From positions 1,240,001 to 1,304,000 of the forward strand of contig CP003083.1 in the NCBI GenBank assembly GCA_000306725.1: 64,000 bases of DNA. The letters are read 5' to 3'. The notes beneath the pieces were generated by a model, which was not told the DNA's origin, did no database searches, and saw only the letters and a list, made by a program, of their open reading frames with translations. The DNA comes from Methanolobus psychrophilus R15 (GTDB lineage: Archaea; Halobacteriota; Methanosarcinia; Methanosarcinales; Methanosarcinaceae). The position numbers and the translations under genes are program-made. Of the stretch, positions 1-64,000 are shown in pieces (position 1 is the first letter of the stretch; every line of letters starts with the position of its first letter).

Positions 1-149
1 CCTGAAGCTGTTCTGTTCTTGTACATTGATTCCAGAATTGGACGAAACGGTTTCCAATCAATAAGTGATTCTATTTCTGCAAGCTTGTCTCCAACGGATT
101 GAAGGCGTTTATATTCTTCATTAAGAGCAAAATCAGTCAAATCATCCAT
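1..149 (-). CDS. IS5-like transposase, N-terminal part, cut by window edge
   Basis: The minus strand from the ATG at 147-149 reads about 49 residues without a stop to the window edge, beginning MDDLTDFALNEEYKRLQSVG. This resembles the N-terminus of transposases of IS5-like elements common in Methanosarcina; the assignment is from memory of the family and the DDE catalytic part lies outside the window. Whether the gene is intact cannot be judged. It sits beside two further insertion sequences, so this edge is an accessory region. Confidence 0.6.
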   Translation of the reverse strand, partial: MDDLTDFALNEEYKRLQSVGDKLAEIESLIDWKPFRPILESMYKNRTAS

Positions 150-616
150 AATACTTAATTTGTTTATCTATTATTTATATTTTAGTCTAATGTGGGTCTA
201 GTTTATCGAAATCCTCTGTGAATTATGGCTATGCTGTCTGGTTAGAGTTTTTATAATAGTATGGTGCTTACTTCATATGTATTTTTACTGAGTCAGAAGA
301 TAGTTTCAATAAGGGTATATAATGTGCTACCTTAAATAGAATAGGGCATAGTAGTAACTGGAGATAAGCGAAGATCGTATAATTCTCTTACACATGTGCC
401 CCCCTGTAAATAAGTGAGGCATAACCCCGATTTCCTATATTGTATCATAAAGTCCCCTTCAAAAACTCCCATTAACTCTCAGCAACCCAGGAGAGTTTGG
501 TTTAACTGGGAAATAGTGTAGAGCTTATTGCAGGAGGTCCACCAAGGGCATCATATTCCCACATGATGTCCTTTTCTTTTATTCGAAATTCAGTTTCAAT
601 AAGTGTACATATTTAG
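150..616. other. Intergenic stretch between two insertion sequences
   Basis: I see no convincing gene here. The stretch is A/T-rich and holds two small dyads: AACTCTC/GAGAGTT at 474-497, and GGGCATCAT/ATGATGTCC around 554-577, which look like insertion-sequence ends or terminators. The 12-mer AGTTTCAATAAG occurs at 302-313 and again at 592-603, just before the IS1-like left end. It probably contains the end of the IS5-like element and older insertion debris. Confidence 0.4.
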
Positions 617-837
617 CCGTGTCCTTGAGTGATTGACTTTTTCTTTATATACTTGTAAATCAATTTTCAAGGGGGAAAGTGAAATGACTTCTGAAATAGA
701 TTTGTCACACTTTTGGTGTTTAAATGAAAATTGTCCTGATTATGGATTAGAAAATCAAGGAAATATTGTTTTTAAATAAAGATATGGCAAGAGTAATCAC
801 GCACTTCTTAAATGTAGAACATGTAAGCATTGCTTTA

Positions 838-980
838 GTCAACGACCCCCGGCTGAAGTCGGGGGCTTGCACTTCAAGTTCTCAGTTAGCTGAGCAGAGT
901 ACAATAGGCTGGTTGATAGCAGCCCTTGAAGCAATGTTCTTACTAGCATTCCAGTCTGCATTTTCGGTATGACCACATTT
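838..980 (-). ncRNA. Candidate omega/reRNA at the tnpB 3' end
   Basis: In IS200/IS605 elements the guide RNA for TnpB overlaps the end of tnpB and runs to the right end. Here that is the minus-strand segment ending at 838, with the GC-rich hairpin at 846-865 just after the tnpB stop. The guide would then be the flank starting at 837 (minus strand taaagcaatgcttacatgtt), which is IS1 transposase sequence. The 5' limit given is a rough guess; only the hairpin and the element end are seen directly. Confidence 0.4.
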
Positions 981-1952
981 CTGACAGGAGAATGCATCCT
1001 GTTTCTTTCTGTTCTTATCTGAAATATGACCGCATCCTGAACATTGCTTTGATGTATATGCAGGATCAACGAACCTGACAATAACTCCATTGATTTTGGC
1101 TTTGTATTCTATGAATTGTCGAAGCTCGTTAAATGCCCATTTGACATATTTGTCCCTATCTACTTTTCTAACCGTTGTCCTTTCCCGAATCCCTGTAAGT
1201 TCTTCCAGAGCTATCGATCTGTTTGTGTCTTTAGCAGTTTGGACAATGTCTTTTGAAATACAATGGTTTGTATCTTTTTTGAATCTCCTTTCCTTTTTGC
1301 TTATTTTTCTCAGATGTCTCTTAGCTGAATAAGTTCCAACTGATTGTAGTTTTGCCTTTATCCGTGCATATTTTTCCCTGACTTTCTGGCATTTTTCTCC
1401 GGAATATATCTTTCCGTCAGAAGTTGCTGCAATGTTAACGATTCCAAGGTCAACTCCAAGGAACTCTTCCGAATTGATCGGAGTTGCTTCTGGTTGGTCG
1501 ATGACTATCTGGAGGTAGAATTTCCTGTTTTTATATATGAGGTCAATCTGCCCTTTTTTATTGTCGATATTTTTGTCTTTCCGGTATTTTATTTGCGTTT
1601 TAATTCTACCATCTAATGTAAGAATGGAAACAATATCTTTGCTGATAGATAGTATCCTCGGATCATAAACAACCGCCCCGTGTGGTTTGAATTGATGAAT
1701 TATCTTTTTATCGACTTTGTAACTCTCAGCTACTTTTGCAAATGCTCTGACAGCCAGTTGAGAGGATAAGGAGAATTTTTCTCTGATCTCGTAATAAAGG
1801 TGTTTCTGTAATTTGAATTTGCTGAAAACTCTTTTATTGTGTGCAAATTTTGAAATGTAATTGCATGCTTTATTAAAAGACTCCATTGTTCTCAGTAACT
1901 GGTCATGTTGTTCCGGAGTGGTTACTAATTTACTTTTAATTGTTAGGAGCAT
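882..1952 (-). CDS. tnpB: TnpB, RNA-guided nuclease of IS200/IS605 family
   Basis: The 356-residue protein has the usual TnpB layout: an N-terminal helix-turn-helix and wedge part, RuvC-I with Asp in LGVDLGIVNIA (about residue 168), RuvC-II with Glu in IALEELTGIR (about 250), a zinc ribbon with CSGC and CQKC (304-326), and RuvC-III with Asp in NADWNAS (about 333). All catalytic and zinc residues are present, so it may be active. TnpB proteins use an RNA from the transposon right end to cut DNA next to a transposon-adjacent motif and so help keep the element. The unusual context is its position inside an IS1 transposase gene. Confidence 0.92.
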   Translation of the reverse strand: MLLTIKSKLVTTPEQHDQLLRTMESFNKACNYISKFAHNKRVFSKFKLQKHLYYEIREKFSLSSQLAVRAFAKVAESYKVDKKIIHQFKPHGAVVYDPRILSISKDIVSILTLDGRIKTQIKYRKDKNIDNKKGQIDLIYKNRKFYLQIVIDQPEATPINSEEFLGVDLGIVNIAATSDGKIYSGEKCQKVREKYARIKAKLQSVGTYSAKRHLRKISKKERRFKKDTNHCISKDIVQTAKDTNRSIALEELTGIRERTTVRKVDRDKYVKWAFNELRQFIEYKAKINGVIVRFVDPAYTSKQCSGCGHISDKNRKKQDAFSCQKCGHTENADWNASKNIASRAAINQPIVLCSAN

Positions 1953-3109
1953 GCTATCACATAAAGATATGAATACATATGATTTTAAAGCACAGTAAGT
2001 AGACTGAAAGTATTCGGTTTCAGATTTAAAATGACGGTTAGATCGCTATAGTTAACGGAATTCCTCCTGCAACTGAAGTTGCAGGCATCCTTCCTCAATT
2101 TATCGTGAAACGAGAGGCACAGCTTTTTTCGGACTGGATACTCCTCAGGAAGAAGTTCTGAGAACTTTGGCCATGATCTCTGAAAAAGGAAGTATCTGTG
2201 GAGTTGCAAGAGCTACTGAACATGATAAAGGCACAATTTGTAAATGGGTTAAGGTCGCAGGAGCTCATTCTAAAGAAGTTACAGATTACTTCCTTAAGGA
2301 TATGAACCTTAAGAAAGTAGAAGTTGATGAGATCTGGTCATACATAAAAAAAGCAAAAGAACGTGACTGAAGATGATTCTGAAGAATATGGGAGCGTATA
2401 CTCATTCACTGCAATTAAAAGTGATACCAGACTGTTTCTTGTCTATCATGAAGGAAAACGGAGTGCAGAGGATGCAATCAAGTTGTTCGGTGAGATTGAG
2501 AAGATGCGCAACGCATCTTCTCCTATCCCCATATTCATTTCAAATGACTGGGATGCCTTTGAAGAAGGACTTGTAAACGTTTGTGGTCAGATGGAACTAT
2601 CACAATACAAAGGCATTGGAAGAAAACAACTACACAGTTGATTCCAGTTGAGAATCTAAAGTATATCAAAGTATATAAGAAAAAAGTAAAAGGTTATGTG
2701 ATCAGTACAGTTTCTTGTATTGTTTTTGGAGATCCTGATGATACATTCAAAATACTTAGAGCTTGTTTTGAGGACTGTATTGGTACTTCATATGTAGAAA
2801 GGATGAATCTTACAATTCGAACTTCTCTTGCAAGGTTCATAAGGAAAGGAATGAATTTTAGTAAAACACTGGCAATGCATCAGAAATCCCTTGATCTCTT
2901 CCATGCGTGGTATAATTTTGTCAAACCTCATGATTCTCTGAAAGTTAAAGTTAATTCAGGGAAAAGAAAATGGTTGCAAAGAACTCCGGCAATGGCGGAA
3001 ATAATAACTGACCATATATGGACTTAAAAAGAACTACTAACATTCAGAGTTCCAGTTCAATAACATAAGGACACGACCTCTTTTTAATATAGTAGCGGTT
3101 GAACCATGA

Positions 3110-3152
3110 GTGGGCATGAATCGGAGGGTGCTACTCCTTCATATATGCCCAC
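3110..3152. repeat. Hairpin GTGGGCAT/ATGCCCAC
   Basis: An 8-bp perfect outer stem (GTGGGCAT at 3110-3117, ATGCCCAC at 3145-3152) encloses a smaller GGAG/CTCC stem. It stands 34 bp beyond the IS1 right end and before an unrelated minus-strand gene. It could be a terminator for the gene at 3232, which runs toward it, or the subterminal hairpin of a lost IS200/IS605-like element. The rest of 3028-3231 shows no gene. Confidence 0.5.
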
Positions 3153-3231
3153 ATCCGACCACAAATGGTGTTCGTAGTATATGCTCAAAAGCCGGATAAT
3201 TATGCGTTCACTCAGTTGGTCAGGAATATTG

Positions 3232-3765
3232 TCACATGTGCTTCTTCCCAAGATAGTTTCTCACAGCAAAGAATACAGCAATACTCTTTGTGGTTAAGGT
3301 CTCTTCATATAACCGACACAATTCTGCAGACTTGATAAGACTCAATCTTGCTTTATTCATCCCCATATAATCACCCAGGTTCAATAGTTCTTCCCGTGAT
3401 AGAGATTGAATAATCTCTATGCAGGCATTAAAGTTGAGCTTTTTCTGCTCATTCGTCAAATCTGTTGATGGTTCAATGAGCAAAGACTTAATTCGGGATT
3501 GTTTTTCTATATGATTTGACGATGACAAAAACTTAATATTTTCACGCATCTTTTCAAATTGCTTTGTTGATGCGTCAGATGAACAGAGTGATGCTCTGCC
3601 CAAGAAATCCTCCACTGTTATTATCGATTGGTCACGTTCCCATAAACTCAGTCCATTCCAGAATTTAGTTAAGTCATGTAATTCAGTTGAAGCCATGCCG
3701 ATGTTTGATTCATCGAGTCTGTTGTTTTCTTTATTATCCACAATGTCCCTTCTCCGCAAATACAA
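3232..3765 (-). CDS. Hypothetical protein, 177 residues
   Basis: I do not recognise a family. The protein is soluble, charged and probably mostly helical, with no membrane segment or zinc motif. Its TTG start at 3763-3765 directly follows the TAA stop of the upstream 44-residue ORF (ATC TAA TTG), which suggests coupled translation; an internal ATG (MASTELHDLTKFW, about residue 24) is the alternative start. The C-terminal part (KSIAVFFAVRNYLGKK) is the most hydrophobic segment. It appears to be the last gene of a small operon beginning with an AbrB-like protein at 3921-4064. Confidence 0.55.
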   Translation of the reverse strand: MYLRRRDIVDNKENNRLDESNIGMASTELHDLTKFWNGLSLWERDQSIITVEDFLGRASLCSSDASTKQFEKMRENIKFLSSSNHIEKQSRIKSLLIEPSTDLTNEQKKLNFNACIEIIQSLSREELLNLGDYMGMNKARLSLIKSAELCRLYEETLTTKSIAVFFAVRNYLGKKHM

Positions 3766-3900
3766 TTAGATAATAGTCTCTAGGGGGTCTTGTATCTTTT
3801 CCAGCTCAGGCTGAATATCTGCCACATTAACATCGAGGTATTTCATCGAACTGTAGAGCATAATAAAGTGAAAATCTCTTGCACTTTCAACGAGTTGCAC
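3766..3900 (-). CDS. Small hypothetical ORF, 44 residues
   Basis: From a possible GTG start at 3898-3900 the minus strand reads 44 residues (VQLVESARDFHFIMLYSSMK...) and ends with TAA immediately before the TTG start of the 177-residue gene. The open frame continues upstream of the GTG, so the start is uncertain. No family is recognised. Support comes only from the contiguous arrangement AbrB-like, this ORF and the 177-residue ORF with no space between the last two. Confidence 0.3.
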   Translation of the reverse strand: MQLVESARDFHFIMLYSSMKYLDVNVADIQPELEKIQDPLETII

Positions 3901-3920
3901 CCACAGCCCTGCCTGCGTTC

Positions 3921-4064
3921 TCAGTGAACAGGTTTGAGCGCAAGGTATCCTTGCAGTTTGATTATCTCGAAAAGCTGACCTTTATCGAAACCCTCGCTTT
4001 CTACAATATTTTTAGGTAGTGTTATTGAATACTGACCATTTCTCTTTTGAAGTTTGACCGTCAA
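3921..4064 (-). CDS. AbrB/MazE-like small DNA-binding protein, 47 residues
   Basis: Starting at TTG 4062-4064, four bases after GAGGTGA, the minus strand encodes MTVKLQKRNGQYSITLPKNI and then VESEGFDKGQLFEIIKLQG. The pattern of basic start, QYSITLPKNIV and GFDKGQ is that of the swapped-hairpin AbrB/SpoVT domain used by antitoxins and transition regulators. Such proteins bind DNA as dimers and often repress their own operon. It lies 20 bp upstream of the 44-residue ORF. A toxin of a known family is not visible, so the antitoxin role is only inferred. Confidence 0.65.
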   Translation of the reverse strand: MTVKLQKRNGQYSITLPKNIVESEGFDKGQLFEIIKLQGYLALKPVH

Positions 4065-4191
4065 AATGTCACCTCTTTTACATTGCTACAATTAGCAATG
4101 TTTCTAGCAATATACAAGGTTATTTTCAGGTCAAGAAAACATTAAAGCAGAGAAAGCTAAAAGTCTAAAAATAGAACATACCCAGAAAGAT

Positions 4192-4266
4192 TTATATTGT
4201 TCCAAAAACTACGCCCAGTATTTCCAGTTCCTTACCTTCTATCCCATCGGTTGTTGTTACTAACAT
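4192..4266 (-). pseudogene. Truncated YbjQ/UPF0145-like gene
   Basis: After AGAGGTGT an ATG at 4264-4266 opens a 24-residue frame, MLVTTTDGIEGKELEILGVV then FGTI, that stops at 4192-4194. The sequence matches the start of YbjQ-type (UPF0145) proteins, which are usually about 105 residues. The rest of the gene is missing, so this is a stump left by a deletion. The downstream neighbour is the AbrB-like operon, suggesting that the accessory zone reaches to about 4300. Confidence 0.6.
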
Positions 4267-4310
4267 GTTACACCTCTTAAATTAAATAATTCTGGCATGA
4301 ATAGTGGATT

Positions 4311-6053
4311 TTAAATCCCTGCCTTCTTCAGCGTGACAATAAACCTGCTGCCGATACCAGGCTCACTCTCGACCCTTATCGAGCCATTCATACCTTCAAC
4401 CAGACCTTTGGTGATTGCAAGACCAAGACCACAGCCTCCTGCAGTGCGGGTTGATGTGCTGTCTATCTGGTAGAACTTATCGAATATATGTTCCGCATGG
4501 GACGGATCAATGCCTATACCCGTATCGCTGACAATTACTTCGATGTTATCACCGGACTCTTGTGCAAGAACAGTTACACTTCCGCCCCTTTGAGTGAACT
4601 TGACAGCATTGTTCAGCAGATTGACAAATATCTGGATGAGCTTATCCCGATCCGCAAGGACTGCCGGAAGGGACCGGGATATATCCGCCCCGAGGGCAAC
4701 TCCTTTACTCTCCGATAAACGGTGGATGTTCTCAATGGAATGGTCCAGAACCTCCTGCAGGCTCACCGGTTCCATATTGAATTTCATCCTGTTGGATTCG
4801 ATCCTGGAAATATCCAGCAGGTCGTCGACAAGTCTTGCCTGCCTGTCAACATTGCGTACTATGAGTGCAAGCAATTGATTCCTGACAGCAGGGTCGCACC
4901 TGTCCTCCAGCAGGAACTCACTTGAAGTCTTCATGGCAGTCAGGGGAGTTTTGAGCTCATGCGAGACCATGGACAGGAACTCATTCTTCAACCCGTCAAG
5001 CTCCTTGAGCTTTATATTCGCAGCAGTCAGAGATTCATTGGACTCCTGAAGTTCGCGGGTCTTTTTCTCAACTTCCCTCTCAAGAGTCTTATTCCAGTTA
5101 AGAAGGATAATATATACCTGGGAACTCACAAACAGGATGAAAAGCACAGAGACAGCTGCAACGGTGAACAGTTTTACATACACAGAGAGAATAATATCAT
5201 CAACAGCATCACCTGGGCTAGTAAGACCCACGGACCACCGCTGGTTGTACCAGTTTACAGGAGAATAGGAAACCAGCACATATTCACTGCCATCCGGAGT
5301 TTCCTGCCAGTATTTACCATTGCCCATCATTCCTCCCATCTGCGCCTCAAGGATATGCAGACGATCGGTGTCATTCTTATCCGTATGGTCAAGATAATTT
5401 GTGCCTTTCTCATAGGTGCCTGACTGGTCGTAGAGTATCATGCCTTTATCATTCACAATATAGACATAATTACTGCTGTCTGAGGTTGTTTCAAATTGCT
5501 CTATGATATTCTCATCAGAAACAATCCCGAGGATAGAACCCCTGAACTGGCCGTTCTCAAACACAGGGACCCATACATAAGCTCCAAAAATACCCTCCAT
5601 CGTGCTCACGGGTTCGGATATGTAAACCTGGCCTGTGTCCCTGACATGTTCAAAAGCCCAGGTCATATTGTTAGAATAAAGATTGAAACCCAGGGGCACA
5701 TTTTCCACAGGATAGCCCGAAACGACCGTGCCATTTACGTCGATGAATTCCAGCACGTAGTAAATGTCTGCGACTTCATATACCGTTTCGAATTCAGACA
5801 TGAACATATCTTCAGGAACCCCCTGCTGCTTTTGTGCCACCACCTCCAGCAGCAGCACTCTTTCGTTGAGCAGTTCCCCGATGGAGTACGAGACATATTG
5901 AGTAAGGATGAGTTGCTGGGTCTGGTATTGTTCTTCTACGATGGACCGGACCTCATCATTGGCCCTCATCCAGAGAAAGAAGATAGAACCTACCAGTAGC
6001 AGCACTATAACTGCAAAAACAACGAGACTCCATCTGTTTTTTTTGTTTAACAT
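4311..6053 (-). CDS. Membrane sensor histidine kinase with Cache-type sensor
   Basis: The protein has one membrane helix at residues 8-28, an extracellular double-Cache-like domain of about 240 residues, a second helix near 288-318, a coiled coil (KTLEREVEKKTRELQESNE), and HisKA with the phospho-accepting histidine at about 365 in SMVSHELKTPL. A full HATPase follows with N box NLLNNAVKF and G boxes DTGIGI and GLGLAI. It would sense an external ligand and phosphorylate a response regulator. The gene follows the regulator at 6093-6605 by 39 bp in the same direction, which suggests a cognate pair. Confidence 0.9.
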   Translation of the reverse strand: MLNKKNRWSLVVFAVIVLLLVGSIFFLWMRANDEVRSIVEEQYQTQQLILTQYVSYSIGELLNERVLLLEVVAQKQQGVPEDMFMSEFETVYEVADIYYVLEFIDVNGTVVSGYPVENVPLGFNLYSNNMTWAFEHVRDTGQVYISEPVSTMEGIFGAYVWVPVFENGQFRGSILGIVSDENIIEQFETTSDSSNYVYIVNDKGMILYDQSGTYEKGTNYLDHTDKNDTDRLHILEAQMGGMMGNGKYWQETPDGSEYVLVSYSPVNWYNQRWSVGLTSPGDAVDDIILSVYVKLFTVAAVSVLFILFVSSQVYIILLNWNKTLEREVEKKTRELQESNESLTAANIKLKELDGLKNEFLSMVSHELKTPLTAMKTSSEFLLEDRCDPAVRNQLLALIVRNVDRQARLVDDLLDISRIESNRMKFNMEPVSLQEVLDHSIENIHRLSESKGVALGADISRSLPAVLADRDKLIQIFVNLLNNAVKFTQRGGSVTVLAQESGDNIEVIVSDTGIGIDPSHAEHIFDKFYQIDSTSTRTAGGCGLGLAITKGLVEGMNGSIRVESEPGIGSRFIVTLKKAGI

Positions 6054-6092
6054 GAGGTCAGGATATAAAAGAGATGAGCGGGAGAATAAGGT

Positions 6093-6605
6093 TTATACAG
6101 TGCCTCTTCTGAGCACTATCCTGATACGGGCTTTCAGTTCCTTGAGGTTGAAAGGCTTTGTAACATAGTCATCTGCGCCCAGTTCAAGCCCTTCCACCTT
6201 ATCGTCTACCTCTCCTTTTGCGGTCAGCATTATGATAGGGATATGCCTGGAAGCCGGGTCAGCTTTAAGAAGCTGGCATACTTCAAAACCATCCATACCT
6301 GGCATCATAATATCAAGAAGGATTATGTCAGGATTTTCAGATTTTGCCTTCATGATACCTTCATATCCATCAAGAGCTTCTATAACATTATAGCCCTCTG
6401 TTTCAAGCGCTAACTTGAGTGCGGTTGATGCGTCGATCTCTTCGTCTACGATGAGGATCTTCTCACGTATGTCGGACAGAAAGGCTATCCTCTGCCTGAT
6501 AAGGCTTTCATCCATTCCAAGTGACATGGCAATTTCCTTATCTGTCATGTGTGGATTCTGCTCCATCAGTGCCAGGATCTTCGGGTCAATGTTTTCAGTA
6601 TTCAT
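6093..6605 (-). CDS. Response regulator with N-terminal helix-turn-helix
   Basis: About 170 residues from the ATG at 6603-6605; a TTG five codons earlier is less likely. The first 45 residues look like a small helix-turn-helix (LALMEQNPHMTDKEIAMSLG, then DESLIRQRIAFL). A CheY-like receiver follows with the acidic pair VDEE, the phosphorylated Asp in LLDIMMPGMDG, Thr in LTAKG and Lys in YVTKPF. The DNA-binding-like part precedes the receiver, the reverse of the common OmpR order. It lies upstream of the sensor kinase in one likely operon. Confidence 0.85.
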   Translation of the reverse strand: MNTENIDPKILALMEQNPHMTDKEIAMSLGMDESLIRQRIAFLSDIREKILIVDEEIDASTALKLALETEGYNVIEALDGYEGIMKAKSENPDIILLDIMMPGMDGFEVCQLLKADPASRHIPIIMLTAKGEVDDKVEGLELGADDYVTKPFNLKELKARIRIVLRRGTV

Positions 6606-6673
6606 GGTAATACTACCCAAGCTATGAATAAGTATAGCAGGATGATGCTATTAAAACCTTTCCAAATATCAAA

Positions 6674-6707
6674 GAGTTATATCTTAATTAGACCAGTCGT
6701 CCAAATT
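6674..6707 (+). promoter_or_regulatory. Promoter and possible operator of the winged-helix gene
   Basis: GAGTTATATCTT at 6674-6685 fits a TATA box about 25 bases before a start near 6704. TCGTCCAAATT at 6697-6707 overlaps that point and resembles the TCGTCAAGT motif found at the exporter promoters near 11419 and 16087. This suggests that the downstream regulator, or one like it, controls both itself and the exporters. The motif match is seen; the binding is inferred. Confidence 0.35.
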
Positions 6708-6753
6708 AAAGAAAGTATTATAACCCATCAATGAATATCTAAGGTACGATACA

Positions 6754-7029
6754 ATGGATGCACTGGAAGAGATATTTGGAAAGACAGCCCAGATGACCGT
6801 TCTGAAAAACCTGATACAGCATCAGAATGAATCAACTTATCTTTCAGGGATAGCAGAGGAAACCGGCCTGTCCCATTCCAGCGTGGCAAGAGTTATCGCT
6901 CCTCTTATCAAAACAGGAATCGTTCTTGAGAAACCCCTCGGTAAACAGATACGCACTTTCCGCCTGAACCTTGATAATGAGAAAACGCATCTGATCCTTG
7001 ATTTTTACAACAGGCTGAACGAAAGATAA
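6754..7029 (+). CDS. Winged-helix transcriptional regulator, 91 residues
   Basis: A single compact wHTH protein: MDALEEIFGKTAQMTVLKNL, then an ArsR/MarR-like recognition helix (LSGIAEETGLSHSSVARVIA) and a wing (GIVLEKPLGKQIRTFRLN). No ligand domain is attached. It probably acts as a dimeric repressor. It is convergent with the first exporter operon and is the only stand-alone regulator beside the exporter array, which makes it the first candidate to bind the motif shared by those promoters. Confidence 0.8.
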   Translation: MDALEEIFGKTAQMTVLKNLIQHQNESTYLSGIAEETGLSHSSVARVIAPLIKTGIVLEKPLGKQIRTFRLNLDNEKTHLILDFYNRLNER

Positions 7030-7079
7030 TCCTTCCTCAGGATTTATCCATTTCCATAATATCAGGCAGGATAATACTC

Positions 7080-7814
7080 TCACAATTCCTGCAATGTAGA
7101 GTCATCTTTTTTTGGTGAAAAACCAAGCATCAATACTGCAAACCTTCCAGAGAGCTTTGCAAGGAAGTTCATGGTATGCAGAGATAACAATCCTACCGGA
7201 ATGCCTGTAAAAAAGGCCGCCAAAGATAACGATAATGCATAGCGTGGCCCATCTAAAGGCAAAGAGTAGCCTGCATAATATATTAGCGGTGACATCAGCA
7301 GGAACACGGTCAGTATAACCATAAAAGCCGCTACTGCAAGCGAGAATATCCCCAGGGGGAATTTCATGAGCAGGAACAACAGCGCTTTCCATGTAACAGG
7401 GTTCCTTAACTTGGCCATCCACCTGTCAAGCAGGCTACCTGCTTCAAGCTGCTCGCGGGACATCGGAGGCATCTTCAGACCAAGCAGCCATTCGGCAAGC
7501 TGGCGTTCAAAGGATGCCATTTCCCACCAGGCAAGGAGCACAAGCATCAGAATAGGGATACCTATCCAGATGCCTACCAGATGGAAACCCAGTGACAGTC
7601 CTGTAACCAAGAATACAAAGTAAGCTGTGCCAAGAGGGAACGTGGACAGCAGGTAGAGAATATTCATATAGGTCTGTCTTCTGAAAGCTACAGCTACAAA
7701 TTCACTTACATACAATTGTGCTAAACCGAGTGCTGTGTTAATTCTCTCAAGCATTTTATCCATCCACATATGTGGCAGAGACATGCTGGCGTCGCGGCAC
7801 ATCATCTGCTTCAC
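7080..7814 (-). CDS. Membrane protein with stand-alone putative sensor domain
   Basis: The protein has at least four membrane helices arranged in two pairs, with the repeated pattern LLSTFPLGTAYFVFL and LLMKFPLGIFSLAV. This looks like the putative sensor domain found at the N-terminus of some histidine kinases (Pfam Sensor, PF13796), but here it stands alone. The start is unclear: a GTG at 7814 and several ATG codons to about 7757 are possible, and the domain only begins near YVSEFVAVAFRRQ. It is last in the direction of the first exporter operon. Confidence 0.65.
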   Translation of the reverse strand: MKQMMCRDASMSLPHMWMDKMLERINTALGLAQLYVSEFVAVAFRRQTYMNILYLLSTFPLGTAYFVFLVTGLSLGFHLVGIWIGIPILMLVLLAWWEMASFERQLAEWLLGLKMPPMSREQLEAGSLLDRWMAKLRNPVTWKALLFLLMKFPLGIFSLAVAAFMVILTVFLLMSPLIYYAGYSLPLDGPRYALSLSLAAFFTGIPVGLLSLHTMNFLAKLSGRFAVLMLGFSPKKDDSTLQEL

Positions 7815-7879
7815 CTTCCCGGGGTGCAGCCCGGCAGAAGGCAGGCCGCATCCAGCATGCTCTGCAGAAATCCTGCTCT

Positions 7880-8116
7880 TTATTCCCCGAACTCACGTAT
7901 GCGCTTTGGTCTTCTGACCAGGAAGTAGATCAAAGCACCAAGCAGGTGCGTGAATATGATGATCAGTATCCAGATCAGCTTGTCATTGCCTGATGAGGGC
8001 TCTTTTGTCGCGCAGTCAATGAGCATCCATATCCAGAAAAGGGTCCCGATGATGCCCACCCCAAAGAAGAGGAAGAACATCAGAAAGGGAAGCCCTACAT
8101 ATAACATATCGAACAT
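7880..8116 (-). CDS. Small two-helix membrane protein, PLDc_N-like
   Basis: A 78-residue protein with two membrane helices separated by IDCATKEPSSGNDKLIW and ending in a basic tail (RRPKRIREFGE). This is the pattern of the phospholipase D N-terminal (PLDc_N) domain, which often occurs as a separate small membrane protein. A strong GGAGGT lies just before the ATG. It follows the permease by 26 bp in the same direction, so it probably belongs to the exporter operon, perhaps as an accessory subunit. Confidence 0.75.
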   Translation of the reverse strand: MFDMLYVGLPFLMFFLFFGVGIIGTLFWIWMLIDCATKEPSSGNDKLIWILIIIFTHLLGALIYFLVRRPKRIREFGE

Positions 8117-8142
8117 TTTACCTCCATTATTTTTTGAATCTT

Positions 8143-9357
8143 TTATTCATGCCTCAGAGCATCCACAGGATTCATCTTTGCGGCCTTGTTTGCAGGATAG
8201 ACACCCGCGACAAGTCCTACGATAATAGATACTGCCACTCCGATGAAGATCATATCCAGCGGGAACACATGAGGCATGCCCATTGCCCCGACAACCACGT
8301 AAGCGCCGATAACTCCGAGTGCTGTGCCAAAGATGCCACCGATAAGACCTACAACCATGGATTCCACAATGAACATGGAGAGAACCTCATGGTTCTTGTA
8401 GCCAAGCGATTTCATAATGCCTATCTCGCTGGTCCTCTCGGTTACCGTTACCAGCATGATGTTCATGATACCGATCGAGCCAACTATCAGGGATATCAGC
8501 GCAACAGCCGTCAGCAATGATCCGAGTGCTCCTGATAACTGATCGACCTGCTCCAGTATTTCCTCCTGGTTGAGAAGGGAATAGGGTTTAGCATCTTCGT
8601 TATCCAGGTCACGTGCCGGGACTCCGAGGTTCCTGGCAAGCCTGCGATCCACTTCATCAGTTACGCCGGAAATGCTTTCCATGCTCTCTGAGGCAGCAAA
8701 GAAACCCCAGTAATAATTCTCACCCATTATCTCATTCATAGTGGCAATGGGGATGAATATTCTCACGTCGGGTTCAATACCACTCTGGACGAATGAAGTC
8801 TCTGGGCTGGATATTATGCCTTTTACCTTGAACTTCTGGGTAACAACTTCCCCGTTAGCTTTCACAAAGGTCATCTCAATGGTATTCTTCTCTGAGATGA
8901 AACGGTCAAACTTTTCGTATGCAACGTCATGTCCCAGTACAGCCACATACTTGTCATTATCAGTGAGGAAACTTCCGGATTCCATCTGGATGTTTGCTAC
9001 TTCCTCATAATCTTCTGAGACACCCTGCACAGATATCTGCCGGGTAGTGGAAATATACTTGACCTCCGCCACCTGCTGGCTGACAGGAGAAACACCCGTT
9101 ATCCCAGGCGTGCCCCTCACCAGCTCAAGCTCGTTATCATGAAGCAGATTGGAAGTCTTGCCCTGTATTATGATGAAATTATTGCCTACCGAACCTATCT
9201 CTTCGGTGAAGTACTGACTAAAGCTTGCCCCAAGGGAGACATTGGCTATGACTGCTGCAACGCCTATGATTATTCCGAGTGTTGTCAGGGCCGAGCGCAT
9301 TTTTGCGCTTCCAATGCTACCAAGAGCTATCCGTACTGATTGTTTCAGGCTCAGCAT
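8143..9357 (-). CDS. MacB/FtsX-type ABC transporter permease
   Basis: The 404-residue protein has the FtsX-MacB topology: one N-terminal helix (LTTLGIIIGVAAVIANVSLG), a large extracellular domain of about 220 residues and three C-terminal helices with the conserved segment GSIGIMNIMLVTVTERTSEI. It would pair with the ATPase at 10619-11329 to drive export or mechanical work on the outer face. It is close to the permeases at 11475 and 12689; RRLARNLGVPARDLDNEDAK is identical in this protein and in the one at 11475 and nearly so in the third, pointing to duplication. GGGGGTG precedes the ATG. Confidence 0.92.
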   Translation of the reverse strand: MLSLKQSVRIALGSIGSAKMRSALTTLGIIIGVAAVIANVSLGASFSQYFTEEIGSVGNNFIIIQGKTSNLLHDNELELVRGTPGITGVSPVSQQVAEVKYISTTRQISVQGVSEDYEEVANIQMESGSFLTDNDKYVAVLGHDVAYEKFDRFISEKNTIEMTFVKANGEVVTQKFKVKGIISSPETSFVQSGIEPDVRIFIPIATMNEIMGENYYWGFFAASESMESISGVTDEVDRRLARNLGVPARDLDNEDAKPYSLLNQEEILEQVDQLSGALGSLLTAVALISLIVGSIGIMNIMLVTVTERTSEIGIMKSLGYKNHEVLSMFIVESMVVGLIGGIFGTALGVIGAYVVVGAMGMPHVFPLDMIFIGVAVSIIVGLVAGVYPANKAAKMNPVDALRHE

Positions 9358-9369
9358 AAGGCACCCCCA

Positions 9370-10608
9370 TCATTTATTGCTCTGTTTCTTGCGCCTGTAA
9401 AGAACCATTCCGGGAAGACCTAACAACAACACCAGTCCGATAGCTGTGAATGTAAGAGTGCCGGTATTGCTATTGCTTTCCTGCACGATACTGGTATTAC
9501 GTGTGCCGACCTGATTGCTGTGGCTGTTCATGCCATTCCTGTAATCGACCTCGATGGACAGGGGAACTGAGGATTCGGTGCCGGTACTCCGGGCTTTGAT
9601 CTGGATAGTGAAAAGCTCATCAGAACCCATGGAACCGATATAGTATTCCTCGGGAGAGAACTCGAGATCATCCGACACCAGTCTGACACTCACTGAATTG
9701 AGAGTATTGGGATGACTATTGGCCACATCAAATTCAAAAACACCTTCTCCATTGGTGATGATCAGCGGCTTGGAAGGGATGACCTTGATAGCAGATGAAT
9801 CTACCTTGACAGGTATCCTCCAGTTGTTATTGTATGCATGGGAGTTACCGACCATATAGAAATCCAGATAGTACGTCCCATCCTCGACATTATCATCTAT
9901 CCTGATATTATAGTTAAGAGTGATAGAGTCACCCGGACCTATAACACCCGAGCCTGCATAAATGTCGCTTATGACCGTAATCCCGTCAGTTCCCCTCAGG
10001 GTTGCGGACTGGACCCTGGCATTGGTATCATAGTCGCTCCCATCAATTGTAACAGAACTCGTTGTGGCTGTATTCTGGAGAGTGAAACTCACAGTTCCCC
10101 TGTCACCAGGCATAAAGACTGCTGGCTCGCTGGATATATCGCTAAGCTGGATAGTACCCTTGCTGTCAAAAGTATTGGAACCTACTCTGAGGTCAACTGT
10201 CTTTTTGAACCAGGCATCCCCGTCGTCTGCCTTATAGAATATATCTATGCTGCCGGTGCCTACCTTGGCATTCTCATTCACGAAAAGCCGGTACTCGTGA
10301 ACGAATGCTTTTTCAGGCGTCAGTATTCCAATGAATTTAACCGCATTCTTATCGGAGTCAAGGGAGAACGGATAGTCAGGTTCGATCTTCAGGGAAACAG
10401 CATCCGCACGGCCATAACCTATGTTCTCTACTTTAACCCGGACATCCACATATTTACCTATCTCGGCAGGATAGGGGTCGTAGTCCAGCACGTCCACTTT
10501 CAGATTTGCACCGGAACTTGCAGATACCGGTGTTAATAATGTAAATATCATTCCAAGGCAGATCAATGTGCCTATAATCTTTCTTATAGTATCGTTTATC
10601 TCAGTCAT
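9370..10608 (-). CDS. COG1361-type secreted Ig-like protein with C-terminal anchor
   Basis: An N-terminal signal helix (IIGTLICLGMIFTLLTPVSA) is followed by about 340 residues of beta-rich repeats of the CARDB/NEW3 type (VDVRVKVENIGYGRADAVSL; FTLQNTATTSSVTI) and a C-terminal helix with a basic stop (GLPGMVLYRRKKQSNK). The bulk would face the cell exterior. The ATG at 10606-10608 is preferred over the GTG nine bases earlier because it follows AGTGGT at a suitable distance. It lies between ATPase and permease genes, so a role as surface partner of the ABC complex is likely but unproven. Confidence 0.85.
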   Translation of the reverse strand: MTEINDTIRKIIGTLICLGMIFTLLTPVSASSGANLKVDVLDYDPYPAEIGKYVDVRVKVENIGYGRADAVSLKIEPDYPFSLDSDKNAVKFIGILTPEKAFVHEYRLFVNENAKVGTGSIDIFYKADDGDAWFKKTVDLRVGSNTFDSKGTIQLSDISSEPAVFMPGDRGTVSFTLQNTATTSSVTIDGSDYDTNARVQSATLRGTDGITVISDIYAGSGVIGPGDSITLNYNIRIDDNVEDGTYYLDFYMVGNSHAYNNNWRIPVKVDSSAIKVIPSKPLIITNGEGVFEFDVANSHPNTLNSVSVRLVSDDLEFSPEEYYIGSMGSDELFTIQIKARSTGTESSVPLSIEVDYRNGMNSHSNQVGTRNTSIVQESNSNTGTLTFTAIGLVLLLGLPGMVLYRRKKQSNK

Positions 10609-10618
10609 CAGAACCACT

Positions 10619-11329
10619 TCAGTTATTTTTTATATACCCGTCTTTTATGAGCACGACCCTGTCTACATATTTTTGCATTTCAGGGTCGTGTGTGATCATC
10701 ACTATGGTGCATCCTTTGCGATGCAATTCAGAGAAGATGCCCAGTATTTCCTCACTGGTCTTTGAATCCAGGTTACCTGTAGGCTCATCGGCAAGGATAA
10801 GGGAAGGTTCATTTATCAGGGATCGGGCTATGGCAACTCTCTGGCGCTGCCCTCCTGAAAGTTCCGTTGGCCGGTGATGCAAACGATCATCAAGACCAAC
10901 CAGCTTTAGCAGGTCCTTTGCCCTTTGCGGAGTATTGTGTCCCTTTTTTGAATTGGAGTAGGTAGGAAGCAGTACGTTCTCGTATGCACTCAACCTTGGT
11001 ATGAGGTTGAAGCTCTGGAACACAAAACCGATCTCAAAACCCCGAAGTTCTGCAAGCTCGTTGTCAGAGACGGAGCATGTGTCCTTTCCCATGAGCACGA
11101 CCTTGCCGCTTGTAGGCCTGTCCAGGCATCCGATCATGTTCATCAAGGTGCTCTTGCCGGAACCGGATGGACCCATTATAGCAACAAATTCCCCTTTCTT
11201 CACGCAGAGATCGATCCCGTGGAGGATCGGGACTTCCATATCCCCCAGACGATAGCTCTTCTTTAGATCGCAAATATCGATCACAACTGTGCTTTCTGAA
11301 ACTGAACTCTCCAAGTTCTTGCCAACCAT
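10619..11329 (-). CDS. ABC transporter ATPase, MacB/LolD type
   Basis: The ATPase has Walker [11 protein letters not shown]-loop VFQSFNLIPRL, signature LSGGQRQRVAIARSL, Walker [13 protein letters not shown] and the switch histidine in MITHDP. The NLDSKTSEEI run is typical of the MacB/LolD/FtsE group that pairs with FtsX-fold permeases. The start is set at ATG 11327-11329, after AGAGGT; an upstream in-frame start would add a basic tail without domain support. It is the first gene of the operon ATPase, COG1361 protein, permease, PLDc_N protein, sensor-domain protein. Confidence 0.93.
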   Translation of the reverse strand: MVGKNLESSVSESTVVIDICDLKKSYRLGDMEVPILHGIDLCVKKGEFVAIMGPSGSGKSTLMNMIGCLDRPTSGKVVLMGKDTCSVSDNELAELRGFEIGFVFQSFNLIPRLSAYENVLLPTYSNSKKGHNTPQRAKDLLKLVGLDDRLHHRPTELSGGQRQRVAIARSLINEPSLILADEPTGNLDSKTSEEILGIFSELHRKGCTIVMITHDPEMQKYVDRVVLIKDGYIKNN

Positions 11330-11410
11330 GCATATACCTCTAGTAACCAGTCGGAAAACTCGACTATTTTTCGACAAGTTAGACTATTGTGGCTAAGTAC
11401 TTAAGAGTTT

Positions 11411-11426
11411 CTATTAATCGTCAAGT
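11411..11426. promoter_or_regulatory. Shared 16-bp promoter motif, copy 1
   Basis: CTATTAATCGTCAAGT occurs here and, identical over all 16 bases, at 16079-16094. This copy lies about 80 bp upstream of the ATPase start at 11329 and downstream (minus strand) of an A/T-rich TATA candidate around 11445-11460, so it would overlap the transcription start. A related TCGACAAGTTAGAC lies nearby at about 11370-11383. The placement suggests an operator. Confidence 0.5.
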
Positions 11427-11474
11427 AGGTCTAATTACAAAAAGAGTGTAAATAATAAAAGAGTACAACTAATA

Positions 11475-12689
11475 TTACTCATGCCTTAAAGCTTCCACAG
11501 GATTCAGACCGGCGGCCCTGCTGGCAGGATAGACACCTGCAACCAGGCCGACAATAACCGAGATGAAAAAGCCCAGGAAGATCAGGTACATTGGAAAGAT
11601 GCGTGGGATATTCAGATAGGTCTCGACGATGAACGAGCCTGCCATTCCCAGCAGGGTTCCCAGGATACCTCCTATCACACCTACAACAATGGATTCCAGC
11701 ATGAAGAGTGTCAGGATGTCAGACCTGGTATAACCCAGGGATTTTAACAGACCGATCTCCTTTGTCCTCTCGGTCACAGTCACAAGCATGATGTTCATGA
11801 TGCCAATAGAACCTACAAGCAGGGCCACCAGAGCTATTATCGTTATCAGTATGGTAAGGGAATTGGAAAGCATGTCAAGCTGCTCCAGGATATCTGCCTG
11901 GTTGAATATGCGGTATGGCTTTGCATCCTCATTGTCAAGATCCCGCGCAGGGACACCGAGATTGCGGGCAAGGCGCCTGTCCACTTCCTCGGACACCGAC
12001 CTTACTGATTCCGCGCTTGCAGTCTTTGCAGAAAAGCCGCTGTAGTCATCCACACCCAGAATGTCGTTCATGGTCTGAATGGGAATATAGATACTCACAT
12101 CCCTGTCAGGTCCGCCCTGGACAAAAGTATTGTCCTCGCCTGCCAGTACGCCTTTGACCCTGAACTTTTGGGTCACGGTCGTACCGTCATTCCTGCGGAA
12201 AGTGATATCAACGTAATTCTTGACAGGTACATTCCGGTCGAATTTCTCTTCAGCTACACCTTTCCCAAGGACAGCCACATATCGGTCCTTGTCTGTGAGA
12301 AAACTGCCGGATTCCACATGCAGGTTGGATATTTCCTGCGTATCCGCACTCACTCCCTGGACATCTATCTGCCGCGTCGAGGAAAGATAAGTGACAGCAG
12401 CCGTCTGCTGATTGAAGGCTGAAGCGCCCACCACACCCGGAGTGTTCTTTATCACTTCAAGCTGGGCGTCATAGAAGATATTCACATCCTGACTGTATAT
12501 GATTATGAAATTGGAACCAAGCGAACCAAGTTCATCGGTGAAATACTGGTTGAAGCTGGCGCCAAGCGAGACATTGGCAACTACTGCTGCCACACCTATT
12601 ATAATACCAAGCGTTGTGAGGGCTGAGCGCAGCTTTGCACTCTTGATGCTTCCAAGCGCTATGACCAATGCCTGCCTGATATCTATCAT
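11475..12689 (-). CDS. MacB/FtsX-type ABC transporter permease
   Basis: A 404-residue paralogue of the permeases at 8143 and 12689 with the same FtsX-MacB layout: N-terminal helix LTTLGIIIGVAAVVANVSLG, a periplasm-like outer domain, and three C-terminal helices with GSIGIMNIMLVTVTERTKEI. Its start overlaps the stop of the upstream permease by one base (TAATG), so translation is coupled. The two permeases in this operon probably form a heterodimer served by the ATPase at 15174, whereas the first operon has one permease that could form a homodimer. Confidence 0.92.
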   Translation of the reverse strand: MIDIRQALVIALGSIKSAKLRSALTTLGIIIGVAAVVANVSLGASFNQYFTDELGSLGSNFIIIYSQDVNIFYDAQLEVIKNTPGVVGASAFNQQTAAVTYLSSTRQIDVQGVSADTQEISNLHVESGSFLTDKDRYVAVLGKGVAEEKFDRNVPVKNYVDITFRRNDGTTVTQKFRVKGVLAGEDNTFVQGGPDRDVSIYIPIQTMNDILGVDDYSGFSAKTASAESVRSVSEEVDRRLARNLGVPARDLDNEDAKPYRIFNQADILEQLDMLSNSLTILITIIALVALLVGSIGIMNIMLVTVTERTKEIGLLKSLGYTRSDILTLFMLESIVVGVIGGILGTLLGMAGSFIVETYLNIPRIFPMYLIFLGFFISVIVGLVAGVYPASRAAGLNPVEALRHE

Positions 12690-13903
12690 TAGTCCTTCCT
12701 CAGTGCTTCGACCGGGTCCATCCTTGCCGCCTTATTGGCAGGATAAACACCCGCTATCAGACCAACACCTACAGCTACCACAAAACCAATAGCAATCTGT
12801 CCTATGGGGAAGATGTTAGGCAACTCAAGATAACTGTTCACCGCCAGAGCTGCGGTAACTCCTAGTACAACACCAAGCACACCACCTATCAGACCCACTA
12901 CCATCGACTCTATAATGAACAGCACCAGGATATCCTTTTTAGTGAATCCCAGAGCCTTCATCAGACCTATCTCCCTGGTCCTTTCAGCAACTGTTACTAA
13001 CATAATGTTCATTATACCGATGGAACCTACCATGAGCGAAATAAGTGCAACCGAGGTCAGAAGGGATGTCAGGGCCGTAGATAACTGCCCAGTTTGCTCC
13101 AGTATCTCAAGCTGATCAAAGAGCACATAGGGCTTTGCATCATCATTATCGAGGTCCCTGTTTGGTACCCCGAGACTGCGCGCCAGACGCCTGTCTATCT
13201 CGTCCCCGGTAGCTCCGACGGATTCAAGACTCTCGGCCTTGATAAAAAAACCTCCATAATAGTTGACCCCGAGTATCTCGTTCATAGTGGCAATAGGTAT
13301 GAAAATACGAATCTCCGGTTCGACTCCGGTCTGTGCAAATGTTGTATTGGGATCCTGTATCACACCCTTGACTATGAATTTCTGAGTGACGATACCTCCG
13401 TCCTCACGCCTGAAGGTAATCTCTATGGGATTCTTGACCGATATTTTCTTATCGAACTTCTCGTTGGCCACATCCGCACCCAGCACAGCCACATACCTGT
13501 CATTATCGTCCAGGAATTCCCCCGATTCCATTACTATATTAGCGACCTCATCGTAGTCCTCGTTCACTCCCTGGACGTCTATCTGCCGAGACGTGGAAAG
13601 ATAGGTTACCCTCGCCATCTGCTGATTTATGGGAGATACCCCAACCACGCCCGGAGTATTGCTTATAAGTTCAAGCTGGTTATCAAAGAAGATGTTAGTG
13701 TTCTGGCTGTAGATGACAATGAAATTGGACCCCACAGCACCGATCTCATCGGTGAAGTACTGGTTGAAGCTGGCACCAAGGGTAACATTAGCTATCACAG
13801 CAGCTACCCCTATGACAATACCAAGCGTTGTAAGGGCCGATCTGAGCTTGGAACTGCCAATACTTCCCAGTGATATACTGAAAGACTGCCTCAGGTCCAA
13901 CAT
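12689..13903 (-). CDS. MacB/FtsX-type ABC transporter permease
   Basis: Third 404-residue member of the local permease family, with LTTLGIVIGVAAVIANVTLG near the start, the outer domain, and C-terminal helices including GSIGIMNIMLVTVAERTREI. It lies 11 bp after the COG1361 gene and overlaps the next permease. Very similar length and sequence across the three permeases, apart from local differences in the outer domain, indicate tandem duplication with retention of the fold. Substrate cannot be predicted from sequence. Confidence 0.92.
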   Translation of the reverse strand: MLDLRQSFSISLGSIGSSKLRSALTTLGIVIGVAAVIANVTLGASFNQYFTDEIGAVGSNFIVIYSQNTNIFFDNQLELISNTPGVVGVSPINQQMARVTYLSTSRQIDVQGVNEDYDEVANIVMESGEFLDDNDRYVAVLGADVANEKFDKKISVKNPIEITFRREDGGIVTQKFIVKGVIQDPNTTFAQTGVEPEIRIFIPIATMNEILGVNYYGGFFIKAESLESVGATGDEIDRRLARSLGVPNRDLDNDDAKPYVLFDQLEILEQTGQLSTALTSLLTSVALISLMVGSIGIMNIMLVTVAERTREIGLMKALGFTKKDILVLFIIESMVVGLIGGVLGVVLGVTAALAVNSYLELPNIFPIGQIAIGFVVAVGVGLIAGVYPANKAARMDPVEALRKD

Positions 13904-13914
13904 TAACTCAGCAC

Positions 13915-15159
13915 CTATTGCTTTTCCTTTCTTCGCTTATAAAGCATGTAGCCTCCGACAGCTATTGCAATAAGCACGATAATGCTTAGCACAACACCAA
14001 ACCTGTTATCCTCTTCCACCATAATGTTCCTGAGCTGACGGACACCTACCACATTGGAGTGCTGATTAGCACCATTTCTGTAGTCCGATATTATTGTCAG
14101 TTCTATAGGAGAGCGGGAACTGTTGTCAACAGACGTTGCTTCGAACTGTATAGTGAACAGCTCATCCGGGTCCATAGAACCTATGAAGTACTCCGATGGC
14201 GAGAACTCAACGTCTTCAGCCTGAAGGCGCACACTAACAGATGAGAGCTGGTTGGGATGGATGTTCGCAACATCGAACTCAAGCACACCTGCACCATTCT
14301 CAAGTACAAGAGAGCTTGAAGGTATGACCCTTACAGAAGATGAGTCAATCCTTACCGGGATTCTCCAGCTGTTACTTAAGGCATGAGAGTTTCCCACAAC
14401 CACAAGGTTAAGATAATAAGTGCCATCCTCGATATCATCACTCACTCTGATATTGTAGGTGAGGTTCACGGATTCCCCGGGACCTATAACACCGCTGCTT
14501 TGATAGGTGCCTGTCATTACTGCTATACCGTCAGTGCTCTCAAGAGAAGCAGATTGTATCCTGGCATTGGTATCAAATTCCTCTCCCCCTACAATCACAG
14601 AGCTGGAGCTGGCGGTGTTGGCTAAGCTGAACCTGATAGTTCCTCTGTCACCGGGCATGAATACTTCTGGTTCCATGAAAGGACTGCCCATGATCTGCAG
14701 ACTGCCCCTGCTGTCAAAGGTAACCGAGCCGACTCTTATATCAAACTCTTTCTGGTACCATACACCTTCAGTACCTTCCTGGTACCACACTTCTATTGAT
14801 TCGATGCCATCCCTTGCATCCTCATCAACGAAAAGACGATATTCATGCACAGCTGCCCTTCCCGGAGTTAGCACCCCCGTGGTCTTGTTCGCGTTCCCGG
14901 GAGAATCCAGAGTAAAAGGATAATCAGGTACCATTCTTACTGAAACATCTTCTGCCCGTGAAAAGCCCATGTTCTCCACCTTGACCCATACAGTCACATA
15001 TTCCCCTATCTCGGCAGGAATGGGCTGGTATTGCAATATGCTGACATCCAGGTCCGCCCCGGTTGCAGCTGTACACGGAGAGGAAAACAATACAGTTAAT
15101 AAGATGAGCCCAATCACCCATATCGATATTCTCCACATTCTATGATAACTATATGACAT
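13915..15159 (-). CDS. COG1361-type secreted Ig-like protein with C-terminal anchor
   Basis: A 414-residue paralogue of the protein at 9370: signal helix (WVIGLILLTVLFSSPCTAAT), beta-rich CARDB/NEW3-like repeats (VTVWVKVENMGFSRAEDVSV; FSLANTASSSSVIV), then a membrane helix and basic tail (GYMLYKRRKEKQ). It is the second gene of the second exporter operon, 14 bp after the ATPase gene. The same gene order in both operons argues that surface protein and transporter work together, perhaps to present or receive the exported material at the cell surface. Confidence 0.85.
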   Translation of the reverse strand: MSYSYHRMWRISIWVIGLILLTVLFSSPCTAATGADLDVSILQYQPIPAEIGEYVTVWVKVENMGFSRAEDVSVRMVPDYPFTLDSPGNANKTTGVLTPGRAAVHEYRLFVDEDARDGIESIEVWYQEGTEGVWYQKEFDIRVGSVTFDSRGSLQIMGSPFMEPEVFMPGDRGTIRFSLANTASSSSVIVGGEEFDTNARIQSASLESTDGIAVMTGTYQSSGVIGPGESVNLTYNIRVSDDIEDGTYYLNLVVVGNSHALSNSWRIPVRIDSSSVRVIPSSSLVLENGAGVLEFDVANIHPNQLSSVSVRLQAEDVEFSPSEYFIGSMDPDELFTIQFEATSVDNSSRSPIELTIISDYRNGANQHSNVVGVRQLRNIMVEEDNRFGVVLSIIVLIAIAVGGYMLYKRRKEKQ

Positions 15160-15173
15160 CTGATATCTCCTCC

Positions 15174-15878
15174 TCAGGTTGCACTAATCACTCCGTCCTT
15201 TAGATGAACCACCCTGTCAGCATACTCCGCAAGACCGGGATCATGGGTGATCATTATGATTGTTCTGCCTTTACTGTGAAGCTCTTCAAAAATGCCCATG
15301 ATCTCCCTTCCGCTCTTTGAGTCAAGATTGCCGGTTGGCTCATCGGCCAGTATGAGAGAAGGGTCATTGATCAAAGCCCGCGCAATTGCCACCCTCTGCT
15401 GCTGTCCGCCGGAGAGCGCTGTGGGCCTGTAATTCATGCGGTCCTGCAATCCTACAAGCCCTATGAGTTCCTTTGCCTTCTTCCTGCCGTCTATTCCTTC
15501 CTTTTTATTGGCATACGTCGGTAGCTCCACATTCTGAAGAGCACTAAGCCGGGGAACGAGATTAAAGGTCTGGAATACAAAACCGATCTCAAAACCCCTG
15601 AGTCGTGCGAGTTCGTTATCTGTGAGCTGGTTGACATCTTTTCCCATTATGAGGACCATTCCACAGGTCGGCCTGTCCAGACATCCTATCATATTCATAA
15701 GAGTGCTCTTTCCTGAGCCGGAAGGACCCATTATCGCGACGAACTCGCCCTTTTTCACGGACAGGTCTATGCTTTTCAGGATAGGCACTTCCATATCCCC
15801 AACCTGATAACTTTTGCACAGGCTGATAAGTTCAATGACAGACTCCCTTTTGTTGATGGTTTCGCTTGATTCGGCCAT
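15174..15878 (-). CDS. ABC transporter ATPase, MacB/LolD type
   Basis: A complete ATPase with Walker [21 protein letters not shown], signature [15 protein letters not shown], Walker [13 protein letters not shown] and MITHDP. It is closely similar to the ATPase at 10619. The ATG at 15876-15878 follows GGGGATAACT and is preferred over a GTG five codons earlier. It heads the second operon (ATPase, COG1361 protein, two permeases), which is divergent from the Yip1-like operon at 16138. Confidence 0.93.
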
Positions 15879-15983
15879 AGTTATCCCCCACACATAACAC
15901 TGGATTCATCTTTCCGGGGCCTAAATATCCGGCCCGGAATGTCATTAAAAATTAATTAATGAAATAAACGATTACAGATAAAG

Positions 15984-15995
15984 AAGACATGTCTT
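15984..15995. promoter_or_regulatory. 12-bp palindrome between divergent operons
   Basis: AAGACATGTCTT is a perfect 12-bp palindrome about 105 bp upstream of the ATPase start at 15878 and about 140 bp upstream of the gene at 16138, directly beside the A/T-rich TTAAAATATAAATTG. Its position in a divergent promoter region fits a dimeric regulator site, but no second copy was found in the window. Confidence 0.35.
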
Positions 15996-16041
15996 AAAAT
16001 ATAAATTGTTGCTTTGGATTGAAGTTCTAAAATGATTAATG

Positions 16042-16094
16042 GCAAAATATAAATATACCTGTCACCTAAAAGATTTGGCTATTAATCGTCAAGT
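16042..16094 (+). promoter_or_regulatory. Promoter of the Yip1-like operon with shared motif, copy 2
   Basis: GCAAAATATAAATATACC around 16042-16060 is a good archaeal TATA box. CTATTAATCGTCAAGT at 16079-16094, identical to 11411-11426, lies where transcription should begin, about 45-60 bp before the ATG at 16138. A protein bound here would block initiation, so a repressor site is the simplest reading. GCGGAGGT precedes the ATG as ribosome binding site. Confidence 0.5.
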
Positions 16095-16137
16095 TTGAAT
16101 ATACACAGATCAAACCGGATTTTGCGGAGGTAGAAAC

Positions 16138-16752
16138 ATGTTGGAAGTACTGACAGACCCAAACGGGTTCTTTAAAAGAAAAAGTAATGAAGAGATTGAA
16201 TTTAAAACGCCATTAATGATAGTACTACTGATGGCAGCGGTCGGGGCCATCACTGCTGTTATAATGATGCAGAATATCATGGGAACGCTTCCTGAAGAAG
16301 CCGCAGCTTTTGCCGGGATTGGAGCAGTGTTCGCAGTAGTAGGTGCAGTAATCGGAACTTTTGTAATGTGGGCTGTTTACAGCGCAATATTTTACGTGAT
16401 ATCCATGCTCTTCAACGGCGAAGGAAGTTTTAAAAGAGTAATGGAATTTGTATCATACGGATTTATACCTTCCATCATAAGTTCCATAATTTCTGCGATC
16501 TTTACAAGCAGGGCCTATTCTAACATTGACTTTTCCGATCCTATGATCGCAGATGCATTGCTCTCTGATCCAACCCTCAGGATTGCCGGGATAGTGGGAA
16601 TAATTTTCATGCTCTGGAGCGCGAATATATGGATACTTGCACTGGTCCATTCCAGGAATTTGTCTGTTAAGAATGCAGCAATTACCGTGGGAGTGCCTAT
16701 ACTGCTCTACGTTCTTTATACACTATATACACTCAGGATATTTGGTGCATGA
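16138..16752 (+). CDS. Yip1-domain membrane protein
   Basis: A 204-residue protein with about five membrane helices (for example LMIVLLMAAVGAITAVIMMQ and FAVVGAVIGTFVMWAVYSAI). The start MLEVLTDPNGFFKRKSNEEI, with the DPNGFF motif before the first helix, is typical of prokaryotic Yip1-domain proteins. Its role is not known for archaea. It is the first gene of the third exporter operon; its stop overlaps the start of the COG1361 gene (ATGA), so it is translated together with it and may be an accessory membrane subunit. Confidence 0.8.
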   Translation: MLEVLTDPNGFFKRKSNEEIEFKTPLMIVLLMAAVGAITAVIMMQNIMGTLPEEAAAFAGIGAVFAVVGAVIGTFVMWAVYSAIFYVISMLFNGEGSFKRVMEFVSYGFIPSIISSIISAIFTSRAYSNIDFSDPMIADALLSDPTLRIAGIVGIIFMLWSANIWILALVHSRNLSVKNAAITVGVPILLYVLYTLYTLRIFGA

Positions 16753-18038
16753 AAGTGAGAAATATCTTCAGAACACTTGTTGCGGCCTTCCTTGTTATGG
16801 CCGTATTTTCCACTTTTTCCCTTGCAGCTACCAGCGAAGTCCGCCCGACGGTCACCCTGAGCTATGAGATCGAACCTGAAGTATTCATGCCAGGGGATAC
16901 AGGCACAATCACTGTCACCCTGCAGAACATGGCCACCGGAGGGATGTACGTAACCGAGGATGCTGAAACACTGAGCATGAATGCATACATCGCCAGTGCG
17001 ACCATGGGCGGGAACGGTAATTTTGAGATACTTGACAGTGGCTACAACAACATCGGCCTCCTTGGACCACAGGACTCCCTGAAGCTTTCCTTCAATGTCA
17101 AAGCAAAGGATAATGCTGCCTTAGGAACACATTTTCTGAATCTGCAGCTCATCGGCGGGAGCAATATGTACGACCTTAACTACAGGATCCCAGTCAAGGT
17201 TGATGACCGTGACCTGAAGATCATCCTGTCGGATGTGCCTTCCACTCTTATGAACGAGGTTTCCACCATTAGTGTAGAAGTAGTTAACAGAAGGCCAAAT
17301 GCAGTAACAAGCGTCATCATAAGTCCGGAATGCGAAGGAATGGTGTTTACGCCTTCCGAATATTTCATCGGGGCAATTCCTGCAGGAGAGAAATCAACTG
17401 CGACCTTCACTCTGAACACTATGTACAGCAGTCCGGAGAAAAGGGATATGTCCTTTACAGGATCCTACTTTAACGGTGACAACCTCCGCCAGACCGCTAA
17501 GACCATAAGAGAAGTGGAGGTCATTGAACAGCATTCCCTTATTTTTACATCGCTCGATGTGAGCAGAACAGGAAACAGATACACAGTCTCGGGAGACCTG
17601 AACAATTTCGGGACCACCGATGCAAGGAATGTGATGGTGTCTGTAGCGGAGTCTGAAAATGTTGTACCTGCCCAGCCTTACGCAAGATATTATATTGGTA
17701 CGCTTGAAGTGGATGATTTCAGCAGTTTCGAACTATCTGCACAAGTATTATCAAGCGATATCTCAAGCATACCTATAGTTATCGAGTTCAGGGACCCAAA
17801 TAATGCATACATGTCGGTTCGTGAGAACATCCCAATTGGCAGTAACACCCTTAATTCTGCTTCCACCAGCGCAGAGGACAAGGACAGCCCGATGATCCTC
17901 TGGGCAGTGGCAGGAATACTTGCTATCGGAATAACTGCATTGGTATATAATTCATGGAAGAAGCGCAAGGAAGATGAAGGTACTTTGCAACCTGAAGAAG
18001 AAGACGAGGAAGACGACGGGGAGATCCTTGACTCTTGA
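16749..18038 (+). CDS. COG1361-type secreted Ig-like protein with acidic tail
   Basis: The 429-residue protein has a signal peptide (TLVAAFLVMAVFSTFSLAAT), beta-rich repeats (FMPGDTGTITVTLQNMATGG; NAVTSVIISPECEGMVF), a C-terminal helix (MILWAVAGILAIGITALVY) and a cytoplasmic tail with a strongly acidic stretch (PEEEDEEDDGEILDS). The acidic tail is absent from the other two COG1361 proteins here and could contact the ATPase encoded next. It overlaps the upstream gene by four bases and the ATPase frame follows at once. Confidence 0.85.
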   Translation: MKVRNIFRTLVAAFLVMAVFSTFSLAATSEVRPTVTLSYEIEPEVFMPGDTGTITVTLQNMATGGMYVTEDAETLSMNAYIASATMGGNGNFEILDSGYNNIGLLGPQDSLKLSFNVKAKDNAALGTHFLNLQLIGGSNMYDLNYRIPVKVDDRDLKIILSDVPSTLMNEVSTISVEVVNRRPNAVTSVIISPECEGMVFTPSEYFIGAIPAGEKSTATFTLNTMYSSPEKRDMSFTGSYFNGDNLRQTAKTIREVEVIEQHSLIFTSLDVSRTGNRYTVSGDLNNFGTTDARNVMVSVAESENVVPAQPYARYYIGTLEVDDFSSFELSAQVLSSDISSIPIVIEFRDPNNAYMSVRENIPIGSNTLNSASTSAEDKDSPMILWAVAGILAIGITALVYNSWKKRKEDEGTLQPEEEDEEDDGEILDS

Positions 18039-18049
18039 ACGGTGCCAAC

Positions 18050-18736
18050 ATGCCAGAAACTATTGCAGACATCAGAAAAGTGACAAAGATCTACACTCTG
18101 GGCAAGAATAAGATATATGCCCTTAACAAGGTGAGCGCAAAGATAGAGAAAGGAGACTTTGTCACCATAATGGGCTCTTCGGGCTCCGGTAAGAGCACCC
18201 TCCTTAATATGCTTGGCTGCCTTGACCTGCCCACAAGCGGAAAAGTGCTGATCAATAATACGGACCTTTCTAAACTCGATGATGACGGGCTTACCTCCCT
18301 CAGAAGGAACAATATCGGCTTTATTTTCCAGCAATTCAATCTTATCCAGACCCTGACAGCTGTGGAGAATGTGGAAATCCCCATGATATTCAACGGAGCA
18401 TCTCCCGGAAAGCGTAGAAAGAGAGCACTGAAGCTGTTACAGAGAGCCCAGCTTCCATCGGAGTATGCTGATCACAAGCCCAATGAACTATCAGGAGGGC
18501 AGCAGCAGAGGGTCGCAATAGCCAGGGCCCTTGCAAACAACCCTCCGATACTGCTTGCTGATGAACCCACAGGTAACCTAGACTCTAAGACAGGACACGG
18601 TGTCATGGAGCTCCTTAGGGAACTCAACCAGGCAGGCACCACCGTGATAGTGGTCACCCACGATCCCATGATGGAAGAGTATTCCCGAACTACCATAAGG
18701 CTGCAGGACGGAGAGGTCGTTAATGAAAATCCCTGA
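18050..18736 (+). CDS. ABC transporter ATPase, MacB/LolD type
   Basis: Walker A GSSGSGKST, IFQQFNLIQTL, signature [15 protein letters not shown], Walker [12 protein letters not shown] and VVTHDP are all present. The ATG at 18050 follows CGGTGCC and is preferred over the TTG at 18035. The stop overlaps the permease start by 14 bases, which indicates coupled expression and a matched pair. It is more distant in sequence from the two ATPases on the minus strand than those are from each other. Confidence 0.93.
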   Translation: MPETIADIRKVTKIYTLGKNKIYALNKVSAKIEKGDFVTIMGSSGSGKSTLLNMLGCLDLPTSGKVLINNTDLSKLDDDGLTSLRRNNIGFIFQQFNLIQTLTAVENVEIPMIFNGASPGKRRKRALKLLQRAQLPSEYADHKPNELSGGQQQRVAIARALANNPPILLADEPTGNLDSKTGHGVMELLRELNQAGTTVIVVTHDPMMEEYSRTTIRLQDGEVVNENP

Positions 18737-19898
18737 TCCCCTGAAGAACAACATGTATGCAGAACTTGCCAGAAGAAACCTTAAAAGGCAGGCAGTCCGC
18801 ACGGTACTTGCAGCTATCGGCATCATCATAGGAGTTATAGCAATATCCTCAATGGGAATACTTGGTAACAGCCTGAAACTCTCAGTCACAGATTCCTTTT
18901 CAGATATCGGGGATAAGATCATAGTTTCGCCAGTTCCCGGAGAGGACTATATTACAGACAAGCAGGTAGATCAGATCAAAAAGGTCAGTAACATCGAAAG
19001 TGTAATACCTGTGATATCCGGCGGGGAGATAGTCGAATACAAAAAAGGCGGAACCACTATACAGTATTACGTTGCGGTCTATGATATAAAGAAGGATGAT
19101 CTGGATAAACTTGCCGACCTCCAAGAGGGCCGCCATTTCAAACCGGGGTCCACTGAATGCGTGGTGGGTTCCAGCATAGCGAAGAACCTGGATCTTAAGC
19201 TCGGGCAGAAGATAGAGATAGATGGCTCAAATTTAAGAGTTGTCGGAATACTCAAGGAGAGAGGACTTGGATTTGATATCAATACAGACAGCGGAGTTTT
19301 CACATCCTCCGAAATGTATGGAAAATTATACCCTGACGCAGATGAAGGTTATGGTACGGTCATAGTCATAGTGACGGATATCGACAAAATAGACAGTGTT
19401 ATGGAGGATATCCAGGAACGTATAAACAAGAAAGATGAACTGGTCACTGTCTTTGCCACGAACTCAATAACCGAAAGCCTTGACAGTGTCTTCAGGTCCA
19501 TTTCACTTTTCCTCATGGGCATAGGCTCTATATCGTTGCTTGTTGCAGGTGTGAGTATACTCAATGTGATGCTCATGTCCACCATGGAGCGGACAAAAGA
19601 GATAGGTATTATGAAAGCTGTGGGGGCCTCAAGGAAAGATATACTGAAGATGTTCCTGCTAGAATCATTGTTCCTCGGGGTCATAGCCAGCACAGCAGGA
19701 GCGATATTAACCATTGGAGGAAGTTACCTCATAATGTCCCTGCTCGTCAAGGACACTTCATACCTGTTCACACTTTCCAGCATGTTCTACGTAGTGGAAG
19801 GTTTCTTTTTCGGGATAGCCACAAGCCTTCTTGGCGGCATGTATCCTGCATGGAAGGCTTCAATGATGAGACCGCTTGACGCACTCAGGTACGAGTGA
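18723..19898 (+). CDS. MacB/FtsX-type ABC transporter permease
   Basis: A 391-residue FtsX-MacB permease: N-terminal helix after a basic stretch (RRNLKRQAVRTVLAAIGIII), outer domain of about 200 residues and three C-terminal helices including ISLLVAGVSILNVMLMSTME. It ends in MYPAWKASMMRPLDALRYE, the usual FtsX C-terminal motif. It is the last gene of the third operon; a hairpin follows at 19908-19942. Only one permease is encoded, so a homodimer is expected. Confidence 0.92.
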   Translation: MKIPDPLKNNMYAELARRNLKRQAVRTVLAAIGIIIGVIAISSMGILGNSLKLSVTDSFSDIGDKIIVSPVPGEDYITDKQVDQIKKVSNIESVIPVISGGEIVEYKKGGTTIQYYVAVYDIKKDDLDKLADLQEGRHFKPGSTECVVGSSIAKNLDLKLGQKIEIDGSNLRVVGILKERGLGFDINTDSGVFTSSEMYGKLYPDADEGYGTVIVIVTDIDKIDSVMEDIQERINKKDELVTVFATNSITESLDSVFRSISLFLMGIGSISLLVAGVSILNVMLMSTMERTKEIGIMKAVGASRKDILKMFLLESLFLGVIASTAGAILTIGGSYLIMSLLVKDTSYLFTLSSMFYVVEGFFFGIATSLLGGMYPAWKASMMRPLDALRYE

Positions 19899-19907
19899 GG
19901 AGCGTAA

Positions 19908-19942
19908 CACCCCCTAAGGCTGTTCTCCTAACCTAAGGGGTG
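19908..19942 (+). terminator. Possible terminator after the third exporter operon
   Basis: CACCCC at 19908-19913 pairs with GGGGTG at 19937-19942 around a partly paired interior. It begins ten bases after the permease stop. There is no strong T tract directly after it, so termination is uncertain. Confidence 0.4.
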
Positions 19943-20145
19943 GCTCTCATCCATATCTGTTTTTCCGTTCCACAGAGGGCTCTGCCTCCTCCTTTAAAAA
20001 TCACCGTAACTCATGCACTGATATGCCTTCTGCCTGCAGAATGTACTACAATGGAAAATGTCCTCAATTACCAGTCCTGATAGTGCTTCAAGTGATGATA
20101 ATGTGCGTATTTATCATAAACAGTGCACCAGATTCTTCACGGATT

Positions 20146-20190
20146 GATATAAATACTATCACACAATAAATTTCATTTAAAAACCAGGAG
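20146..20190 (+). promoter_or_regulatory. Promoter and RBS before the secreted protein gene
   Basis: GATATAAATAC at about 20146-20156 is a good TATA box, placing the start near 20175, and CCAGGAG before the ATG at 20198 is the ribosome binding site. The rest of 19943-20145 shows no gene. Confidence 0.5.
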
Positions 20191-20197
20191 CCCTGAT

Positions 20198-21301
20198 ATG
20201 AGACCTGTTTTTATTTTATTAACCAGTATTTTGTTAGTGCTTGTTTTTATCGGCAACTCTTTAGCAGCCGATTGCCCAGAAGGGGCCTATGATGTAAAGA
20301 TAATTGACATGTACTCCGATATCGACAGTGGTGATATGACAATATATTCCTCTATCGGATTACAGGCGCTCAACCTTGAACTGCAACTGGTACACGACAG
20401 AGAGGTGCTTGATACGAATACCATCAGGATAGACAGGATATCACCAGGTTCAACTGTTGTCAAGGTATTCGAATGGGATACGGGCAGCATGTCTGACGGC
20501 AGATATACCGTAACAGGCAGAATCATGCAGGGCGATTGCCAGTTATATTCAGGGAATCATTCTTTTGTGCACGGTCGCCAGGTCATCCCCAGGATAACCG
20601 CTAATGATCTTGTAGCCAACTCCGAAGGGGCCAGTCTCATAATCATGCCGGTACAGCCTGTGATAATGGATCTTGAATTCATGCTTGTGGATGGATCGGA
20701 TGTCATATACTCAGCCAGGGAACAGAAAGTTGCCCTGCACACCCAGCCGGGAGTCATTGAGCATCAATGGAACACACTACTTGCAAATGAGAAGGACTAC
20801 CAGGCAAGAGTGAAGATTAACATGTATACGCCTGCAGAGTCTGTCACCCTGATGGAGAGTTTCACGGCAATTGAGGACGTATTCATCTCTGATATCTACA
20901 GGGACGCCGTGGGTGCAAGCGCTACCATCGAAGGGCGCTCACAGGTCCCTTTTACAGGTTCGGTAAAGTTCACAGTTATAAGGAATAGCGACGGGGCTAT
21001 CATTGAATCGGTATCCCAGAGATCACCTGTGCTTCTGAGGGGTGATGACGAGACTGTGGAAACTATCTGGGAGAACAGGCTTCCGGAGGGTACCTACAGG
21101 CTGACGATCGAGGTCATAGGAAATGACGGAAAACTACTCGATCAGAGACAGACCATCATCGAAGCTGCAGCCGTCCGGCGTACGGCAACTCCTGCCAATG
21201 ATACAGGAAACGAAAGTCAGCAGGCTCCGGGATTCACGGTAGCTTACCTTCTGTCAGCACTTATTGCCGTTGCTTTAGTCCTGAGGATCAGGAGCAAGTA
21301 A
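20198..21301 (+). CDS. Secreted beta-rich protein with C-terminal membrane anchor
   Basis: A 367-residue protein with a signal peptide (FILLTSILLVLVFIGNSLAA), about 310 extracellular residues predicted to be beta-rich in repeated modules (GDMTIYSSIGLQALNLELQL; GSVKFTVIRNSDGAIIESVS), a Thr/Asn-rich linker and a C-terminal helix ending in RIRSK. No enzyme motif is seen. It lies 15 bp upstream of a permease with the same pattern as the COG1361/permease pairs nearby, so it is probably the surface partner of that transporter. The family is not recognised. Confidence 0.75.
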   Translation: MRPVFILLTSILLVLVFIGNSLAADCPEGAYDVKIIDMYSDIDSGDMTIYSSIGLQALNLELQLVHDREVLDTNTIRIDRISPGSTVVKVFEWDTGSMSDGRYTVTGRIMQGDCQLYSGNHSFVHGRQVIPRITANDLVANSEGASLIIMPVQPVIMDLEFMLVDGSDVIYSAREQKVALHTQPGVIEHQWNTLLANEKDYQARVKINMYTPAESVTLMESFTAIEDVFISDIYRDAVGASATIEGRSQVPFTGSVKFTVIRNSDGAIIESVSQRSPVLLRGDDETVETIWENRLPEGTYRLTIEVIGNDGKLLDQRQTIIEAAAVRRTATPANDTGNESQQAPGFTVAYLLSALIAVALVLRIRSK

Positions 21302-21316
21302 ATGCAGGTGCCCTGA

Positions 21317-22471
21317 ATGCGATATGAACTCTTCATTGCACTCCGTTATATAAGGTCAAGAAAGCGCCAGACCATTCTCTCAGTTGCTGCTATAGGGATA
21401 GCGGTAATGATCCTGATGGTCTCCCAGGCTTTCATGATAGGGTTCACACAGGAGATATATGATACTACTGTTGCTAACATGCCTCATGTTGTGGTATCGC
21501 CTGATCAGGGAGACGACTACATTCATCTGTACAGGAATATCGTCCAGCAAATAAACTCCATGGACGGCGTAGCTGCCTCTTCTCCCTATCTGGCAGGTGA
21601 GGCCTCCTTCAGGCACAGGGACAGAACCTCAAACGTTGTACTCAGAGGAGTCATTCCCTCAGAAGAGGAGGCAGTGGCTCATGTGAGCAATGATGTGATA
21701 GAAGGTAACTTTGAGGAGCTTGCCTTCTCAAGAAGAGCTATAGTTATAGGCGATGACCTTGCCAGCAGACTGGAGCTCAGTATTGGTGATACGGTGGAAG
21801 TGTCATTTCCCAATGCAAATACACTCTCACTGAGGGTTGTGGCTATTTACGATACCGGCACACCTGTGGATGAAAGTTTGACATACACATCCCTTGAGAC
21901 CGCCCAGAATTTCTATGGCACCCCGGATGTCATCAATGGCATCTACCTGAGACTGGAAGATTTTAACCGTGACAGGGAGATAGCTTCCATGCTAAGGGAA
22001 GAAGGATACAGGGCAACAGGCTGGACCGTGAACAATCCGGACATTCTGCGTACCCTGGCAATTGAAAGAACATCCAACAACATCACACTGGGATTTATCC
22101 TTCTGATAGCATCCTTTGGTGTTGTGAGCACCTTGAACATGGTAGTGATGAGCAAGATCAAGGAGATAGGTATCCTCATGGCCATGGGTGCGAACAGGTC
22201 CGGCATCAGACTCATCTTTTTGGTTGAGAGTGGGATACTGGGACTTGCAGGGGCTCTGCTGGGAACGCTTGCCGGAGTTGCCATAGCTCTTGCCATAAGA
22301 GGTTATCCTCTGCCGGAAGGGGTGTACGGGATCACTACCATACCAGTATTGATACGCCCTGGAGATGTTATCTGGATAATAGCCATTGTCTTCATACTCA
22401 ATCTGATAGCCGGCATCTATCCCGCACAGCGCGCCGCCGGCCTTGACCCTGTTAAGGCTATCTCCAGATAA
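21317..22471 (+). CDS. LolC/FtsX-type ABC transporter permease
   Basis: The 384-residue protein starts MRYELFIALRYIRSRKRQTI, the amphipathic LolC/LolE-type N-terminus, followed by one helix, an outer domain and three C-terminal helices with NMVVMSKIKEIGILMAMGAN. It ends IYPAQRAAGLDPVKAISR. No ATPase is adjacent; the LolD-type ATPase at 28705 could serve it and the permease at 23141. GCAGGTG lies before the ATG. Confidence 0.9.
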   Translation: MRYELFIALRYIRSRKRQTILSVAAIGIAVMILMVSQAFMIGFTQEIYDTTVANMPHVVVSPDQGDDYIHLYRNIVQQINSMDGVAASSPYLAGEASFRHRDRTSNVVLRGVIPSEEEAVAHVSNDVIEGNFEELAFSRRAIVIGDDLASRLELSIGDTVEVSFPNANTLSLRVVAIYDTGTPVDESLTYTSLETAQNFYGTPDVINGIYLRLEDFNRDREIASMLREEGYRATGWTVNNPDILRTLAIERTSNNITLGFILLIASFGVVSTLNMVVMSKIKEIGILMAMGANRSGIRLIFLVESGILGLAGALLGTLAGVAIALAIRGYPLPEGVYGITTIPVLIRPGDVIWIIAIVFILNLIAGIYPAQRAAGLDPVKAISR

Positions 22472-22514
22472 CGGGAATCTGAAGCGCGATGTCAAAGCAC
22501 AATGCAAGCTTTAT

Positions 22515-22931
22515 TCATCTTGTGCGGCCTGAAAAGAAGAATTCGATGCCCTCAAACCTGCAAGTGCATAACTTCCTTTTGTGCAGGAGGTAGAGAGCAG
22601 ATTTGAATAGGGCATAGAGCCGGAAGTAGAAAGAGAAAAAGGATTTTGAGAAGAATCCTCCTATGTAGATTATGTGTTTATCGTCCCGGACAGAATCATC
22701 GATAAACCTTACGACACCATCAAAGTGATTCCTGTCGAGGACATCCCCCTGATGCATGGCAGGACCTATAACAATGACGTCGGTTTCCATGCCATCCTCG
22801 CTCAGGCTTTTATCAATGAAACCGTAGTTGAAGAGTACGGGTATGGGAGAGATGAACTCAGTTTTGAATTGTGGTCCTTCTTTTCGGTATTTAAGGAAGC
22901 TATATTTAGGCGTCTCGATCACAATCCTCAT
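22515..22931 (-). CDS. Inorganic pyrophosphatase-like protein, catalytic motif altered
   Basis: A 138-residue protein with the outline of the family I soluble pyrophosphatase fold: MRIVIETPKYSFLKYR, then NYGFIDKSLSEDGMETDVIV and FIDDSVRDDKHIIYI. The family motif DGDPxD is changed to DGMETD, so one of the metal-binding aspartates is missing, and the protein is shorter than the usual 170-180 residues. It may have lost or changed activity. The C-terminus is basic and aromatic. It has a long leader with alternative inverted repeats (22978-23097). Confidence 0.7.
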   Translation of the reverse strand: MRIVIETPKYSFLKYRKEGPQFKTEFISPIPVLFNYGFIDKSLSEDGMETDVIVIGPAMHQGDVLDRNHFDGVVRFIDDSVRDDKHIIYIGGFFSKSFFSFYFRLYALFKSALYLLHKRKLCTCRFEGIEFFFSGRTR

Positions 22932-22977
22932 GGCAGCGTATTAGCGTGCCATATAGAAAAAGGCTATCATTTTGGAA

Positions 22978-23097
22978 GCGAACGGGAAAGGATTGAATGC
23001 ACAGGTTGTTGGTGCTGGTATTGTGGAGAGTACTAGAAACCCGTTCGCATACATACAAACGACATTCTGGTATATATACCTTCGTATTCGTGCGAAC
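22978..23097 (-). ncRNA. Candidate structured leader with alternative pairings
   Basis: Read on the minus strand toward the pyrophosphatase-like gene, the order is GTTCGCA (23097-23091), TATATATA within the palindrome GGTATATATACC (23080-23069), TGCGAACGGG (23049-23040) and CCCGTTCGC (22986-22978). The middle segment can pair with the first (7 bp) or the last (perfect 9 bp), so two structures exclude each other. That is the plan of an attenuator or riboswitch-like leader. If transcription starts after the TATA-like palindrome, only the second pairing is possible and the element is a simple hairpin with a 53-base loop. Confidence 0.35.
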
Positions 23098-23140
23098 AAA
23101 CAGTCCCGCTGACTCATCCTGTAAAAATTGGAACGTTAAA

Positions 23141-24310
23141 TCATCCACTTTCGATAGCTTCAACCGGGTCCAGCCTGGAGGCTCTTCTTGCAGGATAGAC
23201 TCCGGCTGCTAAGTTGATAATGAAAGAGAATACGATAGCATAGATGAAATTGCTCACTTCAAGGCTCAGAGGGAGCGTTGTCAGCCCGAAATACACCTCA
23301 CTGGGCAAGTCTATCTGGTAATTCGAGAGTAATACAACTCCAATGTATCCCAGGATACAGCCCAGCAATACACCCATAGTGCCTAAGATGAGTGATTCCA
23401 GCAGGAAGATGTTAGTTATATGCCTTCTGGAAGTGCCCATAGCCATCAGCATACCTATCTCCCTCTTTTTTTCCGCAACCACGGTAATAAGAGTATTCGC
23501 AACACCAAAACCGGCTATGAGATAGATAAGTCCGTAATATAGCCAGACAATGACCTTCTGGGTGTTTAGCAGTTCCAGGATATCCCTGTTGGCTTCTTCC
23601 CAGCTTACCGCATCCAGGCCCGTGGATTCTTCGATAGATTGGGATATTGTTTCTGCCTGGTACGGGTCGTGGGTACGTACGTTTATGCTGCTTGCAACCC
23701 CGCTCTCTCCAAAAAAGGATTGGGCTGAATCAAAGCGCGCATATGCAAGGGTCTCATCCGCAGGTGTGCCGGTGTGGAATATACCGACTACTTTGTATGA
23801 CATAGGACCTGCGGTGGGCGTCACTGCAGAAACGGTATCTCCTACTCCGACTCCAAGCTCTTCTGCGAGCCGGTTTCCAAGAACTATCCCGTTATTACTT
23901 CTTGAAAGAGCGGAGAAGCTTCCTTCAACAATGTCTTCGCTGATGCGCATAACAGCATCTTCTGCCACGGGATCGATCCCATAGAGCTCAACGCCCTGGG
24001 CCCTGTCCCTGTATTGCAGCGCAGCCTGCCCTGCGAATACAGGTGAAACAGCTAAAACCCCTTCATTATTAAGGATCTGCTCAAAATAGTGTCTGTAAAA
24101 ATGTATGTATTCCGTGGTGTCTTCCATAGGGCTTACGACAATGTGAGGTGAGCCCTCTACTGTCAGTGATACCAGCTCGTTCGTGAACCCCGACATAAGA
24201 GACATCAGCACTACAATAACGCCTATGGCGAGAGCTACAGCAAATACAGCGAAGAATGTTAGTCTTTTGCGTGCACTGATGTGCCGAAGGGCTATATCCA
24301 GTTCGTACAT
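23141..24310 (-). CDS. LolC/FtsX-type ABC transporter permease
   Basis: A 389-residue relative of the permease at 21317, with the start MYELDIALRHISARKRLTFF, an outer domain of about 230 residues and three C-terminal helices including GFGVANTLITVVAEKKREIG. The end is AGVYPARRASRLDPVEAIES. It has no adjacent ATPase or surface-protein gene. It and the permease at 21317 could form a LolCE-like heterodimer driven by the ATPase at 28705, but this is inferred only from family and proximity. Confidence 0.9.
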   Translation of the reverse strand: MYELDIALRHISARKRLTFFAVFAVALAIGVIVVLMSLMSGFTNELVSLTVEGSPHIVVSPMEDTTEYIHFYRHYFEQILNNEGVLAVSPVFAGQAALQYRDRAQGVELYGIDPVAEDAVMRISEDIVEGSFSALSRSNNGIVLGNRLAEELGVGVGDTVSAVTPTAGPMSYKVVGIFHTGTPADETLAYARFDSAQSFFGESGVASSINVRTHDPYQAETISQSIEESTGLDAVSWEEANRDILELLNTQKVIVWLYYGLIYLIAGFGVANTLITVVAEKKREIGMLMAMGTSRRHITNIFLLESLILGTMGVLLGCILGYIGVVLLSNYQIDLPSEVYFGLTTLPLSLEVSNFIYAIVFSFIINLAAGVYPARRASRLDPVEAIESG

Positions 24311-24413
24311 CTGTCCCTCTGTTATCCAGCCTAATGATTATTTGAGTATCTGGCTATAATATGTTTTGCATGTAGGAACTGTACAGTAAATCAAAGGCCC
24401 GCAAGTACATATC

Positions 24414-25040
24414 TCATCTTTGGGAAAGCGCAAGTTCAAGGCCAATAAGCATAAAGACGCCTGCTTTTATGCGATTGACATATTTACCGATACCGGGCCT
24501 TCCCATCAGCCTTTTGCCAATATGCCCTGCAAATACAGAGACCAGGAAGAATATAGCCAATGCCTGGACAAGGAACACACATCCCAGAAAGACCATCTGC
24601 AGAGGAACATTTCCGGCCCCGGCGTTCACGAATTGAGGCAGGAAAGCAAGGAAGAAAATGGACACTTTGGGATTGAGCAGGTTCATGAAGACGTCTCTTT
24701 TGTAAAGCAAAAGAGCACCGTATTCCCGTTCAGACACCGAGGATATGAACCTGTCACCTTCCTGAATGGCCCTGAAAGCAAGATAGAGCAGGTAGACAGC
24801 GCCTGCATACTTCAGGACTGTGAAGGCAAGGGCAGATTTATAGATTATGGCAGAAACACCCAGCGCAGCCGCAGTCGTGTGGAACAGCAGACCGGTGCAA
24901 AGGCCGCAGGCTGTAGCTATTCCGGCCCCTTTGCCTGAGGATATGCTCTGCGTCAGCACAAAAATAATATCCGGGCCTGGAAGCAGTGTGAGAGCTGCAG
25001 AGGCTGCAATAAAATACAGTAGCTGTGCGGGTTCTATCAA
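24414..25040 (-). CDS. LysE/RhtB-family exporter
   Basis: The 208-residue protein has about six membrane helices and the family signature near the start (ALTLLPGPDIIFVLTQSISS, then GKGAGIATACGLCTGLL). The length matches LysE/RhtB family members, which export amino acids or related metabolites from the cytoplasm. The central segment DVFMNLLNPKVSIFFLAFLP is also typical. It is monocistronic and divergent from the larA-like gene. The exact substrate cannot be read from the sequence. Confidence 0.9.
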   Translation of the reverse strand: MIEPAQLLYFIAASAALTLLPGPDIIFVLTQSISSGKGAGIATACGLCTGLLFHTTAAALGVSAIIYKSALAFTVLKYAGAVYLLYLAFRAIQEGDRFISSVSEREYGALLLYKRDVFMNLLNPKVSIFFLAFLPQFVNAGAGNVPLQMVFLGCVFLVQALAIFFLVSVFAGHIGKRLMGRPGIGKYVNRIKAGVFMLIGLELALSQR

Positions 25041-25169
25041 TAGTTCACCTTGTCCTTATCTTTAACTCTGCTCTTGAATTGCTCAAGCCAGATGTATGAG
25101 ACGAAATGCTATAAATAAAACTTCCTATTATGAACTATCCTGAGACAAGATACCAGCGGAGGAATTTCT

Positions 25170-26420
25170 ATCAGAATACCGATACCTTATGGAAAAGATT
25201 TCATTGACCTTGACGTGCAAATCCCCCACGAGGTCATTGCACCCAACCAGGTGGATGTGGAGAATGAATCAGAGATCATCAATGAGGCTTTGAAGAATCC
25301 CATTGGAACAGGATCACTTGAGGACTTCATAAAGAGCAGTGATAAAATTCTGATACTGGTAAATGATGCCACCAGGCCAACACCCACGGCAAAAGTGCTC
25401 CTTAAAATGCGCGATATCCTGCAAAGTCACGCAGATGTACGATTCCTTGTCGCAACCGGTGCGCACAGAGGACCTACCGAGGATGAGGCAAAATACATTT
25501 TTGGAGAGGTTTACGATGAATTCAGGGACAGGATCTTCGTGCACGATGCCCGCAGGGATGCGGATATGGAATTCCTGGGTATCTCAGGCAATGGCACTGA
25601 AATGTACCTCAATAAGATGGTGAATGAAAGCAGGAATATCATTGTCATCGGAAGTGTGGAGCCTCACTATTTTGCAGGTTATACGGGCGGAAGGAAAGCA
25701 TTCCTGCCGGGCGTGGCATCATACAGGACCATCGAAATGAACCATAAACACGCACTCTCCGAAGCTGCCCAGCCCCTGGCCATCAAAGGGAACCCTGTTG
25801 CAGAGGATATGAATGATGCTATGAAAGTGCTTAAGGACCTTAACATATTCTCCATACAGACTGTCCTCACGGCAGACCACGGACTCTATGCCATGCTTGC
25901 AGGCGATCTTTTCAAATCATTTGATGCTGCAGTTGAGAAGGCGAACGAGGTTTTCTGTGCCAGTTGCAGCCGCAAAGGCAATATAGTGCTTACAGCCGCA
26001 CCTTACCCCATGGATATTGACCTCTACCAGTCTCAAAAGGCATTGGAGAACGGCAAGCTGGCACTGGAAGACGGCGGGATAATAATCCTTGTATCCAAAT
26101 GCAGGCAAGGAGTGGGTGATGACGCGTTTTTGAACTTGCTATGCTCTGCAAATACATGTGAGGATGTGATGTGCAGGATAGAGGAAGGTTATAAGCTCGG
26201 ATACCACAAAGCTGCCAAGATGGCACAGATTGGTGTGTATGCAGAAATGTGGGCTGTATCAGAACTTGATGATGCAACGGTCATGAAGGCAAAACTGCAG
26301 CCACGCAAGAATATACAGGAAACATTTGACAACGCGGTTGCACAGATAAGGAGTCAGGGAAAAGAACCATATGCAGTGATCCTGCCGCAGGGTAGCCTGA
26401 CCGTTCCGCTCCTGAAGTGA
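25170..26420 (+). CDS. larA: LarA-like nickel-dependent racemase, start codon unusual
   Basis: The protein matches the LarA/DUF2088 family: ILVNDATRPTPTAKVL, FLVATGAHRGPT, SVEPHYFAGYTGGRKAFLPG with the cofactor-binding Lys in GGRK, and the histidines around NHKHAL. LarA binds a nickel-pincer nucleotide and racemises lactate or a related 2-hydroxy acid. Family homology begins at IPIPYGKDFIDLDV, but the frame upstream has no ATG, GTG or TTG back to the stop at 25131-25133. A strong GCGGAGGA at 25156-25163 points to initiation near ATC 25170; otherwise GTG 25215 would remove the conserved start. A TATA box lies near 25110. No larB, larC or larE is in the window. Confidence 0.8.
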   Translation: MRIPIPYGKDFIDLDVQIPHEVIAPNQVDVENESEIINEALKNPIGTGSLEDFIKSSDKILILVNDATRPTPTAKVLLKMRDILQSHADVRFLVATGAHRGPTEDEAKYIFGEVYDEFRDRIFVHDARRDADMEFLGISGNGTEMYLNKMVNESRNIIVIGSVEPHYFAGYTGGRKAFLPGVASYRTIEMNHKHALSEAAQPLAIKGNPVAEDMNDAMKVLKDLNIFSIQTVLTADHGLYAMLAGDLFKSFDAAVEKANEVFCASCSRKGNIVLTAAPYPMDIDLYQSQKALENGKLALEDGGIIILVSKCRQGVGDDAFLNLLCSANTCEDVMCRIEEGYKLGYHKAAKMAQIGVYAEMWAVSELDDATVMKAKLQPRKNIQETFDNAVAQIRSQGKEPYAVILPQGSLTVPLLK

Positions 26421-26435
26421 AAATATAAAAAAGAT

Positions 26436-27710
26436 TTAAAGCTGCATGTAACGTGCAGCTTCACCCAGGTCTTCTTCTATCCGCAGGAGCTGGTTGTACT
26501 TTGCAGTCCTTTCACTTCGTGCGGGTGCTCCTGTTTTTATCAGGTCTGCAGATATCGCAACTGCTATATCCGCGATGGTGGTGTCTTCAGTTTCTGCTGA
26601 ACGGTGGCTGACGACCACACTATAACCATTGCGCACTGCCATATTCGCAGCGTCAAGAGCTTCGGAAACAGAGCCTATCTGATTGACCTTGAGCAGGAGA
26701 GCATTGCCTGCACACATCTCTATACCCTTTGCAAGGCGTGATACATTGGTCACGAAAAGGTCATCACCTACGATTATAGTTTCCCAGGCCTCTGTTGTGA
26801 GGGTTGCGAAATCCTCGAAGGATTCCTCATGGAAGGGGTCCTCGATAAGTAGTATGGGATATGTCTCTATGAGTTCAAGATAATAATCAACCATCTCGCC
26901 AGGTGTAAGTAATTTCCCGTCGATGGAATAGTTCTGCCCGTCAAAGAACTCTGATGCTGCAGCATCAAGACCAAGAGATATCTCAGATTCCGTGTAGCCG
27001 GCCTCTTCAATAGCAGTGATGAGAGCATCGAGGGCATCTGCGGTCATCTCAAGCGGAGGAGCATAGCCGCCTTCATAACCCACATTCAATGCTGATGCAC
27101 CGTATTTAGATTTAAGGACTTTTCCGAGTGCGTGGTAGGTTTCCACACCCATACGAAGGGCTTCGGAATATGTGTCAGCACCTTTTGGCTGGATCATGAA
27201 CTCCTGTATGGAAAGTTTATTGCCCGCATGCTTTCCACCATTGATGACGTTCATAGTAGGAACAGGAAGAGTATAGGCATTGACACCGCCAAGGTATCTG
27301 TAGAGGGGCACACTGAGCGAGTCAGCGGCTGCTTTTGCAACTGCCATCGAGACTCCGAGTATTGCATTGGCGCCAAGCTCCATCTTATTGTCCGTACCAT
27401 CCAGGGCAAGCATCAGGCCATCGATCTCACGCTGGTTCCTGACATCCATTCCCAGAAGCTCACTTTCAATAGTAGTGGCCACGTTGTCAACTGCATCAAG
27501 AACACCTTTTCCACCATAGCGTTCTTCCTTATCACGCAGCTCCAGAGCTTCATGAGTTCCGGTAGAAGCACCTGATGGCACACTGGCTCTCCCAAAACCA
27601 CAGGAAGTGCGAACGTCTACTTCAATAGTCGGATTACCTCGCGAATCCAGGATCTCACGTGCATGGATCTTCTCAATCCTATATTTATTATCCTCGCTAA
27701 TATACGCCAT
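26436..27710 (-). CDS. eno: Enolase
   Basis: Phosphopyruvate hydratase of glycolysis and gluconeogenesis. All hallmarks are present: EILDSRGNPTIEVDV, PSGASTGTHEALELRD, the metal-binding residues in LLIEDPFHEE and IIVGDDLFVT, the catalytic Lys in LLLKVNQIGS, and SHRSAETEDTTIADI. About 424 residues from the ATG at 27708-27710, which follows GGTGG; a longer frame starting at 27746 is less likely. Its promoter carries a repeated TTACCGT flanking the TATA box. Confidence 0.97.
   Translation of the reverse strand: MAYISEDNKYRIEKIHAREILDSRGNPTIEVDVRTSCGFGRASVPSGASTGTHEALELRDKEERYGGKGVLDAVDNVATTIESELLGMDVRNQREIDGLMLALDGTDNKMELGANAILGVSMAVAKAAADSLSVPLYRYLGGVNAYTLPVPTMNVINGGKHAGNKLSIQEFMIQPKGADTYSEALRMGVETYHALGKVLKSKYGASALNVGYEGGYAPPLEMTADALDALITAIEEAGYTESEISLGLDAAASEFFDGQNYSIDGKLLTPGEMVDYYLELIETYPILLIEDPFHEESFEDFATLTTEAWETIIVGDDLFVTNVSRLAKGIEMCAGNALLLKVNQIGSVSEALDAANMAVRNGYSVVVSHRSAETEDTTIADIAVAISADLIKTGAPARSERTAKYNQLLRIEEDLGEAARYMQL
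26439..26461 (-). terminator. Hairpin terminator after enolase
   Basis: AAGCTGCA/TGCAGCTT, an 8-bp perfect stem, overlaps the last enolase codons. On the minus strand it is followed by the T-rich TAAATCTTTTTTATATTTTC, which fits archaeal termination between the two convergent genes. Confidence 0.5.
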
Positions 27711-27746
27711 CCTATTCCACCTTTGAATTATACATCTACTTCGCAA

Positions 27747-27768
27747 TTACCGTATATATTGTTACCGT
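27747..27768 (-). promoter_or_regulatory. Enolase promoter with direct repeats around the TATA box
   Basis: TTACCGT occurs at 27747-27753 and 27762-27768, 15 bp apart, on both sides of TATATATT. This lies 37-58 bp upstream of the enolase ATG, the expected place of the TATA box. A regulator binding the repeats would compete with TBP. Confidence 0.4.
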
Positions 27769-27859
27769 TCATTGGGAAGTTTTGGCGCTCGTGAAGATAT
27801 TCGCAAACTCAATTATATATACATAAATTATATAAACATACGAGTATTATAGTCTATAA

Positions 27860-28243
27860 ATGAAAACTGATCATACCAGTCTTTTAACAGGTAAAGGGCA
27901 CGAGATCATAGAATTACTGCAGGGTCTGGATGTACCAAGGACAGAAGCCATATGCATAGCATGTCTTGTCTGTGGAAAAGAGCTCACATCCCAGAACATA
28001 GAGCAAGCTTCAGGCCTCAGGCAGCCGGAAGTAAGCATCGCAATGCGTCCCTTAAGGGAAAGAAAATGGATAGAGGAACGCAACGAGAAAAAGAACAGCG
28101 ACAAGGGCAGGCCTGTAAAGTACTATACACTTGTCGTGCCCTTTGAACAGATCGTTGGAACTTTTGAGAATGGCGTCCTGAAAAGAAACAGGGAAATAGC
28201 AGAAGCCCTTGAACATCTCAAAGAGCTTAGTGCGAACAGTTAG
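27860..28243 (+). CDS. Winged-helix transcriptional regulator, 127 residues
   Basis: A helix-turn-helix protein with ICIACLVCGKELTSQNIEQA, the recognition part SGLRQPEVSIAMRPLRERKW, a basic wing (EERNEKKNSDKGRPVKYYTL) and a C-terminal helix. It resembles archaeal TrmB/MarR-like predicted regulators found in methanogens. The TATA-rich stretch (27812-27830) lies close to the ATG, so the mRNA has a very short leader. It is divergent from enolase across 149 bp and may control that promoter. Confidence 0.8.
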   Translation: MKTDHTSLLTGKGHEIIELLQGLDVPRTEAICIACLVCGKELTSQNIEQASGLRQPEVSIAMRPLRERKWIEERNEKKNSDKGRPVKYYTLVVPFEQIVGTFENGVLKRNREIAEALEHLKELSANS

Positions 28244-28253
28244 ATTTGATCAT

Positions 28254-28691
28254 TTACTGAAATCTCACGGGCGCAAAGCCCCTGTTTGCATCAAAGATCC
28301 TCTCAGCAGTAATACCTGCAAGTTCAAGTATAAATACTTCCGCGACCATGAATATCTCACTTTTACCACGCAGGCAGCCTACTTTAGGTTCCGCACCCCT
28401 TCCAGCAGCAGCATGCAGATGTATCTTTGGCTGGCCTTTCTCTGAAAAGATATTCCCCACGCCCAGTACCTCATGCACATCCTGGAAACCGGCCCATTGG
28501 ACCTCAGGCGGAATTTTGTTTTCCTTAGGCCCGACAACAAGACTGGCTTCCTTAACAGCACCAAGTAAAACGAACATGGCAGCTTTTATGTTTTCATTCC
28601 TTGCAAGATTCTCCAGTTCATGGAGCAGGTCATCACCATGATCCATCCGAACTGTGAAAACCCTTCCTATTGATCCTTTAGTATATTCCAT
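28254..28691 (-). CDS. PPC/DUF296-domain protein
   Basis: About 145 residues from the ATG at 28689-28691, after AGGGGTG. The fold is the PPC (plants and prokaryotes conserved, DUF296) domain: GRVFTVRMDHGDDLLHELEN, AMFVLLGAVKEASLVVGP, and the metal-site-like segment KIHLHAAAGRGAE with two histidines. These proteins form trimers; in plants the domain accompanies AT-hooks, but the prokaryotic role is not settled. It lies 13 bp after the LolD-type ATPase gene in the same direction. Confidence 0.85.
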   Translation of the reverse strand: MEYTKGSIGRVFTVRMDHGDDLLHELENLARNENIKAAMFVLLGAVKEASLVVGPKENKIPPEVQWAGFQDVHEVLGVGNIFSEKGQPKIHLHAAAGRGAEPKVGCLRGKSEIFMVAEVFILELAGITAERIFDANRGFAPVRFQ

Positions 28692-28704
28692 GGAAGCACC
28701 CCTG

Positions 28705-29388
28705 TTAATCCTCGTATATCTTCCCGTCAACCAGCCGGATTATACGGTCTGTCTTCTTTGCCATCTTCTCATCGTGTGTCACCAGAATGAATGTCTGCCC
28801 CTTCTCATGATTCAGTTCTCTGAGCAGGTCGTATATCATATCACTTGACTTTGTATCAAGATTGCCGGTAGGCTCGTCCCCTATAACTATGCCTGGATTG
28901 TTAGCAAGCGCTCTTGCAACAGAAACTCTCTGAGCCTGTCCTCCTGAGAGCTGGCTTGGCAGGTGATCCATTCTTTCAGCCAGCCCCACATCCTTAAGTA
29001 TACCGGAAGCTACCTCTCTGGCATCTTTCTTATTGGCTCCGGCTATCAACAAAGGCATCATTACATTCTCAAGTGCGGTGAAATCAGGCAACAGGTGATG
29101 ATACTGAAAAACGAAGCCAAGGATCTCATTGCGCGCCTTTGAACGTTCCTGTTCGGACATCTCAGTTACAACGCGGCCATCTATTATGATAGTACCCGAA
29201 GTTGGTGTGTCAAGTATACCGATCATATGCAAAAGAGTACTTTTTCCCGAACCAGAAGGACCTATTATGGAAAGGAATTCACCTCTCTGAATGTCGAGGT
29301 CTATACCGTCAAGGGCGCGTACCTCTACACCGCCAGAATAGACTTTGGAGAGATTCCTTATTTCGATGATACTGGATTTGTCATTCAT
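28705..29388 (-). CDS. LolD-type ABC transporter ATPase
   Basis: The 227-residue ATPase has Walker [21 protein letters not shown] (the YHHLLP run is typical of LolD), signature LSGGQAQRVSVARAL, Walker [12 protein letters not shown] and LVTHDE. No permease is next to it; the LolC-type permeases at 21317 and 23141, within 8 kb, are the likely partners. In bacteria LolD drives lipoprotein release, but this archaeon has no classical outer membrane, so a different surface substrate is expected. Confidence 0.9.
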   Translation of the reverse strand: MNDKSSIIEIRNLSKVYSGGVEVRALDGIDLDIQRGEFLSIIGPSGSGKSTLLHMIGILDTPTSGTIIIDGRVVTEMSEQERSKARNEILGFVFQYHHLLPDFTALENVMMPLLIAGANKKDAREVASGILKDVGLAERMDHLPSQLSGGQAQRVSVARALANNPGIVIGDEPTGNLDTKSSDMIYDLLRELNHEKGQTFILVTHDEKMAKKTDRIIRLVDGKIYED

Positions 29389-29489
29389 AACCGATCAAGG
29401 ATTTTAACACTACATTTGAGCTTACACTATTTCAATGTATTCGAAGATAATGATAACAGAAAGCGCAGAGATGACAGAAATGAAGGTTT

Positions 29490-29504
29490 GGAGTCAGGGA
29501 CTCC
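29490..29504 (-). terminator. Small hairpin after the CetZ gene
   Basis: GGAGTC AGG GACTCC forms a 6-bp stem about 30 bp after the CetZ stop. No T tract follows on the minus strand, so its function as a terminator is weakly supported. The rest of 29389-29534 shows only the promoter region of the ATPase gene. Confidence 0.25.
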
Positions 29505-29534
29505 TGCAGGGAGGAAAACATTGCCCAAAAAGAA

Positions 29535-30641
29535 TCAATAGGAAGGGTCCATGCCATCTATTTGCGAGAAGGCCTTATCCATCTCTTTCATACTGTCGAC
29601 CCTTTCTTTTTTATGGCGTTCGTAATTAATGGCTTCCACAGCTATGGCGTACAGTTTCTCAAGCTCAACTGCAGACTCAAGAGTAAGCACTGTGAGCACC
29701 TGCGGCAATTCATCGTTGCGCACAATGATGCCTTTGAACACCTGACCTACACTGCTTGACAACTGCTCGACCTCAGATGAGACTTCATCGATGCTCATGT
29801 ATTTACGATCGCCCCTGATAATGATCATCGATCTGCTTGCCTCCTGATAGGCGTCTGTGGCGAAAAGCAATCCTTCGGGAGATAGGGCCTTCTTTATAAC
29901 AGCCCTGATGGGCATTTCGGAATCCGCTTCATAGAAGCCGATCGTTGCAAGCCCTGCGCCTCCACTCATAACTGTTTTGAAATCACCAAGATCAGTCACC
30001 ATCATCATTTCACTGTCCAGTGCATCAAGCAGGAACAAGAGCCTTCTGGCGATCATATCGTTAATTCCATTATAGGCTGACTCCACATTCCCGCCCATTT
30101 GTTTGAGGAACTGGTTGTCAGCAAGGATAATGCCGTCAGCACCGCTTTCACGCAGATCTTTCAGGCAGAAGGCAGCATTCTGCAGATAAAGTGTTCCTTC
30201 TTCCCTGAAAGGCAGAACAACGATCGAATAAATAGGATAATTGCATTTTTGCTTTAGTTCTTTTATCAGCATCGGTGTAAAAGAAGAGCCTGTCCCTCCC
30301 GAAGCAGAGGTTATAACGAAAGCAACATCAAAATTCCCCCGTTCCTGGATGTTCTTCATAATGAGGGTCTTGTTGTCCTCAAAGACATGTTTGCCCACAT
30401 TCCGGTTGGCACCGACTCCATGCAGATGGGGGGTGTGTATGCGGTCCTTCGCCTTGGTGAATTTCATTTCCTTAAGGTCGTTCACCGCAGTGTTGATAGC
30501 AATTGTGTGGACGTTACTTTTATATTTTTGATGAGCCAAGTATTTAGCAAAGCGGCTCTTGGTGCCAAAAGCGTCCCTGTTGATAGCATCAAGAATACGG
30601 TTTCCGCATTGTCCGTTCCCAATTATTAGTATATTGAGCAA
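29535..30641 (-). CDS. cetZ: CetZ-type tubulin/FtsZ superfamily GTPase
   Basis: The 368-residue protein starts ILIIGNGQCGNRILDAINRD, the glycine-rich first loop of the family, and carries the tubulin signature as SASGGTGSSFTPML, then the NxxD-like region NGINDMIARRLLFLLDAL. The QCGN start and the serine in the signature are more tubulin-like than FtsZ-like, as in the CetZ group described in euryarchaea, where members govern cell shape. The start is TTG at 30639-30641, eight bases after a strong AGGAGGA. It is separate from cell-division genes here. Confidence 0.85.
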   Translation of the reverse strand: MLNILIIGNGQCGNRILDAINRDAFGTKSRFAKYLAHQKYKSNVHTIAINTAVNDLKEMKFTKAKDRIHTPHLHGVGANRNVGKHVFEDNKTLIMKNIQERGNFDVAFVITSASGGTGSSFTPMLIKELKQKCNYPIYSIVVLPFREEGTLYLQNAAFCLKDLRESGADGIILADNQFLKQMGGNVESAYNGINDMIARRLLFLLDALDSEMMMVTDLGDFKTVMSGGAGLATIGFYEADSEMPIRAVIKKALSPEGLLFATDAYQEASRSMIIIRGDRKYMSIDEVSSEVEQLSSSVGQVFKGIIVRNDELPQVLTVLTLESAVELEKLYAIAVEAINYERHKKERVDSMKEMDKAFSQIDGMDPSY

Positions 30642-30711
30642 GAAAGTCCTCCTATGATAAATATAATAGTAGTATAATAAATCTTGTGCTCAGCATTTTC
30701 CAGTAACAGTG

Positions 30712-31971
30712 TCAGAATTTGTACTGCCTGTGTCTATGGAATAACCAGCCTGCTACAGCCCCGATCACAATTAAAGGAATCAGGTAAATATACAATGGCT
30801 GTTCTAGTAGATGATCATACTTTCCTTTTTTCACATAGATTGCATTGGTCGCAGAAGTTGAGCTGGCAACCTGAGAAGTAGGATTTATCCCGTCGCTGAA
30901 ACGGTAAGAGTTTTGAGTTGACAGCGTATAGGTACCTTCATCCATAGCCTTCAGGCTGAAAGATATCTCTTTTTCCTGTTGAACACCGAAAGACTCCATG
31001 TAGATAGTCGGTACACCTGAGATGATCTCAATAGCAGAATCACCGCCGGAATATTTCAGGCCGGTGGGAACTGCCAGACTCACCGTAACAGCGCTTGCCG
31101 AAGACTCACCGATGTTCTTTATCCGGATAGTTCCCTGAAGGTTACCTCTTCGGTCAACAGTATACTTATCAACCACCAACGTGACATCGAGATTGGCTTT
31201 CTTACTACTGTCCTCGACTATTATAGTAGGCATATTAGAAGATGCCTGAGGCAGGTCATCCCCTATACTGTTGGAATAGATAGCATTAGTCGGGTTTAAA
31301 ACAAATGTCCCGGATTCCGTCGCCTTTATAGTATATGTGTAGATCAGCCGAGTCTCACCTTTATCCAATGATATCTGCCCCGTGGGGGCTATAAGGGTCT
31401 GCTGCAAAACAAATTTAGCAGGAGTGGGGTCGGAAAAAATAATCTTTGTAGCTTTATCATCCCCGGTGTTCTTCACTGAAACCTGCACAGTTACAATGTC
31501 TCCTGAGCCAACCTTGTCCGGATCGGCCGTTTTAGTGATTTCAAGGACCGGAGTTCCGGAGAATTCAGCCTCAGTATGACCTCCGCTTACCACACCCAGT
31601 GTTTTACTGTTTATGAAGCTTCCATCCGTAACAGTTATCAGGAGCCTGGCGCGGGGAACTATGCCGGAATGTACGGATATGAGAGTTACCTCTACGTCTT
31701 CACCTTCTATGGAGAATTTGTAGGAACTGCCAACTGATAGCATTTTATCGTAGGTAGGGGTTTTACTCTTACCTTCATAAACATGAAGAGTTGCACTATC
31801 ATAATCAGGAAAGACTTCGGCTACGTCGATAACATAATTGTTTATCTGATATCCGTCACCCTGTGCCATAGTGTCATTGAACAATATTTTTCCCGAGGCA
31901 CTGCCTGCTGATATCAGTAGCAGGAGTACAGCCAGCGAGATGAAAGTAAGTGTTTTTCCAAAATGCTTCAT
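30712..31971 (-). CDS. Secreted DUF11/COG1361-type protein with C-terminal anchor
   Basis: A 419-residue surface protein: signal peptide (LTFISLAVLLLLISAGSASG), an N-terminal beta-rich part of about 120 residues, then DUF11/CARDB-like modules (LEITKTADPDKVGSGDIVTV; SVKNTGDDKATKIIFSDPTP) and a C-terminal helix (YIYLIPLIVIGAVAGWLF) with a short basic tail. It resembles the surface proteins of the exporter operons but is not linked to a permease. It may belong to the cell envelope near the S-layer. Confidence 0.8.
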   Translation of the reverse strand: MKHFGKTLTFISLAVLLLLISAGSASGKILFNDTMAQGDGYQINNYVIDVAEVFPDYDSATLHVYEGKSKTPTYDKMLSVGSSYKFSIEGEDVEVTLISVHSGIVPRARLLITVTDGSFINSKTLGVVSGGHTEAEFSGTPVLEITKTADPDKVGSGDIVTVQVSVKNTGDDKATKIIFSDPTPAKFVLQQTLIAPTGQISLDKGETRLIYTYTIKATESGTFVLNPTNAIYSNSIGDDLPQASSNMPTIIVEDSSKKANLDVTLVVDKYTVDRRGNLQGTIRIKNIGESSASAVTVSLAVPTGLKYSGGDSAIEIISGVPTIYMESFGVQQEKEISFSLKAMDEGTYTLSTQNSYRFSDGINPTSQVASSTSATNAIYVKKGKYDHLLEQPLYIYLIPLIVIGAVAGWLFHRHRQYKF

Positions 31972-32086
31972 GTTCCCTCAAACAGTTAGCCATTACCAAA
32001 GTCTGGTTCCGTATAAGCCGAGAAATATGCGGCGGTTAATATAAAGGTTGTGTTATGTAATCATTAGATGTATGAACTAATATCTA

Positions 32087-32926
32087 TTAAATCTTGCTCT
32101 TTTGATTGGAAAATTCAAGGCTAATATCTATCCATCTGGCCTGATGTATAAGTGAGCCCATGGAAATCACATGGACGCCTGTTCGTGCATAAGCTTCAAT
32201 GTTATCAGGCCCGATACCCCCGGAGACCTCGATGATAATATGCCTGGGGATTACTGCCCTTTTCAGGCTGGCCATAGTATCCGCGACCTGATGCGGATCC
32301 ATATTATCCAGCATGATGATATCCGCCCCAAGAGCCGCAGCCTGAAGTGCATCGTCAGCTGACTCGACCTCAACCTCGATCTTCTGGGTAAAACTTGCAT
32401 TTTTCCTTGCAGACATTATGGCAGCCTCAATGCCCATCATTTTGACATGATTATCCTTTATCATGACAGCATCCGAGAGGTTAAACCTGTGGGGGTCGCC
32501 ACCGCCCGCAATGACAGCAAGCTTCTCATACTTGCGCAGGCCCGGAGTGGTCTTTCTTGTACATGCAACCCTTGCATTAGAGATACGTTTGACATTATCC
32601 ACGCACCTGCGCGTCAATGTTGCAATACCGCATAAATGACCCAGGAAGTTCAGAACTATGCGCTCGGCCCGGAGTATGGATACTGAACTGCCACTTAGTG
32701 AAAAAATAGTGCTTCCACCTGCGATCCTATCCCCGTCAACGCAAGTGACCACGGCACTTATTCCGAGATAATCAAAGAAGGATCTTGCAACATCCACTCC
32801 AGCCATGACACAATCCTCTTTTGTGAAAATAATGGCTTCGACTTCCCTGTCAGGAACAAGGGTACAGGAAACATCATTATACCCAAGGTCCTCCGCCAGA
32901 AAATATTCTATATCAGTGATGAGCAT
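32087..32926 (-). CDS. nadC: Nicotinate-nucleotide pyrophosphorylase (carboxylating)
   Basis: Converts quinolinate and PRPP to nicotinate mononucleotide in NAD synthesis. Motifs: DIEYFLAEDLGYNDVSCTLV, LNFLGHLCGIATLTRRCVD, the PRPP/quinolinate-binding RKTTPGLRKYEKLAVIAGGG, HRFNLSDAVMIKDNH, and EVEVESADDALQAAALGADI. The ATG at 32924-32926 after GAAAGG is preferred because family homology begins there; an upstream TTG would add 19 residues. It is divergent from nadX and nadA, so the three complete the aspartate-to-NaMN route. Confidence 0.93.
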   Translation of the reverse strand: MLITDIEYFLAEDLGYNDVSCTLVPDREVEAIIFTKEDCVMAGVDVARSFFDYLGISAVVTCVDGDRIAGGSTIFSLSGSSVSILRAERIVLNFLGHLCGIATLTRRCVDNVKRISNARVACTRKTTPGLRKYEKLAVIAGGGDPHRFNLSDAVMIKDNHVKMMGIEAAIMSARKNASFTQKIEVEVESADDALQAAALGADIIMLDNMDPHQVADTMASLKRAVIPRHIIIEVSGGIGPDNIEAYARTGVHVISMGSLIHQARWIDISLEFSNQKSKI

Positions 32927-33061
32927 CCTTTCTTTCACAGTGGGGTAATTATCTTCAATGGATTTATATGCTTCCGGATGCAAGGAAAACCTACTTAAGT
33001 AATCAATGTAAGCAGTGGAGTAAAAATATCAGTCAATGTATGCGATTTCATGGTGTGAAGA

Positions 33062-33877
33062 ATGCTCAGGATAGGAGTGATAGGCTGCGGGACCATCGGC
33101 AAAGGGATATGCAAGGCCATAGATGACGGAGCTGTTAAAGCCGAACTTGTGGCAGTCTATGACAGGAATACCTGTGATGCCGAGAAACTGAAGGGACAAT
33201 TCAATAGATGCAGGCCTGAATTCATGGAAATCGCCGAGATGGTGCAAAATATAGACCTGCTGGTGGAATGTGCCTCACAGGAAGCGGTCTATGACGTAGT
33301 TCCGCTTGCACTCATCTCTAAGTGTGATGTGATGATATTGAGCGTCGGAGCTCTTGCGGATGAGGAACTGCGCCGCAGGATAGATGATCTAGCTACTGAC
33401 AACAGTTGCAAGGTATATATCCCATCCGGGGCCATTGTCGGCCTCGACGGACTGAAATCAGCATCTATTGGAGAAATATACTCCGCTACAATCACAACCA
33501 GAAAGCCTCCACGCGGACTTGTCGGTGCACCATTTGTCATCAGGAACAACATAGACCTTGACAGGATAAATGCTCCTACCGTACTGTTCGAAGGCCCGGC
33601 AAGCGAAGCAGTCAAGGCTTTCCCGGCAAATGTCAATGTAGCAGCCACTTTAAGCGTTGCAGGCATCGGATTTGAGAAGACGATGGTTAGAGTAATTGCC
33701 GATCCGACGATCACACGCAACATACACGAAATCACAGTGGTGGGCTCTTTCGGAGAATTTACAACAAAAGTTGAGAATGTTCCCTCTCCTTCAAATCCTA
33801 AGAGCAGCTATCTTGCACAGCTTTCTGCAATAGCGACTTTGAAGAAGATATCGAGCCCTTTTCAGGTAGGGACCTGA
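33062..33877 (+). CDS. nadX: L-aspartate dehydrogenase
   Basis: Makes iminoaspartate from aspartate for quinolinate synthesis, replacing the bacterial oxidase NadB. The 271-residue protein has a Rossmann start (LRIGVIGCGTIGKGICKAID) and the NadX/DUF108 segments VECASQEAVYDVVP, IPSGAIVGLDGLKSA and NVNVAATLSVAGIGFEKTMV. The ATG follows GGTGTGA. It lies 42 bp upstream of nadA in the same direction, an operon that matches its function. Confidence 0.95.
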   Translation: MLRIGVIGCGTIGKGICKAIDDGAVKAELVAVYDRNTCDAEKLKGQFNRCRPEFMEIAEMVQNIDLLVECASQEAVYDVVPLALISKCDVMILSVGALADEELRRRIDDLATDNSCKVYIPSGAIVGLDGLKSASIGEIYSATITTRKPPRGLVGAPFVIRNNIDLDRINAPTVLFEGPASEAVKAFPANVNVAATLSVAGIGFEKTMVRVIADPTITRNIHEITVVGSFGEFTTKVENVPSPSNPKSSYLAQLSAIATLKKISSPFQVGT

Positions 33878-33919
33878 AGATCCGCCAGACTTATGAAATA
33901 ATAATTTTCCAGTGATCCC

Positions 33920-34840
33920 ATGCAGGATATGAGAAAAACCATTGAAAGGATCAATGAACTAAAGCATATGCACAATGCTGTCATCCTTGCCCATAATTAT
34001 GAAAGGGGTGAAATCCAGGATGTAGCTGATTTTACAGGCGATTCCCTTGGCCTCAGCCAGCAGGCAGTGCAGCAGAAGGCAGATGTAATCGTATTTTGCG
34101 GAGTGCATTTCATGGCAGAGAGCGCTGCCATCCTGAGCCCGCACAAAACCGTTCTGCTGCCAGAGCTCCATGCGGGATGTCCTATGGCATCAATGGTGAC
34201 TGCCAGCGCTCTGCGTGAGGAAAAGAAGAAGTATCCTGAAGCTGCTGTTGTCTGTTATGTCAATTCCACTGCAGAGGTCAAGGCTGAAAGCGATATCTGC
34301 TGCACTTCAGCAAATGCTATCGAGGTCGTCAACTCCCTTGATGAGGAAGAAGTACTCTTTGTTCCCGACAGGAACCTTGCAGATTATGTGGCAAGGAACA
34401 CTGATAAAAGAATAATCGCGTGGAATGGACACTGTCCGACACATAACCAGATACTTGTGAGCGATATGATAAAGGCCAGGAAAGCGCATCCTTACGCAGA
34501 AGTGCTTGCACACCCGGAATGTCGCAGAGAGGTCCTTGACCTGTCCGATAAGATATACAGTACCACAGGAATGCTGGATCACGCCGGCAGATCAGCAGCT
34601 AAGGAGTTTATTATTGCAACTGAAAAAGGCATCCTTCACAAACTGGAAAAGGATAATCCTGACAAGAAATTCTATAGTGCATCTGAGTTCGCTGTATGTC
34701 CCGATATGAAGGCCATAGACCTTGATGCCCTTCTGCTCAGCCTTGAGAAGATGCAGCATGTGATATCTGTTCCGGAAGATGTTAGAATCCGGGCAAAGCG
34801 TGCTCTGGACCGCATGCTTGCAATCAAAAGGAAGAGATAG
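33920..34840 (+). CDS. nadA: Quinolinate synthase
   Basis: An oxygen-sensitive [4Fe-4S] enzyme that condenses iminoaspartate with dihydroxyacetone phosphate. The 306-residue protein has [20 protein letters not shown], the cysteine regions [26 protein letters not shown] and HPECRREV, and typical [10 protein letters not shown] near the end. Three widely spaced cysteines can serve as cluster ligands (about residues 60-65, 170-175 and 265). It follows nadX directly and completes the precursor for NadC, encoded just upstream on the other strand. Confidence 0.96.
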
Positions 34841-34861
34841 ATAGCAGGAGCTTAGCAAAAA

Positions 34862-35713
34862 ATGAAGGCATATCTGGAACTGATGCGTTATGGCAATTGC
34901 ATCATGGCTGCGCTTGCCGCGTCTATAGGAATTTTTATCGCATACAATATACTAGCAGCAAACACTACCGATATTCTTCCATTCCCATTCTGCGAATCTG
35001 CCCTTGTCTTCCTGACTGTTTTTCTGGTAACCGGAGCCGGAAACGCCATCAATGACTATTATGATATAGAGATAGACAGGGTCAACAAACCCAAAAGACC
35101 GATACCTTCTGGCAGGATCAGTACTTCTGCAGCTCTTTATTTTTCACTTGCACTGTTTGCAGCAGGTACCGTCAGTGCATTCATGATTAACGTTCCCTGC
35201 GCAATTATAGCGTCTTTCAACTCCTTGCTCCTGATATATTATGCAAAGATACTCAAACGGACGGCTTTCCTTGGAAACCTGGCTGTAGGTTACCTTACCG
35301 GATCGACCTTCCTCTTCGGAGGCGCAGTTTTTTTTGAAAGCGGCGGCCTTAATAGCGTTTTTGTGCTATTCCTGCTTGCAACCCTTGCAACTGCTGCCAG
35401 AGAGATAGTCAAGGATATTGAGGATATAGACGGCGACATGAAAAATGGCGCACACACTCTTCCAATAGTCATAGGTGCCAGGAAGGCGGCTTATATTGCA
35501 GCGTCCATAGGTCTTGTCGCTGTGCTGGCAAGTCCGCTACCTTACTTGCAGTCCCTTATGAGCACCAGGTATCTTTTCCTCGTAGCCATCGCTGATCTGC
35601 TGTTCGCGATTGCAGTCTATGAGATACTGTTAAAGGATAACCCTGCCGGATCGTCCCGCCTGTTCAAGATGGCAATGGCCTTTGCACTGCTATCCTTCCT
35701 TGCCGGGGCCTGA
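34862..35713 (+). CDS. Digeranylgeranylglyceryl phosphate synthase (UbiA family)
   Basis: A membrane prenyltransferase with about eight helices that adds the second geranylgeranyl chain to geranylgeranylglyceryl phosphate in archaeal membrane lipid synthesis. The two Asp-rich motifs are [20 protein letters not shown] and [18 protein letters not shown], as in archaeal DGGGP synthases, and the N-terminus ([20 protein letters not shown]) is typical. It begins 21 bp after nadA, in the same direction. Assignment within the UbiA family rests on motif pattern and length (283 residues). Confidence 0.88.
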
Positions 35714-35732
35714 CTGACATAGCTGGCAAGGT

Positions 35733-36947
35733 TCAGTATAAAGATACCATTCCCCTTGCAAGCTCCATGGTGAACCGCTGAATGTTCTCCAGTTCGGTAT
35801 CTATTACTTCTTTGACTTCTTCCCTGACAGAATCAACAGAACCTTTTTTCATGAGTATCTGGGCTGCTGCGACCTTTGGCTGATCGATAGCGACACCGAT
35901 GTCACTCAAAAGCCACACATACGCCTCCTCCACATCAGGCACACTGGTATATATCCGGTCTGCAATGCGATGTGAGAGTATATTGTATATCTTTCCCACA
36001 TGGCTCACCGGGTTCTTGCCAGCCGCCGCCTCACTGCTTGCCGGGCGATTGAGAGAGATTATACCGTTGACACGATTGCCACGGCCCACCTGCCCGCAAT
36101 CTGCATCCTCGGCTGAAGTCCCTGTAACAGTAGTATAGATACCTTCCAGACCGCGTCCGGGAACGTCAAGGTTGTTCATTTTGAGAGATGTGTTAAGTGA
36201 GACTTTATTCTCTTCCAGATAACCTGATATGTAAGCCTGTATAGCATCCATCAGATCATCTTTCATGCGGAAGTAATGCTCTTCAGATTCTACAAAGCTG
36301 TCTATAAGAGGCATGGATACGGTCATGTCAAAATTCTTGCCCCTCCTGACTCCCATCACCTTTATATCTTCACCTGACTCCGGATATTGTTCCTTGAATG
36401 GGGCAGAGTTAAGATGCTTTTCCGTATCCAGCACCATCCTTTCAGTGAAGGAGAGGGGCGCATATCCTACAGCTGCAGAAGTATCATTGGCTCCCAGGAG
36501 TTCTCCACCCCTCCTGAAGATATCTGTCAGTTCCGAGGAACCTGGTTTTAGTTCCACCTGGTAGTCCACATGTTCAGGTTTGACAAAGCGAAGATTCTCA
36601 TCGAACCAGCTGGTGGCCGTATCGATAGCTATGCCGCATACATCTACCTCCTCTCCTTCTGCCTCAAAGGTAGCGCGGTCCCCGATAACCAGGAGCATGG
36701 GATTCACGACCATCCCGCCTCCAAAGATGCCCGCTACCTCCCCGGCCACTAGCAGGCACTTGTCTGTATTATGGTGGAGTATGGTCCCAAAACGTTCCAG
36801 ATATTCCCCGGACAGGTTCACCGATATCCTGTCCATCACAGCATCGCATATACTGTCGGGATGCCCTTTTCCTTTCCTCTCTACTATCTCCAGGTCCTGC
36901 GCAGCCGCACAGGATGCCCTGAATTCCTCTACTGATATGTTCCTCAT
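35733..36947 (-). CDS. mat: S-adenosylmethionine synthetase, archaeal type
   Basis: The 404-residue protein matches the archaeal methionine adenosyltransferase (COG1812) rather than bacterial MetK: MRNISVEEFRASCAAAQDLE, VERKGKGHPDSICDAVMDRI, the GGG-containing GIFGGGMVVNPMLLVIGDRA, and GRGNRVNGIISLNRPASSEA with KNPVSHVGKIYN. It makes S-adenosylmethionine from ATP and methionine. The gene is monocistronic and convergent with the UbiA-family gene. Confidence 0.96.
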   Translation of the reverse strand: MRNISVEEFRASCAAAQDLEIVERKGKGHPDSICDAVMDRISVNLSGEYLERFGTILHHNTDKCLLVAGEVAGIFGGGMVVNPMLLVIGDRATFEAEGEEVDVCGIAIDTATSWFDENLRFVKPEHVDYQVELKPGSSELTDIFRRGGELLGANDTSAAVGYAPLSFTERMVLDTEKHLNSAPFKEQYPESGEDIKVMGVRRGKNFDMTVSMPLIDSFVESEEHYFRMKDDLMDAIQAYISGYLEENKVSLNTSLKMNNLDVPGRGLEGIYTTVTGTSAEDADCGQVGRGNRVNGIISLNRPASSEAAAGKNPVSHVGKIYNILSHRIADRIYTSVPDVEEAYVWLLSDIGVAIDQPKVAAAQILMKKGSVDSVREEVKEVIDTELENIQRFTMELARGMVSLY

Positions 36948-37044
36948 TTCTTTACCCCCATGTAACCCCTACATGTTTTCCTATTAGCGCGAATGTGGTC
37001 CTGATACAATGGCCGGCGGGCGTATCAGGGTTTCAGGCAAGCGA

Positions 37045-37755
37045 TCATATATCCGATTCCTTATCCCAGGATAGATTTGCTACTGATGCGTGCTCCAGAT
37101 ATTCCTGCAATATCATAGGAAATGTGCTTGCTGGAACAAATCTCACCCCAAGTTCTTCCGCCCATTTCTGTATCCCAAAATCACTTGCCACTACCGCTGC
37201 TTCCAGTTCCCTGGCAAGGATTAGCACGTCAATGTCCGGAGCACTGTCAAGGATGCCATAACGCAGAGCACTGCGATATTTGTTCCTGAACTTACCTATA
37301 TGGACACCGATGACACCCCTCTCGACATCAGCCTCAATATCTTTCTTGTTATCTGCTTTTGTCGGGATGAGCAGGCAATCGGTGGATGACTCCCATATGG
37401 TTTCCTCGGCTATTACCATTCCTTTGTTGATGCGCTCCCTCATGTGCGAGACATATTCATGGAAAACTTTGGATGGGATCTGCACGTTATACCTGTCCGG
37501 AGCCTTTTTCACCAGCCACGTATCGATCTTTGCTATGACATCGGCATCACAGCCATTGTTCTGTGCGAAATCACGCAGCTCATTGTACACGGATGGGAAG
37601 GGCACATAACAACTGATACCAAGCTGCAGGCGTGCAGATGCTATCAATTCCAGCACTTTCCTCATCCCGTCGCACATACCCGCAACATCAAGCTTTTCGC
37701 GGGCCTGCAGATCGGTGAGTGCGGTAGTATCCAGAACAAAACGTTGCCTTAGCAT
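37045..37755 (-). CDS. PIN-domain RNA ligase partner protein
   Basis: About 236 residues from the ATG at 37753-37755. It starts with [13 protein letters not shown], the first acidic site of a PIN nuclease, and later has [20 protein letters not shown], which supplies further acidic residues, then [17 protein letters not shown]. This matches the archaeal PIN proteins named RNA ligase partner, often encoded next to an ATP-dependent RNA ligase. No ligase gene is visible in this window, so the partner must lie elsewhere or the name may not apply. The frame extends 33 residues upstream without support. Confidence 0.8.
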
Positions 37756-37933
37756 ATAAACCCCTGAACTATCACAGGTTTTGTTTAAGCTTAACCTGTT
37801 ATTAATAAAGGGAATCCCAGGCTTAAGTATTTTTGGTAGTCCCCGGTAACCCATACATTATAAAGTGGAAGCAGATAACACTAAATATATATACATGTCT
37901 ATTTAAACTACTATTAAAGCTATCAGGGATAAA

Positions 37934-38323
37934 ATGACAAAAGTACTAGTTGTTGAAGATAATCTTATGAATATGGAGCTTGTCACCTTTATTCTGACAG
38001 CCGGAGGCATTGATGTCACACAAGCCTTCGACGGACCTGAAGCACTTGACAAAATAAAGGAAAAAACATTTGACCTGATACTACTCGATATTCAATTACC
38101 TGGAATGGATGGGATTGAAGTCATCCGGAATATAAATATAGATAAGGCAGTCCTGAATACACCGATAGTCGCATTGACAGCTCATGCGATGCAGGGAGAT
38201 GAACAAAAGTTCATCGATGCAGGATGTGTTGGATATATCTCAAAACCGATAGATGTCTCAACCTTTGTAGGAAGAGTAAACTCATACGTAGCAGGCGGAG
38301 GAGCAAAACCTGAAGATACGTAA
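37934..38323 (+). CDS. Single-domain response regulator (CheY-like)
   Basis: A 129-residue receiver with the acidic pair VVEDNLMN, the phosphorylated Asp in LLDIQLPGMDG, Ala/Thr in VALTAHAMQ and Lys in YISKPID. The sequence is nearest to the DivK/hybrid-kinase type of receiver, with the NxMNMEL start. It has no output domain. Its end overlaps the likely start of the hybrid kinase gene by about 14 bases, so it is probably part of the same phosphorelay. Confidence 0.9.
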   Translation: MTKVLVVEDNLMNMELVTFILTAGGIDVTQAFDGPEALDKIKEKTFDLILLDIQLPGMDGIEVIRNINIDKAVLNTPIVALTAHAMQGDEQKFIDAGCVGYISKPIDVSTFVGRVNSYVAGGGAKPEDT

Positions 38324-40929
38324 TAGGACACTTGTAATCCTTGCAACCACCTTCATCTGCCTGTTCGTCTTGCTTGCCGTAACTACAGGATCAATAATAG
38401 AGGATAGTTTTTCCAGCCTTGAAGAGCAGGAAGTTGCAACTAATGTTTTCAGAGCGAAAGCATCTATTGATTCTAAGACAAATCATCTTCTGGCTACGGC
38501 GAAGGATTGGGGCCAATGGTCAGACACCTATGAGTTTATGCAGGGAGACAGCAGTTATATTGATAATAATCTTGATGTCATATCTCTGGCAAACCTGCAG
38601 ATAGATATGATGCTGTTCTATGATATCTCCGGTAATCTTTACTATGCTGCCGGAGTGGATCATCATACCTATGAAGAAAGAGAGATATCAGCAGCTTTTA
38701 TCGACCACGTAAATAAAGAGCATCTTCTTTTCTCAGAACCCTCCCTTCAAAAACAAATCTCAGGAATAATAAGCACTCCTGAAGGACCGATGATGGTAGG
38801 AACAAGTGCCATAACTGCAAGCCCCGGCGAAGAAACTGTTGCAGGCACTATTGTGATCGCAAAATTCCTGGATCCTGAGTTTGTCGAGGAAATGGAGGAA
38901 ATGACCCAGCTATCCATAGATGTGAAAGAAGTTGATGATGAGTTTTCAACTCTGGCTGGAAACACCGCCATCCTGCATGATAACGGACGTTTAAAGATAG
39001 ATACTATAAATAAGGGCACTGTCACCGGCGCCACCATAGTGGACGACATTAACGGCATCCCGGTACTGACCCTGCAGATAGAGATGTCAAGGGATGTTTA
39101 CCTGCAGGGTCAGTCTGCCATGAAGTATGCGCTGTTTGCTATAATTATAATAAATAGGAGTAATTTATGGGCTTGTACTCTTGCTACTGATGGAAAAATT
39201 CGTGCTGGCGCGTCTTACCCTTCTCAGTCGTAACGTAAGCGCGATCACTGAGCAGGGATCGCTTTCTTCCCGTGTGCATATGGACGGAAACGACGAGTTG
39301 CACATGCTTGCAGACGACATAAACTATATGCTGCAAACACTGGAAAATACCGAAACCGAACTCCAGGCGGCTGAGCATGAGAACCAGCAGAAGATGGCGA
39401 CAGTGCTTGCAAACATAATTAGCGGGGTTCTGATCATAGACCCTCAGACAAACACAATAATAGATGTTAACCCTGCGGCAGAGGAGATCATCGGGCTTCC
39501 TAAAGAAGGCATAGTAGGACATGAATGTCACGATTTCATATGCTCTGCAGAGAGAGGAAAATGCCCGATAAGTGATCTTGGGATGAGTATGAACAGGTCA
39601 GAGTGCATGATTCTCAATGGAGAAGGTCAAAAGATATGGATTCTTAAATCGGTAGTACCTGTGACCCTATCAGGAAAGGATTACTTTGTCGAGAGCTTTG
39701 TGGACCTGAGAAAGATAAAGGAAGTTGAAGAGAAACTCATCCAGGCAAGGGTAGCAGCTGAGACTGCAAACCGTGCCAAGAGCGATTTCCTTGCAACCAT
39801 GAGCCATGAGCTGAGAACACCGCTTAACTCTATAATCGGATTTTCTGACCTTATAGCTAGTGGTGGCGTTGGAGAAATATCCGACAGGCAGAAGCGATTC
39901 ATTGAGAACATATCCACAAGCGGGAAGCATTTGCTGGCCCTTATAAATAACGTACTCGACCTGTCGAAGGTAGAAGCAAACAAGATGGAACTGCATTATG
40001 AGACTTTCTCTGCTGCAGACGTATTCTCCGAAGTGAAACAACTCATCTCACCTCTTGCTGCCAAAAAAGGACTTCGGGTAGAATTCATCATAGAAAATGA
40101 CATTACAAACTTATATGCGGATAAGACCAGATTCAAGCAGATACTCTTTAACCTGATCAGTAATGCCATCAAATTCACACCATCAAGTGGCACTGTCACT
40201 ATTTCTGCAAGCCGGAGAGAAGATATAGCAAGGTTCACTGTCACAGATACAGGCATCGGGATATCAGAGGATGGGAAATGCAGACTGTTCCAGCCCTTCA
40301 CACAACTGGACTCTTCAATAAACCGCCAGTACGCAGGAACTGGGCTTGGACTGTCCCTTGTGAAGCAATTCATAGAGATGCACAATGGAAATGTATGGGT
40401 TGCCAGCGAGGTTGGAAAAGGCACAACCTTCACCTTTGAATTGCCCCTGATAAAAGGAGAAGAAAAAAGTAAGTCCGGGAAAGGCTCAGGCATAGAGAAT
40501 GCATTGGACAAGACAAATATTGTGTCTGGAAATATCATGCCGGAAAATTCGATTTGTGAGAAGCCATTGATCCTGGTGGTCGAAGATGATGATAATTCCA
40601 GGGAACTGCTTGAGATAACCCTGGAAAACGAAGGTTACCGTGTGGCATCCGCTTCCTGTGGAACGGAAGCTATCAAGCTTGCCGGGAAATTAAAGCCTCT
40701 CGCGATCACCCTGGACATCATGATGCCCGGTATGGATGGCTGGGACGTCCTCAAACACCTGAAAGAAGAGGAATGGACAAAGGAAATACCCGTGATCATT
40801 ACTTCCATGCTGGATGACAAAGAAATGGGCAAGACATGGGGAGCAGTTGACTATTTTATCAAGCCTGTCGAGAAAGAGGTTCTGATAGCCACGTTGGAAA
40901 AGATCGAAAAGGATGCTTCAAAAAAATAA
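38310..40929 (+). pseudogene. CHASE4 hybrid histidine kinase with a frameshift
   Basis: Two frames make one protein. The first, from about 38310, encodes a helix (LVILATTFICLFVLLAVTTG), a CHASE4 sensor (LATAKDWGQWSDTYEF, about 230 residues) and the start of a second helix. The second, running to 40929, continues with that helix (VIYGLVLLLLMEKF), HAMP, PAS, HisKA (His in TMSHELRTPLNS), HATPase (NLISNAIKF, DTGIGI) and a C-terminal receiver (Asp in TLDIMMPGMDG). The frame changes by one base near 39148-39165, in the A/T-rich run before GGAGTAATTTATGG. The first start is also odd: no ATG, GTG or TTG before the helix, only CTG 38310 eight bases after GGCGGAGG. Confidence 0.75.
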
Positions 40930-41012
40930 TTTGTAAAAATGCATCCAACGTGATGTCGATAAGCCACCCCTTCCTCTGAACTTGCTCTCCTTGAACTTGT
41001 TTGTTACCACAT

Positions 41013-41539
41013 TCAGAGCTCATCCAGATATTCAGCGAGCTTGTGCAGAGATTCGTGCCAACCCTGCTCCATGTTAGCAAGGTCTGTTTCGCTGATGCCT
41101 TCAGTGTTGGGGTAGTTCAGGGTCAACTTCGTCTTATCATCCTGTCCTTTGAATGTCACAATAACAAGCATTTCAAGTGGCCATTCTCCGCTCATCCCAT
41201 AGTAGGAAGCCGGGACAACGTTGCCTTTCTCATCTGCAAAGGAATCCGTGGCTACGATTCTCTCCATGGGCACGATCTCGCGATAAACGCCGGTGCTCCA
41301 GAAGTCCTGGCCCTCGGGTGACCGCATGCAATAGAGATAGAAACCACCTACACGCAAATCGATCCTGCAGAAAGGCGATGTGAAACCTTTGGGTCCCCAC
41401 CATTGCATCACATGCTCAGGTTCTGTCCATGCCCTCCATAAGGACTCACGCGGCGCATTAAAGACGCGCGTGATATGAAGTTCTCCCCTTCAGTGCTCGT
41501 TATAACATCGCTTTTCACTTTGCTTTCATCCATTCCCAT
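41013..41539 (-). pseudogene. AHSA1/SRPBCC-family protein gene with a frameshift
   Basis: The long frame (41013-41411 and beyond) encodes an AHSA1-type ligand-binding fold: MQWWGPKGFTSPFCRIDLRV, GVYREIVPMERIVATDSFAD, and the end GWHESLHKLAEYLDEL. The N-terminal strand LHITRVFNAPRESLWRAW is in the same frame, but the probable start (ATG at 41537-41539 or 41531-41533, MDESKVKSDVITSTEGE) is in another. One base appears to be lost near 41485-41495. With one added base the protein would have about 175 residues, usual for the family. Loss could be real or a sequencing error. Confidence 0.75.
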
Positions 41540-41718
41540 ACCCCTGACTTAAGTAATATTTGTTTATAGTTAAACACTTTTAGTTTGTAACTTAGGAGTT
41601 CTAAAACCAGGGCATATTAGCAGTTATGCCAATTACCAGGAAATCCTATACAGGACTGTAGCATAACACCAGCCTGATTTACGAGAAACGAATCAAAAAT
41701 CAAAAAATGCCGGTGCGT

Positions 41719-41895
41719 TCACGACATTGAAATCGCATCGACAGGGCAAGTATCTACACAATCACCACAATCTACGCATGTGTCCGGATCAACGACGGCA
41801 AGGTCTTTATCATTCATTGAGATCGCTTCCACAGGACATGAATCTACACACGCTCCACACCCGGTACAAAGATCCTTATCGACAATAGCTGGCAT
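41719..41895 (-). CDS. Ferredoxin with two [4Fe-4S] clusters
   Basis: A 58-residue electron carrier with two CxxCxxCxxxCP motifs: CTGCGACVDSCP and CVDCGDCVDTCP, both complete. The start MPAIVDKDLC is typical of clostridial-type ferredoxins in methanogens, and GGAGTG precedes the ATG. The two halves are internally repeated (PVEAISM and PVDAISM). It is monocistronic, with no obvious redox partner next to it. Confidence 0.93.
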   Translation of the reverse strand: MPAIVDKDLCTGCGACVDSCPVEAISMNDKDLAVVDPDTCVDCGDCVDTCPVDAISMS

Positions 41896-42057
41896 CTGAT
41901 TTCACTCCTATATTACCTTTACAAACGGCAATATAATTAGTGTGGGACCCTCGAATAAATACCTGTCGAGTTTAGTTTGAATACAAGTGTTATTTATATT
42001 TTTTCGTAGATAATCATTAAACAGAAGGTACCTGCCCGGTTATTAATAATACTGTAA

Positions 42058-42140
42058 GAAAAATATATATATATATAATGTTTCTAATAATACCTGTAAT
42101 TTACGCTTATTTGCAGAATACTACCTAAAAAAGGGAGGCA
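42058..42140 (+). promoter_or_regulatory. Promoter and RBS of the chemoreceptor gene
   Basis: AAAAATATATATATATATAATG at about 42060-42080 contains a strong TATA-like run, and GGGAGG at 42135-42140 is the ribosome binding site before the ATG at 42143. No gene is seen in 41896-42142. Confidence 0.45.
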
Positions 42141-42142
42141 TC

Positions 42143-45100
42143 ATGAATTTTAAAAAAATGACAATCAACACCAGACTGATCATGTACATTGTGATCAGCG
42201 TTACCATATTAATGTCTGTAAGCACCTACGCAATAGTTGATAAGGTGACTAACCAGAACATAGAACAAGCCTACGAACAGGCCGATAGTGCTGCTCTGGG
42301 TTACGCACACAGATATGATAGTGATATGCGTGCTAACCAACTGATGGGGCAAACAATTGCAAACACTCTTGAAAATTATGAAAGTGCTGACAGAGGAGAG
42401 GTCAATGCTATCCTCCGGAATCTGCTCATAGCAAATCCTGGTATTCTGGCAACCTATGCAGGATTCGAAGCAGATGCCTTTGATGGCAACGATGTAGCTT
42501 TTGCGAATACGCAGGGGCATGATAAAACCGGAAGGTTCATCCCTACATGGAGTGCAACCGATGTCGGCGCAACTCTTGCCCCGCTCGAGGGCTATGACAC
42601 TTATGAGTATTACCAGTTACCAAAATCATTAAAGGAAGATGTCATCCTGGAACCCTACATATATGACGGCAATATAATCGTCAGCTACGTTTCACCTATC
42701 CTCAAAGACGGAGAATTCATAGGAATAGCTGGTGTAGATGTTTCTCTGGACTATATTGACGAAGAGGTTTCCCAGGTGAGCATGTTCGATACAGGCTATG
42801 CGTTCATGATCAGCAATGCAGGCATGTTCATGTCACATCCTACGGAAAAAGCATGGATCGGCACAAAATATCTTTCCGATTTCAATGACCCTGCACTCAA
42901 CAGGATGGCATCGGACATCAGGAACGGAATAGGTGGGCACATACAGGTTGTTGATCCGGCAACAGGTAAGAATGTAGCCATGATATACCAGCCTCTGGAT
43001 ACAGCAGACTTTTCATTCGTACTGACAATCCCTGAAGAGGAGATGTTCGCAGGTGCAATGGATCTGCGGAACCAGTTGATCATCATATCAATAATTGGTA
43101 TCTTTGCCATGGCCGGCATCGCGTACATCATAGCACGCTCCATAACCCGGCCAATAAAGGACATTGTTAATGATTTTGAACAAATATCCACCGCTACCCT
43201 CCAAGGCAAGCTTGATAGAAGGGCGGACACCGATGTAGGTGTTGACTTTGAGGCAATACCCAGAGGTTTTAACGCGGTACTGGATGCCGTGATAAATCCA
43301 TTGAACATGGCTGCCGATTACGTTGACCGTATTGCAAAAGGTGCGATCCCGGAAAAGATCACTGAACAGTACAATGGAGACTTCAACACCATCAAGAACA
43401 ATCTCAACACCTGTATCGATGCAATAAATGCCATGGTTGCTGATGCCAACATGCTTTCCATGGCCTCTGTTGAGGGTAAACTTGATGTCCGTGCGGATGC
43501 ATCCAGGCACCAGGGAGACTACAGGGAAATCATTGAAGGTGTCAACAATACACTTGATGCAGTGATCGGTCCTCTGAACGTGGCTGCGGAATATGTTGAC
43601 AGAATAGCACACGGGGAAATCCCTGACAAGATCACTGATCAGTACAGCGGTGATTTCAATGAGATAAAGAACAATCTCAATCAATGTATCGATGCAATAA
43701 ATGCTATGATTGCTGATACCAATATGCTTTCAAAGGCTGCGGTTGAGGGCAAACTCGCCACCCGTGCGGATGCTTCAAGACATCATGGAGATTACAAGGC
43801 AATTGTGCAAGGTGTCAATGATACTCTGGATGCAGTTATCGACCCGCTGAACGTAGCTGCTGATTATGTTGACCGCATATCCAAGGGTGCAGTCCCGGAA
43901 AAGATCACTGAACAGTACAACGGAGACTTTAACAACATAAAGAATAACCTCAACCAGTGTATAGATGCAATAAATGCGCTTGTTGCCGATGCTAATATGT
44001 TGTCAGAGGCAGCAGTTGAAGGTAAGCTGTCCACCCGTGCTGATGCATCCGGACATCAGGGAGATTATCGCAAGATCGTTGAGGGTGTAAACGATACACT
44101 GGATGCAGTTATCGGTCCGCTTAATGTAGCTGCCGATCACATTGACCGCATTTCGGCTGGTACCATCCCTCCCAAGATCACTGACGAATATAAGGGCGAT
44201 TTCAACAAGATCAAGAATAACCTCAACACCTGCATTGAAGCAATCAATGCATTGGTTGCTGATGCCAATATGCTTTCCAGGGCTGCTGTTGAGGGTAAAC
44301 TTGCTACACGTGCCGATGTCTCCAAACACAAGGGTGATTACAGGGCGATCGTTGAAGGTGTCAACGATACGCTGGATGCAGTCATAGGTCCTCTTAATGT
44401 AGCTGCTGATCACATTGACCGTATCTCGGCCGGTGCGATCCCCCCCAAGATCACTAACGAATATAAGGGAGACTTTAACAAAATAAAGAATAACCTCAAT
44501 ACCTGCATCGGAGCGATTGATGAGCTGGTAGCAGATGCAAATATGCTGGCTCAGGCAGGTATTGAAGGAGAACTGGATACCCGTGCCGATGTTACCAAAC
44601 ATCAGGGAGATTTCCGCAGGATCGTTGAGGGTGTCAACAACTGCCTTGATGCTGTCATAGGTCCTCTGAACGAGACTGCAAGGGTGATCACAGCCTATGC
44701 TGAAGGCGACCTGAGCACAAGGGTGACAATAGACGCAAAAGGGGACTTTAGGCAACTGGGTGATACAGTGGATGGATTTGGTGATACGCTGCAGAGTATC
44801 ATCAACGATTCATGCGAGGTGTTGAATTCCATCTCATCCAACGACCTGACAAGGAAAATAAATGTTCACGGAGTTGGAGACTTTACACAACTCACAGATG
44901 GTGTGGAGAACTGCAGAGTGTCCCTGAATGAGATAGTTGCCCTCGTGAGCGAGAATGCAGAAAGCGTTGCATCTACAGCCGAGCAGATATCTTCCTCCAG
45001 CGAGCAACTCTCAGCCACCAGCGAACAAATCGCCAGCACTGTGACCGAGATATCCAAGGGTACGCAGATGCAGTCTGCCAAAGCTGAAGAGGTTTCAAGG

Positions 45101-45973
45101 GCAATGAGCGATATGAGCATAAGTGTCCAGGAAGTTGCCACTAATTCCGAGAAGGCTGCGCAAGGTGCTGTTGAATCCAACAGGCTCATCCAGAGCCTCG
45201 GAGATATGTCCAATGACCTCCTTTTAAAGATGAACGGCATCAAATCTGCAGTCGGTGACTCTTCCAATGTCATCAAGGAGCTTGATGGCAAATCCAAACA
45301 GATAGGAGAAATCGTCAGCCTCATCACAAGTATTGCAGACCAGACCAACCTGCTTGCTCTCAATGCAGCAATAGAGGCTGCAAGGGCAGGAGAACATGGC
45401 CGTGGATTCGCTGTTGTTGCAGATGAGGTAAGGAAGCTGGCAGAGGATTCAGGTAATGCCGCCAAGCAGATAGCACAGCTTATCCATCAGATGCAGAGCG
45501 GGACCCAGAATGCTGTCGCTTCCATGAAAGCAGGGACAGATGAAGTTGCTGCAGGAGCAGCCTCTCTTGAGAAGTCGGTCGTTGCTATTGGAAAGGTTGT
45601 CGAGGCCGGGGATTCTATAGTAAGGATGGTCCAGGAGATCGCTGCAGCTGCAGAAGAGCAGTCTGCTTCGATAGAGGAGGTCACTTCTTCCGTGGAAGAG
45701 GTCTCTGCAGTTTCGGAGCAATCCGCAGCAGGAGCACAGGAGGCTTCAGCCTCTGTCCAGGAACAGACAGCTTCAATGCATGAGCTCTCAAAGTCTGCCC
45801 AGGAACTTGCGGGCGTGGCTGCAAATATGCAGTCGGTGGTATCTAAGTTCAGGCTGGATAACGGAAATGGCGACGAGTCAATGGACTCGGATAGTGCCCG
45901 TAAAAGAGGAACTGAAACATCTTCAAATATGAAGATGAAAAAAGCAGGGGCTTCAAAGAAGGCATTTGTCTGA
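42143..45973 (+). CDS. Methyl-accepting chemotaxis protein with a long HAMP array
   Basis: A 1276-residue chemoreceptor. Residues 12-32 form a helix, 33-305 an extracellular double-Cache-like sensor ([20 protein letters not shown]-type segment), and 311-333 a second helix. Residues about 334-925 hold roughly 13 HAMP-like units, mainly alternating types ([12 protein letters not shown] and [13 protein letters not shown]) in exact 91-residue pairs. The signalling hairpin follows, with its tip [20 protein letters not shown] at about residue 1066, and ends in a Ser/Lys-rich tail. Normal chemoreceptors have one or a few HAMP units. No che genes are nearby. Confidence 0.93.
43469..44833 (+). repeat. 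Five tandem 273-bp coding repeats
   Basis: Equivalent codons (VEGKL/IEGEL) begin at 43469, 43742, 44015, 44288 and 44561, a spacing of exactly 273 bp each time. The repeats lie inside the chemoreceptor gene and encode pairs of HAMP units of 91 residues. An earlier, diverged copy begins at 43199, 270 bp before. The constant spacing with diverged third codon positions indicates duplication followed by drift under selection. Confidence 0.9.
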
Positions 45974-46012
45974 TGCAGTGTGACTCTGCAGAAGTTTAGG
46001 GAAGAAAAACAG

Positions 46013-46035
46013 AAAGGGACATAAAAAGTCCCTTT
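46013..46035. terminator. Bidirectional terminator between chemoreceptor and Cdc48 genes
   Basis: AAAGGGAC/GTCCCTTT, an 8-bp perfect stem around ATAAAAA, followed by TTTTTGTC and later T-rich sequence on the plus strand. It lies between two convergent genes and can serve the chemoreceptor gene; on the minus strand the A/T-rich flank is also suitable. Confidence 0.6.
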
Positions 46036-46084
46036 TTGTCACATAACTTTTTTTCTTTTTTGAAACCGATCAGGGATTCGCTTT

Positions 46085-48325
46085 CTACTGATATCCGGTT
46101 TCGCCGCCAAGATCGAGAACCTTTTCTTCTTCATTGGCTGCATATCTTGCAAACGCCTCGGAGGCCTGCTCATAAAGGCTCATTGCAGTGCGGGACGTAG
46201 TTGGTTTGACACGGCGTATGGCTTTCATGAAATGAACGGATGTTATTTTAATGCCTACTACCCTTGATTTAGCTTCCTCCCTGCTTAGACCGGGAGTGAC
46301 GATCTCGCGCAGGGCAAGCATGGAGGCTTCGCGGCAGATAGCTTCGATATCAGAGCCTACGTAGCCTTCGGTCATATGTGCCAGCTCATGGACGTTCACA
46401 TCATCAGCAAGAGGTTTACCATGGAGATGGATGTCAAATATTTTTTCCCGTCCTTTAGTATCCGGAGGGCGCACATATATGAGCCTGTCAAAGCGCCCCG
46501 GACGCAGCAGAGCCGGGTCGACGATGTCCGGACGATTGGTTGCAGCGATTATTACCACGTCCCTGAGCTCCTCAACGCCGTCTATCTCAGTGAGTATCTG
46601 GCTCACCACACGCTCGCTTGAGTGGGCATCTATACTTGATCCACGCTCAGAAGCCATTGAGTCTATCTCGTCAAAGAATATCACGGTAGGAGCAGCCTGT
46701 TTAGCCTTGCGGAAAGTCTCGCGCACTGCACGCTCCGACTCGCCCACGTAGCGACTTAACAGTTCAGGGCCCTTGATACTGATGAAATTAGCCTCACTCT
46801 CGGTGGCCACAGCCTTTGCCAGCATGGTCTTACCGGTGCCGGGAGGACCGAAGAGCATGATTCCACGCGGAGGTCTCGTACTCACTGCCTCGAACAGTTC
46901 CGGGTACTTCAGCGGCCACTCCACAGCCTCAGAAAGCTCCTGCTTGGCAGCATCCAGACCGCCAATCTCACTCCACCTCACCGAGGGCACTTCCACGAAA
47001 ACCTCACGCATGGCCGAAGGCTCGATATTTCTGAGAGCATCGTCGAAGTCCTTTCTGGTCACCTGCAGCTTTTCCATGAACTCTGGAGGGATCTCATCCT
47101 CCACATCATCTATCTTAAGGTTGGGTAGCATCCTCCTGAGAGCGTGCATCGCAGCCTCCTTGCAAAGGGAAGAGAGATCTGCACCCACAAACCCATGTGT
47201 GACAGCAGCTATTTCCTCGAGGTTAAGCCCTTCCTCAAGAGGCATGCCCCTTGTATGGACAAAGAGTATCTGAAGACGACCTTCACTGTCAGGTATTCCT
47301 ACTTCGATCTCACGGTCGAACCTGCCACCCCTGCGCAAGGCTTCATCAATAGAGTTGGGACGGTTGGTTGCGGCTATGACAACTACCTTGCCCCTTGATG
47401 TGAGGCCGTCCATCAGGGACAGCAGTTGCGCAACTATCCTGCGCTCCATCTCGCCCAGAACCTCATCACGCTTGGGGGCAATGGAATCTATCTCATCTAT
47501 GAAGATTATCGAAGGAGCGTTCTTTTCTGCATCCTCGAATATCTGCCTCAGCTTGTGTTCACTCTCCCCATAGTACTTGGAGACAATCTCAGGGCCGCTC
47601 ACCGATATGAAATTTGCATCGGTCTCACTTGCAACAGCTCTTGCTATCAGTGTTTTTCCCGTGCCTGGAGGACCATATAGAAGAACACCTTTGGGAGGGT
47701 CTACTGCAAGCTTCTGGAACAACTCCGGGTGCTTGAGGGGCAATTCGATCATTTCCCTCACAAGCCCCAGCTCGCGCTTGAGACCCCCGATGTCTTCATA
47801 GTTGATCTGTCCGGCAATGCCCTCCTGCACCACAGTACTCTCCCTGAGATGTATCTGGGTATTCCTGGTAACCACCACAGGACCCGCCGGAATTGTTGAG
47901 AGCACTACAAAAGAAACGGGATTGCTGACAGCTTCCACCCTTATAGCCTGTCCTTTAATTATCGGGCGCCCCTCAAGTATCCTTAGGATGAAGCGCGGAC
48001 CTCCTACAAGGCGGCTCTCTTTTGTGGGTGCGAGAGTTATCTTCTCAGCCTCGCTGACAGTAACCTTCCTGACCGTTACCTTATCATCAATGCTGACCTT
48101 TGCATTATTCCTGAGATTGCCGTCAATCCTGATAATATCCTTGCCTGCATCCTCCAGGTATCCGGGCCAGACGATAGCATAACATTTCTCCTTGTTCCGG
48201 ATCTCAATGATATCACCACTGATAACCCCGATAGATTCCATAAGGACCTTATCAAGCCTGGCAATTCCCCGGCCTGCATCCCTTGGGTAAGCCTGTCCCA
48301 CACTTAAGGTAATTTCCTCGGTCAA
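46085..48325 (-). CDS. Cdc48/VCP-type double-ring AAA ATPase
   Basis: The 746-residue unfoldase has an N-domain (residues 1-180, including the double-psi barrel start [20 protein letters not shown]), a first AAA module with Walker [14 protein letters not shown] and Walker [13 protein letters not shown], and a second with [13 protein letters not shown] and [12 protein letters not shown]. Second-region-of-homology segments with arginine fingers are present in both ([26 protein letters not shown]). It unfolds proteins for degradation by the archaeal proteasome. The C-terminus ([15 protein letters not shown]) ends in the hydrophobic-Tyr-X pattern that proteasome activators use. Confidence 0.95.
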
Positions 48326-48432
48326 CTATGATCACCATAATAGAATATACGGCATATGCTAACTAGGTAATTGCTCAAACGGGATTTAAAAAGATTCCCA
48401 CGACACATAAGAAAATAAAAATGAAAGAGAGA

Positions 48433-49131
48433 TCACATCTCTTTTTTCAGTTTAGCGACCAGTTCTTCCTGTATGACAGAAGTACGGTCACCGCCACATA
48501 CCATGCCCCGCACGCCGATGATATCGGGCCGGATGCGCCTGAGCATAGAGAGATCCTCAAACTTGAGAGTGCCAGCCAGCGCGGATTCAAGACCATGGTC
48601 CCTGATAGCACCTGTGAACATTGTCAACTCTTCCTCGGTCATGAACTCAAAAGTTGAGCGCCCGTCCTTGATGCCTGTGTCCACCATTACAACATCGACA
48701 CCTGCCTGCGCACCGATGGCAGGAAGCAGGTGCGGAGATATGGAGTTGATTCTCCTGTAATCAGAATAACCTGATGCTACAACCTTTTTGGAAGGGTCCA
48801 GGTCCTTGACAGAGCGCGTGATGTTGGTCAGCATCTCCAGAGCCTGCTCCTCAGTCTGGATATCATAGAGACCCACCTTGATATAGTGAGCACCTGCGAC
48901 AGCAGCGCCAAGAGCCGCAAGGGATGCGGTGCCGGGTTTATAGTTGAAGTCCCCGATGGTCGCACTTATAGGCTTTTGAGAGCCTATGGCCTCTTTCACT
49001 GACCTGATGACCCAGGGAAAATTAGCGCCCAGGGACCCTTCTTTAGGGTTTTTCACATCGATAATGTCAGCACCACCTTTGTGTGCTGCTATTGCCTCCT
49101 CAGGGCTAATGGGACTGACAAGTAACTTCAT
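48433..49131 (-). CDS. mfnB: (5-formylfuran-3-yl)methyl phosphate synthase
   Basis: The first enzyme of methanofuran synthesis, which joins two glyceraldehyde-3-phosphate molecules. The 232-residue TIM-barrel protein has the DUF556 pattern: LLVSPISPEEAIAAHKGGAD, IIDVKNPKEGSLGANFPWVI with the Schiff-base-type Lys, then ISATIGDFNYKPG and HYIKVGLYD. Methanofuran is the first one-carbon carrier of methanogenesis, so this gene supports a methanogen host. It is divergent from the HisA-like gene with a gap of only 29 bp. Confidence 0.93.
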   Translation of the reverse strand: MKLLVSPISPEEAIAAHKGGADIIDVKNPKEGSLGANFPWVIRSVKEAIGSQKPISATIGDFNYKPGTASLAALGAAVAGAHYIKVGLYDIQTEEQALEMLTNITRSVKDLDPSKKVVASGYSDYRRINSISPHLLPAIGAQAGVDVVMVDTGIKDGRSTFEFMTEEELTMFTGAIRDHGLESALAGTLKFEDLSMLRRIRPDIIGVRGMVCGGDRTSVIQEELVAKLKKEM

Positions 49132-49160
49132 AGCATAACCTCTTTTTTATAGCATGACAG

Positions 49161-49883
49161 ATGTATGAATTAAATATGTTTCGTATCCTTTTTGTTCTTG
49201 ACGTTTTCAACCGGACGGTAGTTCATGCGCAGGGCGGAAACAGGAGGGAATACAAGCCCATTCACTTTTCCAGCCGCATTTGCGATAGTTCGGATGCTAT
49301 CAGGATAGTTGATACAGTAAAACCTAGAGAGGTATACATTGCCGACTTAAATCTCCTGGAAGATATAGGCAAGAGGGAAAAGAACTTTGAAGTCATCCAG
49401 GAAGTATCCCGAAGGGCGAAGACAATGGTTGATGCCGGAATAACATCCCTTTCCGAAACAGAGGACATACTGGAGATAGTACCCACAATCGTACTTGGCA
49501 CTGAAACAGCCTCCATTGAAACAATAGAGAAGGTGTCTGTAAATAATCCGGGCCGTGCTGTAGTCAGCATTGACAAAAAATACGGCAGGATACTCACCAA
49601 GGATCCCGCTATGCCGGATGACCCCTTTGAGATAGTAAAGATACTCAACAGGTTCAATCTGCAGGACATAATAATCCTGGACCTTGACAGGGTTGGTACA
49701 ACAAGCGGCGTAGACTCACAATTCTTAAGTAAAATAGCATCAATCTCAGAGCACAATGTACTTCTTGGCGGAGGGGTTCGCAACATCGAGGATATAGAAA
49801 CACTTGAAAGAATAGGCATTGAGGGTGCTCTTATAGCAACTGCTCTGCATAATGGTTCACTTCCCCTTGAGAAAGTACAATAA
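49161..49883 (+). CDS. HisA-like TIM-barrel protein
   Basis: A 240-residue protein of the group described as related to HisA (COG1411). It has the HisA-type frame VLDVFNRTVVHAQGGNRREY, VYIADLNLLEDIG, and the phosphate-binding end LLGGGVRNIEDIETLERIGI with GALIATALHNG. HisA itself isomerises ProFAR in histidine synthesis; this group occurs in methanogens without proof of that role. The gene is divergent from mfnB, which suggests, but does not show, a part in cofactor metabolism. The ATG at 49161 or 49176 could be used. Confidence 0.8.
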   Translation: MYELNMFRILFVLDVFNRTVVHAQGGNRREYKPIHFSSRICDSSDAIRIVDTVKPREVYIADLNLLEDIGKREKNFEVIQEVSRRAKTMVDAGITSLSETEDILEIVPTIVLGTETASIETIEKVSVNNPGRAVVSIDKKYGRILTKDPAMPDDPFEIVKILNRFNLQDIIILDLDRVGTTSGVDSQFLSKIASISEHNVLLGGGVRNIEDIETLERIGIEGALIATALHNGSLPLEKVQ

Positions 49884-49913
49884 GATCACAATTCATTAGT
49901 TAATGGTGTAAAT

Positions 49914-50147
49914 ATGGCAGAGAATGAGGAATTAGTTGAAGTTGGCGAAGGATATGCCGAAATAAAGATGGGAGCAGGCTGGTTCCTGACAATCACACTT
50001 GCATCCAGTGAAAAGTACGAAAATCAATATATTGAGATAGCTAAAGAGAGAGCCGGGCAGAAAAAAGGGCGTTTCAACCTGAATCCCAAGTATGCGCGCA
50101 CATTGGGCGAGGCGCTTATCAAGTTCGCCGATGCTAACGAGCTTTAG
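49914..50147 (+). CDS. Small conserved-looking protein, 77 residues, unknown
   Basis: I do not recognise the family. The protein is soluble and acidic at the start (MAENEELVEVGEGYAEIKMG), with a likely strand region (AGWFLTITLASSEKYENQYI) and a C-terminal helix (ARTLGEALIKFADANEL). It follows the HisA-like gene by 30 bp in the same direction, and its last 14 bases overlap the end of the convergent kinase gene. Codon use and a clean frame suggest a real gene. Confidence 0.7.
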   Translation: MAENEELVEVGEGYAEIKMGAGWFLTITLASSEKYENQYIEIAKERAGQKKGRFNLNPKYARTLGEALIKFADANEL

Positions 50148-51675
50148 GCCTATCCGGGTTACATGCAGCTTTGCTGAATGTGACCCAGAAAACACTGCCT
50201 TTTCCATCGGGATTATCCTCGACTCCATAACCGCCGCAGTGCATTTCCATTATGCGTTTCACGATCGCAAGTCCAAGACCTGTGCCCTTGACACCTTTCT
50301 TTTCCAGGCGCTTGAAACGATTGAAAACCGAGGTCTTATTCTCATCAGGAATTCCATCGCCCTGATCAGTCACTGTAACCCTGATAGTATCAGCATCTGT
50401 CAGGAAAGAGATATCTATTCTTCCATTTTCCGGACTGTACTTGACAGCATTTGACAGAAGATTTGCAAATACTTCGCTCACTAAAGGATTTACATTGGAA
50501 TAACATGGACCTTCTGAAGAAAGGTTCAGGGTTGTATTCTTTTCCTGTGAGTAGGATGTGAAATCCAGCAAAGTGCTCCTGAACAGGTTCACAAGATCAG
50601 TATAATAATAGTCTATCTCATCAATGCTGTTCAGCTTCTCATATTTGGAAGCACTCTCAATGAGATCAATGAGCCTTTTAGTGCTAGCTTCTATCACTTT
50701 AAGCAAATTGAGCTTTTCCTTGTCACTTTCCATTTCCTGCAAGATCTCAACATAGCCTTTGATGGTGCCGGCAGGAGTAAGCAGGTCATGTCTGATGATG
50801 TCTGAAAAGAGATCCTTTAATGCATTCAGCTGTTCCAGTTCTGCAGTGTGTTTCTCAAGCTCCTCCTCATATTTTTTCTTATCGCTGATATCCAGTATTA
50901 TCCCTTCAAATCTTAAAGGTTTACCCTGCTCATCCTTGTGAAGCAGGGAAAGTTCGCGAACCCAGAGAAACTCGCCTGTTTTCCTCAAAAGCCTGTATTC
51001 ATGAGAAAAGTATGCTTCACCTTCCTCTGTGAATCTGGACATACCCTGGAGCAGTTTAGCCCGGTCCTGCGGGTGGATCATATCAATATAATGCATGTTC
51101 TCTGATTCGAGTTCCTCTTTGGTGTAACCAAGCTGAGAAATGTTCTCTGACACGAACAGAACAGGCCACCCCTCTTCAGAGGACCATTTCAGAACAATCA
51201 CAGGGACCTCCCGATAGATTGATTCGAGCTTGTCGACATCGGATAACTTATCAAGCAAACCCCTTTCTCTAAGGCAATAGTCGCTGACTTCTTCAACGTA
51301 ACAGACCATTCCATAGTAACTGCCATCTTCACCAAATAATGGTACAAGGGATATTGATTGATAGCTAAGTATATTATTAGGAGTAATTATGGGCACATTT
51401 TGCCGGGAAGATCTCTGAAGGGAATGTTTAGTATCCAGATAGAACTGCCTGAAGTTTGCTTTCCCTCCAAGAGTATAGTCCGGAATTGAATGGAACAGGC
51501 TCTTACCGATAACATCACAGGATGACATTCCCGAAATAGATTCCATTTCTTTATTGAAGAAAACAAAGTTATCATCTTTATCAAAGATGCATATACCCAC
51601 CGGAGCATCCTGCAGAACCATAGAATCGAATCTCTGTCCTGTATTATCCAATTGTTCACCCACTAATCCCGACAA
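50134..51675 (-). CDS. Soluble PAS-PAS sensor histidine kinase
   Basis: The 513-residue protein has no membrane helix. It contains a first PAS domain (VGICIFDKDDNFVFFNKEME), a second PAS-PAC region (YTKEELESENMHYIDMIHPQ; EYRLLRKTGEFLWVRELSLL), HisKA with the histidine in FSDIIRHDLLTPAGTIKGYV, and HATPase with NLLSNAVKY, DQGDGI and GTGLGLAIVKRI. The HDLLTP motif is a variant common in archaeal kinases. It would sense an intracellular signal. No response regulator is adjacent. The start is uncertain: TTG 51675 or a later codon before the first PAS domain. Confidence 0.88.
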   Translation of the reverse strand: MSGLVGEQLDNTGQRFDSMVLQDAPVGICIFDKDDNFVFFNKEMESISGMSSCDVIGKSLFHSIPDYTLGGKANFRQFYLDTKHSLQRSSRQNVPIITPNNILSYQSISLVPLFGEDGSYYGMVCYVEEVSDYCLRERGLLDKLSDVDKLESIYREVPVIVLKWSSEEGWPVLFVSENISQLGYTKEELESENMHYIDMIHPQDRAKLLQGMSRFTEEGEAYFSHEYRLLRKTGEFLWVRELSLLHKDEQGKPLRFEGIILDISDKKKYEEELEKHTAELEQLNALKDLFSDIIRHDLLTPAGTIKGYVEILQEMESDKEKLNLLKVIEASTKRLIDLIESASKYEKLNSIDEIDYYYTDLVNLFRSTLLDFTSYSQEKNTTLNLSSEGPCYSNVNPLVSEVFANLLSNAVKYSPENGRIDISFLTDADTIRVTVTDQGDGIPDENKTSVFNRFKRLEKKGVKGTGLGLAIVKRIMEMHCGGYGVEDNPDGKGSVFWVTFSKAACNPDRPKAR

Positions 51676-51814
51676 ATGGAAGTCAATAGGTATTTTACAC
51701 AGGTATTATAAATACATTACTTGCCTACTATATAATATTAATAGGCGCATAAAAGAAAAAAATAAAGCAAGTCAACATATAAAAACTGCTTTCAAAGGAG
51801 ATACACTCCCAAAG

Positions 51815-52420
51815 TCACAAATATGAAGAAATCGTCCTGATTACATCAGACTCGATCTTATCAGTACTTCTGGCGGCATCTATTATAACAAAAGATGAGG
51901 GGTTTTCTTCAGCCAGGCGTAAGTAGTTATTCCTGACACCCTCCAGGAAGCCGACTTTCTCGAACTTGGTCTTATCGCCTCTGGCGCCACATCGTGCAAC
52001 TGCTGCCATGGGGTCGATATCAAAAAGAATTGTCAGATCCGGTACTATAGTCCACTCTTTGTGGATGTCCTGTATCCATTGCAGGGGGTCTTTGAACCTG
52101 CCTTGTAGTGTCATCCCCTGATATGCATAGCGACTGGCAGAATACCTGTCAGAGATAACATGCCTGCCACTCTCCAGGGATGGCAGGATCAGTTTGGAGA
52201 TATGTTCGGCGTGGTCTGCTGCAAAAAGAAAAAGCTCTGCAAGATGATCCGTGTCAGCATGTATGGCACAATTGACAGCCTCACCTATCCAGCTTCCCGT
52301 CGGCTCCCGGGTGAAAACGAAGTCACTAAAATCCGGATTTGAGGCAAGGGACTTTGCGATGGTAGATTTACCTGAGCCGTCGATCCCTTCAAGAGTTATG
52401 AGTTTTCCCTTTGCTGGCAT
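51815..52420 (-). CDS. tmk: Thymidylate kinase
   Basis: Phosphorylates dTMP to dTDP. The 201-residue protein has the P-loop GIDGSGKSTIAKSL, the DR[Y/F] motif in VISDRYSASRYAYQG, FTREPTGSWIG and DLTILFDIDPMAAVAR. The length is usual for the family. It is followed (minus strand, upstream side) by a tiny zinc-ribbon gene and the divergent DUF166 gene, which may both belong to thymidylate metabolism. Confidence 0.93.
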   Translation of the reverse strand: MPAKGKLITLEGIDGSGKSTIAKSLASNPDFSDFVFTREPTGSWIGEAVNCAIHADTDHLAELFLFAADHAEHISKLILPSLESGRHVISDRYSASRYAYQGMTLQGRFKDPLQWIQDIHKEWTIVPDLTILFDIDPMAAVARCGARGDKTKFEKVGFLEGVRNNYLRLAEENPSSFVIIDAARSTDKIESDVIRTISSYL

Positions 52421-52472
52421 GTATCATGAAAGAGAACGGATAATATTTAGCCTATTTGCATCCATGAGAAGT

Positions 52473-52601
52473 TCATGCACGAGACACGTTCTCAGAATCG
52501 CACTGGGAACATTTCACAGGAAAGCGATCCGGATCTTCCTGGAACAGGAAGTCGCATATGTTGCATCTGAAGTATACCGTTGATGGGTTGTAGTCATCCA
52601 T
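52473..52601 (-). CDS. Small zinc-ribbon protein, 42 residues
   Basis: After GGTGATATA the ATG at 52599-52601 opens a 42-residue frame: MDDYNPSTVYFRCNICDFLF and then VKCSQCDSENVSRA. Two CxxC knuckles 18 residues apart form a rubredoxin-like or zinc-ribbon site. No specific family is recognised. It lies 52 bp upstream of tmk on the same strand and 91 bp from the divergent DUF166 gene. Confidence 0.7.
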   Translation of the reverse strand: MDDYNPSTVYFRCNICDFLFQEDPDRFPVKCSQCDSENVSRA

Positions 52602-52692
52602 TATATCACCTATATAATATACAAAATATTAATATAAAAAGCTCTGCCAAAGCATATAAAGAAAGGTACCCATTTTCTGAAAAGGGTAATAC

Positions 52693-53373
52693 ATGACCAC
52701 AATAGGAGTGATCACCAGAGGAAAGTACGGCAGGCGGCTTATTGAAACCCTGCTGGCAAAGACGGCTCTTGATGTCATTCACACATCAGTGCCTGAACAA
52801 CTCCCGGGTTTCATTGATGAGCCGGAAGGATTCCTGAGCGATCTTGCCCTTGATGACGCTGTATTCAGATCTGATATAGTGATAACTTACTCCCTGCACC
52901 CGGACCTCACTGCCGCGATCGCGCAGAAAGCCGGAAAGGATGGCGCCAGGGCACTCATAGTACCTGGAGGGGCTTCGAAAGCACCGGTAAAGGAGCTGGA
53001 ACATATATCAGAGAAATATGGGATGTACATCGAGGTTGAAGATATCTGCTGTACCCTTTCCGATAATCCTGCAATATACGATTTCTCTTCAAAGCTGGCA
53101 AGCCCGATACTTGATATAGAAACAGATAACGGAAAAGTGTCACATGTAAGGGTTATCCGCGGTGCGCCCTGCGGGAGTACCTGGCAGATGGCAAAAGAGC
53201 TGATAGGCACAAAGATAGAGGATGCACCCGCCAGGGCAGGCTTGCTGATACAGCAGTATCCGTGCAGGGCTGTACGGGGAACCCTTGGCGGCATACACCA
53301 GTCCGCTGAGATGCACAAGAATGCAGTTGAAAAAGCACTGGATCAAAACAAAAGAAGGAATATAAGCAGGTAA
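52693..53373 (+). CDS. DUF166-family protein, possible thymidylate synthase
   Basis: A 226-residue protein starting TTIGVITRGKYGRRLIETLL. It belongs by appearance to the DUF166 family (PF02593), restricted mostly to methanogens and relatives and described for Methanothermobacter as a thymidylate synthase. Conserved-looking segments are DIVITYSLHPDLTAAIAQKA, ALIVPGGASKAP, VEDICCTLSDNP and GAPCGSTWQMAKELIG, with cysteines that could be catalytic or bind metal. The nearby tmk on the other strand supports a role in dTMP supply, but the function is not settled. Confidence 0.7.
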   Translation: MTTIGVITRGKYGRRLIETLLAKTALDVIHTSVPEQLPGFIDEPEGFLSDLALDDAVFRSDIVITYSLHPDLTAAIAQKAGKDGARALIVPGGASKAPVKELEHISEKYGMYIEVEDICCTLSDNPAIYDFSSKLASPILDIETDNGKVSHVRVIRGAPCGSTWQMAKELIGTKIEDAPARAGLLIQQYPCRAVRGTLGGIHQSAEMHKNAVEKALDQNKRRNISR

Positions 53374-53407
53374 CAGCTTACAACAAATTACCAGAGGATC
53401 TGTTGTA

Positions 53408-55168
53408 ATGGACAATGCTGAGATCGCGGATATCCTCAGCCGTATGAGCAGGCTGCTGGAATTCAAGGGAGAGGATCCCTTTAAGATAATGGCCTACGAA
53501 AAAGCTGCCAGGAGCATCAAAAAACTTGAAATGGATATAGACAGCATCCATCAAGAAGGCCACCTTTCAGACGTACCCGGTGTGGGGAAAGCCATTGAGG
53601 ACAAGATAAAGGAATTACTGACCACAGGGACCTTCGAGGCGTATGAGAGAATTCTGGCAGAAATCCCTTCAGGGATAATCGAAATAATGGATATATCCGG
53701 CATCGGCCCGAAAACTGCAAAGATCCTGTATGAAAGACTTGGCATCGAATCCATAGGAGAACTTATCAAAGCAGCAGAAGAGCATCGTATCCGCCGGCTC
53801 CCGCGTATGGGGCCAAAACAGGAGGAAAGAATCCTGAAAGCAGCCAGGAACCGGGTCCAAAGCAGTGATTTCAGGAGAACTCCTCTTGCAGTTGCGACCG
53901 CCATTGCACGACAGATCACTGAAGAACTGAGCGCCAGCCCATATATCGACACAGTAGTACCTGCCGGAAGCCTTCGGCGAAGAAAGGAAACAGTTGGTAA
54001 TATCGACCTTGTTGCCCTTTCCGATGAACCTGAAAAAGCCGTTGATGCGTTCATGCATCTCGAAAAAACTGCCCCGGTGCCGGAAGTTTTGGATATATAT
54101 GAGGGAAGTACACATGCGGCCATAGTCCATGAAAGCGGTATAAGGGTAGACCTGTATGTAGGCTCCCGGGGTTACTGCGGTTCACTGATTCAGTACCTTA
54201 CAGGTTCAAAAGAACATAATATACACCTGCAGGAAGTGGCGCGTGCTAAAGGATACACTATCAGCAAGAGTGGATCGATCAGTAAAGGAAAACCAGTAGA
54301 GACAGAAGGACCAAGAAACAAAGCCAGAGAGTTTTCAAATGAGGCTGAACTGTATGAATCTCTCGGGCTCGGGTACCTGCAACCTGAACTCCGCGAGGAC
54401 CGGGGTGAGGTCGAGGCAAGCCTGGAAGGCAGGCTCCCTGTGCTGATAGAGCGGAGAGATATAAAAGGGGATCTTCATGTCCATTCAAGATGGAGTGATG
54501 GAAGGAACACTATTGAAGAGCTCGCGTTACATGCAAGAGGGCTTGGCTATGAATATATAGCCATAACGGACCATTCCCCCTCCACTGGGGTCGCTAACGG
54601 CCTGTCAGAAGAAAAGTTGCTTGAACACATACGCGAGATAGATGAGATAAATGACAGAATAGACGGTATCAAACTGCTCTCGGGCACTGAGTGCGACATC
54701 AGATCCGACGGCAGGCTTGATTACAGCAACGATGTTCTGGAGGGGCTTGATATTGTTGTCGTTGCCGTGCATGCTGGCCTGGAACAGGGCAGAAAAAGCA
54801 TGACAAAGCGTGTTATTGCTGCACTTGAGAATGAACATGTGGACATACTCGCCCATCCGACCGGGAGAAAGTTTGGGAAGCGTTCAGGATATGATATCGA
54901 TATGGAAAAGGTCATGCAGGCGGCTTTTGATAATGACAAGGTCCTTGAGATCAATTCTTCACCCTCAAGGCTTGACCTGAATGACATGCATGCAAGGATG
55001 GCAAAGGAACTAGGAGTGAAGATAGCCATCAATACGGACACGCATTCAATTGCACACTTTGACAACATCGACTATGGAATCGATGTTGCCCGCAGGGCAT
55101 GGCTTGAGCCTGCGGATGTCGTGAATACGCGTGGATTAAAAGAGATATGTTCCATGTTACGGATATGA
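53408..55168 (+). CDS. polX: PolX: DNA polymerase beta family with PHP domain
   Basis: The 586-residue protein has an N-terminal helix-hairpin-helix part (VPGVGKAIEDKIKELL; DISGIGPKTAKILYERLG), a polymerase-beta palm with IDTVVPAGSLRRRKETVGNI containing the metal-binding DLV, and a C-terminal PHP nuclease (GDLHVHSRWSDGRNTIEELA; ITDHSPSTGVANGL; AHPTGRKFGKR; NTDTHSI). Such enzymes fill gaps and process 3' ends in base excision repair. It begins 34 bp after the DUF166 gene, in the same direction. All expected PHP histidines appear to be present. Confidence 0.95.
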   Translation: MDNAEIADILSRMSRLLEFKGEDPFKIMAYEKAARSIKKLEMDIDSIHQEGHLSDVPGVGKAIEDKIKELLTTGTFEAYERILAEIPSGIIEIMDISGIGPKTAKILYERLGIESIGELIKAAEEHRIRRLPRMGPKQEERILKAARNRVQSSDFRRTPLAVATAIARQITEELSASPYIDTVVPAGSLRRRKETVGNIDLVALSDEPEKAVDAFMHLEKTAPVPEVLDIYEGSTHAAIVHESGIRVDLYVGSRGYCGSLIQYLTGSKEHNIHLQEVARAKGYTISKSGSISKGKPVETEGPRNKAREFSNEAELYESLGLGYLQPELREDRGEVEASLEGRLPVLIERRDIKGDLHVHSRWSDGRNTIEELALHARGLGYEYIAITDHSPSTGVANGLSEEKLLEHIREIDEINDRIDGIKLLSGTECDIRSDGRLDYSNDVLEGLDIVVVAVHAGLEQGRKSMTKRVIAALENEHVDILAHPTGRKFGKRSGYDIDMEKVMQAAFDNDKVLEINSSPSRLDLNDMHARMAKELGVKIAINTDTHSIAHFDNIDYGIDVARRAWLEPADVVNTRGLKEICSMLRI

Positions 55169-55190
55169 AACAGCATTAGATGGACATATT

Positions 55191-56633
55191 TTAATTTCGG
55201 TCTTTTCTCTTTTGTAGTTTTATACGTTGTCCCAGAATACACTTTCCACCTCTATGGCCTCCAAGCGGGTTGAATGAAGTTCCCATGGAATTCATGCACC
55301 TTGCCATGACAGCTGCACCGCGTGCAAGCCCGTCATCAACGAAAACCACATTCTCCTCGATCTTGTTATTAATCCCAAGCTCATGCAGGTATTGCAGGAT
55401 AAGTCGGGGTTTAGCTCCGGTGATGCCTGCCCTGCCGGTGATACCGATGACAGTATCTTCAAAAACAAGGCCTTCTTCCTGTGCCACTTTCACCAGCCGC
55501 TGCACCACTTTTGCCATTACCTCATCTATTACTGCAAAAAGCGTTTTGAGATTATGTTTCTGATATATCTCCGCTCCTATTTCGGATAGTTTGTCCATAT
55601 CTGTGCCGTTGTTGCCAACATCGCATCCAATAAGTACCACACCTATGGAATCTGCTGCCTCCGAATTGACCGGAACGCTTCCGTACCTCTTGCGGTCTTT
55701 AGGAACCCGTTCTATCTGTATATGCTCATGGATCCTTTCAGCGTATTCCTTTATGGCCTTGCCTTTCATCTTAAGAGTGAACATATCCAGCGAAGTCTTG
55801 TCTGCTACATCAAGAGCAGTTCCTTTCTTGGAGTCGACCAGACCAGTACCTTTAATAATTGCATCAGGGATCGCACCTGCATAACCACAAAAGTTTCCGA
55901 TGGTCTTTGCATAAGGCAAATCAGGGCTGATGACCCTGCCGTCAAGCGTGGTACCGAAGTCTATGGAGATGCAGGGGTTGCGAAAATCGATATCCACCCA
56001 TTTGGCTCCCTCCTTTATCCCTGCGGTTGCCAGTTCGCCTTCCATCTCATTCGCGACAATCTCAACCCCTGTCGCTCCGGTTGGAGGCGTGACACTCGCC
56101 ACAGCCCCGTCAAATACAACCTGTTCGAGCTTTGTGTGCTTGCGAAACCTCTCAGGCACATTGGACATACCCATTGGCGGCGTCATCCTGTTTGGAGGCA
56201 CACCTGCCATCAGGCAGCCATCAGCAAGGGCTTTTATAAACTCTCCAACCTCATCAGGAGTGTCAAAGCCGGCAACAACACCCGTGGACCTTACCACAAA
56301 ATGAATATCTTCCTTAATATCGAGATTTGACTGCTTCACTGCTCTAAGCAGGGTGTCCCGCACCATTTCGGCAACCGACTGGCGCGTCAGCTCCACACCA
56401 TTGAGAGTTCGTCCAAAAACCTCTTCTCCTTCCTTGGGAGGACGGACATCCCTGGTCATGCTCACGATCTTGCTGACAAGGCGGGTCTTCCCGTCCTCGA
56501 GATTTGTGGCGGTGAGTATACATTTTGTTGTAGTGTTACCTACCTCTACCGATGCTACTATAAAATATGGTTTGGATTTCAGGTCTATCAGGCGCACTGA
56601 AGGGCTTTCTGCGATCCTTGGTTTAAATCCCAT
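55191..56633 (-). CDS. Methanogenesis marker protein 14
   Basis: A 480-residue protein matching the methanogen-specific marker 14 family as I know it. It starts MGFKPRIAESPSVRLIDLKS, then VASVEVGNTTTKCIL, an ASKHA-type nucleotide-binding loop like that of reactivating ATPases, FDGAVASVTPPTGATGVEIV, ISIDFGTTLDGRV and GITGRAGITGAKPRL. The family is found in methanogens but has no proven reaction; the ASKHA features suggest activation or repair of a methanogenesis or corrinoid enzyme. It lies 10 bp downstream of the thioredoxin gene on the same strand. Confidence 0.85.
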   Translation of the reverse strand: MGFKPRIAESPSVRLIDLKSKPYFIVASVEVGNTTTKCILTATNLEDGKTRLVSKIVSMTRDVRPPKEGEEVFGRTLNGVELTRQSVAEMVRDTLLRAVKQSNLDIKEDIHFVVRSTGVVAGFDTPDEVGEFIKALADGCLMAGVPPNRMTPPMGMSNVPERFRKHTKLEQVVFDGAVASVTPPTGATGVEIVANEMEGELATAGIKEGAKWVDIDFRNPCISIDFGTTLDGRVISPDLPYAKTIGNFCGYAGAIPDAIIKGTGLVDSKKGTALDVADKTSLDMFTLKMKGKAIKEYAERIHEHIQIERVPKDRKRYGSVPVNSEAADSIGVVLIGCDVGNNGTDMDKLSEIGAEIYQKHNLKTLFAVIDEVMAKVVQRLVKVAQEEGLVFEDTVIGITGRAGITGAKPRLILQYLHELGINNKIEENVVFVDDGLARGAAVMARCMNSMGTSFNPLGGHRGGKCILGQRIKLQKRKDRN

Positions 56634-56643
56634 TTTTCATTCC

Positions 56644-57036
56644 TCACATTAAAGGCTGCAGCCTCTGGACGATCCTTTGTTTTGGAACCGCACCTATTAT
56701 CCTGTCTACAAGCTTGCCATTCTTGAAAACCAGCAGTGCCGGTATGCTGGTTATAGCATATTTTCCAGCAGTAGATTTATTATTATCGACGTTAAGCTTG
56801 CCAAAGACCACTTTTCCCTGAAGTTCTGATGCCAGTTCGTCGATGATAGGAGAGATCATACGGCATGGGCCACACCACTGCGCCCAGCAGTCCACAACCG
56901 TCAGGTTATATTTTAAGATGAACTCATCAAATGCAGCATCTGTAATCTCGACAGGGCTACCCGGATGCTCACGTTTCTCAAGCTCCTTCTTCAAACCTTC
57001 CATTTTCCTCTGCCTTATCTCATCTATTTCATCCAT
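56644..57036 (-). CDS. trx: Thioredoxin with a charged N-terminal extension
   Basis: A 130-residue thioredoxin with the active site AQWCGPCRMISPIIDEL, the cis-proline segment ITSIPALLVFKNGK and GAVPKQRIVQRLQPLM at the end. About 35 residues of charged helix (MDEIDEIRQRKMEGLKKELE) precede the fold, so it is longer than the usual 105-110 residues. It is transcribed together with the marker 14 gene, which suggests a thiol-reduction role connected with that protein. Confidence 0.93.
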   Translation of the reverse strand: MDEIDEIRQRKMEGLKKELEKREHPGSPVEITDAAFDEFILKYNLTVVDCWAQWCGPCRMISPIIDELASELQGKVVFGKLNVDNNKSTAGKYAITSIPALLVFKNGKLVDRIIGAVPKQRIVQRLQPLM

Positions 57037-57149
57037 TTGCTTACCTACCTTTAAAGAACCGGATCATCAATAACACTATAAAATGATGCTTTTTATCACT
57101 GCTATTTTTTCTATATGTAGTTACATGCTTTGATAACTTAAAGTTTTGC

Positions 57150-57178
57150 ATGGTTGTGCAATAATTGTACATAACCAT
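57150..57178. promoter_or_regulatory. Operator-like dyad between divergent genes
   Basis: ATGGTTGTGCA and TACATAACCAT form an imperfect 29-bp dyad (outer ATGGTT/AACCAT perfect), followed by a TATA box TTATAATATAAATG near 57193-57206 for the plus-strand gene at 57240. The dyad sits just upstream of that box, where an activator or repressor would bind. The remainder of the 203-bp gap shows no gene. Confidence 0.4.
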
Positions 57179-57239
57179 ACTGATATGTAATAGAATTATA
57201 ATATAAATGTTACATCATTAATCATTGCGACTGATAGGA

Positions 57240-57413
57240 ATGGCAGATAAAAAAGGAAAAACCACTCCTGTAACAGACAGGACCATTTTTGACCAAAAAT
57301 GCATCACATGCGGGACATGGATGCAGAGGACCGTGAAAGTAGGAAGGAACGGGATAGGTTCATTCACATATTTCTGTCCGGAATGCGGCTTGTCTTATAC
57401 TGTGGATGAATGA
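57240..57413 (+). CDS. Small zinc-ribbon protein, 57 residues
   Basis: From the ATG at 57240, after ATAGGA, the protein reads MADKKGKTTPVTDRTIFDQK, then a zinc ribbon with CITCGTWMQR and CPECGLSYTVDE (two CxxC pairs). It is basic between the pairs. Its stop overlaps the start of the next gene (ATGA), so it is translated together with the Mrr-like nuclease. A DNA- or RNA-binding partner is the simplest guess. The family is not recognised. Confidence 0.75.
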   Translation: MADKKGKTTPVTDRTIFDQKCITCGTWMQRTVKVGRNGIGSFTYFCPECGLSYTVDE

Positions 57414-58435
57414 GCAAAATGGAAAAATGGTCGCCTGGACAACTTCAACAGATAGAGCCTTATGACTTTGAAAAGCTTCTGGCACAGCTTTTCAGGAAGA
57501 TGGGATATGCGGTTGAAGAAACACAGTATTCCCATGACAGGGGCATCGACCTGATAATAAGGATAGTGCACTTCGGACTCTCACATTCATGGATAGTGCA
57601 GGCAAAAAGATATACGGAGCCCGTGGGAGTGAAAGCTGTCCGGGAGTACAGCAGCCTGAGATACCGTGACAGGGTCGATGGGGTAATTATAGTTGCTACC
57701 TCCAGTTTTACGAGGGAAGGACAGGATGAGGCTGCGGAGCACAACGTCAAACTCATAGATGTTAACCTCCTTATTGAGATGCTGAACCATTACCTCCCCG
57801 AAGAGAATAGGGGATTGTGTACAAAAGAAGCAACAGAAAATGGTGATGTACGGAGCCATGAATCTGTTACTATTATGAGGAGAGGAGAGGAATTGCTTGC
57901 TGAGGAGCCTGTGAGTCTTGGAAAAGACAAGATGGTCATGGTGATAACAAGCAAGAACATTTTTTTCAAGAAGGAGTCAGGCCTGATTTCCAGAAAAGAG
58001 AACATAGAGCAGCGTATAGAGATGAAGGACATGGCGGGAGTACATGCTGACCAGCAGGGCCTCTTCCTTATAGCAGGTCAGAAACACCTGAAAGTGTATC
58101 CTTTGTCCGCAAAGAGAAAAGACAGGATACTGGAACTTCTTGAGATCCTCAGGCCAGAGTATGTGCGTGGGGAGCACCTGCTTAAGTCTGCAAGGAAGAG
58201 CTCGACAATGACGATCCTCACAAATAAGCGACTGGCTCAGATTGGCATTGATAACGGAGAGATGGAAGACATTCCGTTATCAAAGATAATAAGTGTTGAA
58301 GCAGACGGCGGGTTCTTTAAAAAAGACAGGATCATTGTCTGCGAATCCTCAAATGGTGTGGAAAAACACTTTTTTGAAGTGGACAACGCCCCGGAGTGGA
58401 AAGCTTTCATCGAGCAAAAAGTAAGAGTGGGCTGA
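57410..58435 (+). CDS. Mrr-like endonuclease with C-terminal PH-like domains
   Basis: Residues about 10-130 form a restriction-endonuclease-like (PF04471, Mrr_cat) domain: FEKLLAQLFRKMGYAVEETQ, HDRGIDLIIR with the catalytic Asp, and SWIVQAKRYTEPVGVKAVRE with the QAK motif. The remaining 200 residues look like two bacterial PH-type beta domains (MVMVITSKNIFFKKESGLIS; TMTILTNKRLAQIGIDNGEM). No methyltransferase or helicase gene is next to it, so it is not a standard type I or II system. It could cut modified or foreign DNA, with the upstream zinc ribbon as partner. Confidence 0.8.
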   Translation: MSKMEKWSPGQLQQIEPYDFEKLLAQLFRKMGYAVEETQYSHDRGIDLIIRIVHFGLSHSWIVQAKRYTEPVGVKAVREYSSLRYRDRVDGVIIVATSSFTREGQDEAAEHNVKLIDVNLLIEMLNHYLPEENRGLCTKEATENGDVRSHESVTIMRRGEELLAEEPVSLGKDKMVMVITSKNIFFKKESGLISRKENIEQRIEMKDMAGVHADQQGLFLIAGQKHLKVYPLSAKRKDRILELLEILRPEYVRGEHLLKSARKSSTMTILTNKRLAQIGIDNGEMEDIPLSKIISVEADGGFFKKDRIIVCESSNGVEKHFFEVDNAPEWKAFIEQKVRVG

Positions 58436-58530
58436 CATGAGCCTTTCGCATTGTTAACTGTCAAGAAACCCTTAATACCAAAGCACGAAATATAAGTTAT
58501 ACAACCTTGAACAGTTGATGGGAGCATAAC

Positions 58531-58740
58531 ATGAACCAAGAGACAATAAAGATCGAAGGGATGATGTGCGGACACTGCCAGATGACAGTGGAAAAGGCAA
58601 TCAGGGCTGTTAAGGGTGTCCAGGACGTGAGCGTCAGCCTCGGCGACAAGCAGGCTGAAGTGTCCTACGACCCCGGGATCACAGACCCTGCAACTATAAG
58701 GTCCGCGGTCGTCAAAGCAGGCTATAAGGTAATGGATTAA
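58531..58740 (+). CDS. copZ: Copper chaperone, heavy-metal-associated domain
   Basis: A 69-residue HMA domain: [20 protein letters not shown] with the metal-binding MxCxxC, then [20 protein letters not shown]. It passes Cu(I) to the ATPase encoded 40 bp downstream on the same strand. GGGAGC precedes the ATG and a TATA candidate (AAATATAAGTT) lies around 58488. Confidence 0.92.
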
Positions 58741-58780
58741 GCGGGGTTTTTGCTGCGGATATTTTCGTGTGTTATCAAAT

Positions 58781-61573
58781 ATGAATACACATATCAAAGT
58801 GTACGGAATGACATGCATGCACTGTCACAAGAGCGTGACAGATGCAATCATGGCCATTGAAGGCGTTTCTTCTGTTGATGTCAGTCTTGAGGATGAGAGC
58901 GCCACGGTGGAGTTTGACTCCGGGAAGACCAGCCTTGAAGAGATCAGGCAGGCTGTCACGAATGCGGGATATGAGGTCGGTGCAGAGGAATGCGAACTGG
59001 AGGAGCCTGCCGGATTGCCTGAGGCTGCCACGCCGGGACAGACTGCATGCCGGATAATCCCTGAAGAAGCGATAGATGAGCAAAAAAGATCTGATCCCGG
59101 TGTTTTGGAAGATTCCGTTTTCAGGATATCCGGTATGAAATGCTCGTCATGTGCTCAGAACATAGAGGGCGTTCTGGGCAAGCTTGACGGGGTTGTCTCA
59201 GTTACGGTAAACCTTCCTCTTGAGAGAGCCACTGTAAGGTACGAGCCTGCAAAGGTCAGCCCGGAGAAGCTTGCAGAGGATATAGAATCCCTCGGCTACC
59301 ATGTTGTGAAGGACCGTGTGACTCTCGATGTGGGAGGAATGACGTGCGCTTCGTGTGCCCAGAACGTCGAGAAGGTGCTAAAGAGGCTTGAGGGTATCAG
59401 TTCGGTCAATGTTAACGTGTCCATGGGAAAAGCCCGGATCGAGTACAACTCCTCTGTGGTTTCGGCAGACGATATGAGAAAGGCCATCGAGGGCATCGGT
59501 TACTCGGCTTCGATGCCAATTGACAGGCAACTTGCCGAGGACCGGGAAAGGAAGGAGCGTGAGGAGGAGATACGCCGCCAGAGGAACAATCTCATTATAT
59601 CTGCGGTGATGGTGATCCCTGTGATGTTGGGGAGCATGAAACCTGCTTTTCCTGAACTCCTCGCGTTCGTACCCGACATCCTAGCCAACAGGAACGTACT
59701 GTTCCTGCTCACAACCATCGTCATGGTATTCCCTGGAAGACAATTCTTTGAGGGAACTTACCGGGGCCTGAAGCATGGAGTGACCGACATGAACCTGCTC
59801 ATCGCCACAGGAACCGGCGCGGCCTACATCATAAGTGTTGCTTCAAGCTACTTGGACCTGGGGGCCGGCTACCATCATCTGTATTACGATACTGCCGTTA
59901 TGCTTATCGCTTTCATTGTGCTCGGGAGGTACATGGAAGCCCGCGCCAGGGGCAGGACATCCGAATCCATCAAGAAGCTCATAGGGCTCCAGGCAAAGAC
60001 CGCACGCATAATTGTCGACGGGCAGGAAAGGGAAGTGCCTGTTGAGAGCATCGAGGTCGATGACATCGTTTTTGTCAGGCCAGGGGAAAAGATACCTGTT
60101 GACGGCGTGGTGATCGACGGGACATCAGCAGTTGACGAATCAATGATTACGGGAGAGAGCATCCCTGTTGACAAGAGTAAAGGGGATGTGGTCATCGGCT
60201 CGACCCTGAACAGCAGCGGGGTACTGAGACTCCGAGCTACAAATGTGGGTGCAGATACTGCACTTGCAAGGATTATCGAACTGGTAGAGAACGCACAGAA
60301 TTCCAAGGCGCCCATACAGAGAATTGCAGACGTTGTCGCCGGCCACTTCATACTCATAGTCCATGTACTGGCACTGGCTGCGTTCTTCTTCTGGTACTTT
60401 ATCGGATTCGAGAGATACGACGTGATCCTGAACTCAGGGATAGCAAGCCCATTCCTGTTCGCACTACTCATTTCCATCACAGTGCTTGTGATATCCTGTC
60501 CCTGTGCTGTAGGCCTTGCAACCCCTGCTGCCATAATGGTGGGTACAGGCAAAGGCGCCGAGAACGGCATACTGATCAAAGGCGGGGAAGCCCTTGAGAG
60601 GACGCTGAAAATAGACACCATTGTCTTTGACAAGACAGGGACCCTCACAAAGGGTAAACCGGAGCTGACAGACGTCGTCACTGTTACAGATCTCAGCGCC
60701 GATGAAGTGCTTGAGATGGCAGCGAGTGCTGAGAAGGGTTCTGAGCATCCGTTGGGAGAAGCCATCGTCAGGGGTGCAGAGCAACGCAAGCTTAAGTTAA
60801 GGGACGTTGAAGGCTTCAGGTCCATTGCCGGTAAAGGTGTGGAAGCGACCATTGAAGGCAGCAGGATATTGCTTGGGACCCGCAAGCTGATGACTGACAA
60901 TGGTATTGACATCTCTTCGGTGGAAAAGACAATGGAAAGCCTTGAAGCACAAGGCAGGACAACCATGATAGCCGCAAGGGACGGCAGGTTAGTAGGACTT
61001 GTAGCAGTCGCCGACACACTCAAGGAGAACTCGAAGGAAGCCGTCGAGAAGATACGCGACATGGGAATTGAGATCGTGATGATCACCGGTGATAACCGCA
61101 GGACAGCCGACGCCATTGCAGGTAGCATTGGTATCACACGGGTGCTTGCAGAGGTGCTTCCTGAGGACAAGGCTTCGGAGATTCGCAAACTGCAGGAGGA
61201 AGGCCGCATTGTGGCGATGGTAGGCGACGGTATCAACGATGCTCCCGCCCTGACCCAGGCAGATATCGGCATAGCCATGGGTGCAGGAACCGATGTTGCC
61301 ATGGAGTCCGCGCAGATAGTGCTTATCAAAAATGACCTGCGGGATGTGATAGCTTCCATCAGGCTTAGCAGGCTCACAATGAACAAGATCAAGCAGAACC
61401 TTTTCTGGGCCTTCGGGTATAACACTGTAGGAATACCGCTGGCTGCCGGACTTCTCTACCCTGTAGTGAATAGCATCCTCATTACGCCGGAACTCGCAGC
61501 GGCCTTCATGGCCATGAGTTCGATATCTGTAACCACTAATTCCATCCTGATGAAAAGAAAGGAAATAAAATAA
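58781..61573 (+). CDS. copA: Copper-transporting P-type ATPase with three HMA domains
   Basis: About 930 residues from the ATG at 58781; the TTG at 58769 is less likely. Three N-terminal HMA domains carry [18 protein letters not shown] and GMTCASCAQ; the first has a histidine next to the second cysteine and is separated by about 45 linker residues. Then follow the actuator DESMITGES, the CPC helix [14 protein letters not shown], the phosphorylation site DKTGTLTKG, the HP motif [10 protein letters not shown] and [16 protein letters not shown]. It exports Cu(I) from the cytoplasm. With copZ it forms a copper-resistance unit. Confidence 0.95.
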
Positions 61574-61600
61574 GGCTGCTGCCGGAGCCAGGAGATAAAT

Positions 61601-61840
61601 ATGAAAGATAAGAACGTGAGCAGAAAAGGCAGGTACGCTTTGATAGCAAGCCTGACAACATCCTTTTTACTGGTAATCCTCTTTGCAGCCCTCTCCGCAG
61701 CCGTGAACAACTTAAGAACCACGCCCCTGTACACTCAAGTGGATATAATTGCAGGGATGATCTTTGTTTTCGTGCTCAGCATGATAGTGTCGGCTTCTGT
61801 GTGGCCTGCGGTGATTGAAAAAAGAATGAAGGGCAAGTAG
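61601..61840 (+). CDS. Small two-helix membrane protein, 79 residues
   Basis: A basic start (MKDKNVSRKGRYALIASLTT) leads into one helix (SFLLVILFAALSAAVNNL), a short outer loop and a second helix (IIAGMIFVFVLSMIVSASVW), ending in KRMKGK. No family is recognised. It follows copA by 27 bp and may be part of the copper operon. AGGAGAT precedes the ATG. Confidence 0.7.
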   Translation: MKDKNVSRKGRYALIASLTTSFLLVILFAALSAAVNNLRTTPLYTQVDIIAGMIFVFVLSMIVSASVWPAVIEKRMKGK

Positions 61841-61876
61841 AGCAGCATTTACTGCACCGGAAGTTGCTATTCATTT

Positions 61877-62860
61877 TCAAGGTGCAAGGTCAGAGTGTGG
61901 GTTGATGTCGCAGCCCGTACACGGAAGACACATGGTTTTGAAGATATCAGCGCGCAGTCCATGCTCATCCAGCTTTTCCCGCAGGAAACGATTGAGCATA
62001 AGCAGTCTTTCCGCAGAAGGCCTCTCAATGAACACCTCACCTTCTCTCAGAGGATGTCTCGCAGCAGCCCTGAGTATGGGGACGACGCCAATGGAAACCA
62101 GCTCTTCTATGCCTTTCATGGCAGACTCGTCAGATTCCCCGAGACCGATGATGAAGTTGGAACAGACATTGTTCCTGCCGAATATTTCCACGCCTTGCCC
62201 AAGTGCTTTAAGGATGAATTCGAGGTCCTGTTCCGGACAGACCTTCCTGTAGATATCCCGGTCCATGGTCTCCACATTATACTTCAGTTCATCCGCACCA
62301 GCACTTTTAAGCCTGCGGGTGGAGTCCTCTGTAGGATAGACTGAAACACCTATGGGGACAGAGTATATTTTTCTGAGCTGTCGGATGAGTTCCTCGGCCC
62401 GGTTAACTTCCGCTTCTGCTGACTCCTCGACACCGGAAGTTATGGAAATTGCCTGCATCCTGCCGGTGCTATGGGCTTCCTCCATCATCTTCAGCATCTT
62501 ATCCATGGACTTGACCTTCCCGCTAAGCTTGGGGACAGGGCAGAATTTGCAATCGAAGATACATTTCTCGCACATGGTGATGAAAGCCTGGTCAGGACAG
62601 TGGATGAGTTCAGGTTCAATGCTGCCTCTCGCAAGTTCGGTGCCGTCTTTGCTTATGACAAGCTCACTGTCCTGCATCCGGGCTTGTAGTGGTGAATCCT
62701 TTTTGACGGCAAGACGGACACGGTGCCCTGCAGAATTAAAAAAGAAGGCTACATTCCCGGCTCCGGGACCGGCTGTGGGGATGGTTAACCTGTGAATGAG
62801 AGAAGGATCCATGTTCACGGAACCTATTGAGATGAGCTGTGCTTTGGTTTCTGGCCTCAT
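61877..62860 (-). CDS. Radical SAM protein, methanogen type
   Basis: A 327-residue enzyme with an N-terminal beta-rich part of about 100 residues, then the cluster motif CEKCIFDCKFCPVPKL (CxxxCxxC), ITSGVEESAEAEVNRAEELI, the GxIxGxxE-like region NFIIGLGESDESAMKGIEEL and the C-terminal pair CLPCTGCDINPHS, which could bind a second cluster. The fold resembles the biotin synthase/elongator-type group. I do not recognise the product; the BioB-like motif and methanogen context suggest cofactor synthesis. Confidence 0.8.
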   Translation of the reverse strand: MRPETKAQLISIGSVNMDPSLIHRLTIPTAGPGAGNVAFFFNSAGHRVRLAVKKDSPLQARMQDSELVISKDGTELARGSIEPELIHCPDQAFITMCEKCIFDCKFCPVPKLSGKVKSMDKMLKMMEEAHSTGRMQAISITSGVEESAEAEVNRAEELIRQLRKIYSVPIGVSVYPTEDSTRRLKSAGADELKYNVETMDRDIYRKVCPEQDLEFILKALGQGVEIFGRNNVCSNFIIGLGESDESAMKGIEELVSIGVVPILRAAARHPLREGEVFIERPSAERLLMLNRFLREKLDEHGLRADIFKTMCLPCTGCDINPHSDLAP

Positions 62861-63053
62861 GAGTTCTCCGATACCAAGGGATGAGACGTTTTTTAGTTAC
62901 GATATGTGTTATCTTCTGTGCAGGAATATTTTATTCTTTTCCTAGAATCAGCCAGTACATCAGGAAACTTCATGATTATACGCTTCAATTTTTATTATAT
63001 AGATAGAAGGTATATTTATCTGGCATAATAACACAACTTTAAAAAGGTAAAGT

Positions 63054-64000
63054 ATGCCAATCGATCCCATATGTAAGAACAAGGTGCAGGAAGACACTCC
63101 GTACTTCACAGAATACGGAGGAAAAAGATATCGTTTCTGCTCACCCGAGTGCAAAACAAAGTTTGATCATCTTGAAAAGAGCGTTATACGCCTCAAAAGG
63201 TCCATTGCCGAGAATGAGAGGATATCTTTTGGAAATCTGAGACGGGACATCATCAAGCCTGGAATATGCACTCTTTGCGGAGCCTGCGCTGCATCATGCG
63301 AATCCATTGCAATAGAGCACGAGCAGCCAAAACTTGTAGGCAAATGCACTGCCTGCGGAGTATGCTATAACCAGTGTCCCCGGACAATAACCACCGAAGA
63401 AGGCCTCATCGGCAAGATACGTCACGCCTACTGCGCAAAGACCGCGATACCAGACCTTAAGGGACAGGACGGGGCGGTGGTCACTTCCATGCTGGCATAC
63501 GCCCTTGAAGAGGGACTCATAGACTGCGCCATAGTGACTGTGAAATCCGAGGAAGAGCCCTGGAAACCAGTGCCTGTCATTGCAAAGACATACGATGAAG
63601 TTCTGGAAGCCGCCGGGAGTATTTACAGCCACAGCATGACTATCGAATCCCTGATGAGCGCCGTGAAGCAGGGCATGAGAAGTATTGCATTTGTGGGTAC
63701 AAGCTGCAACATTGATGCAGTCTACAAGATGCAGAAGAGCCCTTACGGTTTCCTGCACCTGTTCATGCGTGCCAATATCCTGAAAATGGGACTTTTCTGC
63801 ATGGACACTTTCTCCTACGAGGGAATCAAGGAGTTTGTCCAGAGCAAGGACATGCGCCTGGAAGATATCGAGTCCATGAAGATCCGCAAGGGTAAATTAG
63901 AGTTGCAGGCTTCGGAGGAGTTAAAGGTCTTTGGCCTTGAGGAACTGGACCGTTACAGGAGCAGTTCATGCAAGTACTGCACTGATCTTACTGCAGAAAG
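63054..64000 (+). CDS. YHS-ferredoxin-FrhB fusion, cut by window edge
   Basis: From the ATG at 63054 (after AAAGGTAAAG; TATA candidate near 63010) about 315 residues are visible. The start is a YHS-type domain (MPIDPICKNKV; FCSPECKTKFD) with four cysteines, then two [4Fe-4S] motifs CTLCGACAASCE and CTACGVCYNQCPR, and an FrhB/FdhB-type F420-binding part (GKIRHAYCAKT; GQDGAVVTSMLAYALEEGLI; FVGTSCNIDAVYKM). It would transfer electrons between F420 and iron-sulphur carriers. The YHS domain is an unusual addition. The 3' end lies beyond the window. Confidence 0.88.
   Translation, partial: MPIDPICKNKVQEDTPYFTEYGGKRYRFCSPECKTKFDHLEKSVIRLKRSIAENERISFGNLRRDIIKPGICTLCGACAASCESIAIEHEQPKLVGKCTACGVCYNQCPRTITTEEGLIGKIRHAYCAKTAIPDLKGQDGAVVTSMLAYALEEGLIDCAIVTVKSEEEPWKPVPVIAKTYDEVLEAAGSIYSHSMTIESLMSAVKQGMRSIAFVGTSCNIDAVYKMQKSPYGFLHLFMRANILKMGLFCMDTFSYEGIKEFVQSKDMRLEDIESMKIRKGKLELQASEELKVFGLEELDRYRSSSCKYCTDLTAE

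What the first reader, a model, noticed from the sequence alone, without database searches (positions are those of the whole stretch)
818..837. TnpB guide would target the IS1 transposase gene
If the omega RNA ends at 838, the guide (taaagcaatgcttacatgtt) is IS1 sequence and TTCAC stands as the adjacent motif in any intact IS1 copy. A working TnpB here would cut other copies of this IS1 in the genome, so one selfish element could restrain another while copying itself into those sites.
Basis: inference. Interest (0 to 1): 0.6.

Follow-up and report, generated by a model that had tools for sequence, protein, structure and literature searches.

The report
TnpB element nested in dead IS1
A small RNA-guided-nuclease transposon sits inside a broken IS1 transposase gene of an archaeon (probably Methanolobus), so its predicted guide RNA naturally spells IS1 sequence; this is the ordinary consequence of where it landed, and the genome holds no second copy of this IS1 for it to cut.

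Summary
The sequence observation is right; the inference drawn from it is not supported in this genome. Complement(838..2104) is a 1,267-bp, TnpB-only (IS1341-type) IS200/IS605 element with an intact TnpB, inserted in a decayed IS1-family transposase gene. Paralogues, relatives and an uninterrupted IS1 in a sister species fix its ends: the left end follows TTCAC and the right end finishes ...TTGAC at 838. The predicted guide is therefore 837..818 (minus strand), and TTCAC plus guide is the uninterrupted IS1 site. A pseudoknotted right-end RNA scaffold ending at 838 shows strong covariation across 20 relatives.

The genome has no other copy of this IS1 and no TTCAC plus seed match, so the guide has no in-genome target except the element's own excision product. 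No exact target exists in about 85,000 species genomes. The nearest are IS1 copies in other species: one mismatch at guide position 5, or a perfect 12-nt seed with three distal mismatches.

TnpB guides record their insertion site by construction. Of 24 related elements, 3 (this one included) sit in another element's gene; none of the three has an empty target in its own genome. Most likely this is ordinary self-retention or homing. Restraint of IS1 across strains is possible but untested.

The parts
838..2104 (-). IS200/IS605-type, TnpB-only (IS1341-like) element, 1,267 bp
   Evidence: End comparison with paralogues and with the uninterrupted IS1 in G022; relatives are 1.21-1.36 kb
882..1952 (-). 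tnpB, 356 aa, intact frame; RuvC residues D168/E250/D333 and zinc-finger C304/C307/C323/C326 present
   Evidence: NF040570 E=2.6e-54; PF07282 and PF01385; alignment of 10 relatives; dN/dS 0.23 and 0.17 against two relatives
838..980 (-). Predicted omega-RNA scaffold (right end); 5' limit not determined
   Evidence: 25 proposed pairs incl. pseudoknot: 92% of cells pair vs 75.6% in shuffles, covariation score 0.489 vs 0.185
845..866 (-). Terminal hairpin of the right end
   Evidence: 9 pairs, 7 with changes on both sides in 20 relatives, 96.7% paired
912..917 (-). 5' arm of the predicted pseudoknot (pairs with 838-843)
   Evidence: GTCAAC:GTTGAC, GTCAAT:ATTGAC and GTCAGC:GCTGAC covary
838..843 (-). 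3' arm of the predicted pseudoknot = right-end terminus (G)TTGAC
818..837 (-). Predicted 20-nt guide = IS1 sequence flanking the right end
   Evidence: guide starts directly after the end motif in a tested archaeal TnpB (PMC11043419)
2105..2109 (-). TTCAC: insertion site / presumed TAM flanking the left end
2040..2104 (-). Left end with hairpin GCCTGCAACTTCAGTTGCAGG
   Evidence: Conserved in paralogues
616..837 (+). 5' part of the interrupted IS1 (in-frame TAA at 777-779)
2105..3077 (+). 3' part of the interrupted IS1 (1-bp deletion near 2632)

Best explanation
This is an ordinary TnpB-only IS200/IS605-family element that inserted 3' of a TTCAC in an IS1 transposase gene. A TnpB omega-RNA carries whatever lies beyond the right end, so its guide is IS1 sequence by construction. 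The target it would recognise, TTCAC plus guide, is the empty site. Its likely role is retention or homing: when a Y1 transposase supplied in trans excises the element, TnpB cuts the resealed donor joint and repair from the sister copy restores the element. The same activity could convert an empty allele of this IS1 entering from another strain. In the resident genome it has no other IS1 copy to cut, and the occupied site is presumably protected because TTGAC, not TTCAC, precedes the guide match there. Shown by sequence: ends, guide, empty-site structure, intact nuclease residues, RNA covariation, absence of in-genome targets. Inferred from studied relatives: expression, cleavage, TAM identity, self-protection, trans-mobilisation and repair.
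For: Empty-site alignment across the junction with no duplication or loss. Conserved LE-flank TTCAC and RE-end TTGAC/CTGAC in relatives from several archaeal groups and a few bacteria. Every relative has a different guide, i.e. its own flank. Intact TnpB under purifying selection. Covarying omega-RNA scaffold ending at 838. Y1 TnpA genes elsewhere in the genome. No TTCAC plus seed match or second IS1 copy in the genome. Published mechanism: TnpB cuts the TAM-flanked donor joint and is proposed to favour reinstatement (PMC8612924), and acts as an IS drive in plasmids (PMC11870625). In an archaeal TnpB the guide starts right after the end motif, and that end motif does not license cleavage (PMC11043419).
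Against: No expression or cleavage data. Elements with Y1 transposases in this genome appear to have right ends finishing TTCAC rather than TTGAC, so cross-mobilisation of this element is not shown. The element could be immobile now.
Confidence: 0.65

Rival explanations
1. Dead-end relic: the element landed in a defunct IS1 (or the IS1 decayed afterwards) and is no longer mobile or active; the guide has no consequence. Same anatomy and same origin of the guide as the best explanation, but no present-day function.
For: Host IS1 is a pseudogene; no TnpA in the element; some paralogues in the genome are decayed or rearranged.
Against: tnpB frame, catalytic residues and right-end structure are all intact; low dN/dS. 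The dN/dS covers the lineage, not only the time since insertion.
Confidence: 0.26
2. Inter-element restraint: the TnpB cuts other IS1 copies, limits IS1, and copies itself into them.
For: TTCAC is present at the homologous site in 13 of 15 related IS1 copies. One in the same genus has a single guide mismatch at position 5; one in another genus matches the first 12 nt perfectly; a third has one mismatch in the first 12. About 12 nt decide specificity in ISDra2 TnpB (PMC10097598), and a position-5 mismatch with the cognate TAM was cut at full efficiency in vitro by a Sulfolobus TnpB (PMC11043419).
Against: No second copy of this IS1 and no matching site in the genome. No exact target in about 85,000 species genomes; none (TTCAC plus first 16 nt) in the viral contigs. 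No other member of this TnpB group was found in an IS1 among the 24 elements with both ends located. The two other nested elements (in OrfB/TnpB genes) also have no empty target in their genomes. The other close IS1 copies differ at 3-7 guide positions.
Confidence: 0.07
3. TnpB as a trans-acting regulator (guide-directed repression without cutting) rather than a transposon nuclease.
For: None specific; such exapted TnpBs are known from the literature (own knowledge).
Against: All RuvC residues present; element ends intact; guide matches its own flank rather than a promoter elsewhere.
Confidence: 0.02

Closest known systems
ISDra2 TnpB / IS200-IS605 family (PMC8612924, PMC10097598)
   Same: TnpB with RuvC D-E-D and zinc finger, RNA from the right end with 3' guide equal to the flank, TAM equal to the left-end insertion motif, pseudoknotted scaffold
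   Different: TnpA absent; TAM presumed TTCAC rather than TTGAT; activity untested
Sulfolobus islandicus TnpB7 (PMC11043419)
   Same: Archaeal TnpB; guide starts directly after the right-end motif; end motif differs from the TAM, which protects the occupied site
   Different: That element's end motif is TTCAC and its TAM TTTAA; here the end motif is TTGAC and the presumed TAM TTCAC
Halobacterium sotRNA / IS1341-type elements (discussed in PMC12558985)
   Same: Archaeal TnpB genes with a sense-overlapping RNA at the 3' end of tnpB
   Different: Expression demonstrated there, not here; no Rfam omega-RNA family matched here
TnpB drive of IS elements in plasmids (PMC11870625)
   Same: Guide records the insertion site and removes empty alleles
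   Different: There the target is a plasmid site present in many copies; here no empty allele is present

Membership tests
TnpB (RNA-guided endonuclease of IS200/IS605) | TnpB protein family with RuvC D/E/D and CxxC zinc finger | tested here: met
   NF040570 185 bits (cut-off 100); residues present
TnpB (RNA-guided endonuclease of IS200/IS605) | Right-end RNA scaffold with a guide beginning at the element boundary | tested here: met
   At sequence level: boundary at 838 and covarying structure incl. pseudoknot; transcription itself not tested
TnpB (RNA-guided endonuclease of IS200/IS605) | RNA-guided, TAM-dependent DNA cleavage | not testable with these tools
   Needs protein and RNA
IS200/IS605 element | No target duplication, insertion 3' of a short fixed motif, subterminal hairpins | tested here: met
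   Clean empty site, TTCAC, LE and RE hairpins
IS200/IS605 element | Y1 transposase TnpA within the element | tested here: not met
   Only tnpB between the ends, as in IS1341-type elements; Y1 genes occur elsewhere in the genome
IS1341-type (TnpB-only) subgroup | TnpB with IS605-like ends and no TnpA | tested here: met
Inter-transposon restraint by TnpB | Guide matches intact copies of another element in the same cell | tested here: not met

The most novel reading that the evidence does not exclude
The TnpB acts across strains as a barrier to, or homing vehicle into, this IS1 lineage: incoming IS1 copies carrying TTCAC plus a near-matching seed in the conserved transposase motif (...HCFSETRGT...) are cut and converted to TnpB-carrying, dead IS1 copies.
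Probability: 0.07. Interest if true: 0.55.

Novelty: new member of a known kind. Interest (0 to 1): 0.22.

Why it matters
It is a clear natural example of how TnpB guides arise: the guide is simply the landing site, here inside another transposon. The survey suggests that nesting in other elements' genes recurs (3 of 24 related elements), yet it did not yield a guide with a second target in the same genome in any of the three cases. That argues against reading such guides as evolved inter-transposon weapons without copy-number evidence. The covarying scaffold and the apparent TTCAC/TTGAC pair give a ready hypothesis for an untested archaeal TnpB group.

Tried and rejected
(2) Rfam gave only a weak HEARO match on the opposite strand (21.7 bits against a gathering score of 83), treated as chance. 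(3) A 12-nt seed match in the genome at 758403 (CCCACTAAAGCAATGCT) lacks the TTCAC motif. (4) Exact-target scans of all species genomes and of viral contigs found nothing. (5) A split IS1 in G106 looked like a second TnpB insertion, but the insert is another transposase-like gene at a different site. (6) Contig breaks near the site in G032 are not TnpB junctions, since TTCAC continues into the guide sequence there. (7) Literature searches found no report of TnpB guides restraining another IS in the same cell; the library is partial, so this is not proof of absence.

Full report
Observation. Read on the minus strand it is TAAAGCAATGCTTACATGTT, directly after a hairpin-bearing end that closes ...CCCCCGACTTCAGCCGGGGGTCGTTGAC at 838. 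The gene upstream of it on the minus strand, 1952-882, is a 356-aa TnpB (NF040570, 185 bits; PF07282; PF01385) with RuvC residues D168, E250, D333 and the four zinc-finger cysteines. dN/dS against two relatives is 0.23 and 0.17, so the lineage is under purifying selection. No tnpA lies between the ends.

Boundaries. Three lines of evidence fix the ends. First, DNA similarity with the paralogue L007 in the same genome stops at the same base (838), and paralogue L006 shares the same right-end terminus. Second, across relatives the sequence before the left end is TTCAC in 21 of 24 elements with both ends located (the finding pattern itself favoured TTCAC-like motifs), and the right end closes with TTGAC or CTGAC, from Methanosarcinaceae to Thermoplasmata and a few bacteria. 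Third, a same-genus genome (G022) carries the same IS1 uninterrupted. The two flanks of the window's element, joined, align to it over 1.2 kb at 83% identity with no gap at the junction. The element is therefore complement(838..2104), 1,267 bp, inserted 3' of TTCAC without duplication.

RNA. In 20 relatives the last 105 nt of the element fit one structure of 25 pairs: a terminal hairpin, a repeat/anti-repeat-like stem, a small hairpin, and a pseudoknot between that small hairpin's loop and the last six bases of the element. 92.0% of cells pair (75.6% in shuffles, at most 50.6% when slid) and the covariation score is 0.489 (0.185 in shuffles). The pseudoknot changes in step: GTCAAC with GTTGAC, GTCAAT with ATTGAC, GTCAGC with GCTGAC. 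The structure was drawn by eye on this alignment, so the controls are somewhat favourable to it. It resembles the pseudoknot seen in the ISDra2 TnpB structure, where bases -5 to -3 before the guide are paired (PMC10097598), and supports an omega-RNA scaffold ending at 838.

Target. The host gene is IS1-family and already broken: an in-frame TAA at 777-779 and a 1-bp deletion near 2632 relative to the G022 copy. In the whole genome (one contig, 99.97% complete) the only other IS1 relative is 26% identical at protein level. TTCAC plus the 20-mer occurs nowhere; the only site within 3 mismatches is the element's own junction, with TTGAC. No TTCAC plus first-12-nt match exists either; the next best is CCCAC plus a matching seed at 758403, which lacks the motif. 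No exact target occurs in 84,980 species genomes, and no TTCAC plus first-16-nt match in 2.9 million viral contigs; both scans may leave out records of the host or of very near genomes. Among 15 related IS1 copies in the family, 13 keep TTCAC. The best targets are G022 (one mismatch, position 5) and G065 (first 12 nt perfect, three distal mismatches). TnpB can tolerate such differences: about 12 nt matter in ISDra2 TnpB, and a position-5 mismatch next to the cognate TAM was cut as well as the perfect target in vitro by a Sulfolobus TnpB (PMC11043419). So cross-species cutting is conceivable, but there is no intragenomic victim.

Context. Each related element has its own guide. Three of the 24 lie in another element's gene: this one in IS1, one in same-genus genome G019 (L091) and one in G030 (L104), both in OrfB/TnpB genes. 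Neither of the other two has an empty copy of its target in its genome. Nesting in transposons is thus recurrent, as expected where transposon genes are common and harmless landing sites, and no multi-target guide was found.

Mechanism. The best reading is the published one: TnpB cuts the resealed donor joint after excision and repair restores the element (proposed in PMC8612924), which can also act as a drive into empty alleles (PMC11870625). The occupied locus carries TTGAC before the guide match; in the Sulfolobus case the transposon-end motif does not license cleavage. Y1 transposases occur elsewhere in this genome, but the elements around them appear to end in TTCAC, so mobilisation in trans is inferred only. 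Expression and cleavage are untested, so a present-day relic with the same anatomy remains the main rival.

Verdict. The claim that it would cut other copies in this genome fails, since there are none. The finding is an ordinary member of a known kind with a mildly instructive nesting. The host is placed in or near Methanolobus from the names of relatives' records (where locus L116 is the named record of the same sequence as same-genus locus L090); the window's own record is unnamed.

Noticed in passing
L006 447-2720 (own genome about 579,600-581,900): A paralogous TnpB element carries a near-exact internal tandem duplication of about 600 bp, an in-frame TGA in the first copy, and a separate 125-bp solo right end nearby.
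   Followed up: partly
L047 (G016:C8) 1586-1869: Deletion derivative of the same element family: about 38 bp of left end joined to about 250 bp of right end, resembling a small non-autonomous element that could still encode an omega-RNA.
   Followed up: no
L091 (G019) and L104 (G030:C1:2233099): Two other members of this TnpB group are inserted inside OrfB/TnpB genes of other elements; neither guide has an empty target in its own genome.
   Followed up: yes
L051, L052, L053 (own genome): Elements with or near Y1 transposases in this genome appear to have right ends closing ...GGGTGGTAGTTCAC or similar, the motif that flanks the left end of the TnpB-only group; their own TAM was not worked out.
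   Followed up: no
window about 2352-2365: The host IS1 and its relative have a run of A at the overlap of two reading frames, consistent with IS1-type programmed frameshifting.
   Followed up: no
L009/L011 (own genome 568,591-570,439): Two more TnpB gene copies of a 57%-identical group lie head to tail within 2 kb and look truncated.
   Followed up: no
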